From positions 1 to 63,078 of the forward strand of contig CACPKO010000004.1 of NCBI GenBank assembly GCA_902634555.1: DNA of 63,078 nucleotides, read 5' to 3'. Origin of the DNA: Actinomycetota bacterium. GTDB lineage: Bacteria; Actinomycetota; Acidimicrobiia; Acidimicrobiales; MedAcidi-G1. The translations under genes were made by a program, and so were the position numbers. Under the pieces are notes generated by a model, which was not told the DNA's origin, ran no database searches, and worked only from the letters and a program-made list of their open reading frames with translations. Shown here in pieces: positions 1 through 63,078 of this stretch. How positions within the stretch are numbered: position 1 is the first letter of the stretch; each line of letters opens with the position of its first letter.

Positions 1-1
1 T

Positions 2-382
2 GCCGAACGAGCTAAAAAAAATGTCAAAGCCGCTTTAGGTGAAAAAGCACTTAACCAATACGACGTCCTAATAAGAGACGCTTACGAGGGAATAGAAGAA
101 AAAGACTTCGACCGCATGGTTCTTGATCTCCCTGAACCTTGGAATGTGGTACCTCATGCTAAAACCGCGTTACGTAGCGGAGGAATCATTCTTGCTTACA
201 CCCCAAGCATCCTCCAAGCAGCAAAATTCAAAGAAGCGCTAGAAGAAAATGACTTTGCTTTGATTGAAACTATGGAAGTCATGAACCGGACTTGGCACAT
301 AGAAGGTCAGGCAGTTCGTCCTGACCATCGCATGGTCGCGCACACAGCATTTTTAACGCATGCCAGATTATTGAGCACGTGA
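2..382 (+). CDS. trmI: tRNA (adenine-58-N1)-methyltransferase, C-terminal part (5' end outside window)
   Basis: The reading frame is open from base 2, so the gene begins upstream of the window. The visible ~126 residues are the SAM-methyltransferase C-terminal half. The segment DLPEPW after a D-R-M-V strand is the substrate-side motif typical of TrmI/Trm61. The enzyme would methylate N1 of A58 in the tRNA T-loop. In Mycobacterium trmI also lies upstream of the proteasome ATPase gene, so the neighbourhood agrees. Its TGA stop overlaps the GTG start of the next gene (GTGA at 379-382), so the two are probably translationally coupled. Confidence 0.88.
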   Translation, partial: AERAKKNVKAALGEKALNQYDVLIRDAYEGIEEKDFDRMVLDLPEPWNVVPHAKTALRSGGIILAYTPSILQAAKFKEALEENDFALIETMEVMNRTWHIEGQAVRPDHRMVAHTAFLTHARLLST

Positions 383-1143
383 AGGACTGGCTATCCACCG
401 TAGCGGTATTAATAGTTTTAACAGTTATAACTCTGGTAGTTCCTGAATCAGATAAGGGCGAGGTTCATAGCCAAGATCTAAATTTATTAACCCTGCCGGA
501 AACTTCTGTTCCACCCAGCGAAGAGTTTGATGCAGCTCTCATTAACACCGCGAGAAGTTCTACGGTTTCAATCAGAGGTAGCAATTGCCCGCGGTTCCAA
601 TTCGGCTCAGGATTCTCATTGACCAATGGACTGATAGTTACTAACGCTCACGTCGTGGCAGGAATAGACAGCCCATTAGTGAAAATAGTTAGCCCTGAAG
701 GAACAACAATAGAAACCAAGGCACGAGTAATTGGATTCGATGCCACCACAGATTTAGCAGCTCTTGATATAGGTGTGCACGAAATGAGAGGCTTCGAAAC
801 AGCACAAGCGATAAATGGAGAAAATGTGGCCTTAATTGGATACGACCGAGATGGCGAACCGGATTGGCGTCCTGGTCAAATTTCCCAACATATAAGAGCT
901 ACAGGTTTAGATATCTACGGAGACCCAGGATCGGGTCGAGACGCACTAGTTGTATCTATGGATGTTGATCCTGGCCATTCTGGATCACCGCTAGTTAATT
1001 CACTAGGTCAAGTCGTGGGGGTGGTGTTCTCTTCCGTGAAGGGTGGAAGTTCCACGGCATACGCAGTTCAAGTTAATGAACTAAATTCGTTTATTGACAA
1101 CTTACCCAGTCAAGCAACAACTGTTACAACTGAGTGCCGATAA
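379..1143 (+). CDS. Membrane-anchored trypsin-like serine protease (S1C/MarP-like, no PDZ)
   Basis: A protein of 254 residues with a GTG start overlapping the trmI stop. Residues 5-21 form one hydrophobic segment (signal anchor), followed by a low-complexity linker to about residue 50. The chymotrypsin-fold catalytic triad is visible: His91 in TNAHVV, Asp125 in TTDLAALD and Ser201 in PGHSGSP. The protein ends straight after the protease domain, so there is no PDZ domain, unlike HtrA/DegP, and no multi-pass anchor, unlike MarP. Cys70 and Cys253 could form a disulfide, as in periplasmic MarP-type proteases. It probably acts on the outer face of the membrane in envelope stress or protein quality control; the substrate is unknown. 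Confidence 0.85.
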   Translation: MKDWLSTVAVLIVLTVITLVVPESDKGEVHSQDLNLLTLPETSVPPSEEFDAALINTARSSTVSIRGSNCPRFQFGSGFSLTNGLIVTNAHVVAGIDSPLVKIVSPEGTTIETKARVIGFDATTDLAALDIGVHEMRGFETAQAINGENVALIGYDRDGEPDWRPGQISQHIRATGLDIYGDPGSGRDALVVSMDVDPGHSGSPLVNSLGQVVGVVFSSVKGGSSTAYAVQVNELNSFIDNLPSQATTVTTECR

Positions 1144-1156
1144 GAAAAATCGAAAA

Positions 1157-1396
1157 TCAGTCAGCTTCGATGAAGATACATTCACCGGGGCATTCTTCCG
1201 CCGACTCAATGGTTGCTTCTATCTGATCCTCAGGAATGGGAGCAACAGCGTCGGCTCCGCCTGGTTCGCTGAGAATGTTGTCGCCATCTTTCACATAGGC
1301 TAAACCATCATCAAGCATGGCAAATACGCTTGGAGCTATTTCTTCACAGAGTCCGTCTCCGGTGCAAAGATCTTGATCTATCCATACCTTTAACAT
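1157..1396 (-). CDS. Single-cluster ferredoxin, Asp at second ligand position
   Basis: A 79-residue acidic ferredoxin. The first cluster motif is C11-x2-D14-x2-C17 and the last is C69-P-x2-C73, so the second cysteine of the usual CxxCxxC is Asp. Such proteins carry a [3Fe-4S] cluster, or a [4Fe-4S] cluster ligated by Asp. It would donate electrons to an oxygenase, P450 or reductase. A Shine-Dalgarno (GGAGGG on the minus strand) precedes the ATG. The gene converges on the upstream protease with 13 bases between stops, and is divergent from arc across a palindrome at 1442-1459. Confidence 0.87.
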   Translation of the reverse strand: MLKVWIDQDLCTGDGLCEEIAPSVFAMLDDGLAYVKDGDNILSEPGGADAVAPIPEDQIEATIESAEECPGECIFIEAD

Positions 1397-1441
1397 CTTT
1401 AGGATCCCTCCATCTCTAAAGTTAGTAAAAATTCACAACTT

Positions 1442-1459
1442 TGTATTACTCATAATACA
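1442..1459. promoter_or_regulatory. 18-bp operator-like palindrome between ferredoxin and arc
   Basis: TGTATTA-CTCA-TAATACA is a perfect 7-bp inverted repeat with a 4-base spacer. It lies 46 bases upstream of the ferredoxin start and 95 bases upstream of the arc start. The symmetry and length are typical of a homodimeric repressor or activator site (for example TetR-, GntR- or MarR-type). The regulator cannot be named from sequence. Confidence 0.5.
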
Positions 1460-1553
1460 TAAATCTTGTTAAAAGTAGCGCACCTTAATCGTTACTTTTG
1501 TCACTAACTACGGTAAGGTCGCGGCGAAATAGAATTGTTTCCCTGGAGGGGCA

Positions 1554-3290
1554 TTGACTTCCGAAGATGTAAATGGCGAAAGTGAAGAAATTGAAAGGCT
1601 TCAATCTGAAGTATCTGATTTGCGGCGACGTCTGGTTGATGCCCCGCTCCAAAAGCAAGACCTTGAAATGGAACTTCGGGAAACTAAAAAAGAAATTCGT
1701 AAAGCAATTGATCGAAACGAAAAGTTAGATAAAGCTCTTGAAGTAACACGTCAACGTGTCGTTGATTTGCGAGAAGAAATAGATCAATTATCAAAACCTC
1801 CTTCGCCATACGGAACAGTAGTTGGAATCAACGATGATGGAAGCATAGACATACTTTCAGCGAGCAAGAAAATGAGAGTAAACGCATCTCCTGAAATTAT
1901 GGGCTCTCTGGGAATCGGTCAGGAAGTAGTTCTAAACGAAGCCATGAATGTAATCATGGCTAGACAGCCACATTTACTCGGCGAAGTTGCGACCGTTAAG
2001 GAAGTTCTCCCTGACGGAGAGCGTGCAGTGGTTGTCGGAAATAATGGAGAAGAACGAGTAGTCGAATTGGCCGGAGAGCTGATCAAACAAAAGACTCTAC
2101 GACTACGAAGTGGCGATTCAGTCATGCTGGATTCCCGATCCGGACTACTACTTGAAAGATTACCCCGCCCAGAAGTTGAAACATTACTACTTGAAGATGT
2201 TCCAGATGTGACCTACGAAGATGTGGGGGGATTAGATCTTCAAATAGAAAAGATTGTTGACGCAGTTGAATTACCTTTCTTACATAAGCAGCTATTCAAT
2301 GAGTATTCTCTTCCTGCCCCTAAGGGAATTCTTCTTTACGGACCGCCCGGCTGCGGAAAGACCTTAATTGCGAAAGCGGTTGCAAACTCTCTGGCTCGCA
2401 AAGTTGCAGACATATCTGGAGAAAAAGAAGCACCAAGTTACTTTCTGAACATAAAAGGCCCCGAATTGTTGAACATGTATGTCGGCGAAACGGAAAGGCA
2501 AATACGACTCATATTTGAAAGAGCGCGTGAGAAATCCGAACAGGGATGGCCAGTCATAGTCTTCTTTGATGAAATGGAATCCTTATTCCGAACACGTGGC
2601 ACTGGTATAAGTTCAGATATTGAATCAACGATTGTTCCACAATTATTAGCAGAAATTGACGGAGTCGAAGCGCTTAATAACGTAATTGTGATTGGTGCTT
2701 CAAATCGAGAAGATTTAATTGACCCCGCTATCTTGCGCCCCGGAAGACTTGATGTGAAGATTCGTATAGACAGACCAGACGCGATCGCTGCAGCGAAAAT
2801 ATTCTCAAGATATCTTGTTCCTGAACTTCCAATTGATTCCGAATTAATCAAGACACTTGGTGGAGGGGACCGAAACAAAGCAGTCCTTGGAATGATTGAT
2901 GAAACAGTGGACGCGATGTATAGCGATAAGGAAACAAATCGTTTTCTTGAGGTGACTTATCAAAACGGCGACAAAGAAGTTCTTTATTTTAGAGACTTCG
3001 CTTCTGGAGCAATGGTAGAAAATATTGTCAGACGAGCTAAAACACTAGCGATCAAAAGAAAATTAGCTGGTGGTAGAGAGGGAATCCACACCGACGACCT
3101 CATCCGATCAGTCCGCCAAGAATTCCGCGAACACGAAGATCTTCCCAACACAACAAACCCTGATGACTGGGCGAAAGTCTCTGGTAAGAAAGGTGAACGA
3201 ATAATTTATGTTCGAACTCTTGTTAGTGGCGACGAAGATGAAACTGGTGGAAGGTCAATTGATGGAGTAGCGACCGGACAGTACCTCTGA
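1554..3290 (+). CDS. arc: Proteasome-activating AAA+ ATPase (ARC/Mpa)
   Basis: A 578-residue hexameric unfoldase that recognises pupylated substrates and feeds them to the 20S core. The domain order is complete: N-terminal coiled coil (about 9-80) that binds Pup, tandem OB folds (about 85-205) and an AAA+ module. Walker A is GPPGCGKT at 263-270 and Walker B ends in D339-E340. The C-terminus GQYL matches the Mpa/ARC tail that docks in proteasome alpha-ring pockets. The start is TTG, supported by a strong Shine-Dalgarno (TGGAGGGG) just upstream. First gene of the proteasome operon. Confidence 0.97.
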
Positions 3291-3324
3291 CCCCACATAA
3301 GACAACACCGGGGTTAAGGTCAGA
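3286..3324 (+). promoter_or_regulatory. Potential hairpin covering arc stop codon and dop ribosome-binding site
   Basis: TCTGACC at 3286-3292 and GGTCAGA at 3318-3324 are perfectly complementary, with inner CC/GG runs that could extend pairing. The left arm contains the arc TGA; the right arm overlaps the dop Shine-Dalgarno (AAGG, 3316-3319), 8 bases before the dop ATG. Folding would hide the dop ribosome site until a ribosome finishes arc, which suggests translational coupling. There is no U-tract, so it is not a terminator. Confidence 0.45.
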
Positions 3325-3327
3325 TTT

Positions 3328-4860
3328 ATGACTATCAAGAAAACATTTGGGATCGAAACCGAATACGGAGTTATTCATCGCGGAGTTTCTGACCCAAATC
3401 CGATCCTTGCATCATCTCTATTGATTAACGCCTATTTGTATGCGCATTCCCCGGCATCTAGCGGACCGAGCGCTCCTCGACCAGGATGGGATTTCGTTCA
3501 TGAAACACCAGAGAAAGACATACGCGGGTTTGTTACCCCAGAATCAATCGCCCCTGAAATAGAGGCCCATTTAGTAAACGCAGTATTAACCAACGGGTCA
3601 AGATATTACGTTGATCACGCACACCCTGAGCTAAGCGCTCCGGAGTGCTCAAATCCATTATCAGTTGTTCAATACGACGTAGCTTCTGATCAAATACTAA
3701 TTTCCTCCATGAAAGCGGCTAAGGAAGTGATGCCGCCCGGCCAAGAAATCGTTGCCTACAAGAATAATTCAGATGGAAAAGGTAACAGCTATGGATGTCA
3801 TGAAAATTACCTTGTTGATCGAGAGACCTCGTTTGACTTAATAGCAGATCATGCAACCGCTCATTTTATAACTCGACAAATATTCACTGGAGCAGGAAAA
3901 GTTGGCTGTGAAATTCCTGGCTACAGCCGTAGTGATGTGCCATTTCAAATAACGCAACGCTCCGATTTCTTTGAAGAAAAAATCGGACTTGAAACCACTT
4001 TAAAGAGGCCAATAATCAACACACGGGATGAACCGCATGCTGACCCAGCAAAATATCGACGCCTCCATGTAATCGTCGGGGACGCTAATCTTTGCCAAGT
4101 CGCAACTTTCCTCAAAGTAGGAACAACCGGGATCATTTTAAGCATGGTTGAATCAGGGGCTTTAGACAGAAAAATAAGGTTTGAAGACCCGGTTCGTTCT
4201 CTCCAGCAAGTGTCTTTTGATTTAGGGCTAAAAAAACCGCTTGAGCTAACTAACGGAACCACCATCACTGCGGCGGAAACTCAATGGTGGTTCTACGAAC
4301 AAGCAGAGAAGTATGTAGAAAATTTTGGAACTGACCACCTCGGCGGTGACTCCGCACCTCTGGTGCTTGAATGGTGGAAAAAAGTTTTAGAAAGGCTTGA
4401 ATCTCCAGACAATCTCAAACCTTTGGTGGGAGTTCTAGATTGGGTCTCAAAAAAACACATATTAGATGGATTTCAAGAGAGGAAAAACATTTCCTCTTCT
4501 GATGTCCAGTTAGCTGCAATAGATCTTCAATACCATGACCTACGCCCTGAGAAATCGCTATTTAAGAAAATAAAGCAAGAAATTCTAGTATCAGAAGAAG
4601 AATCAAATTTCGCCGTAAAAAACCCTCCAGAAGATACTCGTGCGTATTTTCGAGGTAAGTGTTTAGAGAAATGGCCCGAAAACATTGTTAGTGCAAATTG
4701 GGACTCGCTAGTGTTTGATTCAGGAGAAGAAAACTTACAAAGAGTGCCGATGCTCGAACCTTCACGAGGCACACGAGAACAAACGGAAAATCTTCTAAAT
4801 TCTTCAAATTCGGTTTCAGACTTGCTAGAAAGACTAGAAGACAACAAAAGAGATGATTAA
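3328..4860 (+). CDS. dop: Depupylase / Pup deamidase
   Basis: A 510-residue carboxylate-amine-ligase-fold enzyme. The start TFGIETEYG carries the Mg-binding Glu10, and the nucleophile region YYVDHAHPELSAPEC contains Asp96. An insertion at about residues 22-65 (the Dop loop) separates it from PafA. Dop removes Pup from substrates and converts Pup-Gln to Pup-Glu. Because the Pup encoded next door already ends in Glu, only depupylation and Pup recycling should be needed here. ATG start with AAGG at good spacing; the gene follows arc by 37 bases. Confidence 0.96.
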   Translation: MTIKKTFGIETEYGVIHRGVSDPNPILASSLLINAYLYAHSPASSGPSAPRPGWDFVHETPEKDIRGFVTPESIAPEIEAHLVNAVLTNGSRYYVDHAHPELSAPECSNPLSVVQYDVASDQILISSMKAAKEVMPPGQEIVAYKNNSDGKGNSYGCHENYLVDRETSFDLIADHATAHFITRQIFTGAGKVGCEIPGYSRSDVPFQITQRSDFFEEKIGLETTLKRPIINTRDEPHADPAKYRRLHVIVGDANLCQVATFLKVGTTGIILSMVESGALDRKIRFEDPVRSLQQVSFDLGLKKPLELTNGTTITAAETQWWFYEQAEKYVENFGTDHLGGDSAPLVLEWWKKVLERLESPDNLKPLVGVLDWVSKKHILDGFQERKNISSSDVQLAAIDLQYHDLRPEKSLFKKIKQEILVSEEESNFAVKNPPEDTRAYFRGKCLEKWPENIVSANWDSLVFDSGEENLQRVPMLEPSRGTREQTENLLNSSNSVSDLLERLEDNKRDD

Positions 4861-4881
4861 CTACCTTTAGAAGGAAACAAA

Positions 4882-5079
4882 ATGGCTGAACAAGAAAAAC
4901 GAAATAGAAGTTTCTCATCGGAACCTGAACTAGAAGAAGGTGAAGTTTCATCTAATGCACTAAAAAACAGTGAAAAGATCAAAGGCGACCTTGACGGCCT
5001 CTTAGACGAGATAGATGAAGTACTCGAAGCAAATGCTGAAGACTTTGTGAAAAGCTATATTCAGAAAGGCGGAGAGTAG
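4882..5079 (+). CDS. pup: Prokaryotic ubiquitin-like protein Pup, ending Gly-Gly-Glu
   Basis: A 65-residue, highly charged, intrinsically disordered tag. The C-terminal half (about 30-60) is the helix that binds the ARC coiled coil, and it ends SYIQKGGE. The last residue is already Glu (GAG, then TAG), so PafA can ligate it to substrate lysines without prior deamidation by Dop. Good Shine-Dalgarno (GAAGGA) 7 bases before the ATG. Between dop and prcB in the usual actinobacterial order. Confidence 0.97.
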   Translation: MAEQEKRNRSFSSEPELEEGEVSSNALKNSEKIKGDLDGLLDEIDEVLEANAEDFVKSYIQKGGE

Positions 5080-5097
5080 CAATGCCATTTCGAGAGG

Positions 5098-5103
5098 TAT
5101 CCT
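5098..5103 (+). promoter_or_regulatory. Possible internal -10 box for a leaderless prcB transcript
   Basis: TATCCT lies exactly 7 bases before the prcB GTG, the same geometry as the leaderless-type starts elsewhere in this window. The nearest Shine-Dalgarno-like run (GAGAGG, 5092-5097) is 13 bases away, which is long. This could give prcBA transcription separate from arc-dop-pup. Within an operon a chance match is quite possible. Confidence 0.25.
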
Positions 5104-5110
5104 CCAAGTC

Positions 5111-5902
5111 GTGACACTTCCACGTTTTTCCCCAGACTCAGATCCAGGGCCGGACTTCCTCGGCCTTTTACAACGCCTTGAACGTTCTCCCAGCTGGGAT
5201 GGGATTCCAGTAGATGCCAATCAAATAACACACGGGACAACAGTGGTGGCGATACAGACTTTAGACGGGGTAGTTATGTCCGGTGATCGTCGTGCTACTT
5301 CTGGTCATCTAATCAGCCACCGCACAATCGAAAAAGTCTTTCCTGCTGATCAGCATTCTGGAGTGGCGATTGCAGGGGCTGCAGGTCCTGCCATGGAGAT
5401 GGTCCGCCTATTTCAATTACAAATAGAGCATTACGAAAAAGTTGAAGGACGACCTTTGAGTCTGGACGGCAAAGCTAACCAGTTGAGCCAAATGCTTCGA
5501 AGCAACCTTCCGGCAGCACTTCAAGGCTTGGGAGTTGTGCCAATTTTCGCCGGATTTGATGAAAAACTCCAAAAGGGTCGACTCTTCGAATTTGATATCA
5601 CGGGAGGCCGGTATGAAGAAAAGGACTTTGCGGCTTCTGGCTCTGGAAGCCTTCATGCAAGCACTGTGATTAAACTTCGACACAACGGGAAATTATCAAC
5701 TGACGAAGGAATAGATCTATCAATAGAAGCGTTGTTTCATGCCGCAGACGAAGATAGTGCTACCGGGGGGCCTGACCCAATACGTGGGATCTATCCAGTG
5801 GTTGCAGTCATTAATTCAAATGGCTTCACCAGAATTGAAGATTCTGAATTAGCTACTCGCACGAACACTTTGATTGACAAAGTAACTGGAGAACAATCAT
5901 GA
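5111..5902 (+). CDS. prcB: 20S proteasome beta subunit
   Basis: 263 residues, starting at GTG. The N-terminal propeptide of 42 residues ends in HG, and Thr43 of HGTTVVAIQT becomes the catalytic N-terminal Thr1 after autocleavage. Lys75 corresponds to the catalytic Lys33 of the mature subunit (SHRTIEKVF). It forms the two inner heptameric rings of the core and degrades unfolded pupylated proteins. The stop overlaps the prcA ATG (ATGA at 5899-5902), so alpha and beta subunits are coupled. Confidence 0.97.
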   Translation: MTLPRFSPDSDPGPDFLGLLQRLERSPSWDGIPVDANQITHGTTVVAIQTLDGVVMSGDRRATSGHLISHRTIEKVFPADQHSGVAIAGAAGPAMEMVRLFQLQIEHYEKVEGRPLSLDGKANQLSQMLRSNLPAALQGLGVVPIFAGFDEKLQKGRLFEFDITGGRYEEKDFAASGSGSLHASTVIKLRHNGKLSTDEGIDLSIEALFHAADEDSATGGPDPIRGIYPVVAVINSNGFTRIEDSELATRTNTLIDKVTGEQS

Positions 5903-6582
5903 ACATGCCTATGTATGTCTCTCCTGAACAATTAATGAAAGACCGGGCAGATTATGCGCGAAAAGGAATAACTCGTGGCCGTGCCGCAATAGTTTCAGTT
6001 TTTTCAGACGGTGTACTCTTATGCGCCGAAAACCCATCTAATACTCTTCGGAAAATTGGCGAAATATATGATCGCATCGGCTTTATTGGAGTAGGAAAAT
6101 ACAACGAATTTGATCAACTACGCGTAGCTGGGGTCCGTCATGCTGACCTAAAAGGATATTCGTTTAGTCGAGAGGATGTAGATGCTCGTTGGTTAGCAAA
6201 TCAATACGCACAAACTCTTGGACAATATTTCACTCATGAAATGAAACCCTTAGAAGTAGAGATAGCAATAGCAGAAATAGGAGAAGAACCTGGTTCTGAT
6301 CAGATTTTCCACCTCCTCTATGACGGAACCGTCATGGACACGGAAACTTTCGTCGTCATTGGTGGTGAAACTGAAACCGTAAAAACTCGTTTAGAAGAAT
6401 CATGGAAATCAAATCAACCTCTTACAGTCGTCTTGAATCAAGCAGTTAAGGCACTAGCGGGACCAGACCGAACTCTCAAAGCCGATGATTTGGAAGTAGC
6501 AGTACTTGGGCGTGGAAATGGACGTCGAGCGTTTCGTCGTATTGAAAACGAAGCACTTGACGAACATCTAAGCGAAAACTAA
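5899..6582 (+). CDS. prcA: 20S proteasome alpha subunit
   Basis: 227 residues. The N-terminus [20 protein letters not shown] is the actinobacterial PrcA gate segment and H0 helix that closes the pore and binds the ATPase tail. The region [21 protein letters not shown] is the conserved strand pair after it. There is no catalytic Thr, as expected for alpha. A start at ATG 5905 is also possible, but 5899 overlaps the prcB stop and fits coupling. Partner of PrcB in the alpha7-beta7-beta7-alpha7 core. Confidence 0.96.
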
Positions 6583-6587
6583 ACGAC

Positions 6588-7949
6588 GTGCAGCGCCGAA
6601 TTTACGGCATCGAAACAGAATACGGAATTACTTGCACACAAGGTGGCCAGCGTCGACTCAGCCCAGACGAAGTAGCTAGATACTTATTTCGTCGTATACA
6701 GAATTGGGGTCGCAGTTCAAATGTGTTCCTCCCAAACGGCGCCCGGCTCTATTTAGACGTAGGCTCTCACCCTGAATATGCAACTCCAGAATGTGATTCA
6801 GCTTCAGCAGTGATCTCTCATGACAAAGCGGGCGAGAGAATAGTTGAAGAGTTGATGATCGGAGCGCAAGAGAAACTCCACGAAGAAGGAATTGACGGAG
6901 AAATACATATCTATAAGAACAACACGGATTCCGCCGGGAATTCTTATGGAAGTCATGAGAACTATCTGACAATAAGAGACGATGACACTTCCATGATTGG
7001 TGAAACTCTCATTCCTTTCCTAGTCAGCAGACAGATATGGGCTGGGGCTGGCAAAGTGCTTCAAACTGCTCGTGGCGCTATGTATTGCATTAGTCAACGA
7101 GCAGATCATGTGTGGGAAGATTTTTCCAGCGCTACTACACGTTCGAGGCCCATCATTAATTCAAGAGACGAACCGCACTCTGATGCAAATCTCTATAGGC
7201 GTCTTCATGTGATCGTTGGTGATTCAAATATGAGTGAATACGCCAGCTTTCTTAAAGTTGCCGCATGCGGTCTAGTGCTGAGGATGGTAGAAGAATCCGG
7301 AACAATTCTTCGTGACATGACTTTAGAGAACCCAATACGGGCGATAAGGGAGATAAGTCATGACGTGACCTGTCAAAGAACAGTTCGCTTGGCTAATGGC
7401 AGAGAACTTCGAGCGTTAGACATGCAGCGAGAATTTCTTGACAGGGCCATACGTTTTTCAGATCATCATGAAATGTCAGTTGAAGAAAAGATGGCTCTAG
7501 AGATGTGGGAACATTGCCTGACAGGTATAGAGAAAGATCCATTAACTCTAAGACGAGAGTGTGATTGGGTAGCAAAGTATCTCCTCATAGAGGAATACCG
7601 GGAACGCCATGGTTTGCCACTAGCTGACCCTCGACTAGCTCTTATGGATCTTCAGTACCACGAAATCCGGAAAGAAACGAGCCTCTTCTACCTTTTACAA
7701 AGTCGTGATTTGATGGAAAGAACTCTTGGAGAATCTGAGATTAATGAAGCCATCTCCACAGCACCCCAAACCACGCGAGCACGTCTTCGCGGAGAATTTA
7801 TCAAACGAGCTCGAGAACAAAATCGCGACTACACAGTTGACTGGGTTCATTTAAAATTGAATGACCATCCACAGCAACGTAGCGTTCTCTGTAAAGACCC
7901 ATTTAAATTCATAGATGATCGCGTAGAAAAACTAATTGAATCTTTATAA
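6588..7949 (+). CDS. pafA: Pup-protein ligase
   Basis: A 453-residue ligase that phosphorylates the C-terminal Glu of Pup and joins it to substrate lysines. The N-terminus [11 protein letters not shown] supplies Mg-binding Glu10. [16 protein letters not shown] contains the catalytic Asp57, the same number as in M. tuberculosis. It lacks the Dop loop, which distinguishes it from the paralogue at 3328. Start GTG, 5 bases after the prcA stop with no clear ribosome site, so translation probably depends on coupling. Paralogous motifs shared with Dop: KNN(T/S)[23 protein letters not shown]. Confidence 0.97.
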
Positions 7950-7970
7950 AAGAAGGGATTTTATTTTTTA

Positions 7971-8873
7971 ATGTCAAAGTTAGAGCGCCTCTTAAACCTA
8001 ATAGCGGCTTTAAATAAGACAAGTCGTCCGATCACCAGAGATGAGATCAAGGAAAAACTTCCATCAGGAACTTATTCAGATAACAAAGAGAGCTTTAGGC
8101 GCACTTTTGAACGCGATAAAGAAGAACTCAAAAATATTGGCATTCCAGTAGTTTTTGATGAAGTAACTCAAGGGTATTTCGTTAAATCAAATGAACTAAA
8201 GGAAAGCGGTTCGTATTTAGAGCCTGATGAACTTGCAGCGCTACATATCGCCTTCAACCTTGTTCGGATTGAATCCACAGGACAAGAAGATCCCTTCTGG
8301 AAATTGGGTCCCTCTTCTGAAACCCGCAACGATATCCAACCTTTAACGGAAATTCCCTTGGATCCGTCCTTGAACACCGCACTAACAGCAACAGCTGAAA
8401 AGAGAATGGTTGGATTCGTCTATAAAGGTGAAAAAAGAGAGCTCAACCCGCTTCGTGCGGTTTTTAAGCGGGGACGTTGGTATTTGGTTGGATATGACCT
8501 TGACAAAAAAGGTATACGAAATTTCCGCGTTGATCGAATAGAAGGAAAAGTCGAATTAGGTGAAATAAATTCTGTCGAATCGTTAAATGAAGAAGATCTA
8601 GAGCTGAATGTATTTCCCTGGCGCTATGGAGAAGAAAATAATTTTAAAGTAACTATGCGTGTTGAGGCGTTACATGCACCATGGATAGTTAATTATCTTG
8701 GTGAAAATTCTGTAAAAGAAGAGAACGTAGATGGATCTGTGATCATTGAAGAAGAAGTGAATGATTGGAAAAGTTTCCGCTCCTTCGCCCTGACTTTTCT
8801 TGATGGAGTGAAAATCTTAAGTCCTCAAGAAAGCAAAGAAGATATGCAGGCATGGCTTAGGAGTTTTCTGTGA
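7971..8873 (+). CDS. pafB: WYL-domain transcriptional regulator PafB
   Basis: 300 residues: an N-terminal winged helix-turn-helix (about 1-60, SKLERLLNLIAAL start) and a central WYL domain (about 125-200, with RGRWYLVGYDLDKKGIRNFRVDRI). In mycobacteria PafB and PafC form a heterodimer that activates DNA-damage genes independently of LexA, with WYL domains sensing single-stranded DNA. Gene order pafA-pafB-pafC is preserved. A purine-rich AAGAAGGGA upstream is a candidate ribosome site at long spacing. It overlaps pafC by 4 bases. Confidence 0.92.
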   Translation: MSKLERLLNLIAALNKTSRPITRDEIKEKLPSGTYSDNKESFRRTFERDKEELKNIGIPVVFDEVTQGYFVKSNELKESGSYLEPDELAALHIAFNLVRIESTGQEDPFWKLGPSSETRNDIQPLTEIPLDPSLNTALTATAEKRMVGFVYKGEKRELNPLRAVFKRGRWYLVGYDLDKKGIRNFRVDRIEGKVELGEINSVESLNEEDLELNVFPWRYGEENNFKVTMRVEALHAPWIVNYLGENSVKEENVDGSVIIEEEVNDWKSFRSFALTFLDGVKILSPQESKEDMQAWLRSFL

Positions 8874-9847
8874 ACTCATTAAACGCAACCGACCGACTTA
8901 GACGACTACTTGCCGTCATTCCATGGGTAGTAGATAAGGGAGGAGCGTCACTATCTGAGATCTCTTCGCACTTTGATTATCCAACTGAACAACTGGTGAC
9001 TGATCTAGAAGAAGTTTTATTTATGGTTGGAGTTCATCCATTCACTCCTGAATGCCTAGTAGACGTCTTTATCTCTGATGGCTTTGTAGAAATCTCTTAT
9101 GCGGATTGGTTTCGTAAGCCGCTGCACCTATCTCAAGAAGAAATGTTTCGACTTATAGTTGCCGGAAAATCAGTCTCGGAATATTTAGATACTGACGAAT
9201 TAGGCTCGCTAGAGAAAGGACTGATGAAACTTGCGGCAGCCTCTGGAACTACTGTTGGAGATGCGGTTGAGGTAAACCTTGGGGTGCAGGACAGAGGGGT
9301 TTTGGAAATCTTCAAAGGGGCCAAGAGGGAAAATAGACGGTTGAAGATCAAGTACTACTCTTATGGCAGGAATGAAGAAAATTCGAGGGAAATTGATATC
9401 TATCGGCTCTTCGCAGATAAGGGGCACTGGTACGCAGAAGCCTATTGCCACAGAGCGGAAGAGCCCCGCATTTTTCGTTTAGATCGAGTTCGTCAAGTAG
9501 AGAGTACTGACCAGTTCTACATTTATGATGAAGAACTTCTTGCCGAGCTTAGTCCGATCAAAGAAATTTTCTCATCAAAAGAGAGCTCAATGCCATCAGT
9601 GATTTTGCAGCTACCTGAAGAAGAGAAGTGGGTTATCGACGAATACCCCCATTATGAAGCAGGGCAAGAAGAAAACGGAGATTGGAAAGTTGAATTCCCA
9701 GTTGCTTCCCCAGCATGGTTAGCACGCTTACTTCTTCGCTTGGGCCCAAATGTTAAGATAGTAAAAGCGCCAGAGAGTCTCGGCGAAACTTTTCGCAGGG
9801 AAGTAGCTCTGTCGATTCTCAAAGGTTATGAAGAGGCGACACCTTAA
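8870..9847 (+). CDS. pafC: WYL-domain transcriptional regulator PafC
   Basis: 325 residues, GTG start overlapping the pafB stop (GTGA), so the partners are made together. Residues 5-60 form the winged helix domain (TDRLRRLLAVIPWVVDKGG), and the WYL domain is near 155-205 (KGHWYAEAYCHRAEEPRIFRLDRV). Expected partner of PafB in the DNA-damage regulator PafBC. This is the last gene of the proteasome operon; the next gene has its own leaderless-type promoter. Confidence 0.92.
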   Translation: MNSLNATDRLRRLLAVIPWVVDKGGASLSEISSHFDYPTEQLVTDLEEVLFMVGVHPFTPECLVDVFISDGFVEISYADWFRKPLHLSQEEMFRLIVAGKSVSEYLDTDELGSLEKGLMKLAAASGTTVGDAVEVNLGVQDRGVLEIFKGAKRENRRLKIKYYSYGRNEENSREIDIYRLFADKGHWYAEAYCHRAEEPRIFRLDRVRQVESTDQFYIYDEELLAELSPIKEIFSSKESSMPSVILQLPEEEKWVIDEYPHYEAGQEENGDWKVEFPVASPAWLARLLLRLGPNVKIVKAPESLGETFRREVALSILKGYEEATP

Positions 9848-9863
9848 ACGGGTCAATCCCGAG

Positions 9864-9869
9864 TAAGTT
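9864..9869 (+). promoter_or_regulatory. Leaderless-type -10 box for lepB
   Basis: TAAGTT is followed by exactly 6 bases and then the lepB GTG; no Shine-Dalgarno is present. This matches the actinobacterial TANNNT -10 element with transcription starting at the first base of the start codon. Confidence 0.45.
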
Positions 9870-9875
9870 CTTGAT

Positions 9876-10682
9876 GTGAACAACCAAGAGAACGATCCAC
9901 TTTCTTCAGAGAGCGAAGCTTCTGATTGGTCTAAAGAGATCTTTGAACGAGCACAAGAGAGAGTAGAAAATCCAGAAGAAAAAAGTGACCCTCCGGTCAG
10001 TCAAGAATCAGAGGGAACACAAAATGGAGAAAACGAGAAAATCTCTCCGGAAGAAACTCAACTAGGAACAACTAATGTTGCAGTTGAGGAAGACTTTGAT
10101 TTTGAGTTGCCAGGCCCTTTTCGTTCTAATTTAAGAAAAATATTTGAATGGGTGGCAGTAATAGGAACTGCATTCATAGTTGCATTCATCATTAAAGTCT
10201 TTCTATTTCAGGCATATTACATACCTTCTCCATCAATGGAACCAACTCTAGGCATAGGGGACCGGGTAATAGTTAATAAATTAAGCTACAATCTCCACGA
10301 CGTGAATCGTGGAGATTTGATCGTTTTTGAAAATCCTTCAACATCAAACGGGGCGGTATCTGATCTCATAAAAAGAGTTATCGCTCTTCCGGGCGAGACA
10401 CTACAAGTATTAGATGGCAAAGTCTATATTGACGGAAATTTGGTTATAGAGCCATATCTAGAAGCCTCTGATGACACTTTCGACTTCCTTGCTCCGGAAA
10501 GTTGCATTGGGGAAAAGGCAGTTTTGAATAAATGCATAGTGCCAGATGGCCACGTCTTCGTCATGGGTGATAACCGTGACAACTCTAGAGACAGCAGAAT
10601 TTTTGGCCCAATAGATATAGAGACCATTGTCGGTCGCGCTTTTGTTCGCGTCTGGCCGATAGGAGATTTTCAGCGCCTCTAA
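9876..10682 (+). CDS. lepB: Signal peptidase I
   Basis: A 268-residue type I signal peptidase that cleaves Sec and Tat signal peptides outside the membrane. An acidic, Ser/Glu-rich cytoplasmic tail (about 1-85) precedes one membrane segment (about 91-110). The catalytic dyad is Ser120 in SPSMEPTL and Lys166 in LIKRVIALPGE; GDNRDNSRDSR is box E. Only one transmembrane span, as in Gram-positive enzymes. It sits between pafC and the Tat genes, an insertion relative to the mycobacterial order, and could process Tat-exported proteins. Its stop abuts the convergent GDPD gene with no spacer. Confidence 0.95.
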   Translation: MNNQENDPLSSESEASDWSKEIFERAQERVENPEEKSDPPVSQESEGTQNGENEKISPEETQLGTTNVAVEEDFDFELPGPFRSNLRKIFEWVAVIGTAFIVAFIIKVFLFQAYYIPSPSMEPTLGIGDRVIVNKLSYNLHDVNRGDLIVFENPSTSNGAVSDLIKRVIALPGETLQVLDGKVYIDGNLVIEPYLEASDDTFDFLAPESCIGEKAVLNKCIVPDGHVFVMGDNRDNSRDSRIFGPIDIETIVGRAFVRVWPIGDFQRL

Positions 10683-11441
10683 TTAGTAGTTTTGAACTGC
10701 CGAGAGCATACGGTCGCTGTAGTCGCTATAAATTCCATCAACTCCAAGTGATAAAGCGCGGTCTATTTGTCTAGGGAGGTGAGCATCCCAAGCAAAGCAC
10801 TTCAATCCGTATTTATGAAATAACTCAACATAGCCCGCAGTCCAATCAGACTCTCTGAGGTTTATGGCGTCAAATCCATTTTGCGATAGAGAGAAAGCTC
10901 GTCTTTCCCCACCTTCTGGAAACCCCTTTTTCCCGGGAGAATCAACGAGCTTGAAGTCCGGATTAATCTTTCGCCACTGTTTAGAAATTTCCCAATCTGG
11001 ATAGCAAATCCATAGTTTGCTAATCGCGTCGTATTTAATTGCTAAAGAAATTGTTGCATCAATGGCCTCCGGGTCTTTTATATCCAGCGACACTTCAAGA
11101 TCAGATCCAAAACTTTCATAAAAGTTTTCAAAAGAAGGCACTCCTTCTGGAAGTTGAGAAACAAGAGTCTTTGATATTTTCTTCCTCCGACCAAAAACTC
11201 CAACTGTAGCGTTATGGCTCAAAATAGGGGCCCCATCCGAACTCAACCAGACGTCACTCTCTATTCCGCCCACTCCTTTAGAAATTGCAAGAGAAAAGGC
11301 TTCGATGGTGTTCTCAGGGGCGTCACCTCGTCCACCTCTATGAGCGAAAAGAATAGGCTTGGTTCGATCAAGTAGTTCTTCATCTGGATCAGTCATTTCA
11401 CCATCATTACGTAAATACCTCCGAAGAGCAGCATTTACCAC
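10683..11441 (-). CDS. Glycerophosphodiester phosphodiesterase
   Basis: 252 residues from GTG, or about 237 from ATG at 11396 (start unsettled). It is a TIM-barrel GDPD: FAHRGGRGDAPENT carries His34, Arg35 and Glu43; GGIESDVW carries Glu61 and Asp63; LSHNATVG carries His76. It hydrolyses glycerophosphodiesters to glycerol-3-phosphate and an alcohol. No signal peptide, so cytoplasmic. The gene is inverted inside an otherwise co-directional proteasome-Tat-helY block and splits it in two. Confidence 0.92.
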   Translation of the reverse strand: MVNAALRRYLRNDGEMTDPDEELLDRTKPILFAHRGGRGDAPENTIEAFSLAISKGVGGIESDVWLSSDGAPILSHNATVGVFGRRKKISKTLVSQLPEGVPSFENFYESFGSDLEVSLDIKDPEAIDATISLAIKYDAISKLWICYPDWEISKQWRKINPDFKLVDSPGKKGFPEGGERRAFSLSQNGFDAINLRESDWTAGYVELFHKYGLKCFAWDAHLPRQIDRALSLGVDGIYSDYSDRMLSAVQNY

Positions 11442-11443
11442 TG

Positions 11444-11449
11444 TAGAAT
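11444..11449 (+). promoter_or_regulatory. Leaderless-type -10 box for tatA
   Basis: TAGAAT (5 of 6 to TATAAT) is followed by 6 bases (TTCAAC) and the tatA ATG, and no Shine-Dalgarno is visible. This starts the tatA-tatC-helY transcription unit. Confidence 0.55.
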
Positions 11450-11455
11450 TTCAAC

Positions 11456-11767
11456 ATGGGCAACCTAGGCGGAGGAGAAATCCTCGTAATACTTCTCATC
11501 GGGCTAATAGTCTTGGGTCCCAAAAGACTTCCAGAAGCAAGTAAACAAGTCGGAAAAACAATAAGACAAGTGCGCCAGACTTCACGTAATTTTCAAGCTG
11601 AACTCGAAGCAGCTATAGAGGACCCTTCCATTGAAGAGGCTGCAAGACAGAAGGGGAGGGAAATGCTTGAAAACGAAAAGAGTTTCCACGGAGATGAATC
11701 TAAACCATCGGAGGATTTGAGCATTGAGTCAGAGGTGGCAAAAGACGAAGATGCCAGCCATGAGTAA
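11456..11767 (+). CDS. tatA: Twin-arginine translocase TatA/TatB-family subunit
   Basis: 103 residues: a short N-terminal membrane helix (about 6-21, GGEILVILLIGLIVLGPKRLPE), an amphipathic helix (about 24-50) and an acidic tail. The hinge GPKRLP followed by a long charged helix looks somewhat like TatB, but its place directly before tatC matches actinobacterial tatA. The subunit forms the translocation pore or assists TatC for folded, twin-arginine proteins. Its end overlaps the start region of tatC, so they are translated together. Confidence 0.88.
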   Translation: MGNLGGGEILVILLIGLIVLGPKRLPEASKQVGKTIRQVRQTSRNFQAELEAAIEDPSIEEAARQKGREMLENEKSFHGDESKPSEDLSIESEVAKDEDASHE

Positions 11768-12533
11768 GGATCGGATGCCATTACTCTCTCACCTCGAAGA
11801 ACTTCGTAAACGGTTGCTCATTTCTGTCGTAGCGGTGTTGCTAGGGGCAATAGTTTGCTGGATCTTGTATCCGCAAATTCTCGAAGAACTTCTACGTCCA
11901 TACTGTGAGATTCGCAAGGGAGCATCTTCCGAAGGTGCTCTTTTTGGAGAAAATTGTGACCTACTTGTCACGGATCCGCTTGAACCTTTCAGCGTTCGAA
12001 TGATGGTGGCTGGATATGGCGGACTCGTTCTTGCGATTCCAGTGATTTTGTGGCAGGTCTGGAGGTTCATATCTCCCGGTCTCTATCCAAAAGAACGACG
12101 CTGGGCGGTACCACTTGTCTTGCTCGGGGTGTTCCTATTTGTAGCAGGTGCCGGGTTAGCCTATTGGAGCATCCCACGAGCTCTTGACTTTTTAGTATCG
12201 ATTGGTGGCCCGGATTTAGTTAGCGTCTTTTCTCCAACTAAATACCTTGGCTTTATTGTAAAAATGACCGTAGCTTTCGGGGTTGGATTTGAATTTCCAC
12301 TAATTCTAGTAATGCTTCAACTCGCCGGAATGGTATCCCATAGCACCCTGCGACGCGGGAGAAGATACGCGATTGTAGGCGTAGTTGCTCTCGTGGCGGT
12401 ACTCACCCCAAGTGGCGACCCATTGACACTAATGATCCTTTCTGTTCCGATGATTCTGTTCTATGAATTGTCCATTCTGTTTGGGCGATTAATAGAGCGA
12501 AGACGTAACCGAGTCAGTCCAAACAGTGAGTGA
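11760..12533 (+). CDS. tatC: Twin-arginine translocase TatC
   Basis: The integral receptor of the Tat system, about 257 residues from ATG 11760 (MSKDRMPLLSHLEELRKRLL). ATG 11751 and ATG 11775 are alternatives; the last has AAGGA at good spacing. Six hydrophobic segments are recognisable, starting with LLISVVAVLLGAIVCWILY. The motif SHLEELRKRL at the N-terminus and the F-E-x-P turn (GFEFPLILV) are diagnostic for TatC. It binds RR signal peptides. It overlaps the end of tatA and the start of the helicase gene. Confidence 0.95.
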   Translation: MSKDRMPLLSHLEELRKRLLISVVAVLLGAIVCWILYPQILEELLRPYCEIRKGASSEGALFGENCDLLVTDPLEPFSVRMMVAGYGGLVLAIPVILWQVWRFISPGLYPKERRWAVPLVLLGVFLFVAGAGLAYWSIPRALDFLVSIGGPDLVSVFSPTKYLGFIVKMTVAFGVGFEFPLILVMLQLAGMVSHSTLRRGRRYAIVGVVALVAVLTPSGDPLTLMILSVPMILFYELSILFGRLIERRRNRVSPNSE

Positions 12534-14985
12534 AAGTAGTTGGGGATTCCAATTAGACCGGTTTCAGACTGAGGCCATTTCCGCGGTAAATGCTGGCCAT
12601 TCCGTGCTTGTGGCAGCTCCTACTTCTAGTGGGAAAACGGTTGTAGCAGAACATGCTATTGATGTGGCTTTAGAGGGTGGGCTTCGAGCCTTTTACACAA
12701 CACCGATAAAAGCTCTTTCAAATCAGAAATTTTCAGAACTGAAGAAAAGAGTTGGAGCGGAGCGAGTGGGACTCTTAACCGGGGACCTAACGATAAACCC
12801 GATGGCTCCAGTGCTTGTCATGACAACAGAAGTTCTGAGAAACATGCTTTATACGAATTCTGCGACATTAGATGGACTTGCGTGGGTGGTATTAGACGAA
12901 GTCCACTATTTAGAGGACCCATATAGAGGGCCGGTGTGGGAAGAAGTAATTCTTGGACTACCGAAAACAACTCAAGTTATAGCTCTTTCCGCAACGGTTT
13001 CTAACGTAAAAGAGCTAGGAGAGTGGTTATCAAGGGTCAAAGAGAAAACGGAAATTGTCGTCCATGAAAAACGACCAGTTCCTTTGAAACTTCATTATTG
13101 CGCAGCAAGTAGATCAAATCACAAGAGACGGTTAGAGCAGATTCCACTTCTAATAGAGGGAAAGAGTAATCCGGCTGGAAAAAAATTCTCATATGGTGGA
13201 CGGAAGCGGAGAGACGCACATTATCAGAAGAGATTTAGTTCGCCACATTACATTGAGGTGGTTGAATCCCTTAAAAGGCAAGAACTTTTGCCAACTATTC
13301 ATTTCATATTTAGCAGAGCAGGATGCGATGCTGCTCGGGATCGTGTACTTAAAACCGGGGTTTCTCTTAATAATTCCAACGAACAGAAGGCAGTCGATGA
13401 GATTGTTTTACAGCGCTTGAAATTCAAAGATCCCGAAGACATGAAAGTCCTTAAAGTGGATGAGTGGGCCACTGGTTTGCGCAGAGGGATAGCTTCACAT
13501 CACGCAGGCCATATACCTATTTTCAAGGAAATCACCGAAGAACTTTTCGTTAAAGGCCTACTAAAGGTTGTGTATGCAACCGAGACTCTTGCTCTTGGAG
13601 TGAATTTGCCTGCGAGATCAGTGGTTCTAGACAAGATGACCAAGTTCACTGGAGAGAATCATGAGTTTTTGACCTCGAGTCAGTTCACTCAGATAACTGG
13701 AAGGGCTGGACGCCGTGGATTAGACAAGGAAGGTCACGGAATCATCCTGTGGTCACCATTCGTCGAATTTAGAGAAGTAGCTGAACTGGCTCTAAATAAA
13801 AGTTTCTATTTGAAATCTGCATTTCATCCGACCTATAACATGGTTGCAAACCTCATGAATACGAGGTCACAACTAGAAGCTGAAGATTTATTGAAACGAT
13901 CTTTTGGCCAGTTTCAACTTGACAATAAAAGAAATAGGCATGAAAAAAAATTCCAAGAGACCAAGGTTCAAGTCACCCTTTTAGAGGAAGATTTAACAGA
14001 TCTCACAAGGGAAAATTTTGAAACGTCCAAAGTTTCTGCTCTTCAACCCGGAGACATTGTTTTACTCGAAGATGGACAAATTCATGCAATCCTTACCATT
14101 GCCGATCGAAGCGGGAACCGGAGAAGAATAAAGACAATAAATCAAATGGGTAAATTCTCTCGTTTCGCAAGCGAAGGAATATTGAATGCCCCTTTGCGTT
14201 TATCGAAAGTAGAAACTCTGGATCATGCACATCTAAGGGACTCTGAAACGCATCGTGAGATGGTTGCCTTCTTAAGGGAACTATTTACTTTGGAAATCAA
14301 AAAAATTGGTCAAATTCGGAGGAAGATATTCAAACTTAAAAAACAAATTCATGATTCAGAACTTGATACCCCAAAGATTAATCTTGTTGATCAACTAGCA
14401 GTTACAGGAAGAATTCTTGAGTTGAGAGGCTTATCAGAGGGGTGGAGGCTCACAGAGGCAGGCCAACTACTAACACGCATCTACAGTGAGTGTGATTTAG
14501 TCATCGTTGAAGCTTTAAAAGATGAAATATTTGAAGGCCTGAATGCGGCCGAACTGGCTGCAGTTGTCTCAGTATTTGTTTATAGCCACCGAGGCCGACC
14601 AGATGATTTCACGCCACTTAAGAACAAGAGAGTTGGAGAAAGGATCCAAGCAATTGAGAAAATTGCTAAAATGATAACTGATCTTGAGTGGGAACTCGGA
14701 ATGGATTCAAAAGCTGTTCTTGACTCAAGGTACGCTGAGAAAATTTATTCATGGGCATCTGGACAAGATTTAAGCGCAGTATTAGATTCGGCAACTAGTG
14801 GTGGCGAATTTGTAAGAAACGTTCGCTTAGTAAGTGACCTATTGCGGCAGATAAGAACCATAGGCAATGTTGAGTTACAGAAAGTCGCGGCAGAATCTAT
14901 TAAGGCCCTTGAAAGGGGAGTGGTGGTGGTAACTGCAGCTTTCGAAGACGTCGAAGAGGACTTAGAGGCAGCGAAATGGGTATAA
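12526..14985 (+). CDS. helY: Ski2-like DEVH-box RNA helicase (HelY type)
   Basis: An 819-residue superfamily 2 helicase. Walker A is APTSSGKT (31-38), motif II is DEVH (124-127), SATVSN is motif III, and QITGRAGRRG (389-398) is motif VI. After the two RecA domains comes the winged-helix and helical region, with a beta-barrel insert near 500-560. In Mycobacterium helY follows tatC in the same order. The family unwinds RNA 3'-to-5' and is thought to act in RNA turnover, like yeast Ski2/Mtr4. GTG start, 8-base overlap with tatC. Confidence 0.93.
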   Translation: MSESSWGFQLDRFQTEAISAVNAGHSVLVAAPTSSGKTVVAEHAIDVALEGGLRAFYTTPIKALSNQKFSELKKRVGAERVGLLTGDLTINPMAPVLVMTTEVLRNMLYTNSATLDGLAWVVLDEVHYLEDPYRGPVWEEVILGLPKTTQVIALSATVSNVKELGEWLSRVKEKTEIVVHEKRPVPLKLHYCAASRSNHKRRLEQIPLLIEGKSNPAGKKFSYGGRKRRDAHYQKRFSSPHYIEVVESLKRQELLPTIHFIFSRAGCDAARDRVLKTGVSLNNSNEQKAVDEIVLQRLKFKDPEDMKVLKVDEWATGLRRGIASHHAGHIPIFKEITEELFVKGLLKVVYATETLALGVNLPARSVVLDKMTKFTGENHEFLTSSQFTQITGRAGRRGLDKEGHGIILWSPFVEFREVAELALNKSFYLKSAFHPTYNMVANLMNTRSQLEAEDLLKRSFGQFQLDNKRNRHEKKFQETKVQVTLLEEDLTDLTRENFETSKVSALQPGDIVLLEDGQIHAILTIADRSGNRRRIKTINQMGKFSRFASEGILNAPLRLSKVETLDHAHLRDSETHREMVAFLRELFTLEIKKIGQIRRKIFKLKKQIHDSELDTPKINLVDQLAVTGRILELRGLSEGWRLTEAGQLLTRIYSECDLVIVEALKDEIFEGLNAAELAAVVSVFVYSHRGRPDDFTPLKNKRVGERIQAIEKIAKMITDLEWELGMDSKAVLDSRYAEKIYSWASGQDLSAVLDSATSGGEFVRNVRLVSDLLRQIRTIGNVELQKVAAESIKALERGVVVVTAAFEDVEEDLEAAKWV

Positions 14986-15587
14986 CTCCAAGAGAGGAAT
15001 GGGGAGAACCTGGAGTCATGCCTTCAGGTGGTCTAATTGTAAATGGAAATGAAGAACTCCAAGAAATAATAGAGAGTTGTCGTAGGTCTAATAACGAAAT
15101 ACCGACCATAGGTTTAGCGGGAGGTGACCTTTGGAGAACATTGGGGGGCAAAAGTCATCACGAACGATTAATGAAGGGGGGTGCCCAACTCTTTTCAGTG
15201 GACCTTGGGTCTGCCCTTGTTGATGGGCATATTTATTGGTTCGCTTCCCATTTGATTGCTCGTAGAAGAATCTGGATGGGACGCACTTGGATAGTCGCTA
15301 ATGCTTCTCATTACGGAAATTGGAACATAGCGCCACGTGCTCATCCGGGTGATGGGCTTCTAGACATCCTCGATTCAAATCTTGGGTTTTCTGATCGTTT
15401 AAAAGCCAGATCTCGCGTGCAGGCCGGAAGTCATGTTCCTCACCCCGATATTCATTATCAGAGGCGTTCCACTGCGCAAATTGAACTAAAAAAGGAAACA
15501 GATGTTTGGATTGACGGAAAGAGGATAATGAAGGCAAGTCAAATTTCTGTTCGAATAGAGCCCGACGCTCTCCGAGTGATGCTGTAG
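14976..15587 (+). CDS. Diacylglycerol/lipid-kinase-like protein with eroded nucleotide site
   Basis: 203 residues; the usual DagK/YegS length is about 300. The C-terminal lipid-kinase domain is clear: NASHYGNWNIAPRAHPGDG (109-127), then VQAGSHVPHPDIHYQRR and a DVWIDG strand. The N-terminal catalytic domain is short. Where GGDGT is expected there is NGNEE (23-27), and the GTGND loop reads GGD (49-51) before LWRTLGG. The protein has therefore probably lost kinase activity and may bind or sense lipid. ATG start with AGGCAG upstream; it overlaps helY by 10 bases. The family assignment is by eye. Confidence 0.65.
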   Translation: MGITPREEWGEPGVMPSGGLIVNGNEELQEIIESCRRSNNEIPTIGLAGGDLWRTLGGKSHHERLMKGGAQLFSVDLGSALVDGHIYWFASHLIARRRIWMGRTWIVANASHYGNWNIAPRAHPGDGLLDILDSNLGFSDRLKARSRVQAGSHVPHPDIHYQRRSTAQIELKKETDVWIDGKRIMKASQISVRIEPDALRVML

Positions 15588-15591
15588 AAGG

Positions 15592-15597
15592 TACAGT
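15592..15597 (+). promoter_or_regulatory. Leaderless-type -10 box for the M20 peptidase
   Basis: TACAGT lies 7 bases before the ATG at 15605, with no ribosome site in the 17-base intergenic region. Confidence 0.42.
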
Positions 15598-15604
15598 CTG
15601 AAAT

Positions 15605-16792
15605 ATGGATTCTAATTTTGAAAATTCAATGGATGCTAAAACTAGAGTTTGCGAGATCATAGATGGTTTAGAAAGTGAGCTACTAGAGATATCCCACGCT
15701 ATACATGACGAACCCGAATTGGGTTATGAAGAACATAGGGCTCACGAAATACTTACTAATGCTCTAATAAGTCATGGATTGAAGACAGAACAGGCAGCTT
15801 ACGGAATAGACACAGCATTTGAGGCGAAAGCAGGAACCATGGGCCCAACTATTGCTGTTCTTTGCGAATATGATGCCCTGCCGGAAATAGGACATGCTTG
15901 CGGACATAACGTTATAGCGGCTGCTGGCATTGGAGCCGGTTTAGCCTTGAGTGAATTGGCTGAACCCTTAAAAGGCCAATTACGTGTTCTTGGCACTCCT
16001 GCAGAAGAAGGTGGGGGCGGGAAAGTCCAAATGATAAGGAGGGGAGCTTTCAAAGGAGTAGATGCAGCGCTAATGATCCATCCTGCTGGATCGGAAGTAG
16101 AACGGATTACGAGCTTAGCCATACAGCAAGTAAAGGTTACTTACAAAGGAAAACCAGCGCATGCGGCAGCCGCTCCAGAAAAAGGACTAAATGCTCTAGA
16201 TGCAGCAGTGCTTGGTTACATGAATATTGCGTCTCTGCGTCAGCACATCGCACCAGATGAACGAATACACGGGATATTTACTGAAGGTCCTCCCAAAGCA
16301 AACATAGTCCCGCAGCACGCTGCCGCTGAGTGGTATGTGAGATCTCCAACCCGAGCAGGACTTGCCGATTTGAAGTCACGGGTAATGGATTGCCTAGAAG
16401 CGGGCGCAAAAGCCGCGGGGTGCGAGATGACTATAAGTTGGTCAGATCTACCTTATGACGACGTTGTAGACAGCCGTTCCCTTTTGAATGCCTATATAGA
16501 AAATGCTAAAAAATTGGGGCGCGATCCCCGCCCTGAGACAGAAACTGCAATAGTTGGAAGCACGGATATGGGAAATGTTAGTTATGAGGTTCCCTCGATA
16601 CACCCCATGATAAAAATTGCACCTGAAGAGGTAGCAATTCATACTCCAGATTTTGCTGATTATGCCAGAGGCTCTATGGGAGATAAAGGCGTGCTTGATG
16701 GAGCAAAAGCACTGGCCATGACTGTTATAGATTGCTGGACTTCTTCAACAGTGCTGCCTCAAGCCGTTGCAGAATTTAAAGAAATTGTTTGA
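15605..16792 (+). CDS. M20 family metallopeptidase/amidohydrolase
   Basis: 395 residues. The zinc-site signature EIGHACGHN holds His97, Cys99 and His101; GTPAEEGGGGK carries the catalytic Glu pair. HPAG near residue 158 and the lid domain (about 180-290, starting VTYKGKPAHAAAAPEKG) complete the M20D layout. Closest in look to the AbgB/amidohydrolase subgroup, which hydrolyses N-acyl amino acids, p-aminobenzoyl-glutamate or small peptides. No signal peptide, so cytoplasmic. Substrate cannot be named. Confidence 0.88.
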   Translation: MDSNFENSMDAKTRVCEIIDGLESELLEISHAIHDEPELGYEEHRAHEILTNALISHGLKTEQAAYGIDTAFEAKAGTMGPTIAVLCEYDALPEIGHACGHNVIAAAGIGAGLALSELAEPLKGQLRVLGTPAEEGGGGKVQMIRRGAFKGVDAALMIHPAGSEVERITSLAIQQVKVTYKGKPAHAAAAPEKGLNALDAAVLGYMNIASLRQHIAPDERIHGIFTEGPPKANIVPQHAAAEWYVRSPTRAGLADLKSRVMDCLEAGAKAAGCEMTISWSDLPYDDVVDSRSLLNAYIENAKKLGRDPRPETETAIVGSTDMGNVSYEVPSIHPMIKIAPEEVAIHTPDFADYARGSMGDKGVLDGAKALAMTVIDCWTSSTVLPQAVAEFKEIV

Positions 16793-16819
16793 GTCCGCGC
16801 GAGACGCCTAAATAGCACC

Positions 16820-16825
16820 TAGTCT
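16820..16825 (+). promoter_or_regulatory. Possible -10 box upstream of the ThyX-like gene
   Basis: TAGTCT lies 8 bases before the GTG start, one base further than the other leaderless-type boxes. There is no Shine-Dalgarno. Confidence 0.3.
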
Positions 16826-16833
16826 CAGCGTTT

Positions 16834-18450
16834 GTGACCACTTATATTGCTGAAGAATTTACCCCGTTTGAAGAAGAGATTCTTCGGAGGTATTTTACAA
16901 ATCTAGACCAGCCCGTCTTTGCATTAGTGAATTTACCAGAGGTGGTAAAAGGTGCTCTTTTTGCCCGTTACTCAAGATCTCCATTAAGTCTCCGTAGATT
17001 GTTTTTAGATGAGTTTGTTGGAGAGCTTGATATCTCTGGCGATGAAACCATTGATGCAACGGTTGGTTTACGACGGGCAGAAGAATTATATGATCGCGTT
17101 TTCTTTGAATACGGAGATGACAGTGTTGCTCAACTAGGTGGAGTGCATTTAGCTTGCGAGCAGTCCTCAAACGTGCTGACCAAAATCCTTGAGTGGGGGC
17201 GGTTGATGGCTTATTTGGAACAGTCAACTCGTTATATCGCTTACGACGATCGCCCGGGAGGTCGGTTTAGGTATTACCGAGATCCTGAAGTTTTATCTTC
17301 AGCACTTGGCGCACGCTACATAGCTGACCTTGACCGTCAATTTGAAGTTTATTCTGACTTGGTAATCAAGATGAAAGACTTTTATCGAGAGGCTATTCCT
17401 CAGGCACCTGGTGACTCTGACTTCATATATCGTCAGGCTATCTCAGCGAAAGCTTTTGACTCAGTTCGCGGAATCCTTCCTTCTGCTTCACTATCTAATG
17501 TGGGAATATATGGAACCGGACAAGCCTACGAAGCAATGCTTATTCGTATGAGAGCACATCCGTTGCCCGAAGCTAGAGACTATGCAGAGCTAATACTGAG
17601 AGAGTTACGGAAAGTCATCCCATCTTTCTTGACTAGAGTAGATCTCCCGGATCGTGGAGAAGAAATAGGGGCGCATCAAGCAGACAGTAGAGAACGTCTT
17701 GAAGAACTAGGAGAACACTTCTTTCCTGACAATCTCCCCATCGAGAGTGCCCCATTAGTTGATTTAACAGATTTTGATCCTGATGCTGAAGTGAAATTGG
17801 TGGCGTCTGCGCTTTACCCATACACGCATCATTCCGACAGAGCTGTTGAGGACCGCGTTCGCCAAATGACAGTTGAGGAGCGCATTCGGGTGCTTCAAGC
17901 CTTGACCGGAGAGAGAAGTAATCGTCGGCAAAGGCCCGGAAGGGCTTTAGAGCGTCCTGCTTATCGGTTTGATGTTCTCTCTGATTATGGGGCATTTAGG
18001 GACTTGCAACGCCATCGAATGCTGACAATAGATTGGCAGAAATTGAGTACCACACATGGGTATGTTCGTCCTCCAGATGTGGACACTGCGGGCTACTCCA
18101 GTGAATTTGATTCAGTTATGGAGCGTTCAGACGGCCTCTACAAAGCTATGAACGAGGTGTTCCCAGAGCAGTCCTCTTATGCGGTTTCGCTAGCGTACCG
18201 AGTGCGATACATGATGCATATGAATGCTCGTGAAGCGATGCATCTTTTGGAACTGCGTACCAGTCCTCAGGGGCACCCTGCATACAGAGAAGTGGGGCAA
18301 CAAATGCATCACCTCATTTCTGATGTTGCGGGACATCGAGCTATCGCTGAAATGATGAAGTTTGTTGATCATTCGTCTGAACGTGATTTAGAGCGTCTAG
18401 AGTCTGAGCGGCGTGCTGAGCAACGACGGAACGAACGGTCAAGTGATTGA
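16834..18450 (+). CDS. Tandem-domain ThyX-like protein (FAD-dependent thymidylate synthase family)
   Basis: 538 residues, about twice a normal ThyX (about 220-250), with two ThyX-like cores. The N-terminal core (about 90-270) has EWGRLMAYLEQSTRY (120-134), which aligns with the family motif RHR-x7-S-x-RY but has WGR in place of RHR. The C-terminal core (about 360-520) has a true RHR at 393-395, but the following part reads MLTIDWQKLS and lacks the E-x-S-x-R-Y half. Each repeat ends with a ThyX-type helix (NAREAMHLLELR in the second). ThyX makes dTMP from dUMP with methylene-THF and FAD. Whether this protein does so is uncertain. Confidence 0.75.
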   Translation: MTTYIAEEFTPFEEEILRRYFTNLDQPVFALVNLPEVVKGALFARYSRSPLSLRRLFLDEFVGELDISGDETIDATVGLRRAEELYDRVFFEYGDDSVAQLGGVHLACEQSSNVLTKILEWGRLMAYLEQSTRYIAYDDRPGGRFRYYRDPEVLSSALGARYIADLDRQFEVYSDLVIKMKDFYREAIPQAPGDSDFIYRQAISAKAFDSVRGILPSASLSNVGIYGTGQAYEAMLIRMRAHPLPEARDYAELILRELRKVIPSFLTRVDLPDRGEEIGAHQADSRERLEELGEHFFPDNLPIESAPLVDLTDFDPDAEVKLVASALYPYTHHSDRAVEDRVRQMTVEERIRVLQALTGERSNRRQRPGRALERPAYRFDVLSDYGAFRDLQRHRMLTIDWQKLSTTHGYVRPPDVDTAGYSSEFDSVMERSDGLYKAMNEVFPEQSSYAVSLAYRVRYMMHMNAREAMHLLELRTSPQGHPAYREVGQQMHHLISDVAGHRAIAEMMKFVDHSSERDLERLESERRAEQRRNERSSD

Positions 18451-18510
18451 AAATGCTGGCTTAATTACTTCTAAATTAGGAAAATTAGTGTAAAAATATG
18501 AAAAATTGTG

Positions 18511-18538
18511 TTGGCAATATGTCTAAATGGCCTATGAT
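18511..18538 (+). promoter_or_regulatory. Sigma70-type promoter for the acidic zinc-ribbon gene
   Basis: TTGGCA (18511-18516) and TATGAT (18533-18538) are separated by 16 bases; each matches consensus at 4-5 positions. Transcription would start near 18545, about 25 bases before the ATG. The 118-base gap holds nothing else clear. Confidence 0.6.
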
Positions 18539-18568
18539 CCGGCGTCAAGATAGTTATTTGAGGAATCT

Positions 18569-19033
18569 ATGAGTGAAGAAGAAATAGAAGAAGAGGTCGC
18601 GATGGATCTTGAAGATGGAGATGATGAAGGCTTTGAGGAGCCAGATTCAGAACTTGAAGAAGGATTTGAAGGAAATCTTGACGACGACGACGAAGAAGAC
18701 ACAGAAGAAGACGAAGAAGAAGAAGAAGAAGAGAGCGGGCCGCGCCCATCTCGTCATAGTGGCGATGAAGGTGAAGAAGATGAACCAGATCCAGATGATG
18801 TAGAGGCTGATCTTGAAGAAATTCTACGCGACCGAATAGCCGCTGATGAAGATGAAGATGAAGATGGCGAAGAGGAAGAGGACTCGAGTCAAGTAGAAGT
18901 AGTGGCAAAGTCCCCTGAAGAGGCTCAAGCCCGTCAAAAAACTGAGATGTCATGCCCTCATTGTTTTCTTTTAGTGGACGAGTCGGTTGTTTCTGAGACG
19001 GGTGAATGCTCACACTGTGGAGCACCCATCTAA
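18569..19033 (+). CDS. Highly acidic protein with C-terminal zinc ribbon (DUF4193-like)
   Basis: 154 residues. Residues 1-110 are very rich in Asp and Glu, with runs of up to about ten acids and DED repeats. A more ordered stretch DDVEADLEEILRDRIAA (77-92) interrupts them. The end is a four-cysteine ribbon, C129-x2-C132 and C147-x2-C150 (CPHCFLLV ... CSHCG). The CxxCFLxx motif resembles actinobacterial DUF4193 proteins, whose role is unknown. Likely cytoplasmic; a nucleic-acid mimic or a partner of RNA polymerase are open possibilities. It has its own good promoter, and the next gene starts 11 bases after its stop. Confidence 0.8.
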   Translation: MSEEEIEEEVAMDLEDGDDEGFEEPDSELEEGFEGNLDDDDEEDTEEDEEEEEEESGPRPSRHSGDEGEEDEPDPDDVEADLEEILRDRIAADEDEDEDGEEEEDSSQVEVVAKSPEEAQARQKTEMSCPHCFLLVDESVVSETGECSHCGAPI

Positions 19034-19044
19034 CGGGAATTTTC

Positions 19045-19515
19045 TTGGAAAACGCACGAATCGCTGACGCGAACGATTTCAAATACTTAGAACAATTGGG
19101 CCTAGCGGCTGAAGCAGAGTTGATCCAAAAGCGTGGCGGATTGACTCTTAGTAAGGAGAATCCTAACTACGGGGACCCTGAGAGCTATTTCCAGTCGGCT
19201 TTCAGTGATTCTTCTATTGAGGTTTTTGTTGGAACTATTGATGATGTAATAGTTGGTTTTGGCATTATCAAGTTAGGCAGTCTTGAAGATGGCACTGCTC
19301 ACGCTTCAATAAAAGCTTTATATGTTGAAGAACCAGCCCGGTCTGTTGGAGTTGGAGAAGCGATTATGGAAGAGATGTTGATTTGCGCCACTTCGCACAA
19401 AGCTGAAGCAGTAGACGCAGTTGCATTACCTGGTGATAGGGCAACTAAGAATTTCTTTGAAACTCATGGACTAGTCGCTAGGGCAATAATTGTTCAGAAA
19501 GCCTTAACTGAATAA
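19045..19515 (+). CDS. GNAT family N-acetyltransferase
   Basis: About 156 residues from TTG 19045 (MENARIADANDF); an earlier in-frame ATG at 19006 would overlap the zinc ribbon gene and adds no family sequence. The acetyl-CoA motif is IKALYVEEPARSVGVGEAIMEEML, a weak form of the R/Q-x-x-G-x-G/A loop. The final strand-helix ATKNFFETHGLVARA is typical of GNAT. The substrate is unknown. It lies directly behind the acidic protein gene and is probably co-transcribed with it. Confidence 0.75.
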   Translation: MENARIADANDFKYLEQLGLAAEAELIQKRGGLTLSKENPNYGDPESYFQSAFSDSSIEVFVGTIDDVIVGFGIIKLGSLEDGTAHASIKALYVEEPARSVGVGEAIMEEMLICATSHKAEAVDAVALPGDRATKNFFETHGLVARAIIVQKALTE

Positions 19516-19527
19516 GACACGTAATAC

Positions 19528-20700
19528 TTATTTCGCCTTCTTGCGCTGCTTGCGAGGAGGAGGAACAGGTGAAATGCCAAAAAGTGCTGCAATTGTGGGA
19601 ATTTTCATTGATAGTTCTGTAACTACTTCAATAAGTTTTTGGCTAGGTTCCTTCGGTAAGCTCTGAGGCGTGACTCTTTCGCGAACAGGGGAGAGAGCTA
19701 CCGCATCAAGTACAGTAATCCACCGATCTTCATAGGTCTCCTCAGTCAAATTATCGTTTGCTCCTTGCGTCAACGAGTTAAGGAGTTCTCCGGAGAGCGG
19801 AGCGCCTGCCTTCGGCGGATGAGAACTCAGTCGTAAAGCCCGAACTATGCGATCTTCCTTCAAAGCTTCTTCTACACTTGACACCCATTTGGCGTGCTCT
19901 GATTCAATACGAGCCGCTAATCCATCTTTTAACTGGTTGGCGAGATCTCGAGTCTCGGAATCTTTGGCAGATGTATCAGAAGCTACGACTACTGAGCGGA
20001 GGTCTCGCAAATCAACCTTATTAATTCCATCTAACGCTGCCTCGGCTTTATCCCGCCACTCGGCTGTTCTTAGTTGTGGTTGTAATTGCTCAGCAAGTTT
20101 TAAAAGTAACTCGGGAGGTATAGGTGGTTCACCCACAGATGAAGCAGCCTCATTTTGCTTTTCGATAATGGACCGCATTCCCGCTATACCCTTCTGGGAT
20201 AGTTGCGTGGAGAAGAGCCGCATCTCTTCCGGCAAAGAGGCGATTACTGCATCACGGTGAACGTGCTTTTGTTTGAGCCGTTTACCAGTTGACACAGGGG
20301 AGTGGTTGCGGTTTCTTTTTACTGGCTTTTTATCTTTTGCCGGTTTTCTTCTAACAGAATCTTTTGAAGCTCTTGGACTTCTTTCATCTCTATTTTGACG
20401 TCGATTATTTTTCTTCTTTTTGAGATTTGACGTAACTAGCGGCTCGTCTTTTCCGCTCCCAACAATTTCCAGTAATTCCGGAGTTGACCTCTTTACACGT
20501 CCAGACAGAACAGAGGTCACTGATATTCCATCTACGAATTGTTCAGTCTCAACGCGTATGACGTCACCGATAGAAGCATCAGTATCTAATAAGCCTTCAG
20601 CAAGAGAACCTTTAGGGAGTTTGGCGCCGGCGGCTCTCCAGGTCCAAGTACCATCGTCTCGCTTACTTGTTAGCTCAATTTCCATTCGTGGCATAGTCAT
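19528..20700 (-). CDS. Conserved basic protein of unknown function, possible nucleic-acid binding
   Basis: 390 residues (first ATG 20700; ATG 20694 also possible). The N-terminal ~70 residues form a predicted beta-rich module (EIELTSKRDDGTWTWRAAG ... GDVIRVETE ... ISVTSVL). A strongly basic, disordered linker follows (about 93-150, with K-K-K-K-N-N-R-R, KKPVKRNR and similar). The C-terminal 230 residues are mostly helical (SLPEEMRLFSTQL; ALRLSSHPPKAG). I do not recognise a named family. A beta barrel plus basic linker suggests RNA or DNA binding. It converges on the GNAT gene with 12 bases between stops. Confidence 0.7.
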   Translation of the reverse strand: MTMPRMEIELTSKRDDGTWTWRAAGAKLPKGSLAEGLLDTDASIGDVIRVETEQFVDGISVTSVLSGRVKRSTPELLEIVGSGKDEPLVTSNLKKKKNNRRQNRDERSPRASKDSVRRKPAKDKKPVKRNRNHSPVSTGKRLKQKHVHRDAVIASLPEEMRLFSTQLSQKGIAGMRSIIEKQNEAASSVGEPPIPPELLLKLAEQLQPQLRTAEWRDKAEAALDGINKVDLRDLRSVVVASDTSAKDSETRDLANQLKDGLAARIESEHAKWVSSVEEALKEDRIVRALRLSSHPPKAGAPLSGELLNSLTQGANDNLTEETYEDRWITVLDAVALSPVRERVTPQSLPKEPSQKLIEVVTELSMKIPTIAALFGISPVPPPRKQRKKAK

Positions 20701-20796
20701 AAACGTTAGCCGCTTTAATTTGGTTTATCGCATGTATTCAGGAGTGGGTAGCACTGATTTGCGGCTTTTCCGTAGGAGGAGTAAACTTAAATTGTA

Positions 20797-20812
20797 GATA
20801 ACGTATGTTATC
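20797..20812. promoter_or_regulatory. Inverted repeat GATAAC-N4-GTTATC upstream of the recombinase
   Basis: A perfect 6-bp inverted repeat with 4-base spacer (GATAAC, GTAT, GTTATC), 37 bases before the ATG at 20850, in the divergent region between the basic protein and the recombinase. It is a candidate operator lying just upstream of the -10 box. Confidence 0.4.
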
Positions 20813-20834
20813 ATCTATTTCAATAGGTATTTAT

Positions 20835-20842
20835 GCTATAAA
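20835..20842 (+). promoter_or_regulatory. -10 box for a leaderless recombinase transcript
   Basis: TATAAA (20837-20842), with TG-like bases just upstream (ATGCTATAAAT), lies 7 bases before ATG 20850. No Shine-Dalgarno is present, so a leaderless mRNA is likely. Confidence 0.42.
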
Positions 20843-20849
20843 TATATGC

Positions 20850-21863
20850 ATGGGATACAGAGACCTTCCTTTAGAAGAACAGATGCCACCGGCATTTCAC
20901 GAGTGGTTGCGTTGGTTGCCACTTCAGGAGGACAAACCTGCGACCACTGTCAGGGCTTATAGCCAGGGACTAAGAAGGTTAGTTTCATTTGCTGAAATAC
21001 GTCCTGAACATTTTGCTCCAGATTCTTTCGGCCAAGCAGAGATAACCGATGCGGTTCGAACTATGAGGAGTTCTGGCGAAGTTTCTCGGGCGACACTAAA
21101 TCAAACGCTCGCTGCAGCAAAATCTTTTTTTGATTACTGTGTTGCGGATCTTGGTGTTGGTTCAGTTCCAGATATTGGACGAATCCGTAAAGTTTCTCAA
21201 CTAGCTGTTGAACAAAGTGAACCAACGTATTACTCGGGCTCAGAAATACGCGATTTGTATCGAATCGCTGCTACAGAAATTAGAGATGACGATATCGGTG
21301 GCAGGGTTCGTTGGGCAGAAAGAGATTTTGCAATGGTTACAGTTCTGGCTGCGCTTGGTTTGCGCGCTTCTGAACTTTGCTCCATAGATCTTGACTGGAT
21401 CACCCAAGATCTATTAAACGACAGCAATCATCAAGTTCTAAGAGTTCTCGGTAAAGGATCTAAGGTGCGCCGTCTTCCTCTTTCAAGGGAACTACTTGAG
21501 GTTTTACGCCGTTGGCAAGAAGTTCGATCCGAGAGATTCGGAACTCCAATGGCTGATGATCCCCTCTTTGTTACTAAAGATGGCGAGCGATTCAATTATC
21601 GAAGACTCCGTTATTGGCTGCTTACCTTAAATCGAGCAGCCGGTCTACGCGATAGATCTTTACACTCCCTACGTCATACGGCGGGAGTGCAATGGGCAGC
21701 GAATGGGGTCCCTATGAATGAAATTCAAAGCCTCCTTGGACATGCCAGCATCAACACAACTGGCATATATACAGAGGTAGCTGCACGCGGCTTGATAGAT
21801 GCAGTTAAGTCTTCTGAAGCGAATCGATTGATAATGGAGACATTAAGCGAGATGGAAAAGTAA
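20850..21863 (+). CDS. Tyrosine recombinase, XerC/XerD type
   Basis: About 337 residues from ATG 20850 (MGYRDLPLEEQMPPAFHEWL); an upstream ATG at 20805 adds only AT-rich leader. N-terminal SAM-like core-binding domain (about 8-105) and catalytic domain (about 120-330). Catalytic residues: Arg172 in LGLRASEL, Lys205 in GKGSKVRRLPL, His272 and Arg275 in HSLRHTAG, His298 in LLGHASINTTG and Tyr307. It probably resolves chromosome dimers at dif, but there is no dif site beside it, and a role as an integrase cannot be excluded. Confidence 0.9.
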   Translation: MGYRDLPLEEQMPPAFHEWLRWLPLQEDKPATTVRAYSQGLRRLVSFAEIRPEHFAPDSFGQAEITDAVRTMRSSGEVSRATLNQTLAAAKSFFDYCVADLGVGSVPDIGRIRKVSQLAVEQSEPTYYSGSEIRDLYRIAATEIRDDDIGGRVRWAERDFAMVTVLAALGLRASELCSIDLDWITQDLLNDSNHQVLRVLGKGSKVRRLPLSRELLEVLRRWQEVRSERFGTPMADDPLFVTKDGERFNYRRLRYWLLTLNRAAGLRDRSLHSLRHTAGVQWAANGVPMNEIQSLLGHASINTTGIYTEVAARGLIDAVKSSEANRLIMETLSEMEK

Positions 21864-21871
21864 ACGGCAAG

Positions 21872-22708
21872 ATGAAAAGGGCTTCTTTAAAATTGAAAAC
21901 CTTTTTGGTAACCGTTTTAACGGTAACGGCTGTGATGCTTTTTATTCCAGGAAGTTTTGCTTATGCGCATGATCCTGTCTTTATCGGAGAAGAGCAAAAA
22001 AAAGCAGAAGAAGGGCCTTATCTTCCAGATGCAAGGATCTCCTTTGCCCTCTACGGAACTTTTCTTCAATCCAACGAACGTCGAGGTTTTCAATTTGAGA
22101 TACCCGATGGAGAAACAATCACGATGTCTCTTCTGATACCTGACTTATCTCCAGAGAAAGAAATAGAAACTTCTTCTTTGCCCTGGTTGACTCTTAAGCG
22201 CCCTGATGGAACTCAAGTTGAACTTCTTCCTGACATCCGAGTTGCTTTTGCTGAGCCATTCTCTCGTACTAACTATTTGAGATTATTTGACCATTCAGAA
22301 ATTGGCAGAGAAGGAACTTATCAAGTAACGATTCATGGTTTAGACCCTTCGAGATTCACAGTTTCAATTGGTTTCATTGAGATGTTTGGCACAGAAGTTC
22401 TCAATGTCAAGAATAGAAATGATCGCGGAGCTCTAGAGCGCTGGTATACAACTCCCCCGCCCGAATTCCTACAGAGCGAGACAACAACTACAGAACAAGT
22501 AGCTGATATAGATCTTTCAAAGGAAACGCCTTTAGAACCAGGTAATGAGTCGCCTATTGAAGAAGAGAATGTTGAAACTGGGCTTGTTCTACCAACTGAT
22601 GAGAGCGTAAGCGACGAAGGATTTCCAGTGCAGTTACTATTCGGAGGCTTAGTTGCCTCGGTGTTGTTAGCGCTACTTCCTTTATTGAAATACAGAAAAA
22701 GAGCATGA
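21872..22708 (+). CDS. Exported single-pass membrane protein of unknown function
   Basis: 278 residues. A signal peptide covers about 1-32 (basic start, hydrophobic core FLVTVLTVTAVMLFIPG, cleavage after AYA). The outer domain (about 35-200) is beta-rich. An acidic, Thr/Glu/Pro-rich stalk (about 205-245) leads to a C-terminal membrane helix (LFGGLVASVLLALLPLL) and a basic tail KYRKRA, so it is type I topology. No catalytic motif seen. It starts 8 bases after the recombinase stop and is followed by yqgE one base on, so it may share their transcript. Confidence 0.72.
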   Translation: MKRASLKLKTFLVTVLTVTAVMLFIPGSFAYAHDPVFIGEEQKKAEEGPYLPDARISFALYGTFLQSNERRGFQFEIPDGETITMSLLIPDLSPEKEIETSSLPWLTLKRPDGTQVELLPDIRVAFAEPFSRTNYLRLFDHSEIGREGTYQVTIHGLDPSRFTVSIGFIEMFGTEVLNVKNRNDRGALERWYTTPPPEFLQSETTTTEQVADIDLSKETPLEPGNESPIEEENVETGLVLPTDESVSDEGFPVQLLFGGLVASVLLALLPLLKYRKRA

Positions 22709-22709
22709 A

Positions 22710-23246
22710 ATGAGAAAAACAAAAGGCTCACTGCTCGTTTCAGGAGCATTATTGAAAGATCAGAATTTTCACAGAACAGTGATCTTTGTCGTTGAACATG
22801 ACCATCAAGGTGCTTTGGGCGTGATCCTCAATAGGCCTTTAGCATTACATCCTGAACAGCTAATCGATCTTTGGGCAGAACATGTGGAGGAAGGAGGATT
22901 TATCTATAAAGGTGGACCGGTGGCCACTGATGCAGTAATTGGGTTGGCCAAGTCATCAAAAGCTAATGAGAAATCTCTTGTGGGTTGTATCGAAGTAATA
23001 GATTTACACCACTCCCCCTCTGAGCGTCCCGATATCGAAATAGTCAGGCTTTTTGTCGGTTATGCGGGTTGGTCTGCAGGACAGTTAGAAACAGAGCTCA
23101 AAGAAGGATCTTGGTTTGTTTTTGATGCTGAAGAATCTGACGTTTTCACGAGCGATACTGAAAACCTTTGGGAGAACGTGCTTCGCCGCCAAGGTGGAAT
23201 TATTTCCCACATGGCGGGAGTTCCAGAAGATCTCGCAGAAAACTAA
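22710..23246 (+). CDS. YqgE/AlgH family protein (DUF179)
   Basis: 178 residues, normal for the family. Diagnostic start KGSLLVSGALLKDQNFHRTVIFVVEH, then GALGVILNRPL and the late segment RLFVGYAGWSAGQLETELKEGSWFV. Structures in the family are known but the biochemical role is not; it is often linked to redox or transcription control. Cytoplasmic. The ATG lies one base after the stop of the exported protein, with an AGAG-rich ribosome site. Confidence 0.92.
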   Translation: MRKTKGSLLVSGALLKDQNFHRTVIFVVEHDHQGALGVILNRPLALHPEQLIDLWAEHVEEGGFIYKGGPVATDAVIGLAKSSKANEKSLVGCIEVIDLHHSPSERPDIEIVRLFVGYAGWSAGQLETELKEGSWFVFDAEESDVFTSDTENLWENVLRRQGGIISHMAGVPEDLAEN

Positions 23247-23276
23247 AGATTAAAAATGTTAGAAAATTAGTACCAC

Positions 23277-23855
23277 TCAGATGGGGCGCAAATGGAAAAG
23301 GCCTGAAGGTTCAGGAGCAAAGAGCGGAGGTTGAAATTGATAAACCTCACCCATTGTGGCTCCCTTTTCTAAGAGTTTGATTAGAACCTCAGCTAGAGCG
23401 CGAGTGTCATCTAAAGCCTGATGAGCATCAATTAATGACACTCCAAGAGTTGCTGCAAGATCACCAAGTTTCCCCGGTAAGCCAAGACTGCGGGCCATCG
23501 CAAGAGTATCAAGCACTTCAAGTTGAAGTGGACCTAATCCAGAGTTCGCCCATTCACTAAGTATGAACTTTTGATCAAAGCTGGCATTATGGGCCACAGG
23601 AATACAGCCGGAGAATTCTGAAATAATATCACCAGCTATTTCCGGGAATGTTGGGGCATCTTCGAGCATTTCAAGAGTAATGCCATGTATATCGGGGCGT
23701 CCTAAGTCCTGGGTGTCGGCATTTATTAGAGACGTCCATTCTTTAAGAACCTCTCCCCCGTCAGTTATCTTGACGACAGCTATTTCAATAACGTGTCCCT
23801 TTTTAGAGTCAAGACTGGTGGTTTCAACATCAAAACAGGCAAAAGTTATCGACAT
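23277..23855 (-). CDS. DnaQ-like 3'-5' exonuclease (DEDDh)
   Basis: 192 residues. Catalytic acids Asp9 and Glu11 (CFDVETTSL), Asp94 in HNASFDQKF, and His145 with Asp150 in DAHQALDDTRAL make a complete DEDDh set. It resembles the proofreading epsilon subunit or an RNase T-like exonuclease; there is no polymerase or UvrC-like fusion. It may act in proofreading or DNA repair. The start is an ATG with a leaderless-type -10 box (TACTGT). It is divergent from the MFS gene. Confidence 0.9.
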   Translation of the reverse strand: MSITFACFDVETTSLDSKKGHVIEIAVVKITDGGEVLKEWTSLINADTQDLGRPDIHGITLEMLEDAPTFPEIAGDIISEFSGCIPVAHNASFDQKFILSEWANSGLGPLQLEVLDTLAMARSLGLPGKLGDLAATLGVSLIDAHQALDDTRALAEVLIKLLEKGATMGEVYQFQPPLFAPEPSGLFHLRPI

Positions 23856-23862
23856 AGATCAG

Positions 23863-23868
23863 ACAGTA
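23863..23868 (-). promoter_or_regulatory. Leaderless-type -10 box for the exonuclease
   Basis: On the minus strand TACTGT is followed by 7 bases and the ATG at 23855, with no Shine-Dalgarno. A second such box for the MFS gene lies 47 bases away on the other strand, so this 71-base gap is a compact divergent promoter. Confidence 0.42.
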
Positions 23869-23914
23869 GCGCATATATCTATAACCCAATCACCTTTAGC
23901 GAATGAATTCGGTG

Positions 23915-23920
23915 TAGGTT
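23915..23920 (+). promoter_or_regulatory. Leaderless-type -10 box for the MFS gene
   Basis: TAGGTT (preceded by TG) is followed by 6 bases (CGCGCG) and the GTG at 23927. No ribosome site; this supports the GTG start over the ATG at 23936. Confidence 0.45.
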
Positions 23921-23926
23921 CGCGCG

Positions 23927-25171
23927 GTGCCTGAAATGACATCAGAAGATATTGAAAAAACTCAGAAGCGGACATTAGGGACTTTAATGGCGGGCTTGAT
24001 CCCTGCTGGTGCCGCTATGAGCGGTGCATATTCTGCTGCCGCAGTACTTGGAGAAGAATTAAGCGGTTCGGAGACATTAGGTGGACTCGCTGCGGCGTGC
24101 ATGACTACTGGGTCCGCTCTTGCAACATTACCGTTGGCTCGCTTGATGGCGAAAAAGGGAAGAAGGCCAGGTTTAGCTACTGGGTATTTACTTGCCGCAA
24201 TAGGTTCACTTATTGCAATGACGGCTGCGTTGAGTGAACTCTATTTCTTTCTTCCGATAGGAATTCTTGGAGTGGGTATTGGTAATGCCGCAAACCTTGC
24301 CGCGCGCTATGCGGCAGCTGATTTGGCCGCTCCAGAGCGTAAAGCCCGAGCGATTGGAACTCTGGTATGGGCTTCTACTTTCGGTTCAGTTCTTGGCCCC
24401 ACTATCGGCTTCGGCCCAGCTAAATCGTTAGGAATGTTCATAGGACTTCCTGAATTGGCTGGGCCATATGTAGTTTCGTCACTACTTTTTGTTCTCGCAG
24501 CCTGTGTGATACACAAGAACTTACATCCTGACCCTCTGTTACTTTCTGGGCAATTAGAGGAACAAAAACCTGACGGTGGGATAAAAGAAGCAGCAAAGCT
24601 CCTCTTCCTTTCTCGCGTAGGTCAATTGTCGCTTGTTTCGATGGTTGCAGGGCATGTGGTGATGGTGGGTGTCATGACAATGACACCGTTACATATGAAA
24701 GATGGATCTCATGAATTAGAGATCATCGGTTTTGTTATCTCCCTCCACATCGTTGGCATGTACGCCATAGCTCCGGTAATTGGATGGCTAGTTGATCACA
24801 TCGGTGCAGGTCCGTTACTGATAGCAGGTGGTTCGCTTCTTTTCTTAGGTTCTGAGTTAGCTGCACACACTGATAAAAATGACAGCCTTGGAGTTTTTGT
24901 GGGCTTATTTCTAATTGGAGTTGGATGGAGTTGTGGATTGATCGCTTCTTCTGCGCTTCTAACGAAAACTTTCTCAGGGGCGGAAAGGGTAAGAGTCCAA
25001 GGGCTAGCCGATTTGATAATGACAGCATCGGGAGGTCTTGCAGGCATTGGATCCGGGCTGCTAGTTGCGGGAACCGACTATCAGACCATGAGTCACAATG
25101 CAGCGTTTATTGGCCTCGTGCCGATAATTGGCTACATCTTGTATGAAGTAACAAAGAGGATAAGGAGTTGA
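23927..25171 (+). CDS. MFS transporter
   Basis: 414 residues with about 12 hydrophobic segments. The loop 2-3 motif reads LARLMAKKGRRPGL, a form of the MFS motif A (G-x-x-x-D-R-x-G-R-R). A second, similar loop (PVIGWLVDHIGAGPL) follows the central loop at about residues 200-220. Probably a drug- or metabolite-efflux permease; substrate unknown. The hydrolase gene begins one base after its stop, so they are an operon. Confidence 0.85.
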   Translation: MPEMTSEDIEKTQKRTLGTLMAGLIPAGAAMSGAYSAAAVLGEELSGSETLGGLAAACMTTGSALATLPLARLMAKKGRRPGLATGYLLAAIGSLIAMTAALSELYFFLPIGILGVGIGNAANLAARYAAADLAAPERKARAIGTLVWASTFGSVLGPTIGFGPAKSLGMFIGLPELAGPYVVSSLLFVLAACVIHKNLHPDPLLLSGQLEEQKPDGGIKEAAKLLFLSRVGQLSLVSMVAGHVVMVGVMTMTPLHMKDGSHELEIIGFVISLHIVGMYAIAPVIGWLVDHIGAGPLLIAGGSLLFLGSELAAHTDKNDSLGVFVGLFLIGVGWSCGLIASSALLTKTFSGAERVRVQGLADLIMTASGGLAGIGSGLLVAGTDYQTMSHNAAFIGLVPIIGYILYEVTKRIRS

Positions 25172-25172
25172 G

Positions 25173-25859
25173 ATGGAAGATCCCCCAATCGTTTTAGTTC
25201 ATGGCTTAGGAACGTCGGCTGAGGCGACTTGGTATAACAATGGTTGGATTGATTTAATCCAAGACGCCGGACGAGAAGTACATGCACTTGATTTACTTGG
25301 GCATGGAAGCGCTCCGAAGCCCACAGATCCAGAAGAATACCGTGAAGTGACACAACTCTTATTGGACGGATTTCCAGATGGGCCTGTAGATATTGTGGCT
25401 TTTTCTCACGGGGCTCGACTTGTTCTAGAAATAGCTATAGAAAATCCTGAACGTTTCAACCGAATAGTGTTGGCCGGAATTGGAGAGAATCTTTTTCGGG
25501 AGGAACCTGAAAGACGGGCTGCAATCTTTCAAGCAATAGAATCTGGACAGTCTGATGATCCTGAGCTGCGTTACTTTGCTGATTTGCCAAATCTTCCCGG
25601 CGGCAACCGCGCTGCTCTTACAGCGTTCATGAAGCGTCCAGATGCGCCGAAAATAACTGAAGATCTCCTCGTCAACGTAACGTGTCCTGTTCTAGTTGTT
25701 TTGGGAGATAATGACTTTGCTGGCCCGGCGGATCGGCTTTTATCTGCTTTTCCGGATAGTAGCTTTGTAGGACTTAAAGGAGTAGATCACTTTGCAACAC
25801 CGAAGGATTTTGGATTTATAGAAGCTGCACTAACTTTTCTTAACGCTCAACCGTTTTAA
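25173..25859 (+). CDS. Alpha/beta hydrolase
   Basis: 228 residues. The oxyanion-hole motif VLVHGLGTS is at the start, the nucleophile elbow reads AFSHGAR (Ser near residue 80; the usual first Gly is Ala), the acid is in VLGDNDFAGP and the His in GVDHFATP. It is a small cytoplasmic esterase or lactonase type; substrate unknown. It directly follows the MFS gene. Its stop abuts the convergent gltD stop with no spacer. Confidence 0.85.
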   Translation: MEDPPIVLVHGLGTSAEATWYNNGWIDLIQDAGREVHALDLLGHGSAPKPTDPEEYREVTQLLLDGFPDGPVDIVAFSHGARLVLEIAIENPERFNRIVLAGIGENLFREEPERRAAIFQAIESGQSDDPELRYFADLPNLPGGNRAALTAFMKRPDAPKITEDLLVNVTCPVLVVLGDNDFAGPADRLLSAFPDSSFVGLKGVDHFATPKDFGFIEAALTFLNAQPF

Positions 25860-27320
25860 TCAAGTAAGTGGTCTATCCGTAGGAGCGACTGGAGTAGGTA
25901 GTTGACTTTCACCTCTTAGGAATGTGTCAACAGAGTGGGCTACTGAACGTCCTTCTGCGATAGCCCAGACAATCAAGGACTGGCCGCGACCCATGTCGCC
26001 GCATACAAAAATTCCGTTTTGGTTGGTGGAAAAATTATCGTCTCTCTCAACATTCCCGCGTTCATTGTGCGTTAAACCCAAATTCTCAATAAGTGGAGAT
26101 GATTCTGGTCCAGTGAATCCGAGGGCCAATAGAACAAGATCTGCTTTAAAAATTTTTTCTGTTCCAGCGACTTTTTCGAATGTTATTGAACCGTTAATTG
26201 ACTTTTGAGCTACTTCGTGTGTTTTGACACCGCTGACTCGTCCATCTTCCACAATAAATTCCTCGGTATTGATGGCGAATTGGCGTTCTCCGCCCTCTTC
26301 ATGCGCTGAAGATACACGATGCACGAGAGGCCAGGTCGGCCAAGGTGTGGTTTCGGAACGGTCACTTGGTGGACGGGGCATTATTTCAAATTGTTGAATT
26401 GATGAAGCCCCTTGACGTAAAGCAGTACCAAGACAGTCTGCTCCTGTGTCTCCGCCTCCAATAATGATGACATGTTTTCCTTTTGCAGATACAGGAGGAG
26501 CATCAATGTCGCCTTCTTGGACTTTGTTTGCTTGTGGTAGATATTCCATTGCTTGGAGGATTCCTGAAGCCTCGCGTCCTGGGATTTGAAGGTCTCTCCA
26601 TTGTGTTGCGCCAACTGCTAGGACGATTGCATCAAAATCTTGAAGTAGTTCGCTGACAGGAAGATCTGTGCCTACCGAGGTGTTTGGAACAAACTGAGTG
26701 CCTTCGGCTTCCATTTGGGCGAGTCGTCGATCTAAGTAGCGTTTCTCCATCTTGAAACTAGGTATTCCGTAACGAAGTAAACCGCCAATGCGATCATCAC
26801 GCTCAAAGACACTGACATCATGACCAACTCTCGTGAGCTGTTGCGCCGCTGCTAACCCTGCTGGACCAGATCCAACAATGGCTACACGTTGACCTGAAAT
26901 CTGATCTGGGAGAATCGGCGTGATCCATCCATGTTCCCACGCTTTGTCAACAATGTTCACTTCAACTTGTTTGATAGTTACTGGCGGCTCGTTGATTCCT
27001 AAAACACAAGCAGTTTCGCATGGGGCGGGACATAATCTTCCGGTGAATTCAGGAAAGTTATTGGTTGCGTGAAGCCTTTCGGAAGCTTCTTGCCATTGCT
27101 CACGATATATCAGATCATTCCAATCTGGAATTAGGTTCCCCAAGGGACAACCATGATTGCAAAATGGAATCCCACAGTCCATACATCGGCTTGCTTGGTG
27201 CTGAAGATCTGAAACTGGAAATGGACTATTTACCTCTTTCCAGTCTCTAATCCTTACGGGTATTGAGCGTCGTTCCGGCAGTTGCCGCTCATGATTAAGG
27301 AATCCACGTGGGTCACCCAT
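25860..27320 (-). CDS. gltD: Glutamate synthase (NADPH) small subunit
   Basis: 486 residues. The N-terminal iron-sulfur domain carries CMDCGIPFC-x2-GC and, further on, C-PAPCETAC-type cysteines for two [4Fe-4S] clusters. Two Rossmann folds follow: FAD-binding VAIVGSGPAGLAAA and NADPH-binding HVIIIGGGDTGADC. It passes electrons from NADPH to GltB. The ATG comes directly after the gltB stop (TAAATG on the minus strand), so the two are an operon for ammonia assimilation. Confidence 0.96.
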   Translation of the reverse strand: MGDPRGFLNHERQLPERRSIPVRIRDWKEVNSPFPVSDLQHQASRCMDCGIPFCNHGCPLGNLIPDWNDLIYREQWQEASERLHATNNFPEFTGRLCPAPCETACVLGINEPPVTIKQVEVNIVDKAWEHGWITPILPDQISGQRVAIVGSGPAGLAAAQQLTRVGHDVSVFERDDRIGGLLRYGIPSFKMEKRYLDRRLAQMEAEGTQFVPNTSVGTDLPVSELLQDFDAIVLAVGATQWRDLQIPGREASGILQAMEYLPQANKVQEGDIDAPPVSAKGKHVIIIGGGDTGADCLGTALRQGASSIQQFEIMPRPPSDRSETTPWPTWPLVHRVSSAHEEGGERQFAINTEEFIVEDGRVSGVKTHEVAQKSINGSITFEKVAGTEKIFKADLVLLALGFTGPESSPLIENLGLTHNERGNVERDDNFSTNQNGIFVCGDMGRGQSLIVWAIAEGRSVAHSVDTFLRGESQLPTPVAPTDRPLT

Positions 27321-30300
27321 TTAGTTGCCTCCCGAAGATGCCATTATTGCTTCAACTTCATCTTTTCCTGCGTTACGGGCTGCTGCTGCTGCTTCAAGTA
27401 CACGTTTGTAATCGGTAGGCATGATTTTTACAAAACGCGAAGAAGGTGTTCCCCATCTGTCTAGAACTTTTTCAGCGACTACGGAATCTGTCTGATTTTG
27501 GTGCTCAAGAATAATGTTTTTTAACCACGTTTCGTCTTCGTCGTCAAGTGCTTCTAAAAGAACCATTTCATGGTTTACTCTTTCAACGAAATCTCCAAAT
27601 GGGTCGTGGACATAGGCCACTCCCCCAGACATGCCGGCTGCAAAATTTCTTCCCGTTGGCCCTAAAATAACTGCCTTGCCGCCTGTCATGTACTCGCAAC
27701 CATGATCTCCTATGCCTTCAACGACTGCAGTGGCACCTGAGTTTCGAACGCAGAACCTCTCTCCCACTTTCCCTCTGATAAATACTTGACCGCTAGTGGC
27801 GCCGTAAAGGATGACATTTCCGGCGATAACTTGCTCTTCAGCTTTGAAGATTGAATCTTTCGGTGGTTTTACAGTGATTTTCCCGCCAGAGAGTCCTTTT
27901 CCAACGTAGTCGTTAGCGTCGCCTTCTAAATGGAGACTCACTCCTGAAGGAAGAAATGCTCCGAAACTATTTCCGGCGGATCCAGAGAAATTTATAGAAA
28001 TTGTATTATTTGGTAATCCTTCGCCACCGTATTTTCTTGTGACCTGATATCCCAGCATTGTTCCAGTTGAGCGGTTGGTGTTGTTGATAGAAAAAGAAAG
28101 ATCAACTTTCTCTTTTCTTTCCAGAGCAGGCTCACTTTGCTTAATTAGTTCTTGGTCGAGGACTGTTTCAAGTCCATGATTTTGCATTTGTGTGTGTCTT
28201 CGATCCGCACCGTTCTCAATTTGAGGTAGATGAAATATTGGAGAAAGATCTAACCCTTTTGCCTTCCAATGCTCAACTGCTTTTACAGAGTCCAATGCTT
28301 CAACTTGTCCGATTGCTTCCTCCAAAGACCGGAATCCTAAATCTGCAAGCAGTTCGCGCACTTCTTGAGCTATGTACTCGAAGAAATTTACAACGTGGTC
28401 TGCTTTTCCTGAGAATTTTTTACGCAACTCAGGATTCTGAGTTGCGACACCAACTGGACAAGTGTCTAAATGACAAACTCGCATCATCACGCAACCTGAA
28501 ACGACTAATGGTGCTGTAGCAAATCCGTATTCATCAGCACCAAGTAGCGCTGCTATGACAACGTCACGCCCAGTTTTCAACTGCCCGTCAACTTGGACGA
28601 CAATTCTGTCGCGTAGGCGGTTCAGAAGGAGGGTTTGTTGTGTTTCCGCTAATCCAAGTTCCCAAGGCGCACCTGCATGCTTGATTGATGTTAGAGGAGA
28701 TGCACCAGTACCGCCGTCGTGTCCCGAAATAAGTACAACGTCTGCATGTGCTTTAGAGACACCTGTGGCTACGGTCCCCACTCCGACCTCTGCGACTAAT
28801 TTGACATGAACGCGACTTCTTGGGTTCGCATTCTTTAGGTCAAAGATGAGTTGCGCTAGATCTTCTATTGAGTAAATGTCATGATGCGGTGGAGGGGAAA
28901 TAAGAGCAACCCCGGGAGTGGAGTGTCTTGTTTTGGCGATCCATGGGTAAACCTTATGTCCGGGTAGTTGTCCACCTTCTCCGGGTTTAGCGCCCTGAGC
29001 CATTTTTATCTGTATGTCGTCACTGTTTACTAAATATTCTGATGTGACACCGAATCGTCCGGACGCTACTTGTTTTATGGCTGATCGCCGTAGATCACCA
29101 CTTTCATCGGCTGTGAATCGATCGGGGTCCTCACCGCCTTCTCCTGTATTAGATTTTCCGCCTATTCGATTCATGGCAATAGCTAGCACTTCGTGTGCTT
29201 CTGCAGAGATGGAGCCGTATGACATAGCTCCAGTTGAGAATCTTTTTACGATCTCTGAAATTGGCTCTACCTCTTCTATGGGTATTGAAGGTCTCAAATC
29301 CTCTTTGAATTGAAATAAGCCACGGAGGGTGCCAAGACGCTTTGATTGGTCATCGATTAGGTTTGTGTATTGCTTGAAAATGTCATAACGACCTTCTCTT
29401 GTTGCATGCTGAAGGCGAAAGATAGTTTCGGGGTTGAAGAGATGATGCTCACCTTCTCTTCTCCATTGATATTCACCTCCAACTTCGAGTGTTCGGTGCG
29501 AAGTAGATCCTGAGTTATCGGGAAAAGCATGACGATGTCTATTAAGAACTTCCTCAGCCAGGGTTTCAAATCCGACTCCCTTTAGCCGGCTTGAAGTTCC
29601 AGTAAAGCAGAGGTCAATAACCGAATTATCTAAACCAATGCTTTCAAAAATTTGGGCGCCGGTGTATGAAGCTACGGTTGAGATACCCATTTTGGACATA
29701 ATTTTTAACAAGCCTTTATCGCAAGCAGTTACGAAATTTTTTCGGGCTACTAATGGGTCAAGATTAGGGCTTATGCCATATAGTCCTTCTCTGATAACTT
29801 CATCAATTGTTTCGTAAGCCACGTATGGGCAAATCGCAGAAGCTCCAAAGCCTAGAAGTAGAGCCATGTGATGAGTTTCTCGTGCATCTCCGCTTTCAAT
29901 GACAATCCCGGCAAGCCCTCTTTTTCTTGCTTTGGTCAAATAATGGTGAACAGCACCTGTGGCAAGCAATGATGGTATGGGAGCATTATTTTCGTTTGAT
30001 TCTCGGTCACTTATTACAAGTATTCCGGCCCCGGAGTCAATGGCGTGCTCTGCGTCTTCTTGCAATTTTGTTAAAGCATCCTTTAGTCCATCAACGCCGC
30101 TTGCTTTGGAGAAAACTGCCTGAAGGACCACTGTGTTTAATGAGTTCGGGCGGTTTTCGTTTTCTAACAACTCAGCTAATTGTGATTCTGTGATTATTGG
30201 GTGCGGGAGATGTATTTGAGCACAATTTTTTTCCGATAATTCAAGAATGTTTGGTCGCGGCCCTAATGTCCCTGAAACAGCTGTGATGAGTTCTTCTCGT

Positions 30301-31949
30301 ATTGCATCAAGTGGCGGGTTAGTTACTTGAGCGAAGAGTTGCTGAAAATAGTCATATATCTGACGAGAACGATCAGAAAGTACGGCTATTGGAGTGTCGG
30401 AGCCCATCGAACCGATTGCTTCCTTTGAGTCCCGAATCATTGGGGTTAGTAGAATCTTTATTTGTTCATGGGTGTAACCAAAGATTTGTTGTCTCTGAAG
30501 ATGAGTTGTAGAGCTATTTGAGTCAGATCTGTAATCAAGTGGATCTTTTAGGTGGATGAGGTTTTGGTTAAGCCATTCTTTGTAGGGACGTGCATTAGCA
30601 AGTCCTTCTTTTATTTCTTCGTCTCGTATGATCCGTCCTTGCTCGGTGTCAATAAGAAACATTTTCCCAGGCTCTAAACGACCTTTTTCTATAATGGAAT
30701 TACTGGGTATGTCAGCGACTCCAACTTCGCTTGCCATTATCACGAGGTCATCATCTGTTACCCAATATCTACTTGGCCGTAAACCGTTACGGTCAAGGAC
30801 TGCTCCGATGACGCTTCCATCCGTAAAGGCAATTGACGCTGGTCCATCCCATGGCTCCATAAGACTTGAGTGGTATTGATAAAACGCACGTAAGTCATCA
30901 GGCATCTCCGAGTTATGTTCCCATGGTTCAGGAATCATCGTCATGACAGCTTCCGGAAGCGAATAGCCGCCCATGACTAAGAGTTCTAAGGCTTCGTCAA
31001 ATGCTGCAGTATCACTTGCTCCGGGTGCGCAAATCGGGAAAAGACGGTCTATCTCTCCTGGAATTAAATTGGTTTCTAGCTGCGATTCCCGTGCTTTCAT
31101 CCAATTCCGATTTCCCTGCACCGTGTTTATTTCTCCGTTGTGTGCCACCAATCGGTAAGGATGCGCTAAAGGCCAGGAAGGAAAGGTGTTTGTTGAAAAT
31201 CTCGAATGCACTAAGGCCAGAGCACTTTCAGTTCTTGGATCATTTATGTCTAAGTAGTACTCGGCAAGTTGCGGGGTTGTGAGCATTCCCTTGTAAACAA
31301 TTGTTCTCGAACTAAGTGAGGGAAAATATATTCCTTCGTGCGGTTTGGAAGATGAAGCCATGCCTTTTGATGATTCGCTAGAACTTTTAACTCCGGGGAT
31401 TATTTCATGTTCGGCTCGTTTGCGAAGTCCGTATAGAAGCCGATCTAGCTCTAGTCCAGAAACTTCTAAACCATCTGGTGCACTTATAAATAGTTGCTTC
31501 ATCTGTGGTTGAGCTGCACGTGCTGCTGGACCGATCATTTCATCATTAATAGGTACTTCTCGCCAGCCAAGAATCGTCAAATTTTCTTCTTTACTTAAGG
31601 AATTAAATTGAGATATAACCTCTTCTGCTTCTGTAGCGCTGTTAGGCAAGAAAGCTATACCCGTTGCATAGGCTCCGGCAGGCGGAAGATCAAAGTCCAC
31701 TTCTTCTCGGTATAAGCGATCAGGAATTTGTATTAAAAGACCGGCTCCGTCACCTGAGTTCGTCTCGGCGCCAAGAGCCCCACGATGTTGCATCTGGCAA
31801 AGAGCTCCAACTCCGATTTCTACAATACGATGACTTTTCTGGCCCTTTATGTGGCAAATGAAGTTGACTCCACATGAATCATGCTCAAATTGAGGATCAT
31901 AAAGTCCCTGAGATTCTGGAATTTTACTACTCATTAGAAATCCGCTCAT
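27321..31949 (-). CDS. gltB: Glutamate synthase (NADPH) large subunit
   Basis: 1542 residues. The amidotransferase nucleophile is Cys26 in HDSCGVNF, exposed after removal of a short propeptide. Domain order is standard: class II glutaminase (about 26-430), central domain, FMN-binding synthase barrel with the 3Fe-4S motif [15 protein letters not shown], and the C-terminal G-x-G beta-helix ([17 protein letters not shown]). It makes two glutamates from glutamine and 2-oxoglutarate. The start could also be ATG 31934. gltD follows. Upstream there are inverted repeats at 31996-32032. Confidence 0.97.
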
Positions 31950-31995
31950 TAGTAACTGGTGTCAGTCGCTTTGGAGCATCTTTGATCCCTAGCTT

Positions 31996-32032
31996 TCACA
32001 ATAAATGTGAGGAATGCCACGTCTTTGTGGCA
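31996..32032. promoter_or_regulatory. Two adjacent inverted repeats in the gltB/M18 divergent region
   Basis: TCACA-ATAAA-TGTGA (31996-32010) and TGCCAC-GTCTTT-GTGGCA (32015-32032) are both perfect. They lie 47-83 bases upstream of the gltB start and 64-100 bases before the M18 start at 32096. They could be operators for nitrogen control, or an RNA hairpin on the plus strand; neither is followed by a U-run in either direction. Confidence 0.35.
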
Positions 32033-32095
32033 AAAAGAAATTTTGACATCGCCTTTGGTGTCGCAATTCTAAGTTCCACCTACCATCATAGAGGA

Positions 32096-33349
32096 ATGAT
32101 TGTTACAGGGAAACAAAATGCCGAAGACCTCTGTGGCTTCATAGATTCTTCACCCAGCCCATTTCATGCGGTAAAGACTGCCGCGGAAAGGTTATTAGAA
32201 GCAGGTTTCACTGAGATCGAATCTCTCACTTCTATAAATAAAGAAGATTCAGTGTTTTTTCGACGCGATGGAGCGCTCTTTGCTATAAGCGGCCCTCTAA
32301 ACGCGGATAAGGCAGTAAGGGTTATAGGAGCGCATACAGATAGCCCTAACCTTCGACTTAAGCCCCTATTTGATATGAGTCGAAATGGGTGGCGGGCACT
32401 CGGTATCGAGGTCTATGGATCGGCGCTAAATAATAGTTGGCTTGACCGTGATCTTGGATGTTCCGGGCGTCTAGTCATAAGGACAAAAGATGGAATGTTA
32501 GAAAAGACTTGTCGCTTGGATGAACCCATTGCCCGCATTCCGCAACTGGCCATTCACCTTGACCGTCAGGTCAACGAAAAGGGTCTAATACTTAATCGTC
32601 AAAATCATTTACAACCGCTAATCGGAATTCGCGAAGGTTCAAATCTTCTTGAGAAACTGGCTAATTCTATAAATCACAATGTTGAAGACATTTTGTCATT
32701 TGATTTGATGCTTCATGATTTAACCCCTTCAACCTTGTCGGGCATTGACCAAGAATTTATTAGCGCACCGCGTATAGACAATCTGTTGTCATGTCACGCT
32801 GCCATTTCAGCATTGATTTCTGCAAAATCCTCAACAAGTGAGTTCACGCGAGTCGTAGCGCTATATGACCATGAAGAAGTAGGCAGTACATCATCTACGG
32901 GAGCTTTAGGTCCTTTACTCAACGATGTGCTGACACGACGTTGCAGCGAGACCTCGCTTTCATCAGAACTATCTCTAATCATTTCATCTGACTGCGCCCA
33001 TGGAACTCATCCCAATTATGCCGAGATGCATGATATTGATCACAAGATTTTCTTAAATGAGGGGCCAGTAGTTAAATACAATGCAAATATGCGTTACGCC
33101 ACAGATGCCCCAGGCGCAGCACTTGTAAAAACTGCAGCAGAGAGCGCAAACGTTCCCCTGCAAACCTTCGTTAGTAGATCAGATCTTGCATGTGGATCAA
33201 CAATTGGGCCACTAGCTGCGGCAAGCACGGGAATACGGACAGTAGATTTGGGTGTAGCTCAACTCGCTATGCATAGCGCTCGAGAAATGTGCGGAAGCGA
33301 AGATCCTGAGTATTTGAAATTTGTTTTGATTGAACTCTTGAAGAACTGA
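32096..33349 (+). CDS. M18 family aminopeptidase
   Basis: About 417 residues from ATG 32096 (MIVTGKQNAEDLCGFIDSSPSPFHAV). The open frame reaches back to 31874, overlapping gltB, but that extension has no M18 sequence. The family motifs are present: IGAHTDSPNLRLKP (metal His/Asp), YDHEEVGSTSSTGA (catalytic Glu), SSDCAHGTHPNY and the C-terminal TIGPLAAASTGIRTVDLG. It is a dinuclear-zinc aspartyl-type aminopeptidase that forms a large cytoplasmic tetrahedral complex and finishes degradation of peptides such as those from the proteasome. It abuts the convergent trkH. Confidence 0.92.
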   Translation: MIVTGKQNAEDLCGFIDSSPSPFHAVKTAAERLLEAGFTEIESLTSINKEDSVFFRRDGALFAISGPLNADKAVRVIGAHTDSPNLRLKPLFDMSRNGWRALGIEVYGSALNNSWLDRDLGCSGRLVIRTKDGMLEKTCRLDEPIARIPQLAIHLDRQVNEKGLILNRQNHLQPLIGIREGSNLLEKLANSINHNVEDILSFDLMLHDLTPSTLSGIDQEFISAPRIDNLLSCHAAISALISAKSSTSEFTRVVALYDHEEVGSTSSTGALGPLLNDVLTRRCSETSLSSELSLIISSDCAHGTHPNYAEMHDIDHKIFLNEGPVVKYNANMRYATDAPGAALVKTAAESANVPLQTFVSRSDLACGSTIGPLAAASTGIRTVDLGVAQLAMHSAREMCGSEDPEYLKFVLIELLKN

Positions 33350-34888
33350 TCAATTATTCGAGCGATGTTTTACGCTCCTGTACGGGGCAACCACCATCAG
33401 TAGCATCGGGAAAATTTCAAGTCTCCCCACAAGCATTAGAAAAGCCAGAACCATCCGAGAAGGAGCCGAATAGGCGTCAGCGAAAGAGGAGGTTGGGCCT
33501 GCTTCGCCTAACGCAGGTCCCATATTCCCTAACGCACTAACTACTCCACTTAATGCGGTAACAATATCTGTATCCAGAGCGGTCAGGGTGATAGTCCCAA
33601 TTACTGCTAAGACGGCATATACGGCTATGAAGCCAGCGATTCGCTGGACGAGCGTATCAGGGATTACTTTTGTCCCTTGGAATACAGGGAAAACTCCGCG
33701 AGGTCTTCGAAACCTTCTAATCGAACGAAGCGTGTGAGATGCTCCGACTTGCAGTCGGAATATTTTTACTCCACCGGAAGTAGAGCCCGTACATCCTCCG
33801 AATACGAGAAGAATGAAGAGAATGATTTGTGGACCACTTACCCATGAAGCAAAGTCTCCGTTACTTCCTGCTCCATTAGCGTTACTGAAGCCAGTACTAG
33901 TTCCAAGAGTCACAACATTGAAAGCTGCGGAGCGAAGCGCTTCGTTTACTTCAAATCCATTTGAAGCAAGAATCCATGTAATAGCAAAAGTAGAGATTGA
34001 CATTAAGCCGAAGTACGAGCGAAATTCTGGGTCTCTGAAATGAGTAACACGGAGTTCTTTGGTAGAGCGCCAGTGCAAGGCAAAACTTGACCCACCCAAG
34101 ACCATTCCAAAGATAAGAACCATCTCTATAGCAGAACTGTCCCAAAATCCAATAGAAGAGTCACGAGTTGAGAATCCGCCTGTAGACGCTGTGGTCAAAG
34201 CGTGAGCGAGTGCGTCATATCCCCCCATCCCCGCTGCAAACAGTGCGACCCCTATAAAGAGAGTTAACACGAAGTATATTTTCCAGAATTCGCGCGCTGT
34301 GTCAACCACTCTCGAAGCAAGTCGATCGCTTTGGGGCCCAGGTGCTTCAGCGCTCATCAAACCAAGGCCAGAAGCACGCAAGGACGGTAAGACCGTTACC
34401 ACGAGGACTACTATTCCCATTCCACCGGCCCACTGTGTTAGTTGCCGGTAGAGCAGTATTCCTGAGCCATGCGATTCAATTGGATTATGGCTTCCAAAAA
34501 CAGTGGATCCCGTACATGAATATCCAGATATTGATTCAAATAATGAATCTGCAAACTGGATCAATAACCCGGAACCTCCATAGTTGAATGTTCCAGCAAA
34601 GAGATAAGGGAGTGCCCCGAATAGTGAAACGAAGAGCCATGCTCCACCAACAGCCGAAAATATGTCTGCCTGTCCGAGAAGTCCGGGTTTCGTGCCAAGC
34701 CGACCAAGCCCTCCAAAGAACAAAGAGATAAGTGAGGCAAGTAAAAGAGGAAAGATAGAGCCCCCCGTGGTGCCCTCGATAATTGCACAGCCAAACATTG
34801 CCGCTGAAATAAATAGAAGGGCTGTTCCGGTGACGTGAAAAGTTGTACTCGTAGATTTTTGGAGTTTCTTTCGCTCAAAGCTCATCAT
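33350..34888 (-). CDS. trkH: Trk-type K+ transporter channel subunit, canonical
   Basis: 512 residues with the four-repeat M1-P-M2 fold. All four filter loops carry glycine: SCTGST (Gly127), TASTGGFST, GTSTGFSN and GNMGPALG. It conducts K+ (or Na+) inward with TrkA control. The ATG has a good ribosome site (AAGGAG) and overlaps the stop of the second trkH by 4 bases. Last gene of the fthC-trkA-trkH-trkH operon. Confidence 0.92.
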   Translation of the reverse strand: MMSFERKKLQKSTSTTFHVTGTALLFISAAMFGCAIIEGTTGGSIFPLLLASLISLFFGGLGRLGTKPGLLGQADIFSAVGGAWLFVSLFGALPYLFAGTFNYGGSGLLIQFADSLFESISGYSCTGSTVFGSHNPIESHGSGILLYRQLTQWAGGMGIVVLVVTVLPSLRASGLGLMSAEAPGPQSDRLASRVVDTAREFWKIYFVLTLFIGVALFAAGMGGYDALAHALTTASTGGFSTRDSSIGFWDSSAIEMVLIFGMVLGGSSFALHWRSTKELRVTHFRDPEFRSYFGLMSISTFAITWILASNGFEVNEALRSAAFNVVTLGTSTGFSNANGAGSNGDFASWVSGPQIILFILLVFGGCTGSTSGGVKIFRLQVGASHTLRSIRRFRRPRGVFPVFQGTKVIPDTLVQRIAGFIAVYAVLAVIGTITLTALDTDIVTALSGVVSALGNMGPALGEAGPTSSFADAYSAPSRMVLAFLMLVGRLEIFPMLLMVVAPYRSVKHRSNN

Positions 34889-36423
34889 TGACGCTCCTTG
34901 ACCATCAGGATTTGACGTCTAAATGATTTCAGCCGTCCTTTTAAGAACGAAGTGAACTCCCCAGCTGCGATTAGTACGGGGAATATAGTTAACCAGCCGA
35001 GAATCATCGCTGGAATCAGGGTTGCACGGATTGGTCGAGTCCATAGTGAAGGATCTACTAAATCGCCTTCAATGCTGCGAATGGGTCCGGCAGTGGCTGT
35101 GGAGTGGATAGATGCGTTGATAGCGGAAAATAGGTCAAGTCCAGCGATTGAAGAAGAAACAGCAGTTATCACTACCACTGAGATAAATAGAAACTGGAGA
35201 ACCACCGCATGCTCCACGGTTGACTCAGATAATGGTTTGTCATCAATTCGTATACGAACAACAGAGCGTGGGTGCAATTGACGCACCAATTCCCTCACTG
35301 AGAGCCGTAAAAGGATAATTAAAGATCGAATGTTAAAGCCACCAGAAGCGGAACCTGCCATTCCGCCAATAGCTGTTATTAATAGAATTAACACGGTAAA
35401 TACGGGTAGCCATTCACCCTGAATTACAGCAGGGAAACCTGTTGTAGAGACGGCAGAAGAAATCACCATGAAAGAAGATCGTAAATTTATTAGAGAATAA
35501 TTTCCGGAAGTTAAAAAAAGCACTAGGCCCAGTGAGATAAGAACCAAGAAGTAAATGCGTAATTCCAGCGAACTCTTGAGCTCCCCTACTTTATTTCGCG
35601 CTAAGCGCCAAAGAACGACGAAACTTGTTCCCGAAATACACATACCAGCGATAGCGATCCATTGGACTGCTCCATTCGCTAATGGGTTACCTTGCGGTAG
35701 AAATCCTCCAGTTGAGACGGTAGAGACGGCGAGGAGAAGGCCATCAAAAATTCCTAGTCCCGTTAAGGAATAGGCAAACCAGAGAATGATGGATAAAGGA
35801 ACATAGATGGCCAAGATGCTGTACACCGCTGTGCGTCGAGTGGCACCAAGCGACAGAGCTTCGTTTCTCTCAATGTGAGCAGACGGATTACTCCTGGTTC
35901 CGACTACTGGGATGATTGCAGCTCCGAGAATCAAGACAACCAGTCCACCTATCCATTGAAGGATCCCTCTAAAGAATTCAATTTCTGGAGCAAGTCGAGA
36001 GATATCCAATGTGCTTAGCGCTGTAGTGGTTAAGGCAACTGATGCTTCATAAAGCGCGGTATCGAATTGGTTTGTAACTCCAGCGATCAGGAAGATAAGT
36101 GTCGAGCATAAAGTTGCAGAAATTGCAAAGGAAAAAAATCCGGCAAAAATATCAGAAGCTCGAAGTTGTTCCGGCGGACGAATAATAGAGAAAAGATAGG
36201 TGCCAAGAATTCCGAGGCAGGTGCCTGCAACCAATAGTTCCGGGGTTTGTGAGCCCGTTCCTGTAAGTCCGATGAGCCCAGAGACAATTGAGACAAAACT
36301 GACGACTTGAAGTCCTGAACTGATTCCAAGAAAGAGTCCTGAGGTCCAAGATGCCCAGTCAGGTAGTTTCTTGTACCCCACAAATGTCAGTATCCGAAGG
36401 CGGGAACGGTAACTGAACTTCAC
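34885..36423 (-). CDS. TrkH-like paralogue with Ala at the first filter glycine
   Basis: 512 residues, the same size and fold as its neighbour but divergent in sequence. In repeat 1 the filter loop reads TTTALST, with Ala135 where TrkH/KtrB has Gly. Repeats 2-4 keep glycine (STVSTGGFL, STTGFP, TATAGPIRS). A changed filter would alter selectivity or block conduction in a homodimer. It may instead work as a hetero-partner of the canonical TrkH. GTG start that shares one base with the trkA stop (TAGTG). Confidence 0.85.
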   Translation of the reverse strand: MKFSYRSRLRILTFVGYKKLPDWASWTSGLFLGISSGLQVVSFVSIVSGLIGLTGTGSQTPELLVAGTCLGILGTYLFSIIRPPEQLRASDIFAGFFSFAISATLCSTLIFLIAGVTNQFDTALYEASVALTTTALSTLDISRLAPEIEFFRGILQWIGGLVVLILGAAIIPVVGTRSNPSAHIERNEALSLGATRRTAVYSILAIYVPLSIILWFAYSLTGLGIFDGLLLAVSTVSTGGFLPQGNPLANGAVQWIAIAGMCISGTSFVVLWRLARNKVGELKSSLELRIYFLVLISLGLVLFLTSGNYSLINLRSSFMVISSAVSTTGFPAVIQGEWLPVFTVLILLITAIGGMAGSASGGFNIRSLIILLRLSVRELVRQLHPRSVVRIRIDDKPLSESTVEHAVVLQFLFISVVVITAVSSSIAGLDLFSAINASIHSTATAGPIRSIEGDLVDPSLWTRPIRATLIPAMILGWLTIFPVLIAAGEFTSFLKGRLKSFRRQILMVKERQ

Positions 36424-37817
36424 TAGAAAAGTTGACCGATACTTTCAGCAAACTCAGGGTTTGAGATAACAATTACATGATCTCTATCTCGAAACACGGT
36501 GCTACCTCGCGCTATTTGTGGTTTCCCATCTCGTAAAATTGCCCCAACTAAGGCTTCTTTAGGGAATCCTGCATCCGCAATTCTTTTGCCTTCACACTGA
36601 CTGGTGTCAGTCACAGCGAATTCAAGGATTTCTGCATCTCCGTGTAGATAAGTCGCAATTTGTGCTGCGTCTCCACTTCGCACAAACCGCAAAACGCTGT
36701 TAGCAGTAGCAGTTCGTGGACTAAGTGTTGCTCCTACATCATGCGTATCAAGTAAGTCAAGTAGCTTAAGACGGTGCACCACGGCAATTGTTTTTGGTGT
36801 GGAAGCACCATTTGAGTCTCCGGCGAGTCGTGCACCCGCAGATTTGGCATACAAACAGGCGAGAACATTTGCATCGTCTTCTCCAGTCAATGCAACGACG
36901 ATGTCTTGGCGGCCAACATCAGCCTCTTCAAGCATGTCTACGTCCGTGATGTCGCCATTAAAGATTAGAGCGTGCTTTAAGGAGGCGCTTAATTCTTCTG
37001 CACGCTTTGGATCTTTTTCAATAACGGCAACGTCGACTGCCTTTTCGACAAGAGACTCTGCGAGTAATTGTGCGGTCCGTCCTCCTCCGAGAAGTAGTGC
37101 TCTGGCTGGCATGTCGCGTTCAATTCCGAGTCGCCTAATGACATCTCTTAGAGACCGGCGTTTACATATCACGCGAAGAAGATCTCCTTCTTGGAGAATT
37201 TCGTTTTTTCTAGGAATCAGAGTCTTTTCTTCGTCTTCGTTGACCTGACGAGTGATTGACGCAATCATAAATTCCCAATCAGGTTCAAGATCCTTTCCTA
37301 ATTGTTCGAGAGATACGCCTACAAAAGGGGCATCAGGAGGCAGTTTCGCTCCGATGATCACAACCTCTCCCCCGCCCATATGTACCATGTCAAGAGCACC
37401 TGGGTATTCCATTAGGCGAATAACATCTTGTGCGACTTCTTCATCTGGGTCGATCATCAAGTGTGAATCTGCGGACCCTAAAAGCTGACCCACTTCTTTA
37501 TTTCTTAACCCGCGAGATTCAACCCGGACTACTGTTCGTTTCACACCTGCTTGTTTTGCTAATAGAGCAGCTAGAAGGTTCGCATCATCATTCTTTGTTA
37601 CGGCCACTAGAAGGTCAGCTTCCTCAACACCTGCTCTTTTTAAAGCTTCTGGATCGGTGCCGCTTCCCAGGATTGTTAAAACATCTAAGGACTTGTCTGT
37701 ATCTATTTGGTTGAAACGTTCTTGGTTCTTTTCCATCAAAGAAACGTCATGGTGACGATTTAAGCGATCAGCTACGTAGGTACCTACTTCTCCGGCCCCA
37801 ACAACAATTACTTTCAC
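36423..37817 (-). CDS. trkA: Trk system potassium uptake regulator TrkA
   Basis: 464 residues with two RCK units. Each has a Rossmann fold (VIVVGAGEVGTYVADRL at the start; ALLLGGGRTAQLLAESL near 240) followed by a TrkA_C domain (about 135-220 and 370-460). It is the cytoplasmic ring that gates TrkH in response to NAD(H) and ATP/ADP. GTG start with GAGGA upstream. One trkA serves two trkH genes in this operon. Confidence 0.95.
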   Translation of the reverse strand: MKVIVVGAGEVGTYVADRLNRHHDVSLMEKNQERFNQIDTDKSLDVLTILGSGTDPEALKRAGVEEADLLVAVTKNDDANLLAALLAKQAGVKRTVVRVESRGLRNKEVGQLLGSADSHLMIDPDEEVAQDVIRLMEYPGALDMVHMGGGEVVIIGAKLPPDAPFVGVSLEQLGKDLEPDWEFMIASITRQVNEDEEKTLIPRKNEILQEGDLLRVICKRRSLRDVIRRLGIERDMPARALLLGGGRTAQLLAESLVEKAVDVAVIEKDPKRAEELSASLKHALIFNGDITDVDMLEEADVGRQDIVVALTGEDDANVLACLYAKSAGARLAGDSNGASTPKTIAVVHRLKLLDLLDTHDVGATLSPRTATANSVLRFVRSGDAAQIATYLHGDAEILEFAVTDTSQCEGKRIADAGFPKEALVGAILRDGKPQIARGSTVFRDRDHVIVISNPEFAESIGQLF

Positions 37818-37820
37818 CTG

Positions 37821-38405
37821 CTAATCCTCCCCCATAGAGGTTGCTATGTGGTTCATACCCATCTTATAAATTGTTTTCTCAGTAATGATCGCATCTAGTG
37901 GGACATCCCAAGGCTCTGGATTAAGGGAGGGAACTATTTGGAATTCATGAGCTAACCCGACTAAATAAGGAGCATTTTTGTTTTTACGAAAAGAGAAAGT
38001 CTTATCGTAAAAGCCTGCTCCATGCCCAATGCGATTGCCGGATAAATCTGCTGCCACTAGTGGAACTAGGACCATATCTAAATCCTCTGGGTCAACTTTG
38101 AGACCTAGTACCGGTTCAGGTATTCCGTATGAGCCATTTTTAAGAGGTCCGTCAGGAATAATAAAGGAGAGTTTCCCATCGGATTCAACGACGGGTAAAG
38201 CATGCTGAGGTTCGGAGGAACTAACCAGAGATGATGGATCTATTTCCCCGCGAACACCAAAATATGAACCAACTACCCTAGAACTCTGGTACTCATCAAG
38301 ATTCAAGACCCGCTCTATAACACGATTAGAAGCATCTTTCACAAGATCCTCAGACAAAGAGGACCGCCTATTTAGCAGTTCTGCCCTTATTTGAGAAGCA
38401 GTCAT
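37821..38405 (-). CDS. 5-formyltetrahydrofolate cyclo-ligase
   Basis: 194 residues, typical length. ATP-dependent conversion of 5-formyl-THF to 5,10-methenyl-THF. The family end motif reads VPLVAADLSGNRIGHGAGFYDKTF, close to the standard G-x-R-L-G-x-G-x-G-x-Y-D-R. The N-terminal SYFGVRGEIDPSSL is the expected second strand region. It leads the trk operon, 3 bases before trkA. Functionally unrelated to K+ uptake, but it would recycle folate for the methylene-THF-using enzymes in this window. Confidence 0.9.
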   Translation of the reverse strand: MTASQIRAELLNRRSSLSEDLVKDASNRVIERVLNLDEYQSSRVVGSYFGVRGEIDPSSLVSSSEPQHALPVVESDGKLSFIIPDGPLKNGSYGIPEPVLGLKVDPEDLDMVLVPLVAADLSGNRIGHGAGFYDKTFSFRKNKNAPYLVGLAHEFQIVPSLNPEPWDVPLDAIITEKTIYKMGMNHIATSMGED

Positions 38406-38543
38406 ATACCCATCGTTACTCAGATTTCATAAAGTTGCCAGTGATACCTATGGTCAGATGTCACGTTTCCATTCTTGCTTAATGTTTGAACAGAGCCATC
38501 ATCTTTACTAGCGTTTCTTCAGCCGCAAAAATTATGCAGTGAA

Positions 38544-38553
38544 ATATGCATAT
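38544..38553. promoter_or_regulatory. Palindrome ATATGCATAT in the hppA leader
   Basis: A perfect 10-bp palindrome in the 194-base divergent gap between the cyclo-ligase and hppA, 47 bases before the hppA start. The overlapping CATATAAAGT could be a -10 region. No convincing -35 is present. Apart from this and the hppA ribosome site the gap shows nothing clear. Confidence 0.25.
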
Positions 38554-38599
38554 AAAGTAAAATGCGCGTTCAGAAACCAATAGATCAGGAGAGAGTTCC

Positions 38600-40696
38600 T
38601 TGGAATCCATCCCTTATATAGCCGCCGTGTCAGCCATCGCTGGCCTCATACTTGCTGGATATTTCTTTCGAGATGTTAAAAAAGCAGATCCAGGAAATGA
38701 CCGGATGGTTCATTTAATGACAGAAATCCAAAAAGGTGCGCGAGCATTCTTGAACCAAGAATACAAATGGGTTTCAATCTTTGTCGTAGCAATGGCGATT
38801 CTTATAGCAATACTTATCGCACCGTTAGCAGCAGTCACCTATGTCGTAGGTGCAGTTCTTTCCGCAACAGCCGGATATGTAGGCATGACAGTGGCCACTA
38901 TGGCTAACGCACGCACAACACAAGCAGCTAAAGATGGTCCAGGAAAAGCTCTTCCTATAGCCTTCCGAGGCGGAGCCGTCATGGGATTCTCCGTCGCTGG
39001 ACTTGCACTCTTGGGACTGATGCTCGTTTACCTCGTTTTTGTACTTGCATTAGAAGTAGATAAAGCTTTCGAAGTTGTAACTGCCTATGGTCTTGGTGCG
39101 AGTTCAATCGCTTTATTTAGTCGTGTTGGTGGTGGTATCTATACAAAAGCCGCTGACGTTGGTGCCGATCTCGTCGGAAAAGTTGAAGCAGGAATACCAG
39201 AAGACGATCCACGCAATCCGGCCACAATTGCTGACAATGTTGGCGACAACGTCGGTGACGTAGCAGGAATGGGAGCTGACCTCTTTGAGAGTTACGCAGG
39301 ATCCATTCTTGCGCCTATATCACTGGTGGCTTTCGCCACTGGATTAGCAGCAGAAAATGCTACGCAAGCTGTAACCATCTCGCTGCTCATATTCCCAATG
39401 GCAATAGCTCTAGCCGGCATGGTCGCATCAATCATTGGTTCTTTCTTCGTGAAAGGCGGAAAATCAACCGACTCAAAAGCTCTTTCTCACGCATTGCATA
39501 TGGGCACAAATATCGCAATGGGTATTACCGTGATCGCCACCGTCGTACTTGCTGGGTGGCTCTTCGGACAAGACACAGCTTTTGATAATCCATATGGATT
39601 GGCAATATCTGTCATCGGAGGATTGATTGTTGGATGGGCATTAGGTAAAACAGCAGAATTTTACACCTCTGATCACTACGGACCTGTAAAGAAAATCGCT
39701 GACCAAACTAAAACTGGACCGGCTACAACCATTCTCGGAGGAATATCTGCAGGAATGGTCTCGGTGGCAGCATCTGTAGGACTTCTGGCCATCGGAGTTC
39801 TTGTTGCATACTGGGGTGGAGAAATGGCCTTCGACTCCATAGGTAATCTAGACGGCGGTATTTACGGAATCGCAGTAGCAGCTATCGGTATGTTAGCCAC
39901 AACAGGTGTAGTGGTATCAGTTGACGCATACGGCCCAATAGCAGATAATGCTGGCGGCATCGCAGAAATGTCAGAACTAGACCCAAGCGTACGTGAAGTA
40001 ACCGATGCACTGGACTCATTAGGAAACACCACAGCAGCAATAGCGAAAGGGTTTGCTGTAGGTTCAGCGGCACTCACCGCACTGGCCCTCTTCAAGAGTT
40101 TCGAATTCGCAGTTGAAATGGCAGGCGGAAATCTTTCGCTAAATATTGGTGAAGTAAGTGTATTCATTGGATTATTCGTAGGTGCAATGCTCCCCTTCCT
40201 CTTCGCGGCCTTAACAATTGATGCAGTAGGGCGAGCGGCGCAAGAAATGATCGAAGAAGTTAGACGACAATTCCGAGAGATTCCAGGATTACGTGAAGGC
40301 GAAGAAGGAGTTGTTCCAGACTCTGCCCGCTGCGTCGCCATCTCAACAAAGGCCTCACTAAAAGAAATGGTCATTCCGGGTGCTCTTGCAGTTATTGTTC
40401 CCCTCGTCATTGGCTTCATCAGCGTGAATGCCCTCGGCGGATTCCTCGCTGGAGCTTTAGTTACTGGCTTCTGCCTCGCAATTTTCATGGCCAACGCAGG
40501 TGGGGCGTGGGATAACGCTAAGAAATACATAGAGACAGGAGCCCTTGGCGGCAAAGGTTCAGAAAGCCACAAGGCTGCAGTCGTTGGAGACACCGTAGGA
40601 GATCCATTCAAAGACACTTCTGGACCTGCAATGAATATCCTCATTAAGGTAATGACTATTGTTTCTCTTGTCTTTGCGTCAGCTTTCGTCGGTTAA
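38600..40696 (+). CDS. hppA: Membrane-bound ion-pumping pyrophosphatase, K+-dependent type
   Basis: 698 residues, about 16 membrane helices. PPi-binding motifs are all present: DVGADLVGKVEAGIPEDDPRN, DNVGDNVGDVAGMGADLFESY, DAYGPIADNAGG and GDTVGDPFKDTSGP. It couples PPi hydrolysis to H+ or Na+ export. The motif GNTTAAIAKGF has Ala479 where K+-independent enzymes have Lys, so it should need K+. TTG start with a strong ribosome site (AGGAGAGAG). Divergent from the trk operon, which would supply K+. Confidence 0.96.
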   Translation: MESIPYIAAVSAIAGLILAGYFFRDVKKADPGNDRMVHLMTEIQKGARAFLNQEYKWVSIFVVAMAILIAILIAPLAAVTYVVGAVLSATAGYVGMTVATMANARTTQAAKDGPGKALPIAFRGGAVMGFSVAGLALLGLMLVYLVFVLALEVDKAFEVVTAYGLGASSIALFSRVGGGIYTKAADVGADLVGKVEAGIPEDDPRNPATIADNVGDNVGDVAGMGADLFESYAGSILAPISLVAFATGLAAENATQAVTISLLIFPMAIALAGMVASIIGSFFVKGGKSTDSKALSHALHMGTNIAMGITVIATVVLAGWLFGQDTAFDNPYGLAISVIGGLIVGWALGKTAEFYTSDHYGPVKKIADQTKTGPATTILGGISAGMVSVAASVGLLAIGVLVAYWGGEMAFDSIGNLDGGIYGIAVAAIGMLATTGVVVSVDAYGPIADNAGGIAEMSELDPSVREVTDALDSLGNTTAAIAKGFAVGSAALTALALFKSFEFAVEMAGGNLSLNIGEVSVFIGLFVGAMLPFLFAALTIDAVGRAAQEMIEEVRRQFREIPGLREGEEGVVPDSARCVAISTKASLKEMVIPGALAVIVPLVIGFISVNALGGFLAGALVTGFCLAIFMANAGGAWDNAKKYIETGALGGKGSESHKAAVVGDTVGDPFKDTSGPAMNILIKVMTIVSLVFASAFVG

Positions 40697-40735
40697 CAAC
40701 AAGTACATCAATAACAAAAGTAAGGAATGTAAATT

Positions 40736-41101
40736 ATGGATTTTGACGACTTAACAAAAGTTATGGCAATTCGAGCAGCTGATGCTCGCGGAATCATTCT
40801 TCCCTTTGTATTAGCGCACACTGCAACCCTGATTGTTTTAGGTTTTGGAGGAGCAGGACTAGAGAATTCAGGGATTCAACTTGCATTAGCGGCTTGGGCT
40901 GTTCTTGGATCACTTTGGAGTGTTTTGTGGCTTGACGATTGCATTCAGGATCTTATGGCTGCAGGTAAAGACATGCCTGAGGAATTCAAAAAAACACACA
41001 TGGGACAACGTTTAGTCAACGCTCCAGCTGCTGTTGTCCGCCTAGTCAACTTTGTGATTGTGGGATTAATAGTTGCAGCTGAACTGATGGCTATTTATTA
41101 A
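40736..41101 (+). CDS. Small membrane protein downstream of hppA
   Basis: 121 residues with about three hydrophobic segments (about 19-38, 47-65 and 97-119). A charged loop between the last two contains LDDCIQDLMAAGKDMPEEF. No family recognised. It begins 39 bases after hppA with a ribosome site (AAGGAATG) and no promoter or terminator between, so it is likely co-transcribed. Possible roles are a pump accessory subunit or an unrelated membrane protein. Confidence 0.75.
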   Translation: MDFDDLTKVMAIRAADARGIILPFVLAHTATLIVLGFGGAGLENSGIQLALAAWAVLGSLWSVLWLDDCIQDLMAAGKDMPEEFKKTHMGQRLVNAPAAVVRLVNFVIVGLIVAAELMAIY

Positions 41102-41119
41102 ACGTAAAAGGTTAGTTTC

Positions 41120-41725
41120 GTGGAAGAGCTGAGTTTAAGCACTCCAGCTTTATACCCGGAAGCAGTTGCGTGTTTAACTGCGGCTTTTCAGGAAGACCCT
41201 GTTCTTGCCTATCTATTTGAAGACGAAGAACAGAGGCCTCTTATGCTCGCTGCTTTTTTCGCTAATCGTCTTGCAAGTCAAAATGAGACTGATCGGTTAT
41301 TAGTGCCATCTGGTTTGGATGCAAGGAATGCAGCAGCACTCTGGGAAGCACCAGAAAAAGATTCTGAGAACGACTCATCTTTCAATGCCGTCGTTGCTGC
41401 AGGAATTTCGCTTTTGGGTCAAGACTGGATAAGTGATCGGCTTGTAAATTTGAGAGTTTTAGGCGAAGCGAAACCTAAGGAGCGGCATTGGTATCTGTCC
41501 TTTGTTGGGACACGACCTGAGTCTCGAGGAAAAGGACTTGCTTCGGCGCTTATCAAATCGGTTACGAATATCTGTGATAAAGAAAAAATTCCTGCATATT
41601 TGGAATCAAGCAATCCGGACAATGTGTCTCTATATGAAAGTCACGGTTTTCGAGTAACAGGTGAAGCGGTTATCAAGAATGGGCCAAAAGTTCCTCTAAT
41701 GTGGAGAGATCCTTTATTTGAATAA
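41120..41725 (+). CDS. GNAT family N-acetyltransferase
   Basis: 201 residues. The acetyl-CoA-binding segment is clear: HWYLSFVGTRPESRGKGLASALI, with R-x-x-G-x-G/A. Then AYLESSNPDNVSLYESHGF, the family's final strand and helix. The N-terminal half is typical of the single-domain GNATs that act on small molecules. It is 18 bases after the small membrane protein gene and may share the hppA transcript. Confidence 0.88.
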   Translation: MEELSLSTPALYPEAVACLTAAFQEDPVLAYLFEDEEQRPLMLAAFFANRLASQNETDRLLVPSGLDARNAAALWEAPEKDSENDSSFNAVVAAGISLLGQDWISDRLVNLRVLGEAKPKERHWYLSFVGTRPESRGKGLASALIKSVTNICDKEKIPAYLESSNPDNVSLYESHGFRVTGEAVIKNGPKVPLMWRDPLFE

Positions 41726-41811
41726 TGAAAGAACTTGGTCACGAAACTTTTTGCATGAAGAAAAGTGAACGAAGGCATCTCTGGATGTTTGTTCAGTAGT
41801 GCTACCTAGTT

Positions 41812-43005
41812 CTAAGGAAGAAAAATAACTGGATCGTGAGGCACACTCCCCACGCGTGTTTCGAAATGAAGGTGAGGGCCTGTAGACCACCCGGTACTTC
41901 CACACTTCCCAATTAACTCACCTGTATTTACTGAATGGCCGTTGGAAACCAGAATTTGATTTAAGTGGGCATAGACAGTGACGATTCCGCCGTCATGTTC
42001 GATCATTATTACGTTTCCGTAACCGTTTCTCCACCCTGCCGATATTACGGATCCTGCTTTAGCTGCCCAGATTGGTTGATCCATTACGCAGCCAATGTCA
42101 ACACCGTTATGCATGCGTTCGGTTCCGAAAATGGGATGAACGTGGACGCCGAAATCTCTTGATCCTATAGAGCCTTCAATCGGCATTATGAAACCTTCTG
42201 CCGATTCTTCAGTTAGTTGAGGTGCTGAATTTCTTAGTTCTTCTGCAATGAGATTGTCGATCAAAATTGCCAATAAGTACTGTTCTCGCTCGAACTCTCG
42301 GATCTCTTCTTCATGGGTAGCGATACGTTCTTGAAGTTCATCTTGCAAGGCTTCTTTTGCAACAATTCTTTGATCAAGAATCACTAACGATATTTCTAAT
42401 TCTCTCTGTTGGCGTTCTGCGTCGATAATCGCATCTTCAGCGGACCGTGCGATTTCCTCTCGATCTGCCTCTAGGGCAGTGAAATAACTAACTAGGTCTT
42501 CTCGATCACCGGTTACCGCATCTAATATTGCTGCCTTTCTGGCGCCAGCTGTTAAGTCCTCTGATTCAAGAAGAGTTCCGGGTCGAATACTCTGGACATA
42601 AGCATCAACAGCCAGTTTTTGCAGTTGATCGCGGAGAGCCACTATTTCTTTATCTACAGCGGCGGCTTCTATCCACCGCAGGGTTGTTTCTGCTTCAGCA
42701 GCTTCAATTGCCTGACGCGCTGTCGCTATTTTTGCTTCTTGTAAATCAATGTAGTCATCAAGCGCTGTTAAGGCATTTGCGACTTCGCCATGCTCTGCTT
42801 CAACCATGTCAAGGGCTTCAGCTGCGGCTGCTCCTGCATTAGCGGCGGCTTCACGTTCATCTCGTGCATCACGTATATCGTCATTGTCCGCAAAAGCTAT
42901 TGAAGGAACAATGAATACAAGGAACCCTAAGACCACCAAAAAAAGCTTTCTGAGATTACTAATTCGGTTTTGGGATCCAGTTCGGGAGATACCTAAATTT
43001 GACAT
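41812..43005 (-). CDS. Exported coiled-coil M23 (LytM-type) peptidase
   Basis: 397 residues. An N-terminal membrane segment (about 21-40, LFLVVLGFLVFIVPSIAFA) is a signal peptide or anchor. Long coiled coils follow (about 45-255, rich in Glu, Ala and Arg). The C-terminal M23 domain has MHNGVDIG and GPHLHFE, which supply zinc ligands, plus WRNGYGNVIMIEHDGG. The layout matches EnvC/RipA-like cell-wall hydrolases or their activators in division. The ATG has a leaderless-type -10 box TATTAT. Confidence 0.9.
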   Translation of the reverse strand: MSNLGISRTGSQNRISNLRKLFLVVLGFLVFIVPSIAFADNDDIRDARDEREAAANAGAAAAEALDMVEAEHGEVANALTALDDYIDLQEAKIATARQAIEAAEAETTLRWIEAAAVDKEIVALRDQLQKLAVDAYVQSIRPGTLLESEDLTAGARKAAILDAVTGDREDLVSYFTALEADREEIARSAEDAIIDAERQQRELEISLVILDQRIVAKEALQDELQERIATHEEEIREFEREQYLLAILIDNLIAEELRNSAPQLTEESAEGFIMPIEGSIGSRDFGVHVHPIFGTERMHNGVDIGCVMDQPIWAAKAGSVISAGWRNGYGNVIMIEHDGGIVTVYAHLNQILVSNGHSVNTGELIGKCGSTGWSTGPHLHFETRVGSVPHDPVIFLP

Positions 43006-43012
43006 TAATTCA

Positions 43013-43018
43013 ATAATA
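43013..43018 (-). promoter_or_regulatory. Leaderless-type -10 box for the M23 peptidase
   Basis: TATTAT (5 of 6 to consensus) on the minus strand, 7 bases before the ATG at 43005; no Shine-Dalgarno. Confidence 0.55.
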
Positions 43019-43085
43019 CCGGCATATATAAGCGAGTTCTGTGCACCTATGAAGTAGTCAATATAGGAGTGGAAAGATTCACGCC

Positions 43086-43091
43086 TATGCT
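43086..43091 (+). promoter_or_regulatory. Leaderless-type -10 box for menB
   Basis: TATGCT, 6 bases before the GTG at 43098. AGG directly before the GTG is too close to act as a ribosome site. An alternative upstream promoter, TTGACA (42999-43004) with CATATA 18 bases later, overlaps the M23 start and cannot be excluded. Confidence 0.42.
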
Positions 43092-43097
43092 TTAGGT

Positions 43098-44009
43098 GTG
43101 AACGAAAATAAGGTTTCTGAAATATTCAACCCAGAATTGTGGACAGAGGTTGAAGAATTTCATTTTGATGACATCACGTACCATCGTTCAACGTCTCAAA
43201 AAACTGTTCGTATCGCTTTTGATCGTCCTGAGGTAAGGAACGCGTTTAGACCAAAAACGGTTGACGAACTTTATCAAGCCCTAGATCACGCCCGCATTTC
43301 TCCAAATGTCGGAACGATCCTCTTAACCGGAAATGGGCCTTCTCCGAAGGACGGAGGTTGGGCATTCTGCTCAGGTGGAGATCAACGGATTCGTGGAAAA
43401 GACGGATACCGGTACGCAGAAGGTGAAACATCAGACACGATTGAAGATTCTCGGACAGGCCGCCTTCACATTCTTGAAGTTCAAAGATTGATTCGATTTA
43501 TGCCAAAAGTCGTTATAGCTGTAGTTCCCGGCTGGGCTGTTGGAGGCGGACATAGTCTTCATGTTGTCAGCGATCTCACACTAGCAAGTCGTGAACACGC
43601 CATTTTTAAACAAACTGACGCAGATGTAGCAAGTTTCGATGGGGGTTTCGGATCGGCGTACCTTGCGAGACAAGTAGGTCAAAAAAGAGCGAGAGAAATC
43701 TTTTTCCTTGGAAGAAACTATTCAGCTCAAGAAGCATTCGAGATGGGAATGGTCAATGCAGCTGTTACCCATGCCGATTTAGAAAATGTTGCGCTTGAGT
43801 GGGCCGAAGAAATCAATCAGAAAAGCCCCACTGCTCAACGGATGCTCAAATTTGCTTTCAATCTCATAGACGATGGTTTAGTTGGACAACAGCTATTCGC
43901 TGGAGAAGCAACAAGACTGGCTTACGGGACCGATGAAGCAGCTGAAGGTCGAGATGCTTTTCTCGAAAAGAGAGATCAAGATTATTCTGAGTTCCCTTAC
44001 CACTTCTAA
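43098..44009 (+). CDS. menB: 1,4-dihydroxy-2-naphthoyl-CoA synthase
   Basis: 303 residues. A crotonase-fold enzyme that cyclises o-succinylbenzoyl-CoA in menaquinone synthesis. MenB-specific features are visible: the SPKDGGWAFCSGGDQRIRGKDGY loop (about 87-109), PGWAVGGGHSLHVVSDL, FKQTDADVASFDGGFGSA and the C-terminal DQDYSEFPYHF. The ~30-residue N-terminal extension is normal for MenB. This shows that the organism uses menaquinone. The stop overlaps the convergent plsC-like gene by 4 bases. Confidence 0.95.
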   Translation: MNENKVSEIFNPELWTEVEEFHFDDITYHRSTSQKTVRIAFDRPEVRNAFRPKTVDELYQALDHARISPNVGTILLTGNGPSPKDGGWAFCSGGDQRIRGKDGYRYAEGETSDTIEDSRTGRLHILEVQRLIRFMPKVVIAVVPGWAVGGGHSLHVVSDLTLASREHAIFKQTDADVASFDGGFGSAYLARQVGQKRAREIFFLGRNYSAQEAFEMGMVNAAVTHADLENVALEWAEEINQKSPTAQRMLKFAFNLIDDGLVGQQLFAGEATRLAYGTDEAAEGRDAFLEKRDQDYSEFPYHF

Positions 44010-44662
44010 TTAATAGCGGCGCGACGATCCGCCTCTGCTTTTTCGACCATATCTTTCACGCCGGACCATATTTCATCCAGCACAGATTCAGGATCGCTTC
44101 CATCAACAGTTCCGTGTGCATTCAGCCGAACAAAAGTCTTGGTGCGGTTCCACGGGGTAAATTTTGGAAGAAACCTTCCCCTAGGCCACAACACCTCTGT
44201 TCCGGCAACACCAATTGATAGAACCGGACACTTCGTTTCAATAGCTAGTCGCGCCACTCCTATTCGCGGAGTACCGACTCCGGTAGGTTCCCATTCTTCT
44301 GGACGAACTACCTTGCCTTCTGGCATGACCGCGACTGATACGCCAGAGGCAAGTACCTCCTTGGCGACGTCAATAGCGTCACCCCCGGTCACCGGAATAG
44401 CGCCGAGCCGCCTAAGTAGAGTACCTATGAGCGGCTTTTCGAAATACGATCCCGCCACTAAAGGACGAACTGGCCATTCCCATACATGAAATAAGCTTGC
44501 TGCCAGAAATAGATCTGCGAGACTCCTGTGATTCGCTGTCAGAATAGTTGGTTCAGTTATTAGACAAGGCGGCATGTCAGTGTCACAAGTAGCAAAGAGT
44601 TGAAACCCTCGAAATACACGACGTTGGGTGCGTCGGAGAGCTAGTTCAGAAGGAGGATTCAC
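44006..44662 (-). CDS. PlsC-like 1-acyl-glycerol-3-phosphate acyltransferase
   Basis: 218 residues. The catalytic motif NHRSLAD supplies His45 and Asp50 (HX4D). Further motifs are FEKPLIGTLLRRLGAIPV and MPEGKVVRPEEW, the E-G motif that binds the glycerol phosphate. It would acylate lysophosphatidic acid at the membrane. The GTG start has an AGGA ribosome site. Last gene in the upp-phyH-plsC operon, 10 bases after phyH. A role with another acyl acceptor is possible. Confidence 0.85.
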   Translation of the reverse strand: MNPPSELALRRTQRRVFRGFQLFATCDTDMPPCLITEPTILTANHRSLADLFLAASLFHVWEWPVRPLVAGSYFEKPLIGTLLRRLGAIPVTGGDAIDVAKEVLASGVSVAVMPEGKVVRPEEWEPTGVGTPRIGVARLAIETKCPVLSIGVAGTEVLWPRGRFLPKFTPWNRTKTFVRLNAHGTVDGSDPESVLDEIWSGVKDMVEKAEADRRAAIN

Positions 44663-44672
44663 TTAATTGATC

Positions 44673-45500
44673 CTACTGCTTTATCTCAGACCATAGAAGT
44701 GGATTCATAGGCGAAATGGCTAAATCTCCTTCTTTCACCCCAGGTAAATACATAAAGAGATCAAGGTGCTGTTCTTCTCGTTCTAGATTGAGAACCGGGC
44801 ACTGATCAGCAATATAAATGACCGTCATAGCGGGGCGATCCATTTGGGTTGTATTACTTCCTGCGCGGTGCAACGTCCAACCGGCATGAAAAGTGGCATC
44901 GCCTGCATTAAGTCGTTTATAAGAGGAGGTTGAGAAATCTCCCTCATTTACTAATTCGCTAAGTTTCTGTTCAGAGTTTTCAGAAATGGCTCCTCCCTTG
45001 AGGTCACCTTCCTGATGGCTTCCATTCACAAACTCAACGATCCCCATTTCTGTAGTTACATCCACTAACGGCATCCACATCGTTATCGCGTGATGTCCGG
45101 CTATCGGCCAATAAAACGCGTCTTGATGCCAGGGAGTATGACCGCCGTTTGCTTTTTTATTCAACAATTGATCGTGATAGAGACGGACGCCATTAGCGTC
45201 AAGCAACTGAGCGGCGACATGAGCGAACCGCTTCGCCATCACGAATGCCTCAGCCACGGGGTCTAAACGCCAAAGATTGATTGCTTGATGGAAAGCTCGA
45301 TCGTACGTTCTTTGGTCTTCTAGAGAAATATTTTTATTCCAAGATATTTCAGCGCCAAGTTTCAATAAGGGGTTAACAAATGGAGACAATTCAGTTGACG
45401 AACAAAGGCTTTCAACTAGTACGTGTCCGTTTGTTTTGAACGAATTTCTTTCATCTTCCGAGATAACTCTTAGGTCATCAAAAGAAGGTAAATTCGTCAT
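44673..45500 (-). CDS. Phytanoyl-CoA dioxygenase family protein (PhyH)
   Basis: 275 residues, a non-heme Fe(II)/2-oxoglutarate oxygenase. The iron triad is His125 and Asp127 ([10 protein letters not shown]) and His211 ([10 protein letters not shown]), and Arg222 is placed to bind 2-oxoglutarate. The family hydroxylates phytanoyl-CoA, ectoine, quorum signals or small amines; the substrate here is unknown. Start ATG overlaps the upp stop (ATGA), which is tight coupling to a pyrimidine-salvage gene. Confidence 0.85.
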
Positions 45501-46120
45501 GTTGTACCAAAAATACGATCTCCGGCATCGCCCAGTCCCGGAACGATATACCCGACCTCATTAAGGCATTCATCTACCGAAGCAGTCCAAATAGCGACAT
45601 CGGGATGCGCTGATTGAAGACTCTCAATTCCTTCAGGCGCCGCCAGAAGGCATAGAAAGCGGATCTCTCCCGGGTTCTCTTCCTTTATTCGATCAAGCGC
45701 TGCTGCAGCAGAATTACCAGTTGCAAGCATCGGATCAACAACGATGACGGTCTGGTTCTCCAGCGGAGGAAATTTACAGTAATACTCAACGGCTTCTAAA
45801 GTGTCGTGATCGCGATAAAGGCCAACATGTCCGACTCTGGCACCAGGAACTACTTGAAGCACTCCATCTAATAGTCCATTTCCAGCTCGAAGGATTGAAA
45901 TCACCACCGGATGATCAACAAGTTCTGGGGCATCCATATCAGTTAATGGAGTTGTGATTTTAGAAGACACAAGAGGAAGATCTCGGGTAACTTCATAAGT
46001 AAGAAGCAAACTTGTTTCAGTAAGTAGTTGACGAAAACGCTCACTCGGAGTATCCACTCTTCTCATCTGAGTTAGTTTGTGTTGAACAAGCGGGTGACTA
46101 ATTACGTGTATTTGCGACAT
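45497..46120 (-). CDS. upp: Uracil phosphoribosyltransferase
   Basis: 207 residues, full length. The PRPP-binding motif [14 protein letters not shown] and the C-terminal uracil-binding [12 protein letters not shown] are diagnostic. It converts uracil and PRPP to UMP. First gene of a three-gene operon with phyH and plsC-like genes. It has a leaderless-type start, with TAAAGT 6 bases before the ATG. Divergent from soxB. Confidence 0.96.
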
Positions 46121-46126
46121 GCCTGC

Positions 46127-46132
46127 ACTTTA
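46127..46132 (-). promoter_or_regulatory. Leaderless-type -10 box for upp
   Basis: On the minus strand TAAAGT, then GCAGGC (6 bases), then the ATG at 46120. No Shine-Dalgarno. In the rest of the 122-base divergent gap TATCGT (46198-46203, plus strand) is a weak -10 candidate for soxB. Confidence 0.45.
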
Positions 46133-46242
46133 ACCTCTAAGATTCTCTGAATGAAAGTAGAGAGCCAATTAGTTTCCGAAGCGGGCTTTCTTAGTCCTAT
46201 CGTAAAAAGTCTTCTGACGAGGCCGTCACTCGGTGAACACAA

Positions 46243-47532
46243 ATGAAACAACCGAGATATAAGTATTCAGCCTTAAAGCTGCTAAAACATGGATTAACAC
46301 ATGGCGATTGGCCACGAATGTGGAACAGTAACGAGTTGAACTCTTCATATGACGTGATCATTATCGGAGGAGGCGTCCACGGCTTAGCTACCGCTTATTA
46401 CCTTGCGCAGAACCATGGAATCACTAACGTTGCTGTACTTGATAAGGGGTACCTCGGCGGAGGTGGTTCTGGACGCAATACGGCTATTGTTCGGTCAAAT
46501 TATTTAACTCCGGAAGGGGTAGCTTTCTACGATCGATCACTGACGCTCTACAACGAGATGGCTCATGATCTAAATTTGAATGTCATGTTTTCACGGCGTG
46601 GCCATCTAACTCTCGCCCACACAGATTCAGCTTTACGAACAATGCATTGGCGGGCTGAAGTGAACAAACTTCAAGGTATTGATTCGAGCGTGATCGATCC
46701 ATCTGAAGTCAAAAAAGAAGCTCCCAGCCTAGATGTTTCTGCAAATACGCGGTACCCCATACTTGGAGCGCTTTTTCATCCTCCTGGTGGGATAATTCGG
46801 CATGATGCTGTGGTTTGGGGCTATGCACGAGCAGCAGATCACTTAGGGGTGCATCTCCATCAGCAAACTGAAGTTCTCGACATACTTTGTGAAGGTGGAC
46901 AACAATCAAACGGTAAAGGGCCGGGAGGAAAAGTAACGGGAGTACGGACAAACAAAGGCGATATAAGTGCCCCAGTAGTTGTCAATTGCACTGCAGGATG
47001 GTCTTCTCTGATTTCAAACATGGCTGGGGTTGACCTTCCCATTACCACTCATCCGCTTCAGGCCGCTGTTACTGAACCCTGTAAAACGTTCTTGCCAACT
47101 GTGGTTGTATCCGGATCACTTCATGTTTATGTAAGCCAAACAGATCGAGGAGAGCTTGTATTTGGTGCTTCAGTAGATCCAGTCGGAACATATCGAATAA
47201 ACGGCACTTTAGAGTTCACTGAAGAACTAGCTGGCCACGTACTGGAACTAATGCCAGGTATAGCGGAGATGCGCTTACTTCGACAATGGGCAGGACTATG
47301 TGACATGACTCCTGATTATTCGCCAGTGATGGGGTTCACTTCAGTAGAGGGCTTCCTCGTTGATGTTGGATGGGGAACTTACGGATTTAAAGCCGGCCCA
47401 GTTTCAGGAGAAACTATGGCTGAGACTATCGCTACAGGAAAAACAGCAGAATTAATTGAATCTTTCAATATTGAGCGTTTCAGCACAGGTGAGCTTGTTG
47501 GCGAAAAAGGCGCAGCGGCGGTGGGTCACTAA
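46243..47532 (+). CDS. soxB: Sarcosine oxidase beta subunit
   Basis: 429 residues. The conserved N-terminus YSALKLLKHGLTHGDWPRMW precedes the FAD motif VIIIGGGVHGLATAYYLA. The segment GGIIRHDAVVWG (His187) is where the family's covalent-FMN histidine is expected. It oxidatively demethylates sarcosine to glycine with the other three subunits. ATG start without a strong ribosome site. The stop shares a base with soxD (TAATG). Part of soxBDAG in the usual order. Confidence 0.95.
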   Translation: MKQPRYKYSALKLLKHGLTHGDWPRMWNSNELNSSYDVIIIGGGVHGLATAYYLAQNHGITNVAVLDKGYLGGGGSGRNTAIVRSNYLTPEGVAFYDRSLTLYNEMAHDLNLNVMFSRRGHLTLAHTDSALRTMHWRAEVNKLQGIDSSVIDPSEVKKEAPSLDVSANTRYPILGALFHPPGGIIRHDAVVWGYARAADHLGVHLHQQTEVLDILCEGGQQSNGKGPGGKVTGVRTNKGDISAPVVVNCTAGWSSLISNMAGVDLPITTHPLQAAVTEPCKTFLPTVVVSGSLHVYVSQTDRGELVFGASVDPVGTYRINGTLEFTEELAGHVLELMPGIAEMRLLRQWAGLCDMTPDYSPVMGFTSVEGFLVDVGWGTYGFKAGPVSGETMAETIATGKTAELIESFNIERFSTGELVGEKGAAAVGH

Positions 47533-47771
47533 TGATTATCGTCCCATGCCCTAACTGTGGGCCCAGAAGTTCTAGTGATCTTAGAAACTGCGGCGAAGTT
47601 ATTGATCGTCCAGATCCAAAAAGTGCAACCATTGAAGAATGGCGTTCCTACTTATATTTAAGAGAAAACCTTGCAAGTTGGGTTAAAGAGACTTGGTACT
47701 GCAGAAGCGGATGCAGAAAATATTTTACCGTCGAACGTAATACCGCCACGAACGAAATACGGGGACAATAA
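47532..47771 (+). CDS. soxD: Sarcosine oxidase delta subunit
   Basis: 79 residues, a small zinc-binding subunit. CPNCGPR at the start and two further cysteines (WYCRSGCRKYF) form the metal site. It stabilises the heterotetramer. It is fused by one-base overlaps to soxB and soxA, as expected for a stoichiometric subunit. Confidence 0.94.
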   Translation: MIIVPCPNCGPRSSSDLRNCGEVIDRPDPKSATIEEWRSYLYLRENLASWVKETWYCRSGCRKYFTVERNTATNEIRGQ

Positions 47772-50623
47772 TGCTACGACTCCCCCAGCAAGAAAATGAA
47801 ATAATCAATCGTTCAATTGAACTTGAGTTCACATGGAATGGAAAACCGTACACCGGGTATGAAGGTGACACTATTGCTTCGGCTCTCGCTGCATCTGGTG
47901 TAGACATTTTTTCACGTTCAATGAAATATCATCGTCCACGTGGAATCATGACTGCTAACCATTGGGATCCTGGTTTAGCGGTACAAGTAGACGATGAACC
48001 AAATGTTCGTTCCGGAAGCAGGCGTCTCGAAGCAAATACTACTGTTAGCGCCCAGAACGTCTGGCCCAGCCTAGAACACGATTTAGGAACTTTAAATAAG
48101 GCCGTAGGACGTTTCATTTCATCAGGCTTTTATTACAAAACTTTCATGCGTCCAAGGTTCTTTTGGAATCACGTATACCAGAGAGTTTTAAGGAAGTTTG
48201 CTCCAGGTGGGAAGATTCACTGGGAAACTCCCTCTACCTCTACATACGACAAACGCTATGTTCATCCAGATGTCCTCGTAGCGGGAGGGGGCCCTGCCGG
48301 AATGTCTGCGGCTATCTCTGCAGCTAATGAAGGAGCCTCTGTATTACTCGTTGAAATGGAATCAGATTTAGGTGGTCATTTACGTTGGGGAAACACTTCC
48401 GAAATTTCAAATATGAAATCCTTAATAAAGGAAATTGAAAGCAACGAAAATATAGAGGTGCTTACTGATTCAACAGTGACAGGCCGTTATGACCACAACT
48501 GGGTTTCCGTAATGCAGAGAAGTCATTCAATAGCACGAGAACGTCTCGTTAAAGCTCGAGTAGGGACGTTAGTGGTGGCTCCAGGTCTTATCGAACGACC
48601 ATATATTTTCAAAGGGAATGACATACCTGGAGTGATGCTCTCAGGTGCAGCTAGGCGCCTTATAAATCTATGGGCAGTTAAACCGGGACAACGCGCTGTT
48701 GTATTTACTGCAAACCCTGAGGGCGACTCAGCAATTGGAGATCTGCAAAAGGCAGGAGTTGAGATAGCTGAAATAGTGGACGCACGAAAAGGACAGCGGA
48801 TTGTTGCCGCCGAAGGAAAGAAGCGTGTGGAATCAGTTGAACTCTCAGATGGCAGATCAGTAGATGCTGATCTTGTAGTCGTCGCTGCCGGTTGGACAGC
48901 ACCGACGTCTCTTCTGAATATGGCCGGCGATAAACCCGAATACGACCAGAAAGCTGCTCGCTATTTCCCTAAAGAACTTCCCGACGATGTCCTCGCAACA
49001 GGCGGCATTGTCGGCAATGGAAATTTCAATACAATTTGCGCTCATGGAAGCGACACAGGAAAAATAGCTGCTAATAGAGCCTTAAAACTAAGACATCAAA
49101 GGCAAACTTCCACGGCATGGGCAAGAAACCCAAATATCCCTGCGCCTGAACGAATTGAAGATCTTCGAAACTCTTTGGTGAGAGAAGAGCATCCTGAATG
49201 CTATTACTCAACGAATGAAGGGTTTGTAGATTTTTCAGAAGATGTGAAATATAGCGATTTAGTCCAAGCCGCACAAGAAGGTTTTGACTCTATAGAACTG
49301 ATGAAAAGATACACCACAGCAACAATGGGACCAGCACAAGGAAAGTTAGAGACTGTGAACGCTGCCGCTGTCTTAGCAAATTCAATAGGTACCCCTCTCG
49401 CTGAAATTGGAACAACAATATGGAGGCCACCTTTTGCTCCGATAACTCTTGGCGCGCTTGCCGGAAGAATTTTTGAGCCTACTCGGCGTTCGGCGCTTCA
49501 AGATTGGCATGAAGAGCATGGTGCCGCCCCATTGTTAGCTGGACAGTGGGTGCGCCCTGACCATTATGGAGATGCGAGCGCAGAAGCACTTAACGTTAGA
49601 AATAATGTCGGAATTATTGATGTTACTCCGCTAGGAAAAATTGAACTTCAAGGAAAAGACGTCAGCAAATTATTAGATCAGGTCTATACGAATCGCTGGG
49701 GTTCACTGTCGATTGGGAAGGTCCGTTATGGCGTCATGGTCGGAGAAGACGGGGTCATCTCTGACGACGGAGTTACTGGACGGCTTGATGACGATAGGTG
49801 GCTTATGACGACCACTTCTTCTGGTGCAGGTGCGGTTTGGGAGAAATTGGAAGATTGGCTTCAGAACACCAGCAATGATTGGGATGTATGTATCACTCCT
49901 GTAACTGGTGGGTTGACAAGTATCAATGTTGCGGGGCCAAATTCTCGTTCGCTTCTTGAAAAATTAGTAAGTGATGTCGATTTGTCTTCAGAGAGTTTTC
50001 CCTACTTCAGTGTGAGAGAGGGAACGGTAGCGGAAGTTGAAAATTGTGTTATCTGGCGAATTGGATTCACAGGTGAGTTGTCATATGAACTTCATATACC
50101 TTCTGGATACGCGTTACATGTTTGGGAATCACTGTTACTTGCTGGTAAAGACCTTGGTTGCGCTCCTTTCGGTGTTGAAGCACAGAGAATTCTTCGTCTT
50201 GAGAAAGGACATTTTATTGTTGGGCAAGACACTGATGGGTTGACTAAAGCTCCAACAGTTGGATTGAACAATTTGGTTAAGTTAGATAAGGACGACATGG
50301 TGGGATTACCGGAACTTGCCGATTCCTTTACTGATGATCAACTCCCTGTTCTTGTTGCTGTGCAAACTGATGACCCGATGGTTGTTCCTGAAGAAGCCGC
50401 TCAGATACTTAATGGAAGCAGCAACGAAATTTTGGGGAGAGTGACTTCTAGTCGGATGTCCCCCACTCTTAAGCGTTCAATTTGTTTAGCGCAAGTGGCC
50501 CCCGGGATATCGCAGCCAGACTCTAAAATTACGATTCTGTTGGCCAGTGGTGAGAGGGTTTCCGCTACTGTTCTTAGCGGACACGCCCATTTTGATCCAA
50601 GCGGAAGTAGGCAAAATGTCTAG
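47771..50623 (+). CDS. soxA: Sarcosine oxidase alpha subunit
   Basis: 950 residues. Domain order: N-terminal ferredoxin-like domain without cysteines (about 20-110, GDTIASALAASGVDIFSRSMKYHRPRG), a NAD+-binding flavoprotein domain (VLVAGGGPAGMSAAISAA near 170), and a C-terminal aminomethyltransferase (GCV_T) domain (about 570-940). The last one transfers the released methylene unit to THF to give 5,10-methylene-THF. Overlaps soxG by 8 bases. Confidence 0.95.
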   Translation: MLRLPQQENEIINRSIELEFTWNGKPYTGYEGDTIASALAASGVDIFSRSMKYHRPRGIMTANHWDPGLAVQVDDEPNVRSGSRRLEANTTVSAQNVWPSLEHDLGTLNKAVGRFISSGFYYKTFMRPRFFWNHVYQRVLRKFAPGGKIHWETPSTSTYDKRYVHPDVLVAGGGPAGMSAAISAANEGASVLLVEMESDLGGHLRWGNTSEISNMKSLIKEIESNENIEVLTDSTVTGRYDHNWVSVMQRSHSIARERLVKARVGTLVVAPGLIERPYIFKGNDIPGVMLSGAARRLINLWAVKPGQRAVVFTANPEGDSAIGDLQKAGVEIAEIVDARKGQRIVAAEGKKRVESVELSDGRSVDADLVVVAAGWTAPTSLLNMAGDKPEYDQKAARYFPKELPDDVLATGGIVGNGNFNTICAHGSDTGKIAANRALKLRHQRQTSTAWARNPNIPAPERIEDLRNSLVREEHPECYYSTNEGFVDFSEDVKYSDLVQAAQEGFDSIELMKRYTTATMGPAQGKLETVNAAAVLANSIGTPLAEIGTTIWRPPFAPITLGALAGRIFEPTRRSALQDWHEEHGAAPLLAGQWVRPDHYGDASAEALNVRNNVGIIDVTPLGKIELQGKDVSKLLDQVYTNRWGSLSIGKVRYGVMVGEDGVISDDGVTGRLDDDRWLMTTTSSGAGAVWEKLEDWLQNTSNDWDVCITPVTGGLTSINVAGPNSRSLLEKLVSDVDLSSESFPYFSVREGTVAEVENCVIWRIGFTGELSYELHIPSGYALHVWESLLLAGKDLGCAPFGVEAQRILRLEKGHFIVGQDTDGLTKAPTVGLNNLVKLDKDDMVGLPELADSFTDDQLPVLVAVQTDDPMVVPEEAAQILNGSSNEILGRVTSSRMSPTLKRSICLAQVAPGISQPDSKITILLASGERVSATVLSGHAHFDPSGSRQNV

Positions 50624-51191
50624 CATTCCTTTCCGAACTCCAATTCCTGTCGAGGCTCTTCAGTCAGATGACCGGCCCCTCGAACTTAGAGACCGCTCCA
50701 CCTATACCAAAATACTCTTACGGGAAAGGAAAGGAGAAGACTTCAGTGGAGAGCTTGGAGTTAAATACGGAGAAAGCAAGCTCAGAACAGATGGAACTCT
50801 GGTATGTGGCAGTCGCCCCGGTGAATGGACCTTCTACAATCCATCTGCTGTGGCGAACTCACTGATTCAGACTTTAGAGACTTACGGAGACAGAGTTGCA
50901 ATAACTAATCTCACACATGGAAGAGCTTTGATGAGTGTTGAGGGTAACTCTGCTGGAAGTCTTTTAGAAAAAATATGCAATATTGATTTTTCTGATGCAA
51001 TGGTTCCAGACGGAGCTTCTTTTTCCGCCTCAGTTGGGGCGGTATCCTGCGATTTAGTGCGCGCTGATTCTGATCAGGTTCTATTCCTTCTCTCTTGTGA
51101 ACGCTCTTTTGGCTTGTATCTATTTAAGGTTTTAGCCGACGCCGGAAAAGAATTTGGACTCATTGTTCCACCAGAACTCGATTTACATTAA
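50616..51191 (+). CDS. soxG: Sarcosine oxidase gamma subunit
   Basis: About 191 residues from ATG 50616 (MSSIPFRTPIPVEALQ); an upstream in-frame start at 50547 lies inside soxA and gives no family sequence. The family features SLLEKICNIDFSD and LVRADSDQVLFLLSCERSFGLYLFKVL are seen. It lies last in soxBDAG, completing the heterotetramer. Confidence 0.9.
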   Translation: MSSIPFRTPIPVEALQSDDRPLELRDRSTYTKILLRERKGEDFSGELGVKYGESKLRTDGTLVCGSRPGEWTFYNPSAVANSLIQTLETYGDRVAITNLTHGRALMSVEGNSAGSLLEKICNIDFSDAMVPDGASFSASVGAVSCDLVRADSDQVLFLLSCERSFGLYLFKVLADAGKEFGLIVPPELDLH

Positions 51192-51225
51192 AGATCCCTG
51201 TACAGAGGTTGTAGCCGGCATAAAG

Positions 51226-51253
51226 TTGCCTTAGATTACGCAAGCCGCATTAT
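51226..51253 (+). promoter_or_regulatory. Possible sigma70-type promoter for the thioesterase gene
   Basis: TTGCCT (51226-51231) and CATTAT (51248-51253) with a 16-base spacer; each matches consensus at 4 of 6. It would give a leader of about 31 bases with a GGAAAG ribosome site (51278-51283). The gene could also be read through from soxG. Confidence 0.35.
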
Positions 51254-51290
51254 TTCCTAGCACGATTAAAAGAATCGGAAAGTTGGCAAA

Positions 51291-51782
51291 ATGGCCGATA
51301 TGCCAGAACCAATCCGCTGCTGGAGTTCAAAAGTTCCACATGAATGGATCGACTACAACAACCATCTCACTGAAGGCTACTACGGAGTAATTTTCGGATA
51401 TTCAGGCGACATGCTCTTAGAAGAATTAGGGTTTGACGCTTCCTATCGTGAGAAAAGTGGAACGTTTTATACAGTAGAGAGCCGAGTGAGATTTCTTCGA
51501 GAGGTCCATGTTGAGGCCGATGTATTTGTAAAAGGCTGGGTTCTTGGATGCGATGAGAAACGACTTCATTGGCTTCAAGAACTTTATGTCGGGGGAAATT
51601 CTGAACCGGCAGCTACGCAAGAGGCTTTACTTTTGCATGTAATACAAGGAAAAGATGGTGAGAGTCCCAAAGTTGGACCTATGCAGGATCCAGTTCTCAC
51701 CATTGCCAGAAACTTTATGGATAAGCATTTATCTTTCGAGTTCCCTGATTTCGTGGGTCAGAGCATTAGGTCCTTACGGTGA
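51291..51782 (+). CDS. Hotdog thioesterase, betainyl-CoA thioesterase (CdhB)-like
   Basis: 163 residues, single hotdog domain. The motif VPHEWIDYNNHLTEGYYGVIF with a catalytic Asp, and later SGTFYTVESRVRFLREV, resembles the thioesterases of the L-carnitine to glycine betaine pathway. These split betainyl-CoA to glycine betaine. Directly after the sarcosine oxidase operon, this role would feed betaine toward dimethylglycine and sarcosine. Other acyl-CoA substrates are possible. The MFS gene overlaps its stop. Confidence 0.72.
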   Translation: MADMPEPIRCWSSKVPHEWIDYNNHLTEGYYGVIFGYSGDMLLEELGFDASYREKSGTFYTVESRVRFLREVHVEADVFVKGWVLGCDEKRLHWLQELYVGGNSEPAATQEALLLHVIQGKDGESPKVGPMQDPVLTIARNFMDKHLSFEFPDFVGQSIRSLR

Positions 51783-53053
51783 ATCAAAAGATAACTATCG
51801 AGCGACCTACCTCCGTATTTTCGGGCGTCGGAGCTCTATTCATCTCATTTTTGCTATTGCAAGTCGGTAATGGATTGCAAAGAATTTTATTACCCCTCAG
51901 AGCAGAATCTGAAGGTATCTCCGCCGGGTCAATGGGGCTAGTTATGGCTTTTCATTTTGCTGGCTACCTCATTGGAGCTCGTTTCATTATTGTTGCGATA
52001 AATACGGTGGGCCATGTGCGTGTATTCGCTGCTCTTGCATCAACTGCCTCCATAGCGGTTCTTGTAAACGCTGTTTTTGTGGTGCCTGCAAGTTGGATGA
52101 TTGTTTACCTCATAAGTGGTATTTGCAATGCAGGAATTTTCGTCGTTCTTGAAAGTTGGTTAAACGCTAAAGCCAGTAATGAAGACCGCGGAAAAGTTTT
52201 AGGAACATACATGATGATCATGATGGGTGGAACCGCTGCTGGTTTTCTGATGGTAAATCTCGGGGATGCTTCTGGCTTTAGAATGTTCATTTTTTCATCT
52301 GTTTTGATTTCTTCTGCTGTCATCCCAGTTGCTCTCACAGCTACTTCCGTTCCACCGCTTCAAGAAGAAGAAAGGATGAAGTTGGGTGAACTTTTCAATA
52401 TTATTCCAGCAGCCGTAGTTGGATTGTTTCTCGCTTCTTTTGTTCAAGCAAGCACTAGTTCCATGAGTACTGTTTATGGCACAGAGGCTGGAATGAGTAC
52501 GGAAAAGGTCGCTCTTTTTACTGCTGCAGGTTTTGTTGGCGCTGTCTTACTTCAGTTCCCTCTTGGTGCACTCTCTGATCGTTTCCCCCGACGAAGTGTG
52601 ATTATTGGAGCAACAGTTATTGCAGGTTTATTAGCTCTAATGGGGGCTTTGACGCCTACAACAGGGTTGTGGATAGTTCTCATCCACTTATGTTTTGGGG
52701 CCTTTGTATTTCCTCTTTATGGCCTATTTCTTGCATTGGCTAATGACTGGATCCCTCTAGAAAGAAGAATCGCAGCCGCCTCTGCTCTTGTTTTGGTAAG
52801 CAGTCTTGGAGCTGTCGTCTCCCCAATTATTACTGCTCAAGCAATTAATTTTTTTGGTCCCAGCGGGTTCTACTGGACATTTGTAGCAGTCTTCACAATT
52901 CTCTTTATTTACTTAACGTATCGAGTTCGAGTACGTGAAGCTGTTCCTATAGATCGACAGTCCCCTTTCCGCCCAATCGTTGCTCGTTCCGGGCAAATCT
53001 TTCATATAGTTTCTCGACGAATTCGAACTCAAGATAAATCAAGAGAGTCCTAG
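51779..53053 (+). CDS. MFS transporter
   Basis: 424 residues, about 12 membrane segments. It lies downstream of and overlaps the thioesterase gene by 4 bases (GTGA). The loop ESWLNAKASNEDRGKVLGTYM and the later PLGALSDRFPRRSVIIG (motif A) fit an MFS permease of the YcaD/major-facilitator type. The context suggests uptake or efflux of a methylated amine, but the sequence alone does not decide. The C-terminal tail is basic. Confidence 0.82.
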   Translation: MNQKITIERPTSVFSGVGALFISFLLLQVGNGLQRILLPLRAESEGISAGSMGLVMAFHFAGYLIGARFIIVAINTVGHVRVFAALASTASIAVLVNAVFVVPASWMIVYLISGICNAGIFVVLESWLNAKASNEDRGKVLGTYMMIMMGGTAAGFLMVNLGDASGFRMFIFSSVLISSAVIPVALTATSVPPLQEEERMKLGELFNIIPAAVVGLFLASFVQASTSSMSTVYGTEAGMSTEKVALFTAAGFVGAVLLQFPLGALSDRFPRRSVIIGATVIAGLLALMGALTPTTGLWIVLIHLCFGAFVFPLYGLFLALANDWIPLERRIAAASALVLVSSLGAVVSPIITAQAINFFGPSGFYWTFVAVFTILFIYLTYRVRVREAVPIDRQSPFRPIVARSGQIFHIVSRRIRTQDKSRES

Positions 53054-53086
53054 ACGGACCATTCTTTAAAATATAAGGAGAAAACA

Positions 53087-53872
53087 ATGCCATTCATGAA
53101 TATTGATAATCAAAGCATTCACTATGTAGACCATGGAGGATCGGGTCCAGCAATTATTCTCTCCCATGGGTTTTCCATGGATCATCAAATGTGGTCGGAA
53201 CAGATTGAACCGCTTGTATCTGCTGGTTGGCGCGTCGTGACCTACGATGAACGCGGATGGGGTCAAACTTCGCATCAAGGTGAGTTCACTTACTGGGACT
53301 TAGCCGAAGATTTGCTTTCACTTATGGACTTCTTAGAGATAGAAACAGCAGTGCTGGCGGGAATGTCGCAAGGAGGGTTCTTGTCGATGCGTGCTACTTT
53401 GCTTCAACCTGATCGAGTTAAAGCCTTAGTTCTAGTTGATAGTGAAGGTTCGGCATTAGCGGACGACGAAAAGACTCTCTATAAATCCCTACACGAAGCA
53501 ATGCTTGAAAATGGCATGTCTGGCCCCCTGGGTGAGACACTCGCTTCTTTCTTATTTGCTCCTGACTATCAAGAAGTTGAGTTTTGGCGAGGTAAATGGA
53601 ATTCACGGAACCCAGAGCGCTGGGCTGACGCAACAGAATGCCTATTTGAACGTGACGATATAGACAATCGTTTACCAGAAATTAAATGCCCTGCTTTGGT
53701 ATTCCATGGGGATTCAGACGCTTCCATACCGTTAGAACGAGGGAAACGAATGGCGGAACTTCTAGGCGGTGAAACTCAGTTCATTGTTATTGAAGGAGCT
53801 GGGCACACACCAAATCTGGAGAAACCAGAAATGGTCAACCCGATACTTCTTGATTTTTTAGCTTCGCTCTAG
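53087..53872 (+). CDS. Alpha/beta hydrolase
   Basis: 261 residues. Motifs in order: LSHGFSMDHQMW (oxyanion), GMSQGG (nucleophile Ser near 95), the acid in FHGDSDASIP and His in GAGHTPNLEKP. It looks like the epoxide-hydrolase/haloperoxidase/3-oxoadipate-enol-lactonase group. A good ribosome site (AAGGAG) precedes the ATG. It follows the MFS gene by 33 bases and converges on yciI with no spacer. Confidence 0.88.
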   Translation: MPFMNIDNQSIHYVDHGGSGPAIILSHGFSMDHQMWSEQIEPLVSAGWRVVTYDERGWGQTSHQGEFTYWDLAEDLLSLMDFLEIETAVLAGMSQGGFLSMRATLLQPDRVKALVLVDSEGSALADDEKTLYKSLHEAMLENGMSGPLGETLASFLFAPDYQEVEFWRGKWNSRNPERWADATECLFERDDIDNRLPEIKCPALVFHGDSDASIPLERGKRMAELLGGETQFIVIEGAGHTPNLEKPEMVNPILLDFLASL

Positions 53873-54148
53873 TTACTTCGGACCAATGGCTGGTTTGTAA
53901 CCGGTTACGTGCACTTGGCTAAAAAGCCCTGCTTTTGCGTAAGGATCGTCACTCGCAATTTTCTTAGCATCTTCAAGATCGTCAGCTTCGAAAACAATTA
54001 ATGATCCACACATGTCTTGATTTTCATCAAGTAACGGCCCTGCATAAAGAATTTCAAAGTCTTCTAGATACTTCAAGTGGTTTGGACGTGTCTGCAAACG
54101 CAAATCTCCAGCATCGTTCCTATCAATTGCATGTATCGCAAAATGCAT
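53873..54148 (-). CDS. YciI-like protein
   Basis: About 91 residues from ATG 54148 (MHFAIHAIDR), which has the ribosome site GGGGGGAAG directly upstream. YciI fold: RPNHLKYLEDF carries the conserved His, followed by AGPLLDENQDMCGSLIVFEADDLEDAKKIASDDPYAKAGLF. The family is a ferredoxin-like alpha/beta barrel dimer with an active-site His-Asp pair; activity is usually unknown. A start at 54160 is less likely. Confidence 0.88.
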   Translation of the reverse strand: MHFAIHAIDRNDAGDLRLQTRPNHLKYLEDFEILYAGPLLDENQDMCGSLIVFEADDLEDAKKIASDDPYAKAGLFSQVHVTGYKPAIGPK

Positions 54149-54363
54149 ACTTCCCCCCAATCAAAGCAACGCTATTGGTTGCGTTGCCTATTTTGAATTA
54201 ATTGTAGTTCTCCGGTATTGCAGTCTCACTTAAAGAAGGGAATTTTCATAAATCAAAGGTCAATTGGGGAGAAAGAATTGATTTGTATTACAATCACCAA
54301 AATACAGATCTTCAAATACTTTTAAAGTTTACCCAGCGTTGCTGGACTAATAAGGAGAAAAAA

Positions 54364-55536
54364 ATGCATGAAGCAGTAATTATTGATGCGGTGCGGACCC
54401 CTGGTGGGCGCCGAAATGGAAGACTAAAGGACTGGCATCCAGCAGATTTAGCAGCACTCACCCTTAACGCATTAGCAGAACGAAACAACCTTGACCCATC
54501 TCTCGTCGATGACGTCGTCATGGGTTGCGTAATGCAGGTCGGTCAACAATCACTAAATATCGGTCGCTCCGCAGTTCTCGCTGCTGGATGGCCAGAATCA
54601 GTCCCAGCCACCACTGTGGACCGCCAATGCGGCTCTAGTCAGCAAGCGATACATTTCGCCGCACAAGGAGTAATGGCAGGATCTTACGACATAGTAATTG
54701 CTGCCGGAGTTGAATCAATGAGTAACGTCCCAATGGGAAGTTCAGTGGTTGGCGGACAAATGGGAAGCCCCTTCCCTGACGCAATGGTTGAACGTTATTC
54801 AGAAACCGGCCTACCACCACAAGGTATCGGCGCCGACATGGTTGCTGACGAATACGGCATAACACGTGAAGAATTAGATGCTTTTGGCGCAGAATCCCAA
54901 CGCAGAGCAGAACAAGCAACAACTGAAGGAAGATTCGAAAATGAAGTAATTCCTGTTCCTATCGATATCGATGGAGAAACAGAAATGCACGTCATTGATG
55001 AAGGCATCCGACCAGGAACCACAGAAGAAACACTTAGCGCGTTAAAGCCTGCTTTCAAGGAAGACGGGCGTATAACTGCTGGAAACTCCTCGCAAATATG
55101 TGATGGCGCAGCCGCTGTTTTGATTATGAGTGCCGAAAAAGCCGAACAGCTTGGGTTAAAGCCAAGAGCCCGCTTCCATTCTTTTGCTCTCGCGGGAACA
55201 GATCCTGTGACAATGCTTAAGGGCCCTATACCTGCAACAGCGAAAATATTTGAACGCAGTGGACTCACTGTAGAAGACATTGACGTATTCGAAATTAATG
55301 AAGCGTTCGCTTCCGTAGTTTTAGCATGGCAAAAAGAAACCGGTGCAGACCTTGAAAAGGTAAATGTAAATGGCGGAGCGATCGCGCTCGGTCACCCACT
55401 CGGAGGGTCAGGTACAAAATTAATGACCACGATGCTTAACGAATTGGAACGGACAGAGGGACGTTACGCACTGCAAGCAATGTGCGAAGGCGGCGGTCTT
55501 GCCAATGCAACAATTATTGAAAGGATTTCTTCCTGA
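54364..55536 (+). CDS. Acetyl-CoA acyltransferase (thiolase)
   Basis: 390 residues from ATG 54364, which has an AAGGAG ribosome site; an upstream in-frame ATG (54283) adds only leader. Catalytic Cys89 in VDRQCGSSQQ, His344 in GGAIALGHPLGGSG and Cys374 in QAMCEGGG are in place. It cleaves 3-ketoacyl-CoA or condenses acetyl-CoA. First gene of a thiolase-SDR-crotonase operon, giving three steps of beta-oxidation-like chemistry. The 215-base leader contains TTGTATTACAA (54284-54294). Confidence 0.94.
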   Translation: MHEAVIIDAVRTPGGRRNGRLKDWHPADLAALTLNALAERNNLDPSLVDDVVMGCVMQVGQQSLNIGRSAVLAAGWPESVPATTVDRQCGSSQQAIHFAAQGVMAGSYDIVIAAGVESMSNVPMGSSVVGGQMGSPFPDAMVERYSETGLPPQGIGADMVADEYGITREELDAFGAESQRRAEQATTEGRFENEVIPVPIDIDGETEMHVIDEGIRPGTTEETLSALKPAFKEDGRITAGNSSQICDGAAAVLIMSAEKAEQLGLKPRARFHSFALAGTDPVTMLKGPIPATAKIFERSGLTVEDIDVFEINEAFASVVLAWQKETGADLEKVNVNGGAIALGHPLGGSGTKLMTTMLNELERTEGRYALQAMCEGGGLANATIIERISS

Positions 55537-56315
55537 TGCCAAGAATGTCACTTGAGGGTTCTTCCTCAATTATCACCGGCGGTGCTTCCGGTATCGGAGA
55601 ATCAAGTGCCCGCCAATTAGCGGATGCTGGTTCACGCGTCGTTATTGCAGACCTGAACGAGGAACGCGGTAACGCTGTTGCTTCTGAATTAGGTGGATTA
55701 TTTGTTAAATGCGATGTCACGAGTACCGAAGATGCAGATACTGCAGTCGCAGCGGCTTCAGAAATGGGTCCACTGCGTGCCTTAGTTAATTCAGCAGGGC
55801 TTGGATACGCAGGAAGAACAGTAGATAGAAATAACGAACCTATGGATCTTGAAGCATTCAGATTCGTTATCAACGTCAATTTGATTGGTTCTTTCAACAT
55901 GTTGAGTCGATCAGCGGCAGCAATGGCACAAACAGAGCCTGTCGACGCTGATGGTTCACGTGGCGCTGTTGTAAATATGGCGTCAGCAGCCGCATTTGAC
56001 GGTCAAATTGGACAGTGTGCATATTCGGCATCTAAAGGAGGAGTTGTTGGAATGACTCTTCCAATAGCTCGCGACTTATCCGTCTTGGGAATTCGAGTGA
56101 ACACTGTTGCCCCAGGTCTCATCGACACACCTATCTATGGTGAGGGTGAAGCAAGTGAACAATTCAAAGCCCACTTAGGGCAGTCCGTACTCTTTCCAAA
56201 ACGTCTTGGGTCTGGTGAAGAATTAGCTTTCATGGTTATGGATCTAATCACTAATCCATACATGAACGGAGAAACTATTCGAGTTGATGGTGGCATACGG
56301 ATGCCGCCGAAATAG
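55536..56315 (+). CDS. Short-chain dehydrogenase (3-hydroxyacyl-CoA dehydrogenase-like)
   Basis: 259 residues, start sharing bases with the thiolase stop (TGATG). NAD-binding TGGASGIG (14-21), D-L after the second strand (VVIADLNEERG) suggests NAD+ preference, and catalytic Tyr163-x3-Lys167 (YSASKGG). The fold and PGLIDTPIYGEGEASEQFKAHL resemble HSD17B10-type SDRs that oxidise 3-hydroxyacyl-CoA. Between a thiolase and a crotonase, this role fits well. Confidence 0.9.
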   Translation: MPRMSLEGSSSIITGGASGIGESSARQLADAGSRVVIADLNEERGNAVASELGGLFVKCDVTSTEDADTAVAAASEMGPLRALVNSAGLGYAGRTVDRNNEPMDLEAFRFVINVNLIGSFNMLSRSAAAMAQTEPVDADGSRGAVVNMASAAAFDGQIGQCAYSASKGGVVGMTLPIARDLSVLGIRVNTVAPGLIDTPIYGEGEASEQFKAHLGQSVLFPKRLGSGEELAFMVMDLITNPYMNGETIRVDGGIRMPPK

Positions 56316-56327
56316 GAGAAACAAATA

Positions 56328-57089
56328 ATGAGTGAGAACACAGCGGTACTAACTGAAAAACGAGACAGGGTTCTTCTAATAACTTTGAATCGACCCGAGG
56401 CTATGAACTCGATAAACGGTGATCTTTCACATGGTTTAATGGCAGCTATCGAAATGTTGAATGATGATTCTGATCTGACCGCCGGAGTTCTAACCGGAGC
56501 AGGACGTGGATTCTGCGCAGGCATGGACTTGAAGGCTTTCGCTCGAGGCGAAGATATTGGACCCTTTATGAAATTCATCAAATCAGGTGCTGAGAAGCCA
56601 TTGATCGGAGCTGTAGAAGGGTTTGCCCTCGCCGGTGGTCTTGAACTCGCGCTCACTTGTGATCTTCTCGTTGCCGCCGAAGGTGTCAAACTTGGTATTC
56701 CGGAAGTGGGAGTAGGCCTTTATGCTGCCGCGGGTGGCCTTCTGCGCCTTCCAAGTCGAGTCGGGTTTAGCAAAGCGATGGAAATGGCAATCACGGCAGA
56801 TCCAATAACCGCAGAGGAAGCAGCTAACTACGGGCTGGTTGCTCGAGTAACTGCGAAAGGTGAAGCGGTAGAGGGAGCTCTAGCCTTAGCGGAAAGAATT
56901 GCTCAGAATGCCCCATTAGCGGTAGCTGCGTCAAAGAAAATCATTCAAGCAACTACACAAGGTTTAACAGAAGAAGAACTTTGGGCTTTGAACACGGAGT
57001 TGCAGATCCCAGTATTCACATCAAATGACGCACGTGAAGGCCCGGTAGCTTTTGCTGAAAAACGTCCACCAAATTGGACTGGAAGTTAA
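56328..57089 (+). CDS. Enoyl-CoA hydratase/isomerase (crotonase)
   Basis: 253 residues. Crotonase motifs: LNRPEAMNSI, GAGRGFCAGMDLKAF (oxyanion hole) and GFALAGGLELALTCDL, then GLYAAAGGLLRLP. The usual catalytic Glu positions read ALAGGLELAL and PEVGVGLYAAAGG. It hydrates enoyl-CoA before the SDR step. ATG with a GGAGAAA ribosome site, 12 bases after the SDR. Its stop overlaps the convergent thioesterase by 4 bases. Confidence 0.93.
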   Translation: MSENTAVLTEKRDRVLLITLNRPEAMNSINGDLSHGLMAAIEMLNDDSDLTAGVLTGAGRGFCAGMDLKAFARGEDIGPFMKFIKSGAEKPLIGAVEGFALAGGLELALTCDLLVAAEGVKLGIPEVGVGLYAAAGGLLRLPSRVGFSKAMEMAITADPITAEEAANYGLVARVTAKGEAVEGALALAERIAQNAPLAVAASKKIIQATTQGLTEEELWALNTELQIPVFTSNDAREGPVAFAEKRPPNWTGS

Positions 57090-57889
57090 GAATCTAAGGG
57101 TAAAAACATAGCTAGTTGTCTTGACTGGGCGACTAGGTTCCCAGCAGAATCCCAAAGCAAACCAGTTTCTATCATCCTGCCATCTTTGAGGTCCTCGGTC
57201 CAAAATTTTCCTTGAACCCAACCAGGCGCAGGCCGGCACCGTATATGGGCAGTGAACTCAATAGTTGGCACCCATCCCACTCTTCCTACATAACTGAAAA
57301 TTGGTGGCGGAAAAGCATCCGCGAAGAGAACCAAACTGAGAGCATCCGGATCTCTGCCATCTAAAAGTCGTATCCAACCTGACACCTCTGCCTTTTTAGG
57401 TTCTTCTGAGTTTGTATCCACCGGAGCCATTCTCATCTCAATCCGATTATTTATAACTAAGTCAACCCCTTGTTGTTCACCGCTACGTCCGACGCACTCT
57501 TCAGGAGGTGGAATTAGTGGAGGCGGTACAGATATCTCGTAATCGTGCCCGGTGCCTTCAACAAGATTTCCAAAAGCTGCAACTAGTTCAAGGCGAGTCG
57601 TTCCGTTCTGCGACAACGACCCTCTCGTGGTAGTTACTGAGCGACCACTTCGTAGAACCTCTGTGTCTATTTGAGCGAGCTCGCCCCCTGTTCCGGGTCG
57701 TAAAAAATGTGCGGTCACTGAAAGAGGGTCTGGGTGCTCTTCTCGCAGTTGCATCGCTCTCAATGCTGGAATTATCAAATATCCGCCATTTGGGTTTTCC
57801 CCAATGTTCCACTGATCGCTAAGAAGTAAAGTTGAACTCCCGTTTTGTTGCAACTCGGGTGTGGTCTCGTTATCAAATTGTGCATCCAT
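57086..57889 (-). CDS. Acyl-CoA thioesterase, double-hotdog (TesB-like)
   Basis: 267 residues. Two hotdog halves. The first has NIGENPNGGYLIIPALRAM and SVTAHFLRPGTGG, the second LSLVLFADAFPPPIFSYVGRVGWVPTIEFTAHIRCRPAPGWVQ. This is the TesB-like/4HBT_3 arrangement that hydrolyses medium-chain acyl-CoAs. Ribosome site GGTGA precedes the ATG. It converges on the crotonase gene and may recycle CoA for the same pathway. Confidence 0.85.
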   Translation of the reverse strand: MDAQFDNETTPELQQNGSSTLLLSDQWNIGENPNGGYLIIPALRAMQLREEHPDPLSVTAHFLRPGTGGELAQIDTEVLRSGRSVTTTRGSLSQNGTTRLELVAAFGNLVEGTGHDYEISVPPPLIPPPEECVGRSGEQQGVDLVINNRIEMRMAPVDTNSEEPKKAEVSGWIRLLDGRDPDALSLVLFADAFPPPIFSYVGRVGWVPTIEFTAHIRCRPAPGWVQGKFWTEDLKDGRMIETGLLWDSAGNLVAQSRQLAMFLPLDS

Positions 57890-57904
57890 CTAATTCACCA
57901 TGAT

Positions 57905-58855
57905 TTAGATCGAGGGGGTTGAAGAGTTCATGCCTAAGAAGATCGCTGCTACGAGGTAGATGGCGAGGAGTACAGCTCCACCGCTTTTAGGGATCTCTCT
58001 TTCTTTTGCCGTTAGACCGAGGAGTGTCACCGTAACGAGAAGCATGAAAATTAATCCGGAACCAGTGATATTCGGAGCACTGATTTCACCTGGTCCGACC
58101 ACTCCCATAAGGCCACCCACTAAAAGGCAATTAAAGATGTTAGATCCAAAAAGATTACCAATTATTAACTCCATCTCGCCGCGTCTAGCGCACGCTGCTG
58201 TCGTAACAAGCTCAGGCAATGAAGTCCCTATAGCGATAAGTAAAAAGCCAACAAATCCGCCAGTAAGGCCCCAAGACTCTGCAAGTCCAGCGGCGCCTCG
58301 AACAGTGAAAAAGGCTCCCACTACAGTTCCGCTAAGGCCAACTGTGACCCGAAGAATTTCCGTTGACTTTCGGAAACCCTTAACAGATTCAAAAGATGTT
58401 TCTCGACCCCCGCTGTTATGAAGTATTCGCCAAAGAACAGCAATCCCTCCAATGAGTAATAATGCTCCCTCTTCTCTACGTATTGACCCGTTCATCAGGA
58501 CAATGGCCAGCGCTACAGTAGCGCACAGTGTCATTACGCCCTCTTGGAAAAATACTTCTCTAGATACTTTCATTCCAATCTTTGAAATCATGACGGCAAA
58601 AGCCATCACTAAGCCCAAATTCGCCACATTTGAACCAATAATATTTCCTGCTGCTATATCAAGGTCTCCTGTCGCTGCTGCTGTAACTGAAACCAAGGAC
58701 TCAGGTAGCGAGGTGCCGAAACCGAGAAGAACCGCCCCTATCAACACGGGAGGGATTCTGTAAATTTTGGCTACAGACGCCGATCCTTTGACAAACTGGT
58801 CGGCGGAAAATACTAGTCCTATAAGTCCAAGAAGGAACGCCAAGTAATGGTCCAT
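57905..58855 (-). CDS. Ca2+/cation antiporter family exchanger (YrbG-like)
   Basis: 316 residues, about ten hydrophobic segments in two inverted repeats. The two alpha motifs are GFGTSLPESLVSV-x-AAATG with NIIGSNVANLGLV, and AIGTSLPELVTTAACARRG with NLFGSNIFNCLLV. It exchanges Na+ or H+ for Ca2+ across the inner membrane. The start has TAGAAT 6 bases upstream and no ribosome site. It is 15 bases downstream (in its own direction: upstream) of the thioesterase gene on the same strand. Confidence 0.92.
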   Translation of the reverse strand: MDHYLAFLLGLIGLVFSADQFVKGSASVAKIYRIPPVLIGAVLLGFGTSLPESLVSVTAAATGDLDIAAGNIIGSNVANLGLVMAFAVMISKIGMKVSREVFFQEGVMTLCATVALAIVLMNGSIRREEGALLLIGGIAVLWRILHNSGGRETSFESVKGFRKSTEILRVTVGLSGTVVGAFFTVRGAAGLAESWGLTGGFVGFLLIAIGTSLPELVTTAACARRGEMELIIGNLFGSNIFNCLLVGGLMGVVGPGEISAPNITGSGLIFMLLVTVTLLGLTAKEREIPKSGGAVLLAIYLVAAIFLGMNSSTPSI

Positions 58856-58861
58856 TAGTGA

Positions 58862-58867
58862 ATTCTA
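58862..58867 (-). promoter_or_regulatory. Leaderless-type -10 box for the CaCA exchanger
   Basis: TAGAAT on the minus strand, then 6 bases (TCACTA), then ATG 58855; no Shine-Dalgarno. Confidence 0.5.
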
Positions 58868-58880
58868 GTTGCTTTCTCTG

Positions 58881-60356
58881 CTATCGCATTACAAAAGGAT
58901 TCGCCATCGGCTCATCCCCCGTATTGATCCACACGCTTTTAGTGCGTGTGTAGTCATAGATGGCATTGATTCCAGCTTCTCTTCCATACCCGCTTTGTCG
59001 GAAACCGCCAAAGGGGGCTATCGGGGATATCGCTCGGTAAGTGTTCACCCAAACAATGCCGGATCGAATTGCGCCAGAAACCCTATGGGCTCTGGCAACG
59101 TTAGATGTAAAGACACCTGCCCCGAGTCCAAATTCTGTGTCGTTAGCCAATGCAATAGCTTCTTCCTCAGTTTCAAATTTTAAAACTGACATTACTGGGC
59201 CAAAAAGCTCTACTTGTGTGCTCAATACTGATTGATTTGGGCAAGCTAGAACAGTGGGTTGGAAATACCATCCGTCTTCGAATCCTTCTGGGCGACAACC
59301 ACCCGTATGTATGACGGCCCCCTGTTCTTGTGATGTTGCCAAAGTCGTTTCAATCCGGTCACGTTGAGCTTGTGTGGCTAATGGGCCAACTTGAGTCTCC
59401 GGATCTAGAGGATCTCCGATCTGTACCGATTCAGCTCGTTTTATTACTTCACTAATGAATTCGTCGTAAATTCCGCTTTGCACAAAAACGCGTGATCCTG
59501 CGACGCAGCTTTGCCCAGAAGCCCCAAAATTTCCGGCTACCGCACCATTTACTGCACCTTCAATATCGGCGTCATCGAAAATCACGATTGGTGATTTTCC
59601 ACCTAATTCTAGAGATACAGGAGCGAAATTTCGGGAGGTATTCTCTACAACATGTCTGGCAGCATCTACGCCGCCAGTAAAGGAAATCTTTGCTACTAAC
59701 GGGTGGCTAGTGAGTGCTCGCCCACAAGGTTCTCCAAAACCCGTAATCAGATTAAAAACACCAGGTGGAAATCCAGCTTCATCAACAAGTCGAGCAAATT
59801 CTAAAACAGGGGCGGGTGCTTCTTCTGAAGATTTTATAACCACGGTATTTCCCGCAGCTAGTGCTGGAGCGGCTTTGGTGGCAGTCAATAGCATTTCAGC
59901 ATTCCAAGGAACAATGCCTGCGACAACACCGATGGGCTCTTGGGTAGTAAAAACATGAAGATTTGGTTTATCTATGGGAAGTGTTCGTCCTTCGACCTTG
60001 TCTGCTAACCCTCCGTAGTATCGGTAGTACTCAGCGACGTAAGCAGATTGGCCACGTGTTTCTACAGCAAGCTTTCCACTGTCGGTAGTTTCAACCGAAC
60101 CGAGTATTTCTGAATTTTCCGTCATCAGATCCGCTAACTTGAAAAGCATTTTTCCACGCTCAGTGGCAGTCATTTTGGACCAAGGACCTTCATAAAGTGC
60201 GTGGTGCGCTGCTTTCACTGCCCGATCTACATCTTCTTCAGTAGCTGCAGGAGCAGTCGCCCAGGGTTTACCTGTTGATGGATTTATCGAATTAAAACGC
60301 CCACCGTCAGATGCTTCGCAAAATTCTCCATCGATGTACATCAAATAGTCATTCAC
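58881..60356 (-). CDS. Aldehyde dehydrogenase, NAD(P)+-dependent
   Basis: 491 residues. All ALDH signatures: GIVPWN (Asn152), SFTGGVDAA, SLELGGKSP (Glu250) and GQSCVAGSRV (catalytic Cys284). The length and sequence suit betaine-aldehyde or general aliphatic aldehydes; no clear substrate. GTG start with GGAG 6 bases upstream. Same strand as the CaCA exchanger, which has its own promoter box. Near a sarcosine oxidase and a betaine-type thioesterase, so a methylated-amine role is possible. Confidence 0.92.
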   Translation of the reverse strand: MNDYLMYIDGEFCEASDGGRFNSINPSTGKPWATAPAATEEDVDRAVKAAHHALYEGPWSKMTATERGKMLFKLADLMTENSEILGSVETTDSGKLAVETRGQSAYVAEYYRYYGGLADKVEGRTLPIDKPNLHVFTTQEPIGVVAGIVPWNAEMLLTATKAAPALAAGNTVVIKSSEEAPAPVLEFARLVDEAGFPPGVFNLITGFGEPCGRALTSHPLVAKISFTGGVDAARHVVENTSRNFAPVSLELGGKSPIVIFDDADIEGAVNGAVAGNFGASGQSCVAGSRVFVQSGIYDEFISEVIKRAESVQIGDPLDPETQVGPLATQAQRDRIETTLATSQEQGAVIHTGGCRPEGFEDGWYFQPTVLACPNQSVLSTQVELFGPVMSVLKFETEEEAIALANDTEFGLGAGVFTSNVARAHRVSGAIRSGIVWVNTYRAISPIAPFGGFRQSGYGREAGINAIYDYTRTKSVWINTGDEPMANPFVMR

Positions 60357-60421
60357 ACTGATCTCCGATCAATAGGTAACGTCACGCATAATGCTGTCTT
60401 CATAATTTATAAATAGTTTCT

Positions 60422-61015
60422 TTAATCATCGTCTTTTTTTATACCCATTTCTTCCATGTCGGAGTAACGATTTCCAATTCGATGATGTGGGCGCCCCCCT
60501 ACCGACGCTCCGATAGCTACGACTATTTCATTAGGTGCAGGAGCATCAGGGATAACCATTTCAAGAGTTAAATAGTGTGAGCGCCAACCTGGATCAATTT
60601 TGTGCATCATGGGAATAGAAACCACGGCACCAGGGCCCCCACGGGAATTAGTGAAAGAAAGATAGGCAGTGCCTTCTACGGCATCGCGAAAGACATTTCC
60701 AAAGCGTAATGTGTGAATTAGCGCAGATCCGTGTTCGACCTCTCCGCTAGTTCCAACCATTGCTGCTTTTCCGTAAGCCTCAATTAAGTTTCCGCCGCCT
60801 GCCATCTCTACTAAACGTGGAACCATTTCTTCTCCAAGTTCAGGAGCAGTGGCTAGTATTTCTGGACGCAGATCTTCAACGAATTCTTCTCCGGCCCATG
60901 GATTTGTTATAACAGCTGCCACTCCGTAGAGGTGTAGTGCGGGATCGGCTACTTTTCCGCCTTCAATGCGGACTTCTTCATGTCGCGTTATAAGTTTACG
61001 AATGTTCAAGGTCAA
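60422..61015 (-). CDS. Amino acid synthesis (AA_synth, DUF1185) family protein
   Basis: About 197 residues from TTG 61015 or TTG 61009, with AAGGG upstream. The frame is open to 61075, but that would overlap the ribokinase start. Family features: IRKLITRHEEVRIEGG at the start, VAAVITNPWAGEEFVEDL, AYGKAAMVGTSGEVEHGSALIHTLRFGNVFR and VVAIGASVGGRPHHRIG. Function is not established; genes of the family often lie with monooxygenase and dehydrogenase genes, as here. Same strand as the ALDH, 65 bases upstream. Confidence 0.8.
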   Translation of the reverse strand: MTLNIRKLITRHEEVRIEGGKVADPALHLYGVAAVITNPWAGEEFVEDLRPEILATAPELGEEMVPRLVEMAGGGNLIEAYGKAAMVGTSGEVEHGSALIHTLRFGNVFRDAVEGTAYLSFTNSRGGPGAVVSIPMMHKIDPGWRSHYLTLEMVIPDAPAPNEIVVAIGASVGGRPHHRIGNRYSDMEEMGIKKDDD

Positions 61016-61044
61016 GGTTTTTACCCTTAATGTAGGTCTACTAT

Positions 61045-61050
61045 TTAGAT
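61045..61050 (+). promoter_or_regulatory. Possible leaderless -10 box for the ribokinase gene
   Basis: TTAGAT lies 7 bases before the ATG at 61058, and there is no Shine-Dalgarno. The second base departs from TANNNT, so the match is weaker than the others. Confidence 0.3.
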
Positions 61051-61057
61051 AGCCATT

Positions 61058-61957
61058 ATGTCTCAAGAAGAACACAATTCCGTTGTCGTGGTTGGTTCAA
61101 CCATGATTGATTTGATTTCGTACTCTCCGCGCGTTCCCGAAGCCGGCGAAACGATTGTTGGAGAGAGCTTTCAAATGACATTTGGAGGAAAAGGCGCCAA
61201 TCAAGCTGTTATGGCGTCGATACTTGGTTCACGAGTCGGTTTCATCAACTGCTTAGGGAAAGATGTGTACGGTGATTCATATCGAGAAAATTTGGAAAAA
61301 CACGATATTGACCTTACGTATCTGACTGTAGGAAAGGGCCCAACTGGTGTTGCAACAATTCTTGTTGAACCCGATGGAACAAATAGAATCATCATCGTTC
61401 CGGGCGCGAATTTTGAATTGACACCAGAGTCAGCAAGAGAAGGGATTCTCAATCTCGCACCCCATGTTGTTGTCGGGCAGCTTGAGGTTTCTGCCGATGC
61501 TACTTACGGAGCTTTTTTAGCTGCAAAAGAAATCGGGGCGACAACGATTCTTAATCCCGCACCTGCAACCGGAATCGCTACTTTGCCTGAGGGTCTTTTA
61601 GAACTAACTGATTGGCTGATACCGAATGAGAACGAGTTTCTTGCTTTGTCAAATGAAGCTGTGAGTGAGTCTTCGATTTCTTCTTTCGTGTCCGGTAAGG
61701 AATTTTCTCTTATTGTGACGGTGGGTGAAGAAGGTGTTATTTTCGCTAATCAAGACGTCGGCCTTGTTACTTACCCTGCGGGGAAAGTTGACGCCGTTGA
61801 TACCACTGGGGCTGGCGATGCTTTCGTTGGTGCATTCGCACATGGTCTGGCACAAGGGCTAGATCCCTCTGAAGCGATCATGTTAGGGCTTGATCGGGCG
61901 ACAGATTCAGTTACACGTAAAGGGACGCAGATTTCGTACATGGCTAAGAATGAATAG
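61058..61957 (+). CDS. PfkB-family sugar kinase (ribokinase-like)
   Basis: 299 residues. The N-terminal STMIDLISYSPRVPEAGETI and FGGKGANQAV are the ribokinase substrate-binding segments. The C-terminal signature DTTGAGDAFVGAF carries the catalytic Asp254. It would phosphorylate ribose or a related sugar or nucleoside. No transporter or ribose genes sit beside it. It is divergent from the AA_synth gene. Confidence 0.88.
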   Translation: MSQEEHNSVVVVGSTMIDLISYSPRVPEAGETIVGESFQMTFGGKGANQAVMASILGSRVGFINCLGKDVYGDSYRENLEKHDIDLTYLTVGKGPTGVATILVEPDGTNRIIIVPGANFELTPESAREGILNLAPHVVVGQLEVSADATYGAFLAAKEIGATTILNPAPATGIATLPEGLLELTDWLIPNENEFLALSNEAVSESSISSFVSGKEFSLIVTVGEEGVIFANQDVGLVTYPAGKVDAVDTTGAGDAFVGAFAHGLAQGLDPSEAIMLGLDRATDSVTRKGTQISYMAKNE

Positions 61958-61960
61958 GTT

Positions 61961-61990
61961 TTGTTGCATATCTATTTGCTTTACTAAAAT
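61961..61990 (+). promoter_or_regulatory. Promoter candidate for the monooxygenase gene
   Basis: TTGTTG (61961-61966) and TAAAAT (61985-61990) with an 18-base spacer. Transcription would start near 61997, giving a leader of about 26 bases with AAGGAGATG as the ribosome site for GTG 62023. Confidence 0.45.
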
Positions 61991-62022
61991 ACGATGACTG
62001 TAAGGTAAGTCAAGGAGATGCT

Positions 62023-63078
62023 GTGACAGAAGCCGAAGAACATTTTGATGTGCTGATCGTTGGTGCAGGGATTTCTGGTATCAGCGCGGCTTACTACTTA
62101 CAGAAAATGTGTCCTGGTAGAAGTTGGGGAATTCTAGAGGGACGTGAAAATCTTGGCGGAACCTGGGACTTATTCCGCTATCCAGGTATTCGCTCTGATA
62201 GTGATATGCATACTCTCGGATTCAGGTTCAAGCCATGGGAGCAAGCGAAATCTATCGCTGATGGACCTTCAATTCTTGAATATTTAGAAGAAACTGTCGA
62301 CGAATACGAAATGCGAGAGAAAATCAAATTTGGTCATACTGTTTCAAGCGCTTCATGGTGTTCAGAAGACTCTAAATGGACTCTTGAAGCCCGATCATCA
62401 GATTCTCAAGAAACGGTTCTTTTTTCTTGCAACTTTCTTTACATGTGCTCTGGTTATTACAGCTACAAGGAAGGTTACACCCCAGAATTTTCAGGCGTAG
62501 AAGACTTCGCAGGACAAATTGTTCATCCTCAGCAATGGTCAGAGGATCTTGACTACACAGATAAGAAAGTTGTGGTAATCGGATCGGGAGCGACCGCAAT
62601 GACGTTAGTTCCAGCAATGGCTTCTGACGCCAAACATGTGACGATGCTGCAACGCTCCCCAACTTACGTTGTTTCCCGGCCGGATCAAGATCGAATAGCT
62701 AACTTTCTGCGAAAGATTCTTCCTGGCAAGGTCGCTTATTGGATCACCCGACAGAAGAACATTTTCCGTCAGGGTCTCGTTTACAAAAAGACCCGTACGA
62801 ATCCAGAAGAAGTCAAGGAGCTTTTACTCCAAGGGGTGCAAGAAGAGCTCGGAAGCGACTACGACATTGATAAACACTTCACCCCTTCATACAATCCCTG
62901 GGATCAAAGACTCTGCCTTCTCCCGAACGGTGACCTCTTTAGCTCTATTCGATCCGGGAAAGCTTCTGTTGTCACTGAACACATTGACTCATTTGTTCAA
63001 GGAGGTATTCGTTTAACGTCCGGGAACGTCTTGGAAGCCGACATAATCGTTACGGCCACAGGCCTTCGGCTCGTGACT
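62023..63078 (+). CDS. Baeyer-Villiger flavin monooxygenase, EthA-like (3' end outside window)
   Basis: 352 codons from a GTG with ribosome site CAAGGAG; the frame is open at the window end, where about 130-150 residues are missing. First Rossmann motif GAGISG (14-19), the Baeyer-Villiger fingerprint F162-x-G-x3-H168-x3-W172 (FAGQIVHPQQW), then a second GSGATA (187-192). The usual Pro/Asp after the fingerprint Trp is Ser here. The stretch around the fingerprint looks like mycobacterial EthA/MymA, which oxidise ketones and thioamides. Substrate unknown. Confidence 0.88.
   Translation, partial: MTEAEEHFDVLIVGAGISGISAAYYLQKMCPGRSWGILEGRENLGGTWDLFRYPGIRSDSDMHTLGFRFKPWEQAKSIADGPSILEYLEETVDEYEMREKIKFGHTVSSASWCSEDSKWTLEARSSDSQETVLFSCNFLYMCSGYYSYKEGYTPEFSGVEDFAGQIVHPQQWSEDLDYTDKKVVVIGSGATAMTLVPAMASDAKHVTMLQRSPTYVVSRPDQDRIANFLRKILPGKVAYWITRQKNIFRQGLVYKKTRTNPEEVKELLLQGVQEELGSDYDIDKHFTPSYNPWDQRLCLLPNGDLFSSIRSGKASVVTEHIDSFVQGGIRLTSGNVLEADIIVTATGLRLVT

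Follow-up and report, generated by a model that had tools for sequence, protein, structure and literature searches.

A tandem ThyX protein of the Acidimicrobiia with its active-site motif split between two repeats, a probable flavin-dependent thymidylate synthase

The window analysed here, a stretch of 63,078 nucleotides, encodes a protein made of two ThyX repeats in tandem, between which the residues of the flavin-dependent thymidylate synthase site are divided. Comparison with relatives makes it quite probable that this protein is an active split-site flavin-dependent thymidylate synthase, which would derive from one in-frame duplication with reciprocal loss of half-sites and would, as a dimer of fused chains, carry two live and two vestigial sites. 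The split arrangement is a distinct ThyX variant: it fails both the cut-off of the NCBIfam ThyX equivalog TIGR02170 (40.1 against 87.9 bits) and the test for the full motif on a single chain. The features are collected in Table 1.

Table 1. Coordinates in the window of the tandem ThyX gene, its repeats and the residues of the divided site (Tm, T. maritima numbering).
Feature	Position	Strand	Remark
Tandem ThyX (split-site flavin-dependent thymidylate synthase, predicted), 538 aa	16834..18450	+	
N-terminal ThyX repeat, aa 20-285	16891..17688	+	profile-profile comparison with canonical ThyX, global alignment probability 99.1; second hit over Pfam Thy1 cut-off
C-terminal ThyX repeat, aa 305-515	17746..18378	+	global profile alignment probability 99.3; model Z 16.9 against T. 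thermophilus and T. maritima ThyX
G94-D-D-S97 (Tm G52-H53-E54-T55)	17113..17124	+	S97 invariant; His position is Asp in bacterial clade
W121-G-R123, degenerate RHR position of N-repeat	17194..17202	+	
E129-Q-S131-T-R133-Y134, kept dUMP loop (Tm E86, S88, R90, Y91)	17218..17235	+	invariant, 77 sequences
R212 (Tm R147)	17467..17469	+	invariant
R393-H-R395, kept FAD/dUMP motif (Tm R78-H79-R80)	18010..18018	+	R393, R395 invariant; H394 in 76/77
K403, motif-Ser register position in C-repeat	18040..18042	+	not conserved
L474-R475 (Tm L173-R174; Arg contacts dUMP)	18253..18258	+	invariant

The ThyX-like fusion noticed in the original prediction was borne out by Pfam: two stretches of the protein match Thy1 (PF02511) in tandem, with 112.5 bits against a gathering cut-off of 24.8, and in a Thy1 search of the genome the two repeats were scored separately, each above the cut-off. 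The reading frame starts with GTG, a start supported by homologues that align from residue 1 on. Among named relatives, the nearest come from metagenome assemblies of marine Acidimicrobiales (97% and 96% identity), and identity ranges from 67 to 97% across the class Acidimicrobiia (80 closest matches). A sequence search of the PDB with the protein or its profile (A1) found no ThyX, whereas fold and profile comparison did. The label 'FAD-dependent thymidylate synthase' borne by the protein in the public record is probably correct.

The fold was predicted by AlphaFold2 on a diverse alignment (pLDDT 88.9, pTM 0.88). An earlier run on close relatives only had given a pLDDT of 72.5 with a poor N-half, so that the deeper alignment improved the model. 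In the fold search the C-repeat matched solved ThyX structures; the N-repeat was not separately listed and was placed by its profile. Foldseek on the whole chain retrieved the predicted thymidylate synthase of the Microcystis phage Ma-LMM01 (TMq 0.58) and a 461-aa phage protein (TMq 0.63, TMt 0.73).

Canonical ThyX carries RHR-x7-S-x-RY in one piece. The residues first reported for the N-repeat, with E-x-S-x-R-Y kept and W-G-R in place of RHR, were verified as quoted. Counting the register back from S131 puts W121-G122-R123 at the place of RHR, and counting forward from R393 puts Lys 403 at the place of the Ser. For the C-repeat, the retention of RHR and the absence of S-x-RY were likewise found; the replacement of Ser by Lys, on which the same prediction had remarked, is not meaningful, because close relatives have K, Q, R or P in this column, and we rejected any message in K403. 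Further ThyX-site positions were located in both halves: the N-half also has G-[D/H]-x-S (residues 94-97) and R212, and the C-half has R475. We take T. maritima H53, E58, R147 and N169 to be positions of the ThyX site. Tandem proteins of the bacterial clade all have Asp at the position corresponding to H53 (residue 95), and the viral and Bacillus-type sequences have His there in 26/26 cases (alignment A4). Structures of a T. maritima H53D variant are present in the PDB (4KAR, 4KAS).

Conservation was evaluated on a tandem set of 185 distinct proteins from Acidimicrobiia, other actinobacterial classes, Euzebya, Miltoncostaea, Parabacteroides, plasmids of Bacillus and Paenibacillus, and phages, the latter comprising jumbo phages, Tunturi_5, BONAISHI, Yong, Ma-LMM01, a Microcoleus phage and many viral contigs. 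An alignment-free scan found E-x-S-x-R-[Y/F], followed about 180-340 residues on by R-[H/Q]-(N)-R, in all 185. The complete RHR-x7-S-x-RY on one segment was found in none of them, against 14/14 single-domain ThyX. An alignment of 77 sequences, with identities to the window protein down to 18%, contains twelve invariant columns, eight in the N-half (S47, R48, S97, E129, S131, R133, Y134, R212) and four in the C-half (R393, R395, L474, R475). Nine of the twelve correspond to listed ThyX-site positions, six in the N-half (Tm T55, which is Ser71 in M. tuberculosis, E86, S88, R90, Y91, R147) and three in the C-half (R78, R80, R174), and all of these are present when the protein is taken whole. In nearly every case the counterpart of an invariant site position drifts freely in the opposite half. 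The identical residue set is kept in a group of five phage proteins, of which the first shares 24-28% identity with the four others. Chance or decay of the motif was rejected on the strength of the 185/185 count and of the invariant columns.

The tree was built from 39 N-halves, 39 C-halves and 18 single ThyX. The N-halves form one clade (SH-aLRT 100) and the C-halves another (95), and their internal order is largely mirrored; the tree comes from a quick inference, and its C-half branches are long. Such separate and largely mirror-image clades fit a single duplication and fusion that preceded dispersal among these bacteria and phages. That the split arose independently in phages and in bacteria is not favoured, each half forming a single clade. 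The division of labour proposed from the window alone is thus supported by the tree, together with the complementary conservation in very divergent relatives.

Published work on ThyX assigns the parts of the site to different subunits. In the M. tuberculosis enzyme, FAD is held by the RHR of subunit A together with Ser71 and Arg190 of subunit B, and dUMP is bound by Arg95 and Arg199 of A and by Arg87, Ser105 and Arg107 of C, from which Tyr108 also comes as a lid (PMC6514825). In PBCV-1 ThyX, Ser88 and Arg182 are contributed by different monomers (PMC3498832). In these assignments S-x-RY belongs to a different subunit from RHR and the catalytic Arg, so the half-motifs of the tandem protein can meet in one site. 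Mapped on the published tetramer, the C-half would fit the FAD-binding role of subunit A, and the N-half the dUMP-loop role of C with part of the third role, that of B. The four-lobed ThyX tetramer would then be reconstituted from two fused chains. In each live site a C-repeat, presumably holding FAD, would contribute RHR and the catalytic Arg R475, and an N-repeat would contribute E-x-S-x-R-Y with R212. Two complete sites would be formed per dimer, and the two role-swapped positions, lacking the key residues, would be vestigial. The enzyme is expected to use FAD, NADPH and methylene-THF to convert dUMP to dTMP and to release THF, so that DHFR would not be needed.

The supplier of the B role is probably the other N-repeat, an assignment that points to S97 and, in most viral relatives, to an Arg at Tm R165, although we are unsure of the supplying half. 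The position of this Arg is occupied by Arg in the N-half of 21/26 viral and Bacillus-type sequences, and is not conserved in their C-half. The bacterial clade has Gln in the N-half and Arg in the C-half (R466, within N-A-R), where H470 is also kept. Since the H53 position is Asp and the R165 position Gln, the B role is weakly retained in the bacterial N-half. These residues lend some weight to a variant in which the partner C-repeat plays the B role, each site being built of two C-repeats and one N-repeat and the enzyme being otherwise unchanged. We regard this variant as possible but doubtful, as the equivalent of M. tuberculosis Ser71, S97, is invariant in the N-half, and as the viral and Bacillus-type sequences keep their Arg there and not in the C-half. 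Assignment of the B role to the other N-repeat is therefore preferred.

The contribution of the tandem protein to dTMP synthesis was evaluated in 60 Acidimicrobiia genomes, the window's own and 59 at least 90% complete. Tandem ThyX is encoded by 47/60 (in one case cut at a contig end), single ThyX by 8/60, and 5/60 have no ThyX; ThyA is present in all five of the latter. ThyA or another ThyX is absent from 45 of the 47 tandem genomes. One of the two others (G009) carries an interrupted thyA and DHFR on a 7.2-kb contig (C39, locus L131), which is probably a phage or a contaminant, and the other (G057) a divergent PF00303 protein (52.4 bits) alongside tandem ThyX. DHFR was found in the five ThyA genomes without ThyX, in G009 and as one weak match in G016. 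Confined in this way, DHFR goes together with ThyA (PF00303 against DHFR, Fisher p 9.6e-7, counting G009 and the weak G057 as positive and with kinship uncorrected). The pattern recurs within one family (f15), where a single genome (G059) has tandem ThyX and neither thyA nor DHFR, and three others have thyA and DHFR and no ThyX. These data show that, in this sample, tandem ThyX takes the place of ThyA and, as is the case for canonical ThyX, does without DHFR. A second, contig-edge copy of the tandem-ThyX N-half, 79% identical to the window protein, was seen in one genome (G020, C131, locus L129).

A normal thyX or thyA elsewhere, which the original prediction had named, together with failed complementation, as evidence against itself, was found neither in the genome of the window (72.65% complete), where the search returned no ThyA and no second Thy1 protein, nor in nearly all complete relatives. 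The window genome encodes a thymidine kinase, which speaks against the synthase reading; in its favour, 26 tandem genomes have neither a PF00303 protein nor a thymidine kinase of the PF00265 type. By genome comparison, tandem ThyX behaves as a sole thymidylate synthase with which DHFR is dispensable, and it appears to be the only dTMP maker in most of the Acidimicrobiia.

This pattern also bears on a new activity on a nucleotide substrate, which had been raised at the outset. The protein would then be a ThyX-like flavoenzyme, for instance a uracil methylase like PolB of Streptomyces cacaoi, and dTMP would be made elsewhere. Atypical ThyX folds do exist in the PDB, namely PolB and a C. glutamicum ThyX whose entry is titled as not required for thymidylate, and the shortfall at the NCBIfam equivalog cut-off points the same way. 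We nevertheless judge this very unlikely: the residues kept are dUMP and FAD contacts, and the 45 tandem genomes without ThyA or other ThyX, together with the ThyA and DHFR pattern, leave no alternative dTMP maker, which disfavours the proposal for the bacterial members. Four actinobacterial frames of 302-451 aa (L239, L240, L241 and L242, in G101, G092, G068 and G120) gave a weak ThyX match and matched neither tandem half; they are possibly atypical ThyX.

The neighbourhood of the gene was compared across the class. In most class loci there are matches to the tandem ThyX gene and to most of the genes around it, which include tatC and genes for a DSHCT helicase, a YegS-C protein, an M20 peptidase and a GNAT protein (scored as presence within the stretch retrieved, in any order). 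This pattern suggests a core gene passed on by vertical inheritance. An inactive pseudo-enzyme or degrading duplication, to which the lack of a full ThyX motif on either repeat alone might lead, is exceedingly improbable given this conserved neighbourhood, the identity of 67-97% through the class, the site residues kept even in the most divergent aligned relatives, and the lack of an alternative synthase. An active thymidylate synthase is thus retained as the preferred reading. In phage Tunturi_5 the tandem gene adjoins those for a dUTPase and a dCMP deaminase, and in Euzebya a dCTP deaminase is encoded nearby. Directly downstream of the window gene, 18569-19033 (+) encodes a very acidic 154-aa protein with a C-terminal CPHC...CSHC zinc-ribbon-like motif and no Pfam match, matched in 57/117 related loci. 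The YegS-C domain protein (203 aa, 14976-15587, +) is one in which Pfam found no kinase catalytic domain. Two Bacillus-type tandem genes (L205:3956-6433 and L207:3821-6511) carry intein-like inserts of about 300 aa within the G-H-S/S motif of the N-repeat, with C at the start and G-N ahead of the next Ser.

The tandem protein resembles T. maritima TM0449 and M. tuberculosis ThyX in the fold of its C-repeat, in the FAD, dUMP and catalytic-Arg residues when summed over both halves, and in the lineage pattern in which ThyA is replaced and DHFR is missing. It differs from canonical ThyX in that two repeats are fused and the motif never falls on one of them, and it would have two types of site instead of four equal ones. 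The tandem layout, the split and a whole-length structural match are shared with the thymidylate synthase of Ma-LMM01 (491 aa, phrog_36506) and its phage relatives; these differ from the window protein by the His kept in GHxS and are about 20% identical to it. PolB, a UMP/dUMP methylase, and the C. glutamicum ThyX have the ThyX fold in common, and their solved chains are single-domain; to our knowledge, split repeats have never been described for either. In the open literature, subscription journals being outside the scope, we found no account of a tandem or split ThyX layout, Ma-LMM01 included. A further reading, that the family is an ancient separate class of thymidylate synthase in bacteria and several phage groups, obligately asymmetric with exactly two composite sites, and that the vacated sites are reused, for example for regulation or a second ligand, seems unlikely to us.

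Canonical ThyX has four identical sites, each built by three subunits, and the contribution of one subunit is hard to mutate alone. The tandem ThyX seems to fix this division, the FAD and RHR residues lying on one repeat and the dUMP loop on its partner. A single mutation would then probe one role only, and it becomes possible to test how many sites per oligomer are live. The tandem enzyme would explain the supply of dTMP in most Acidimicrobiia, which are without ThyA or DHFR, and it offers a clear case of a symmetric enzyme turned asymmetric through fusion and reciprocal loss.
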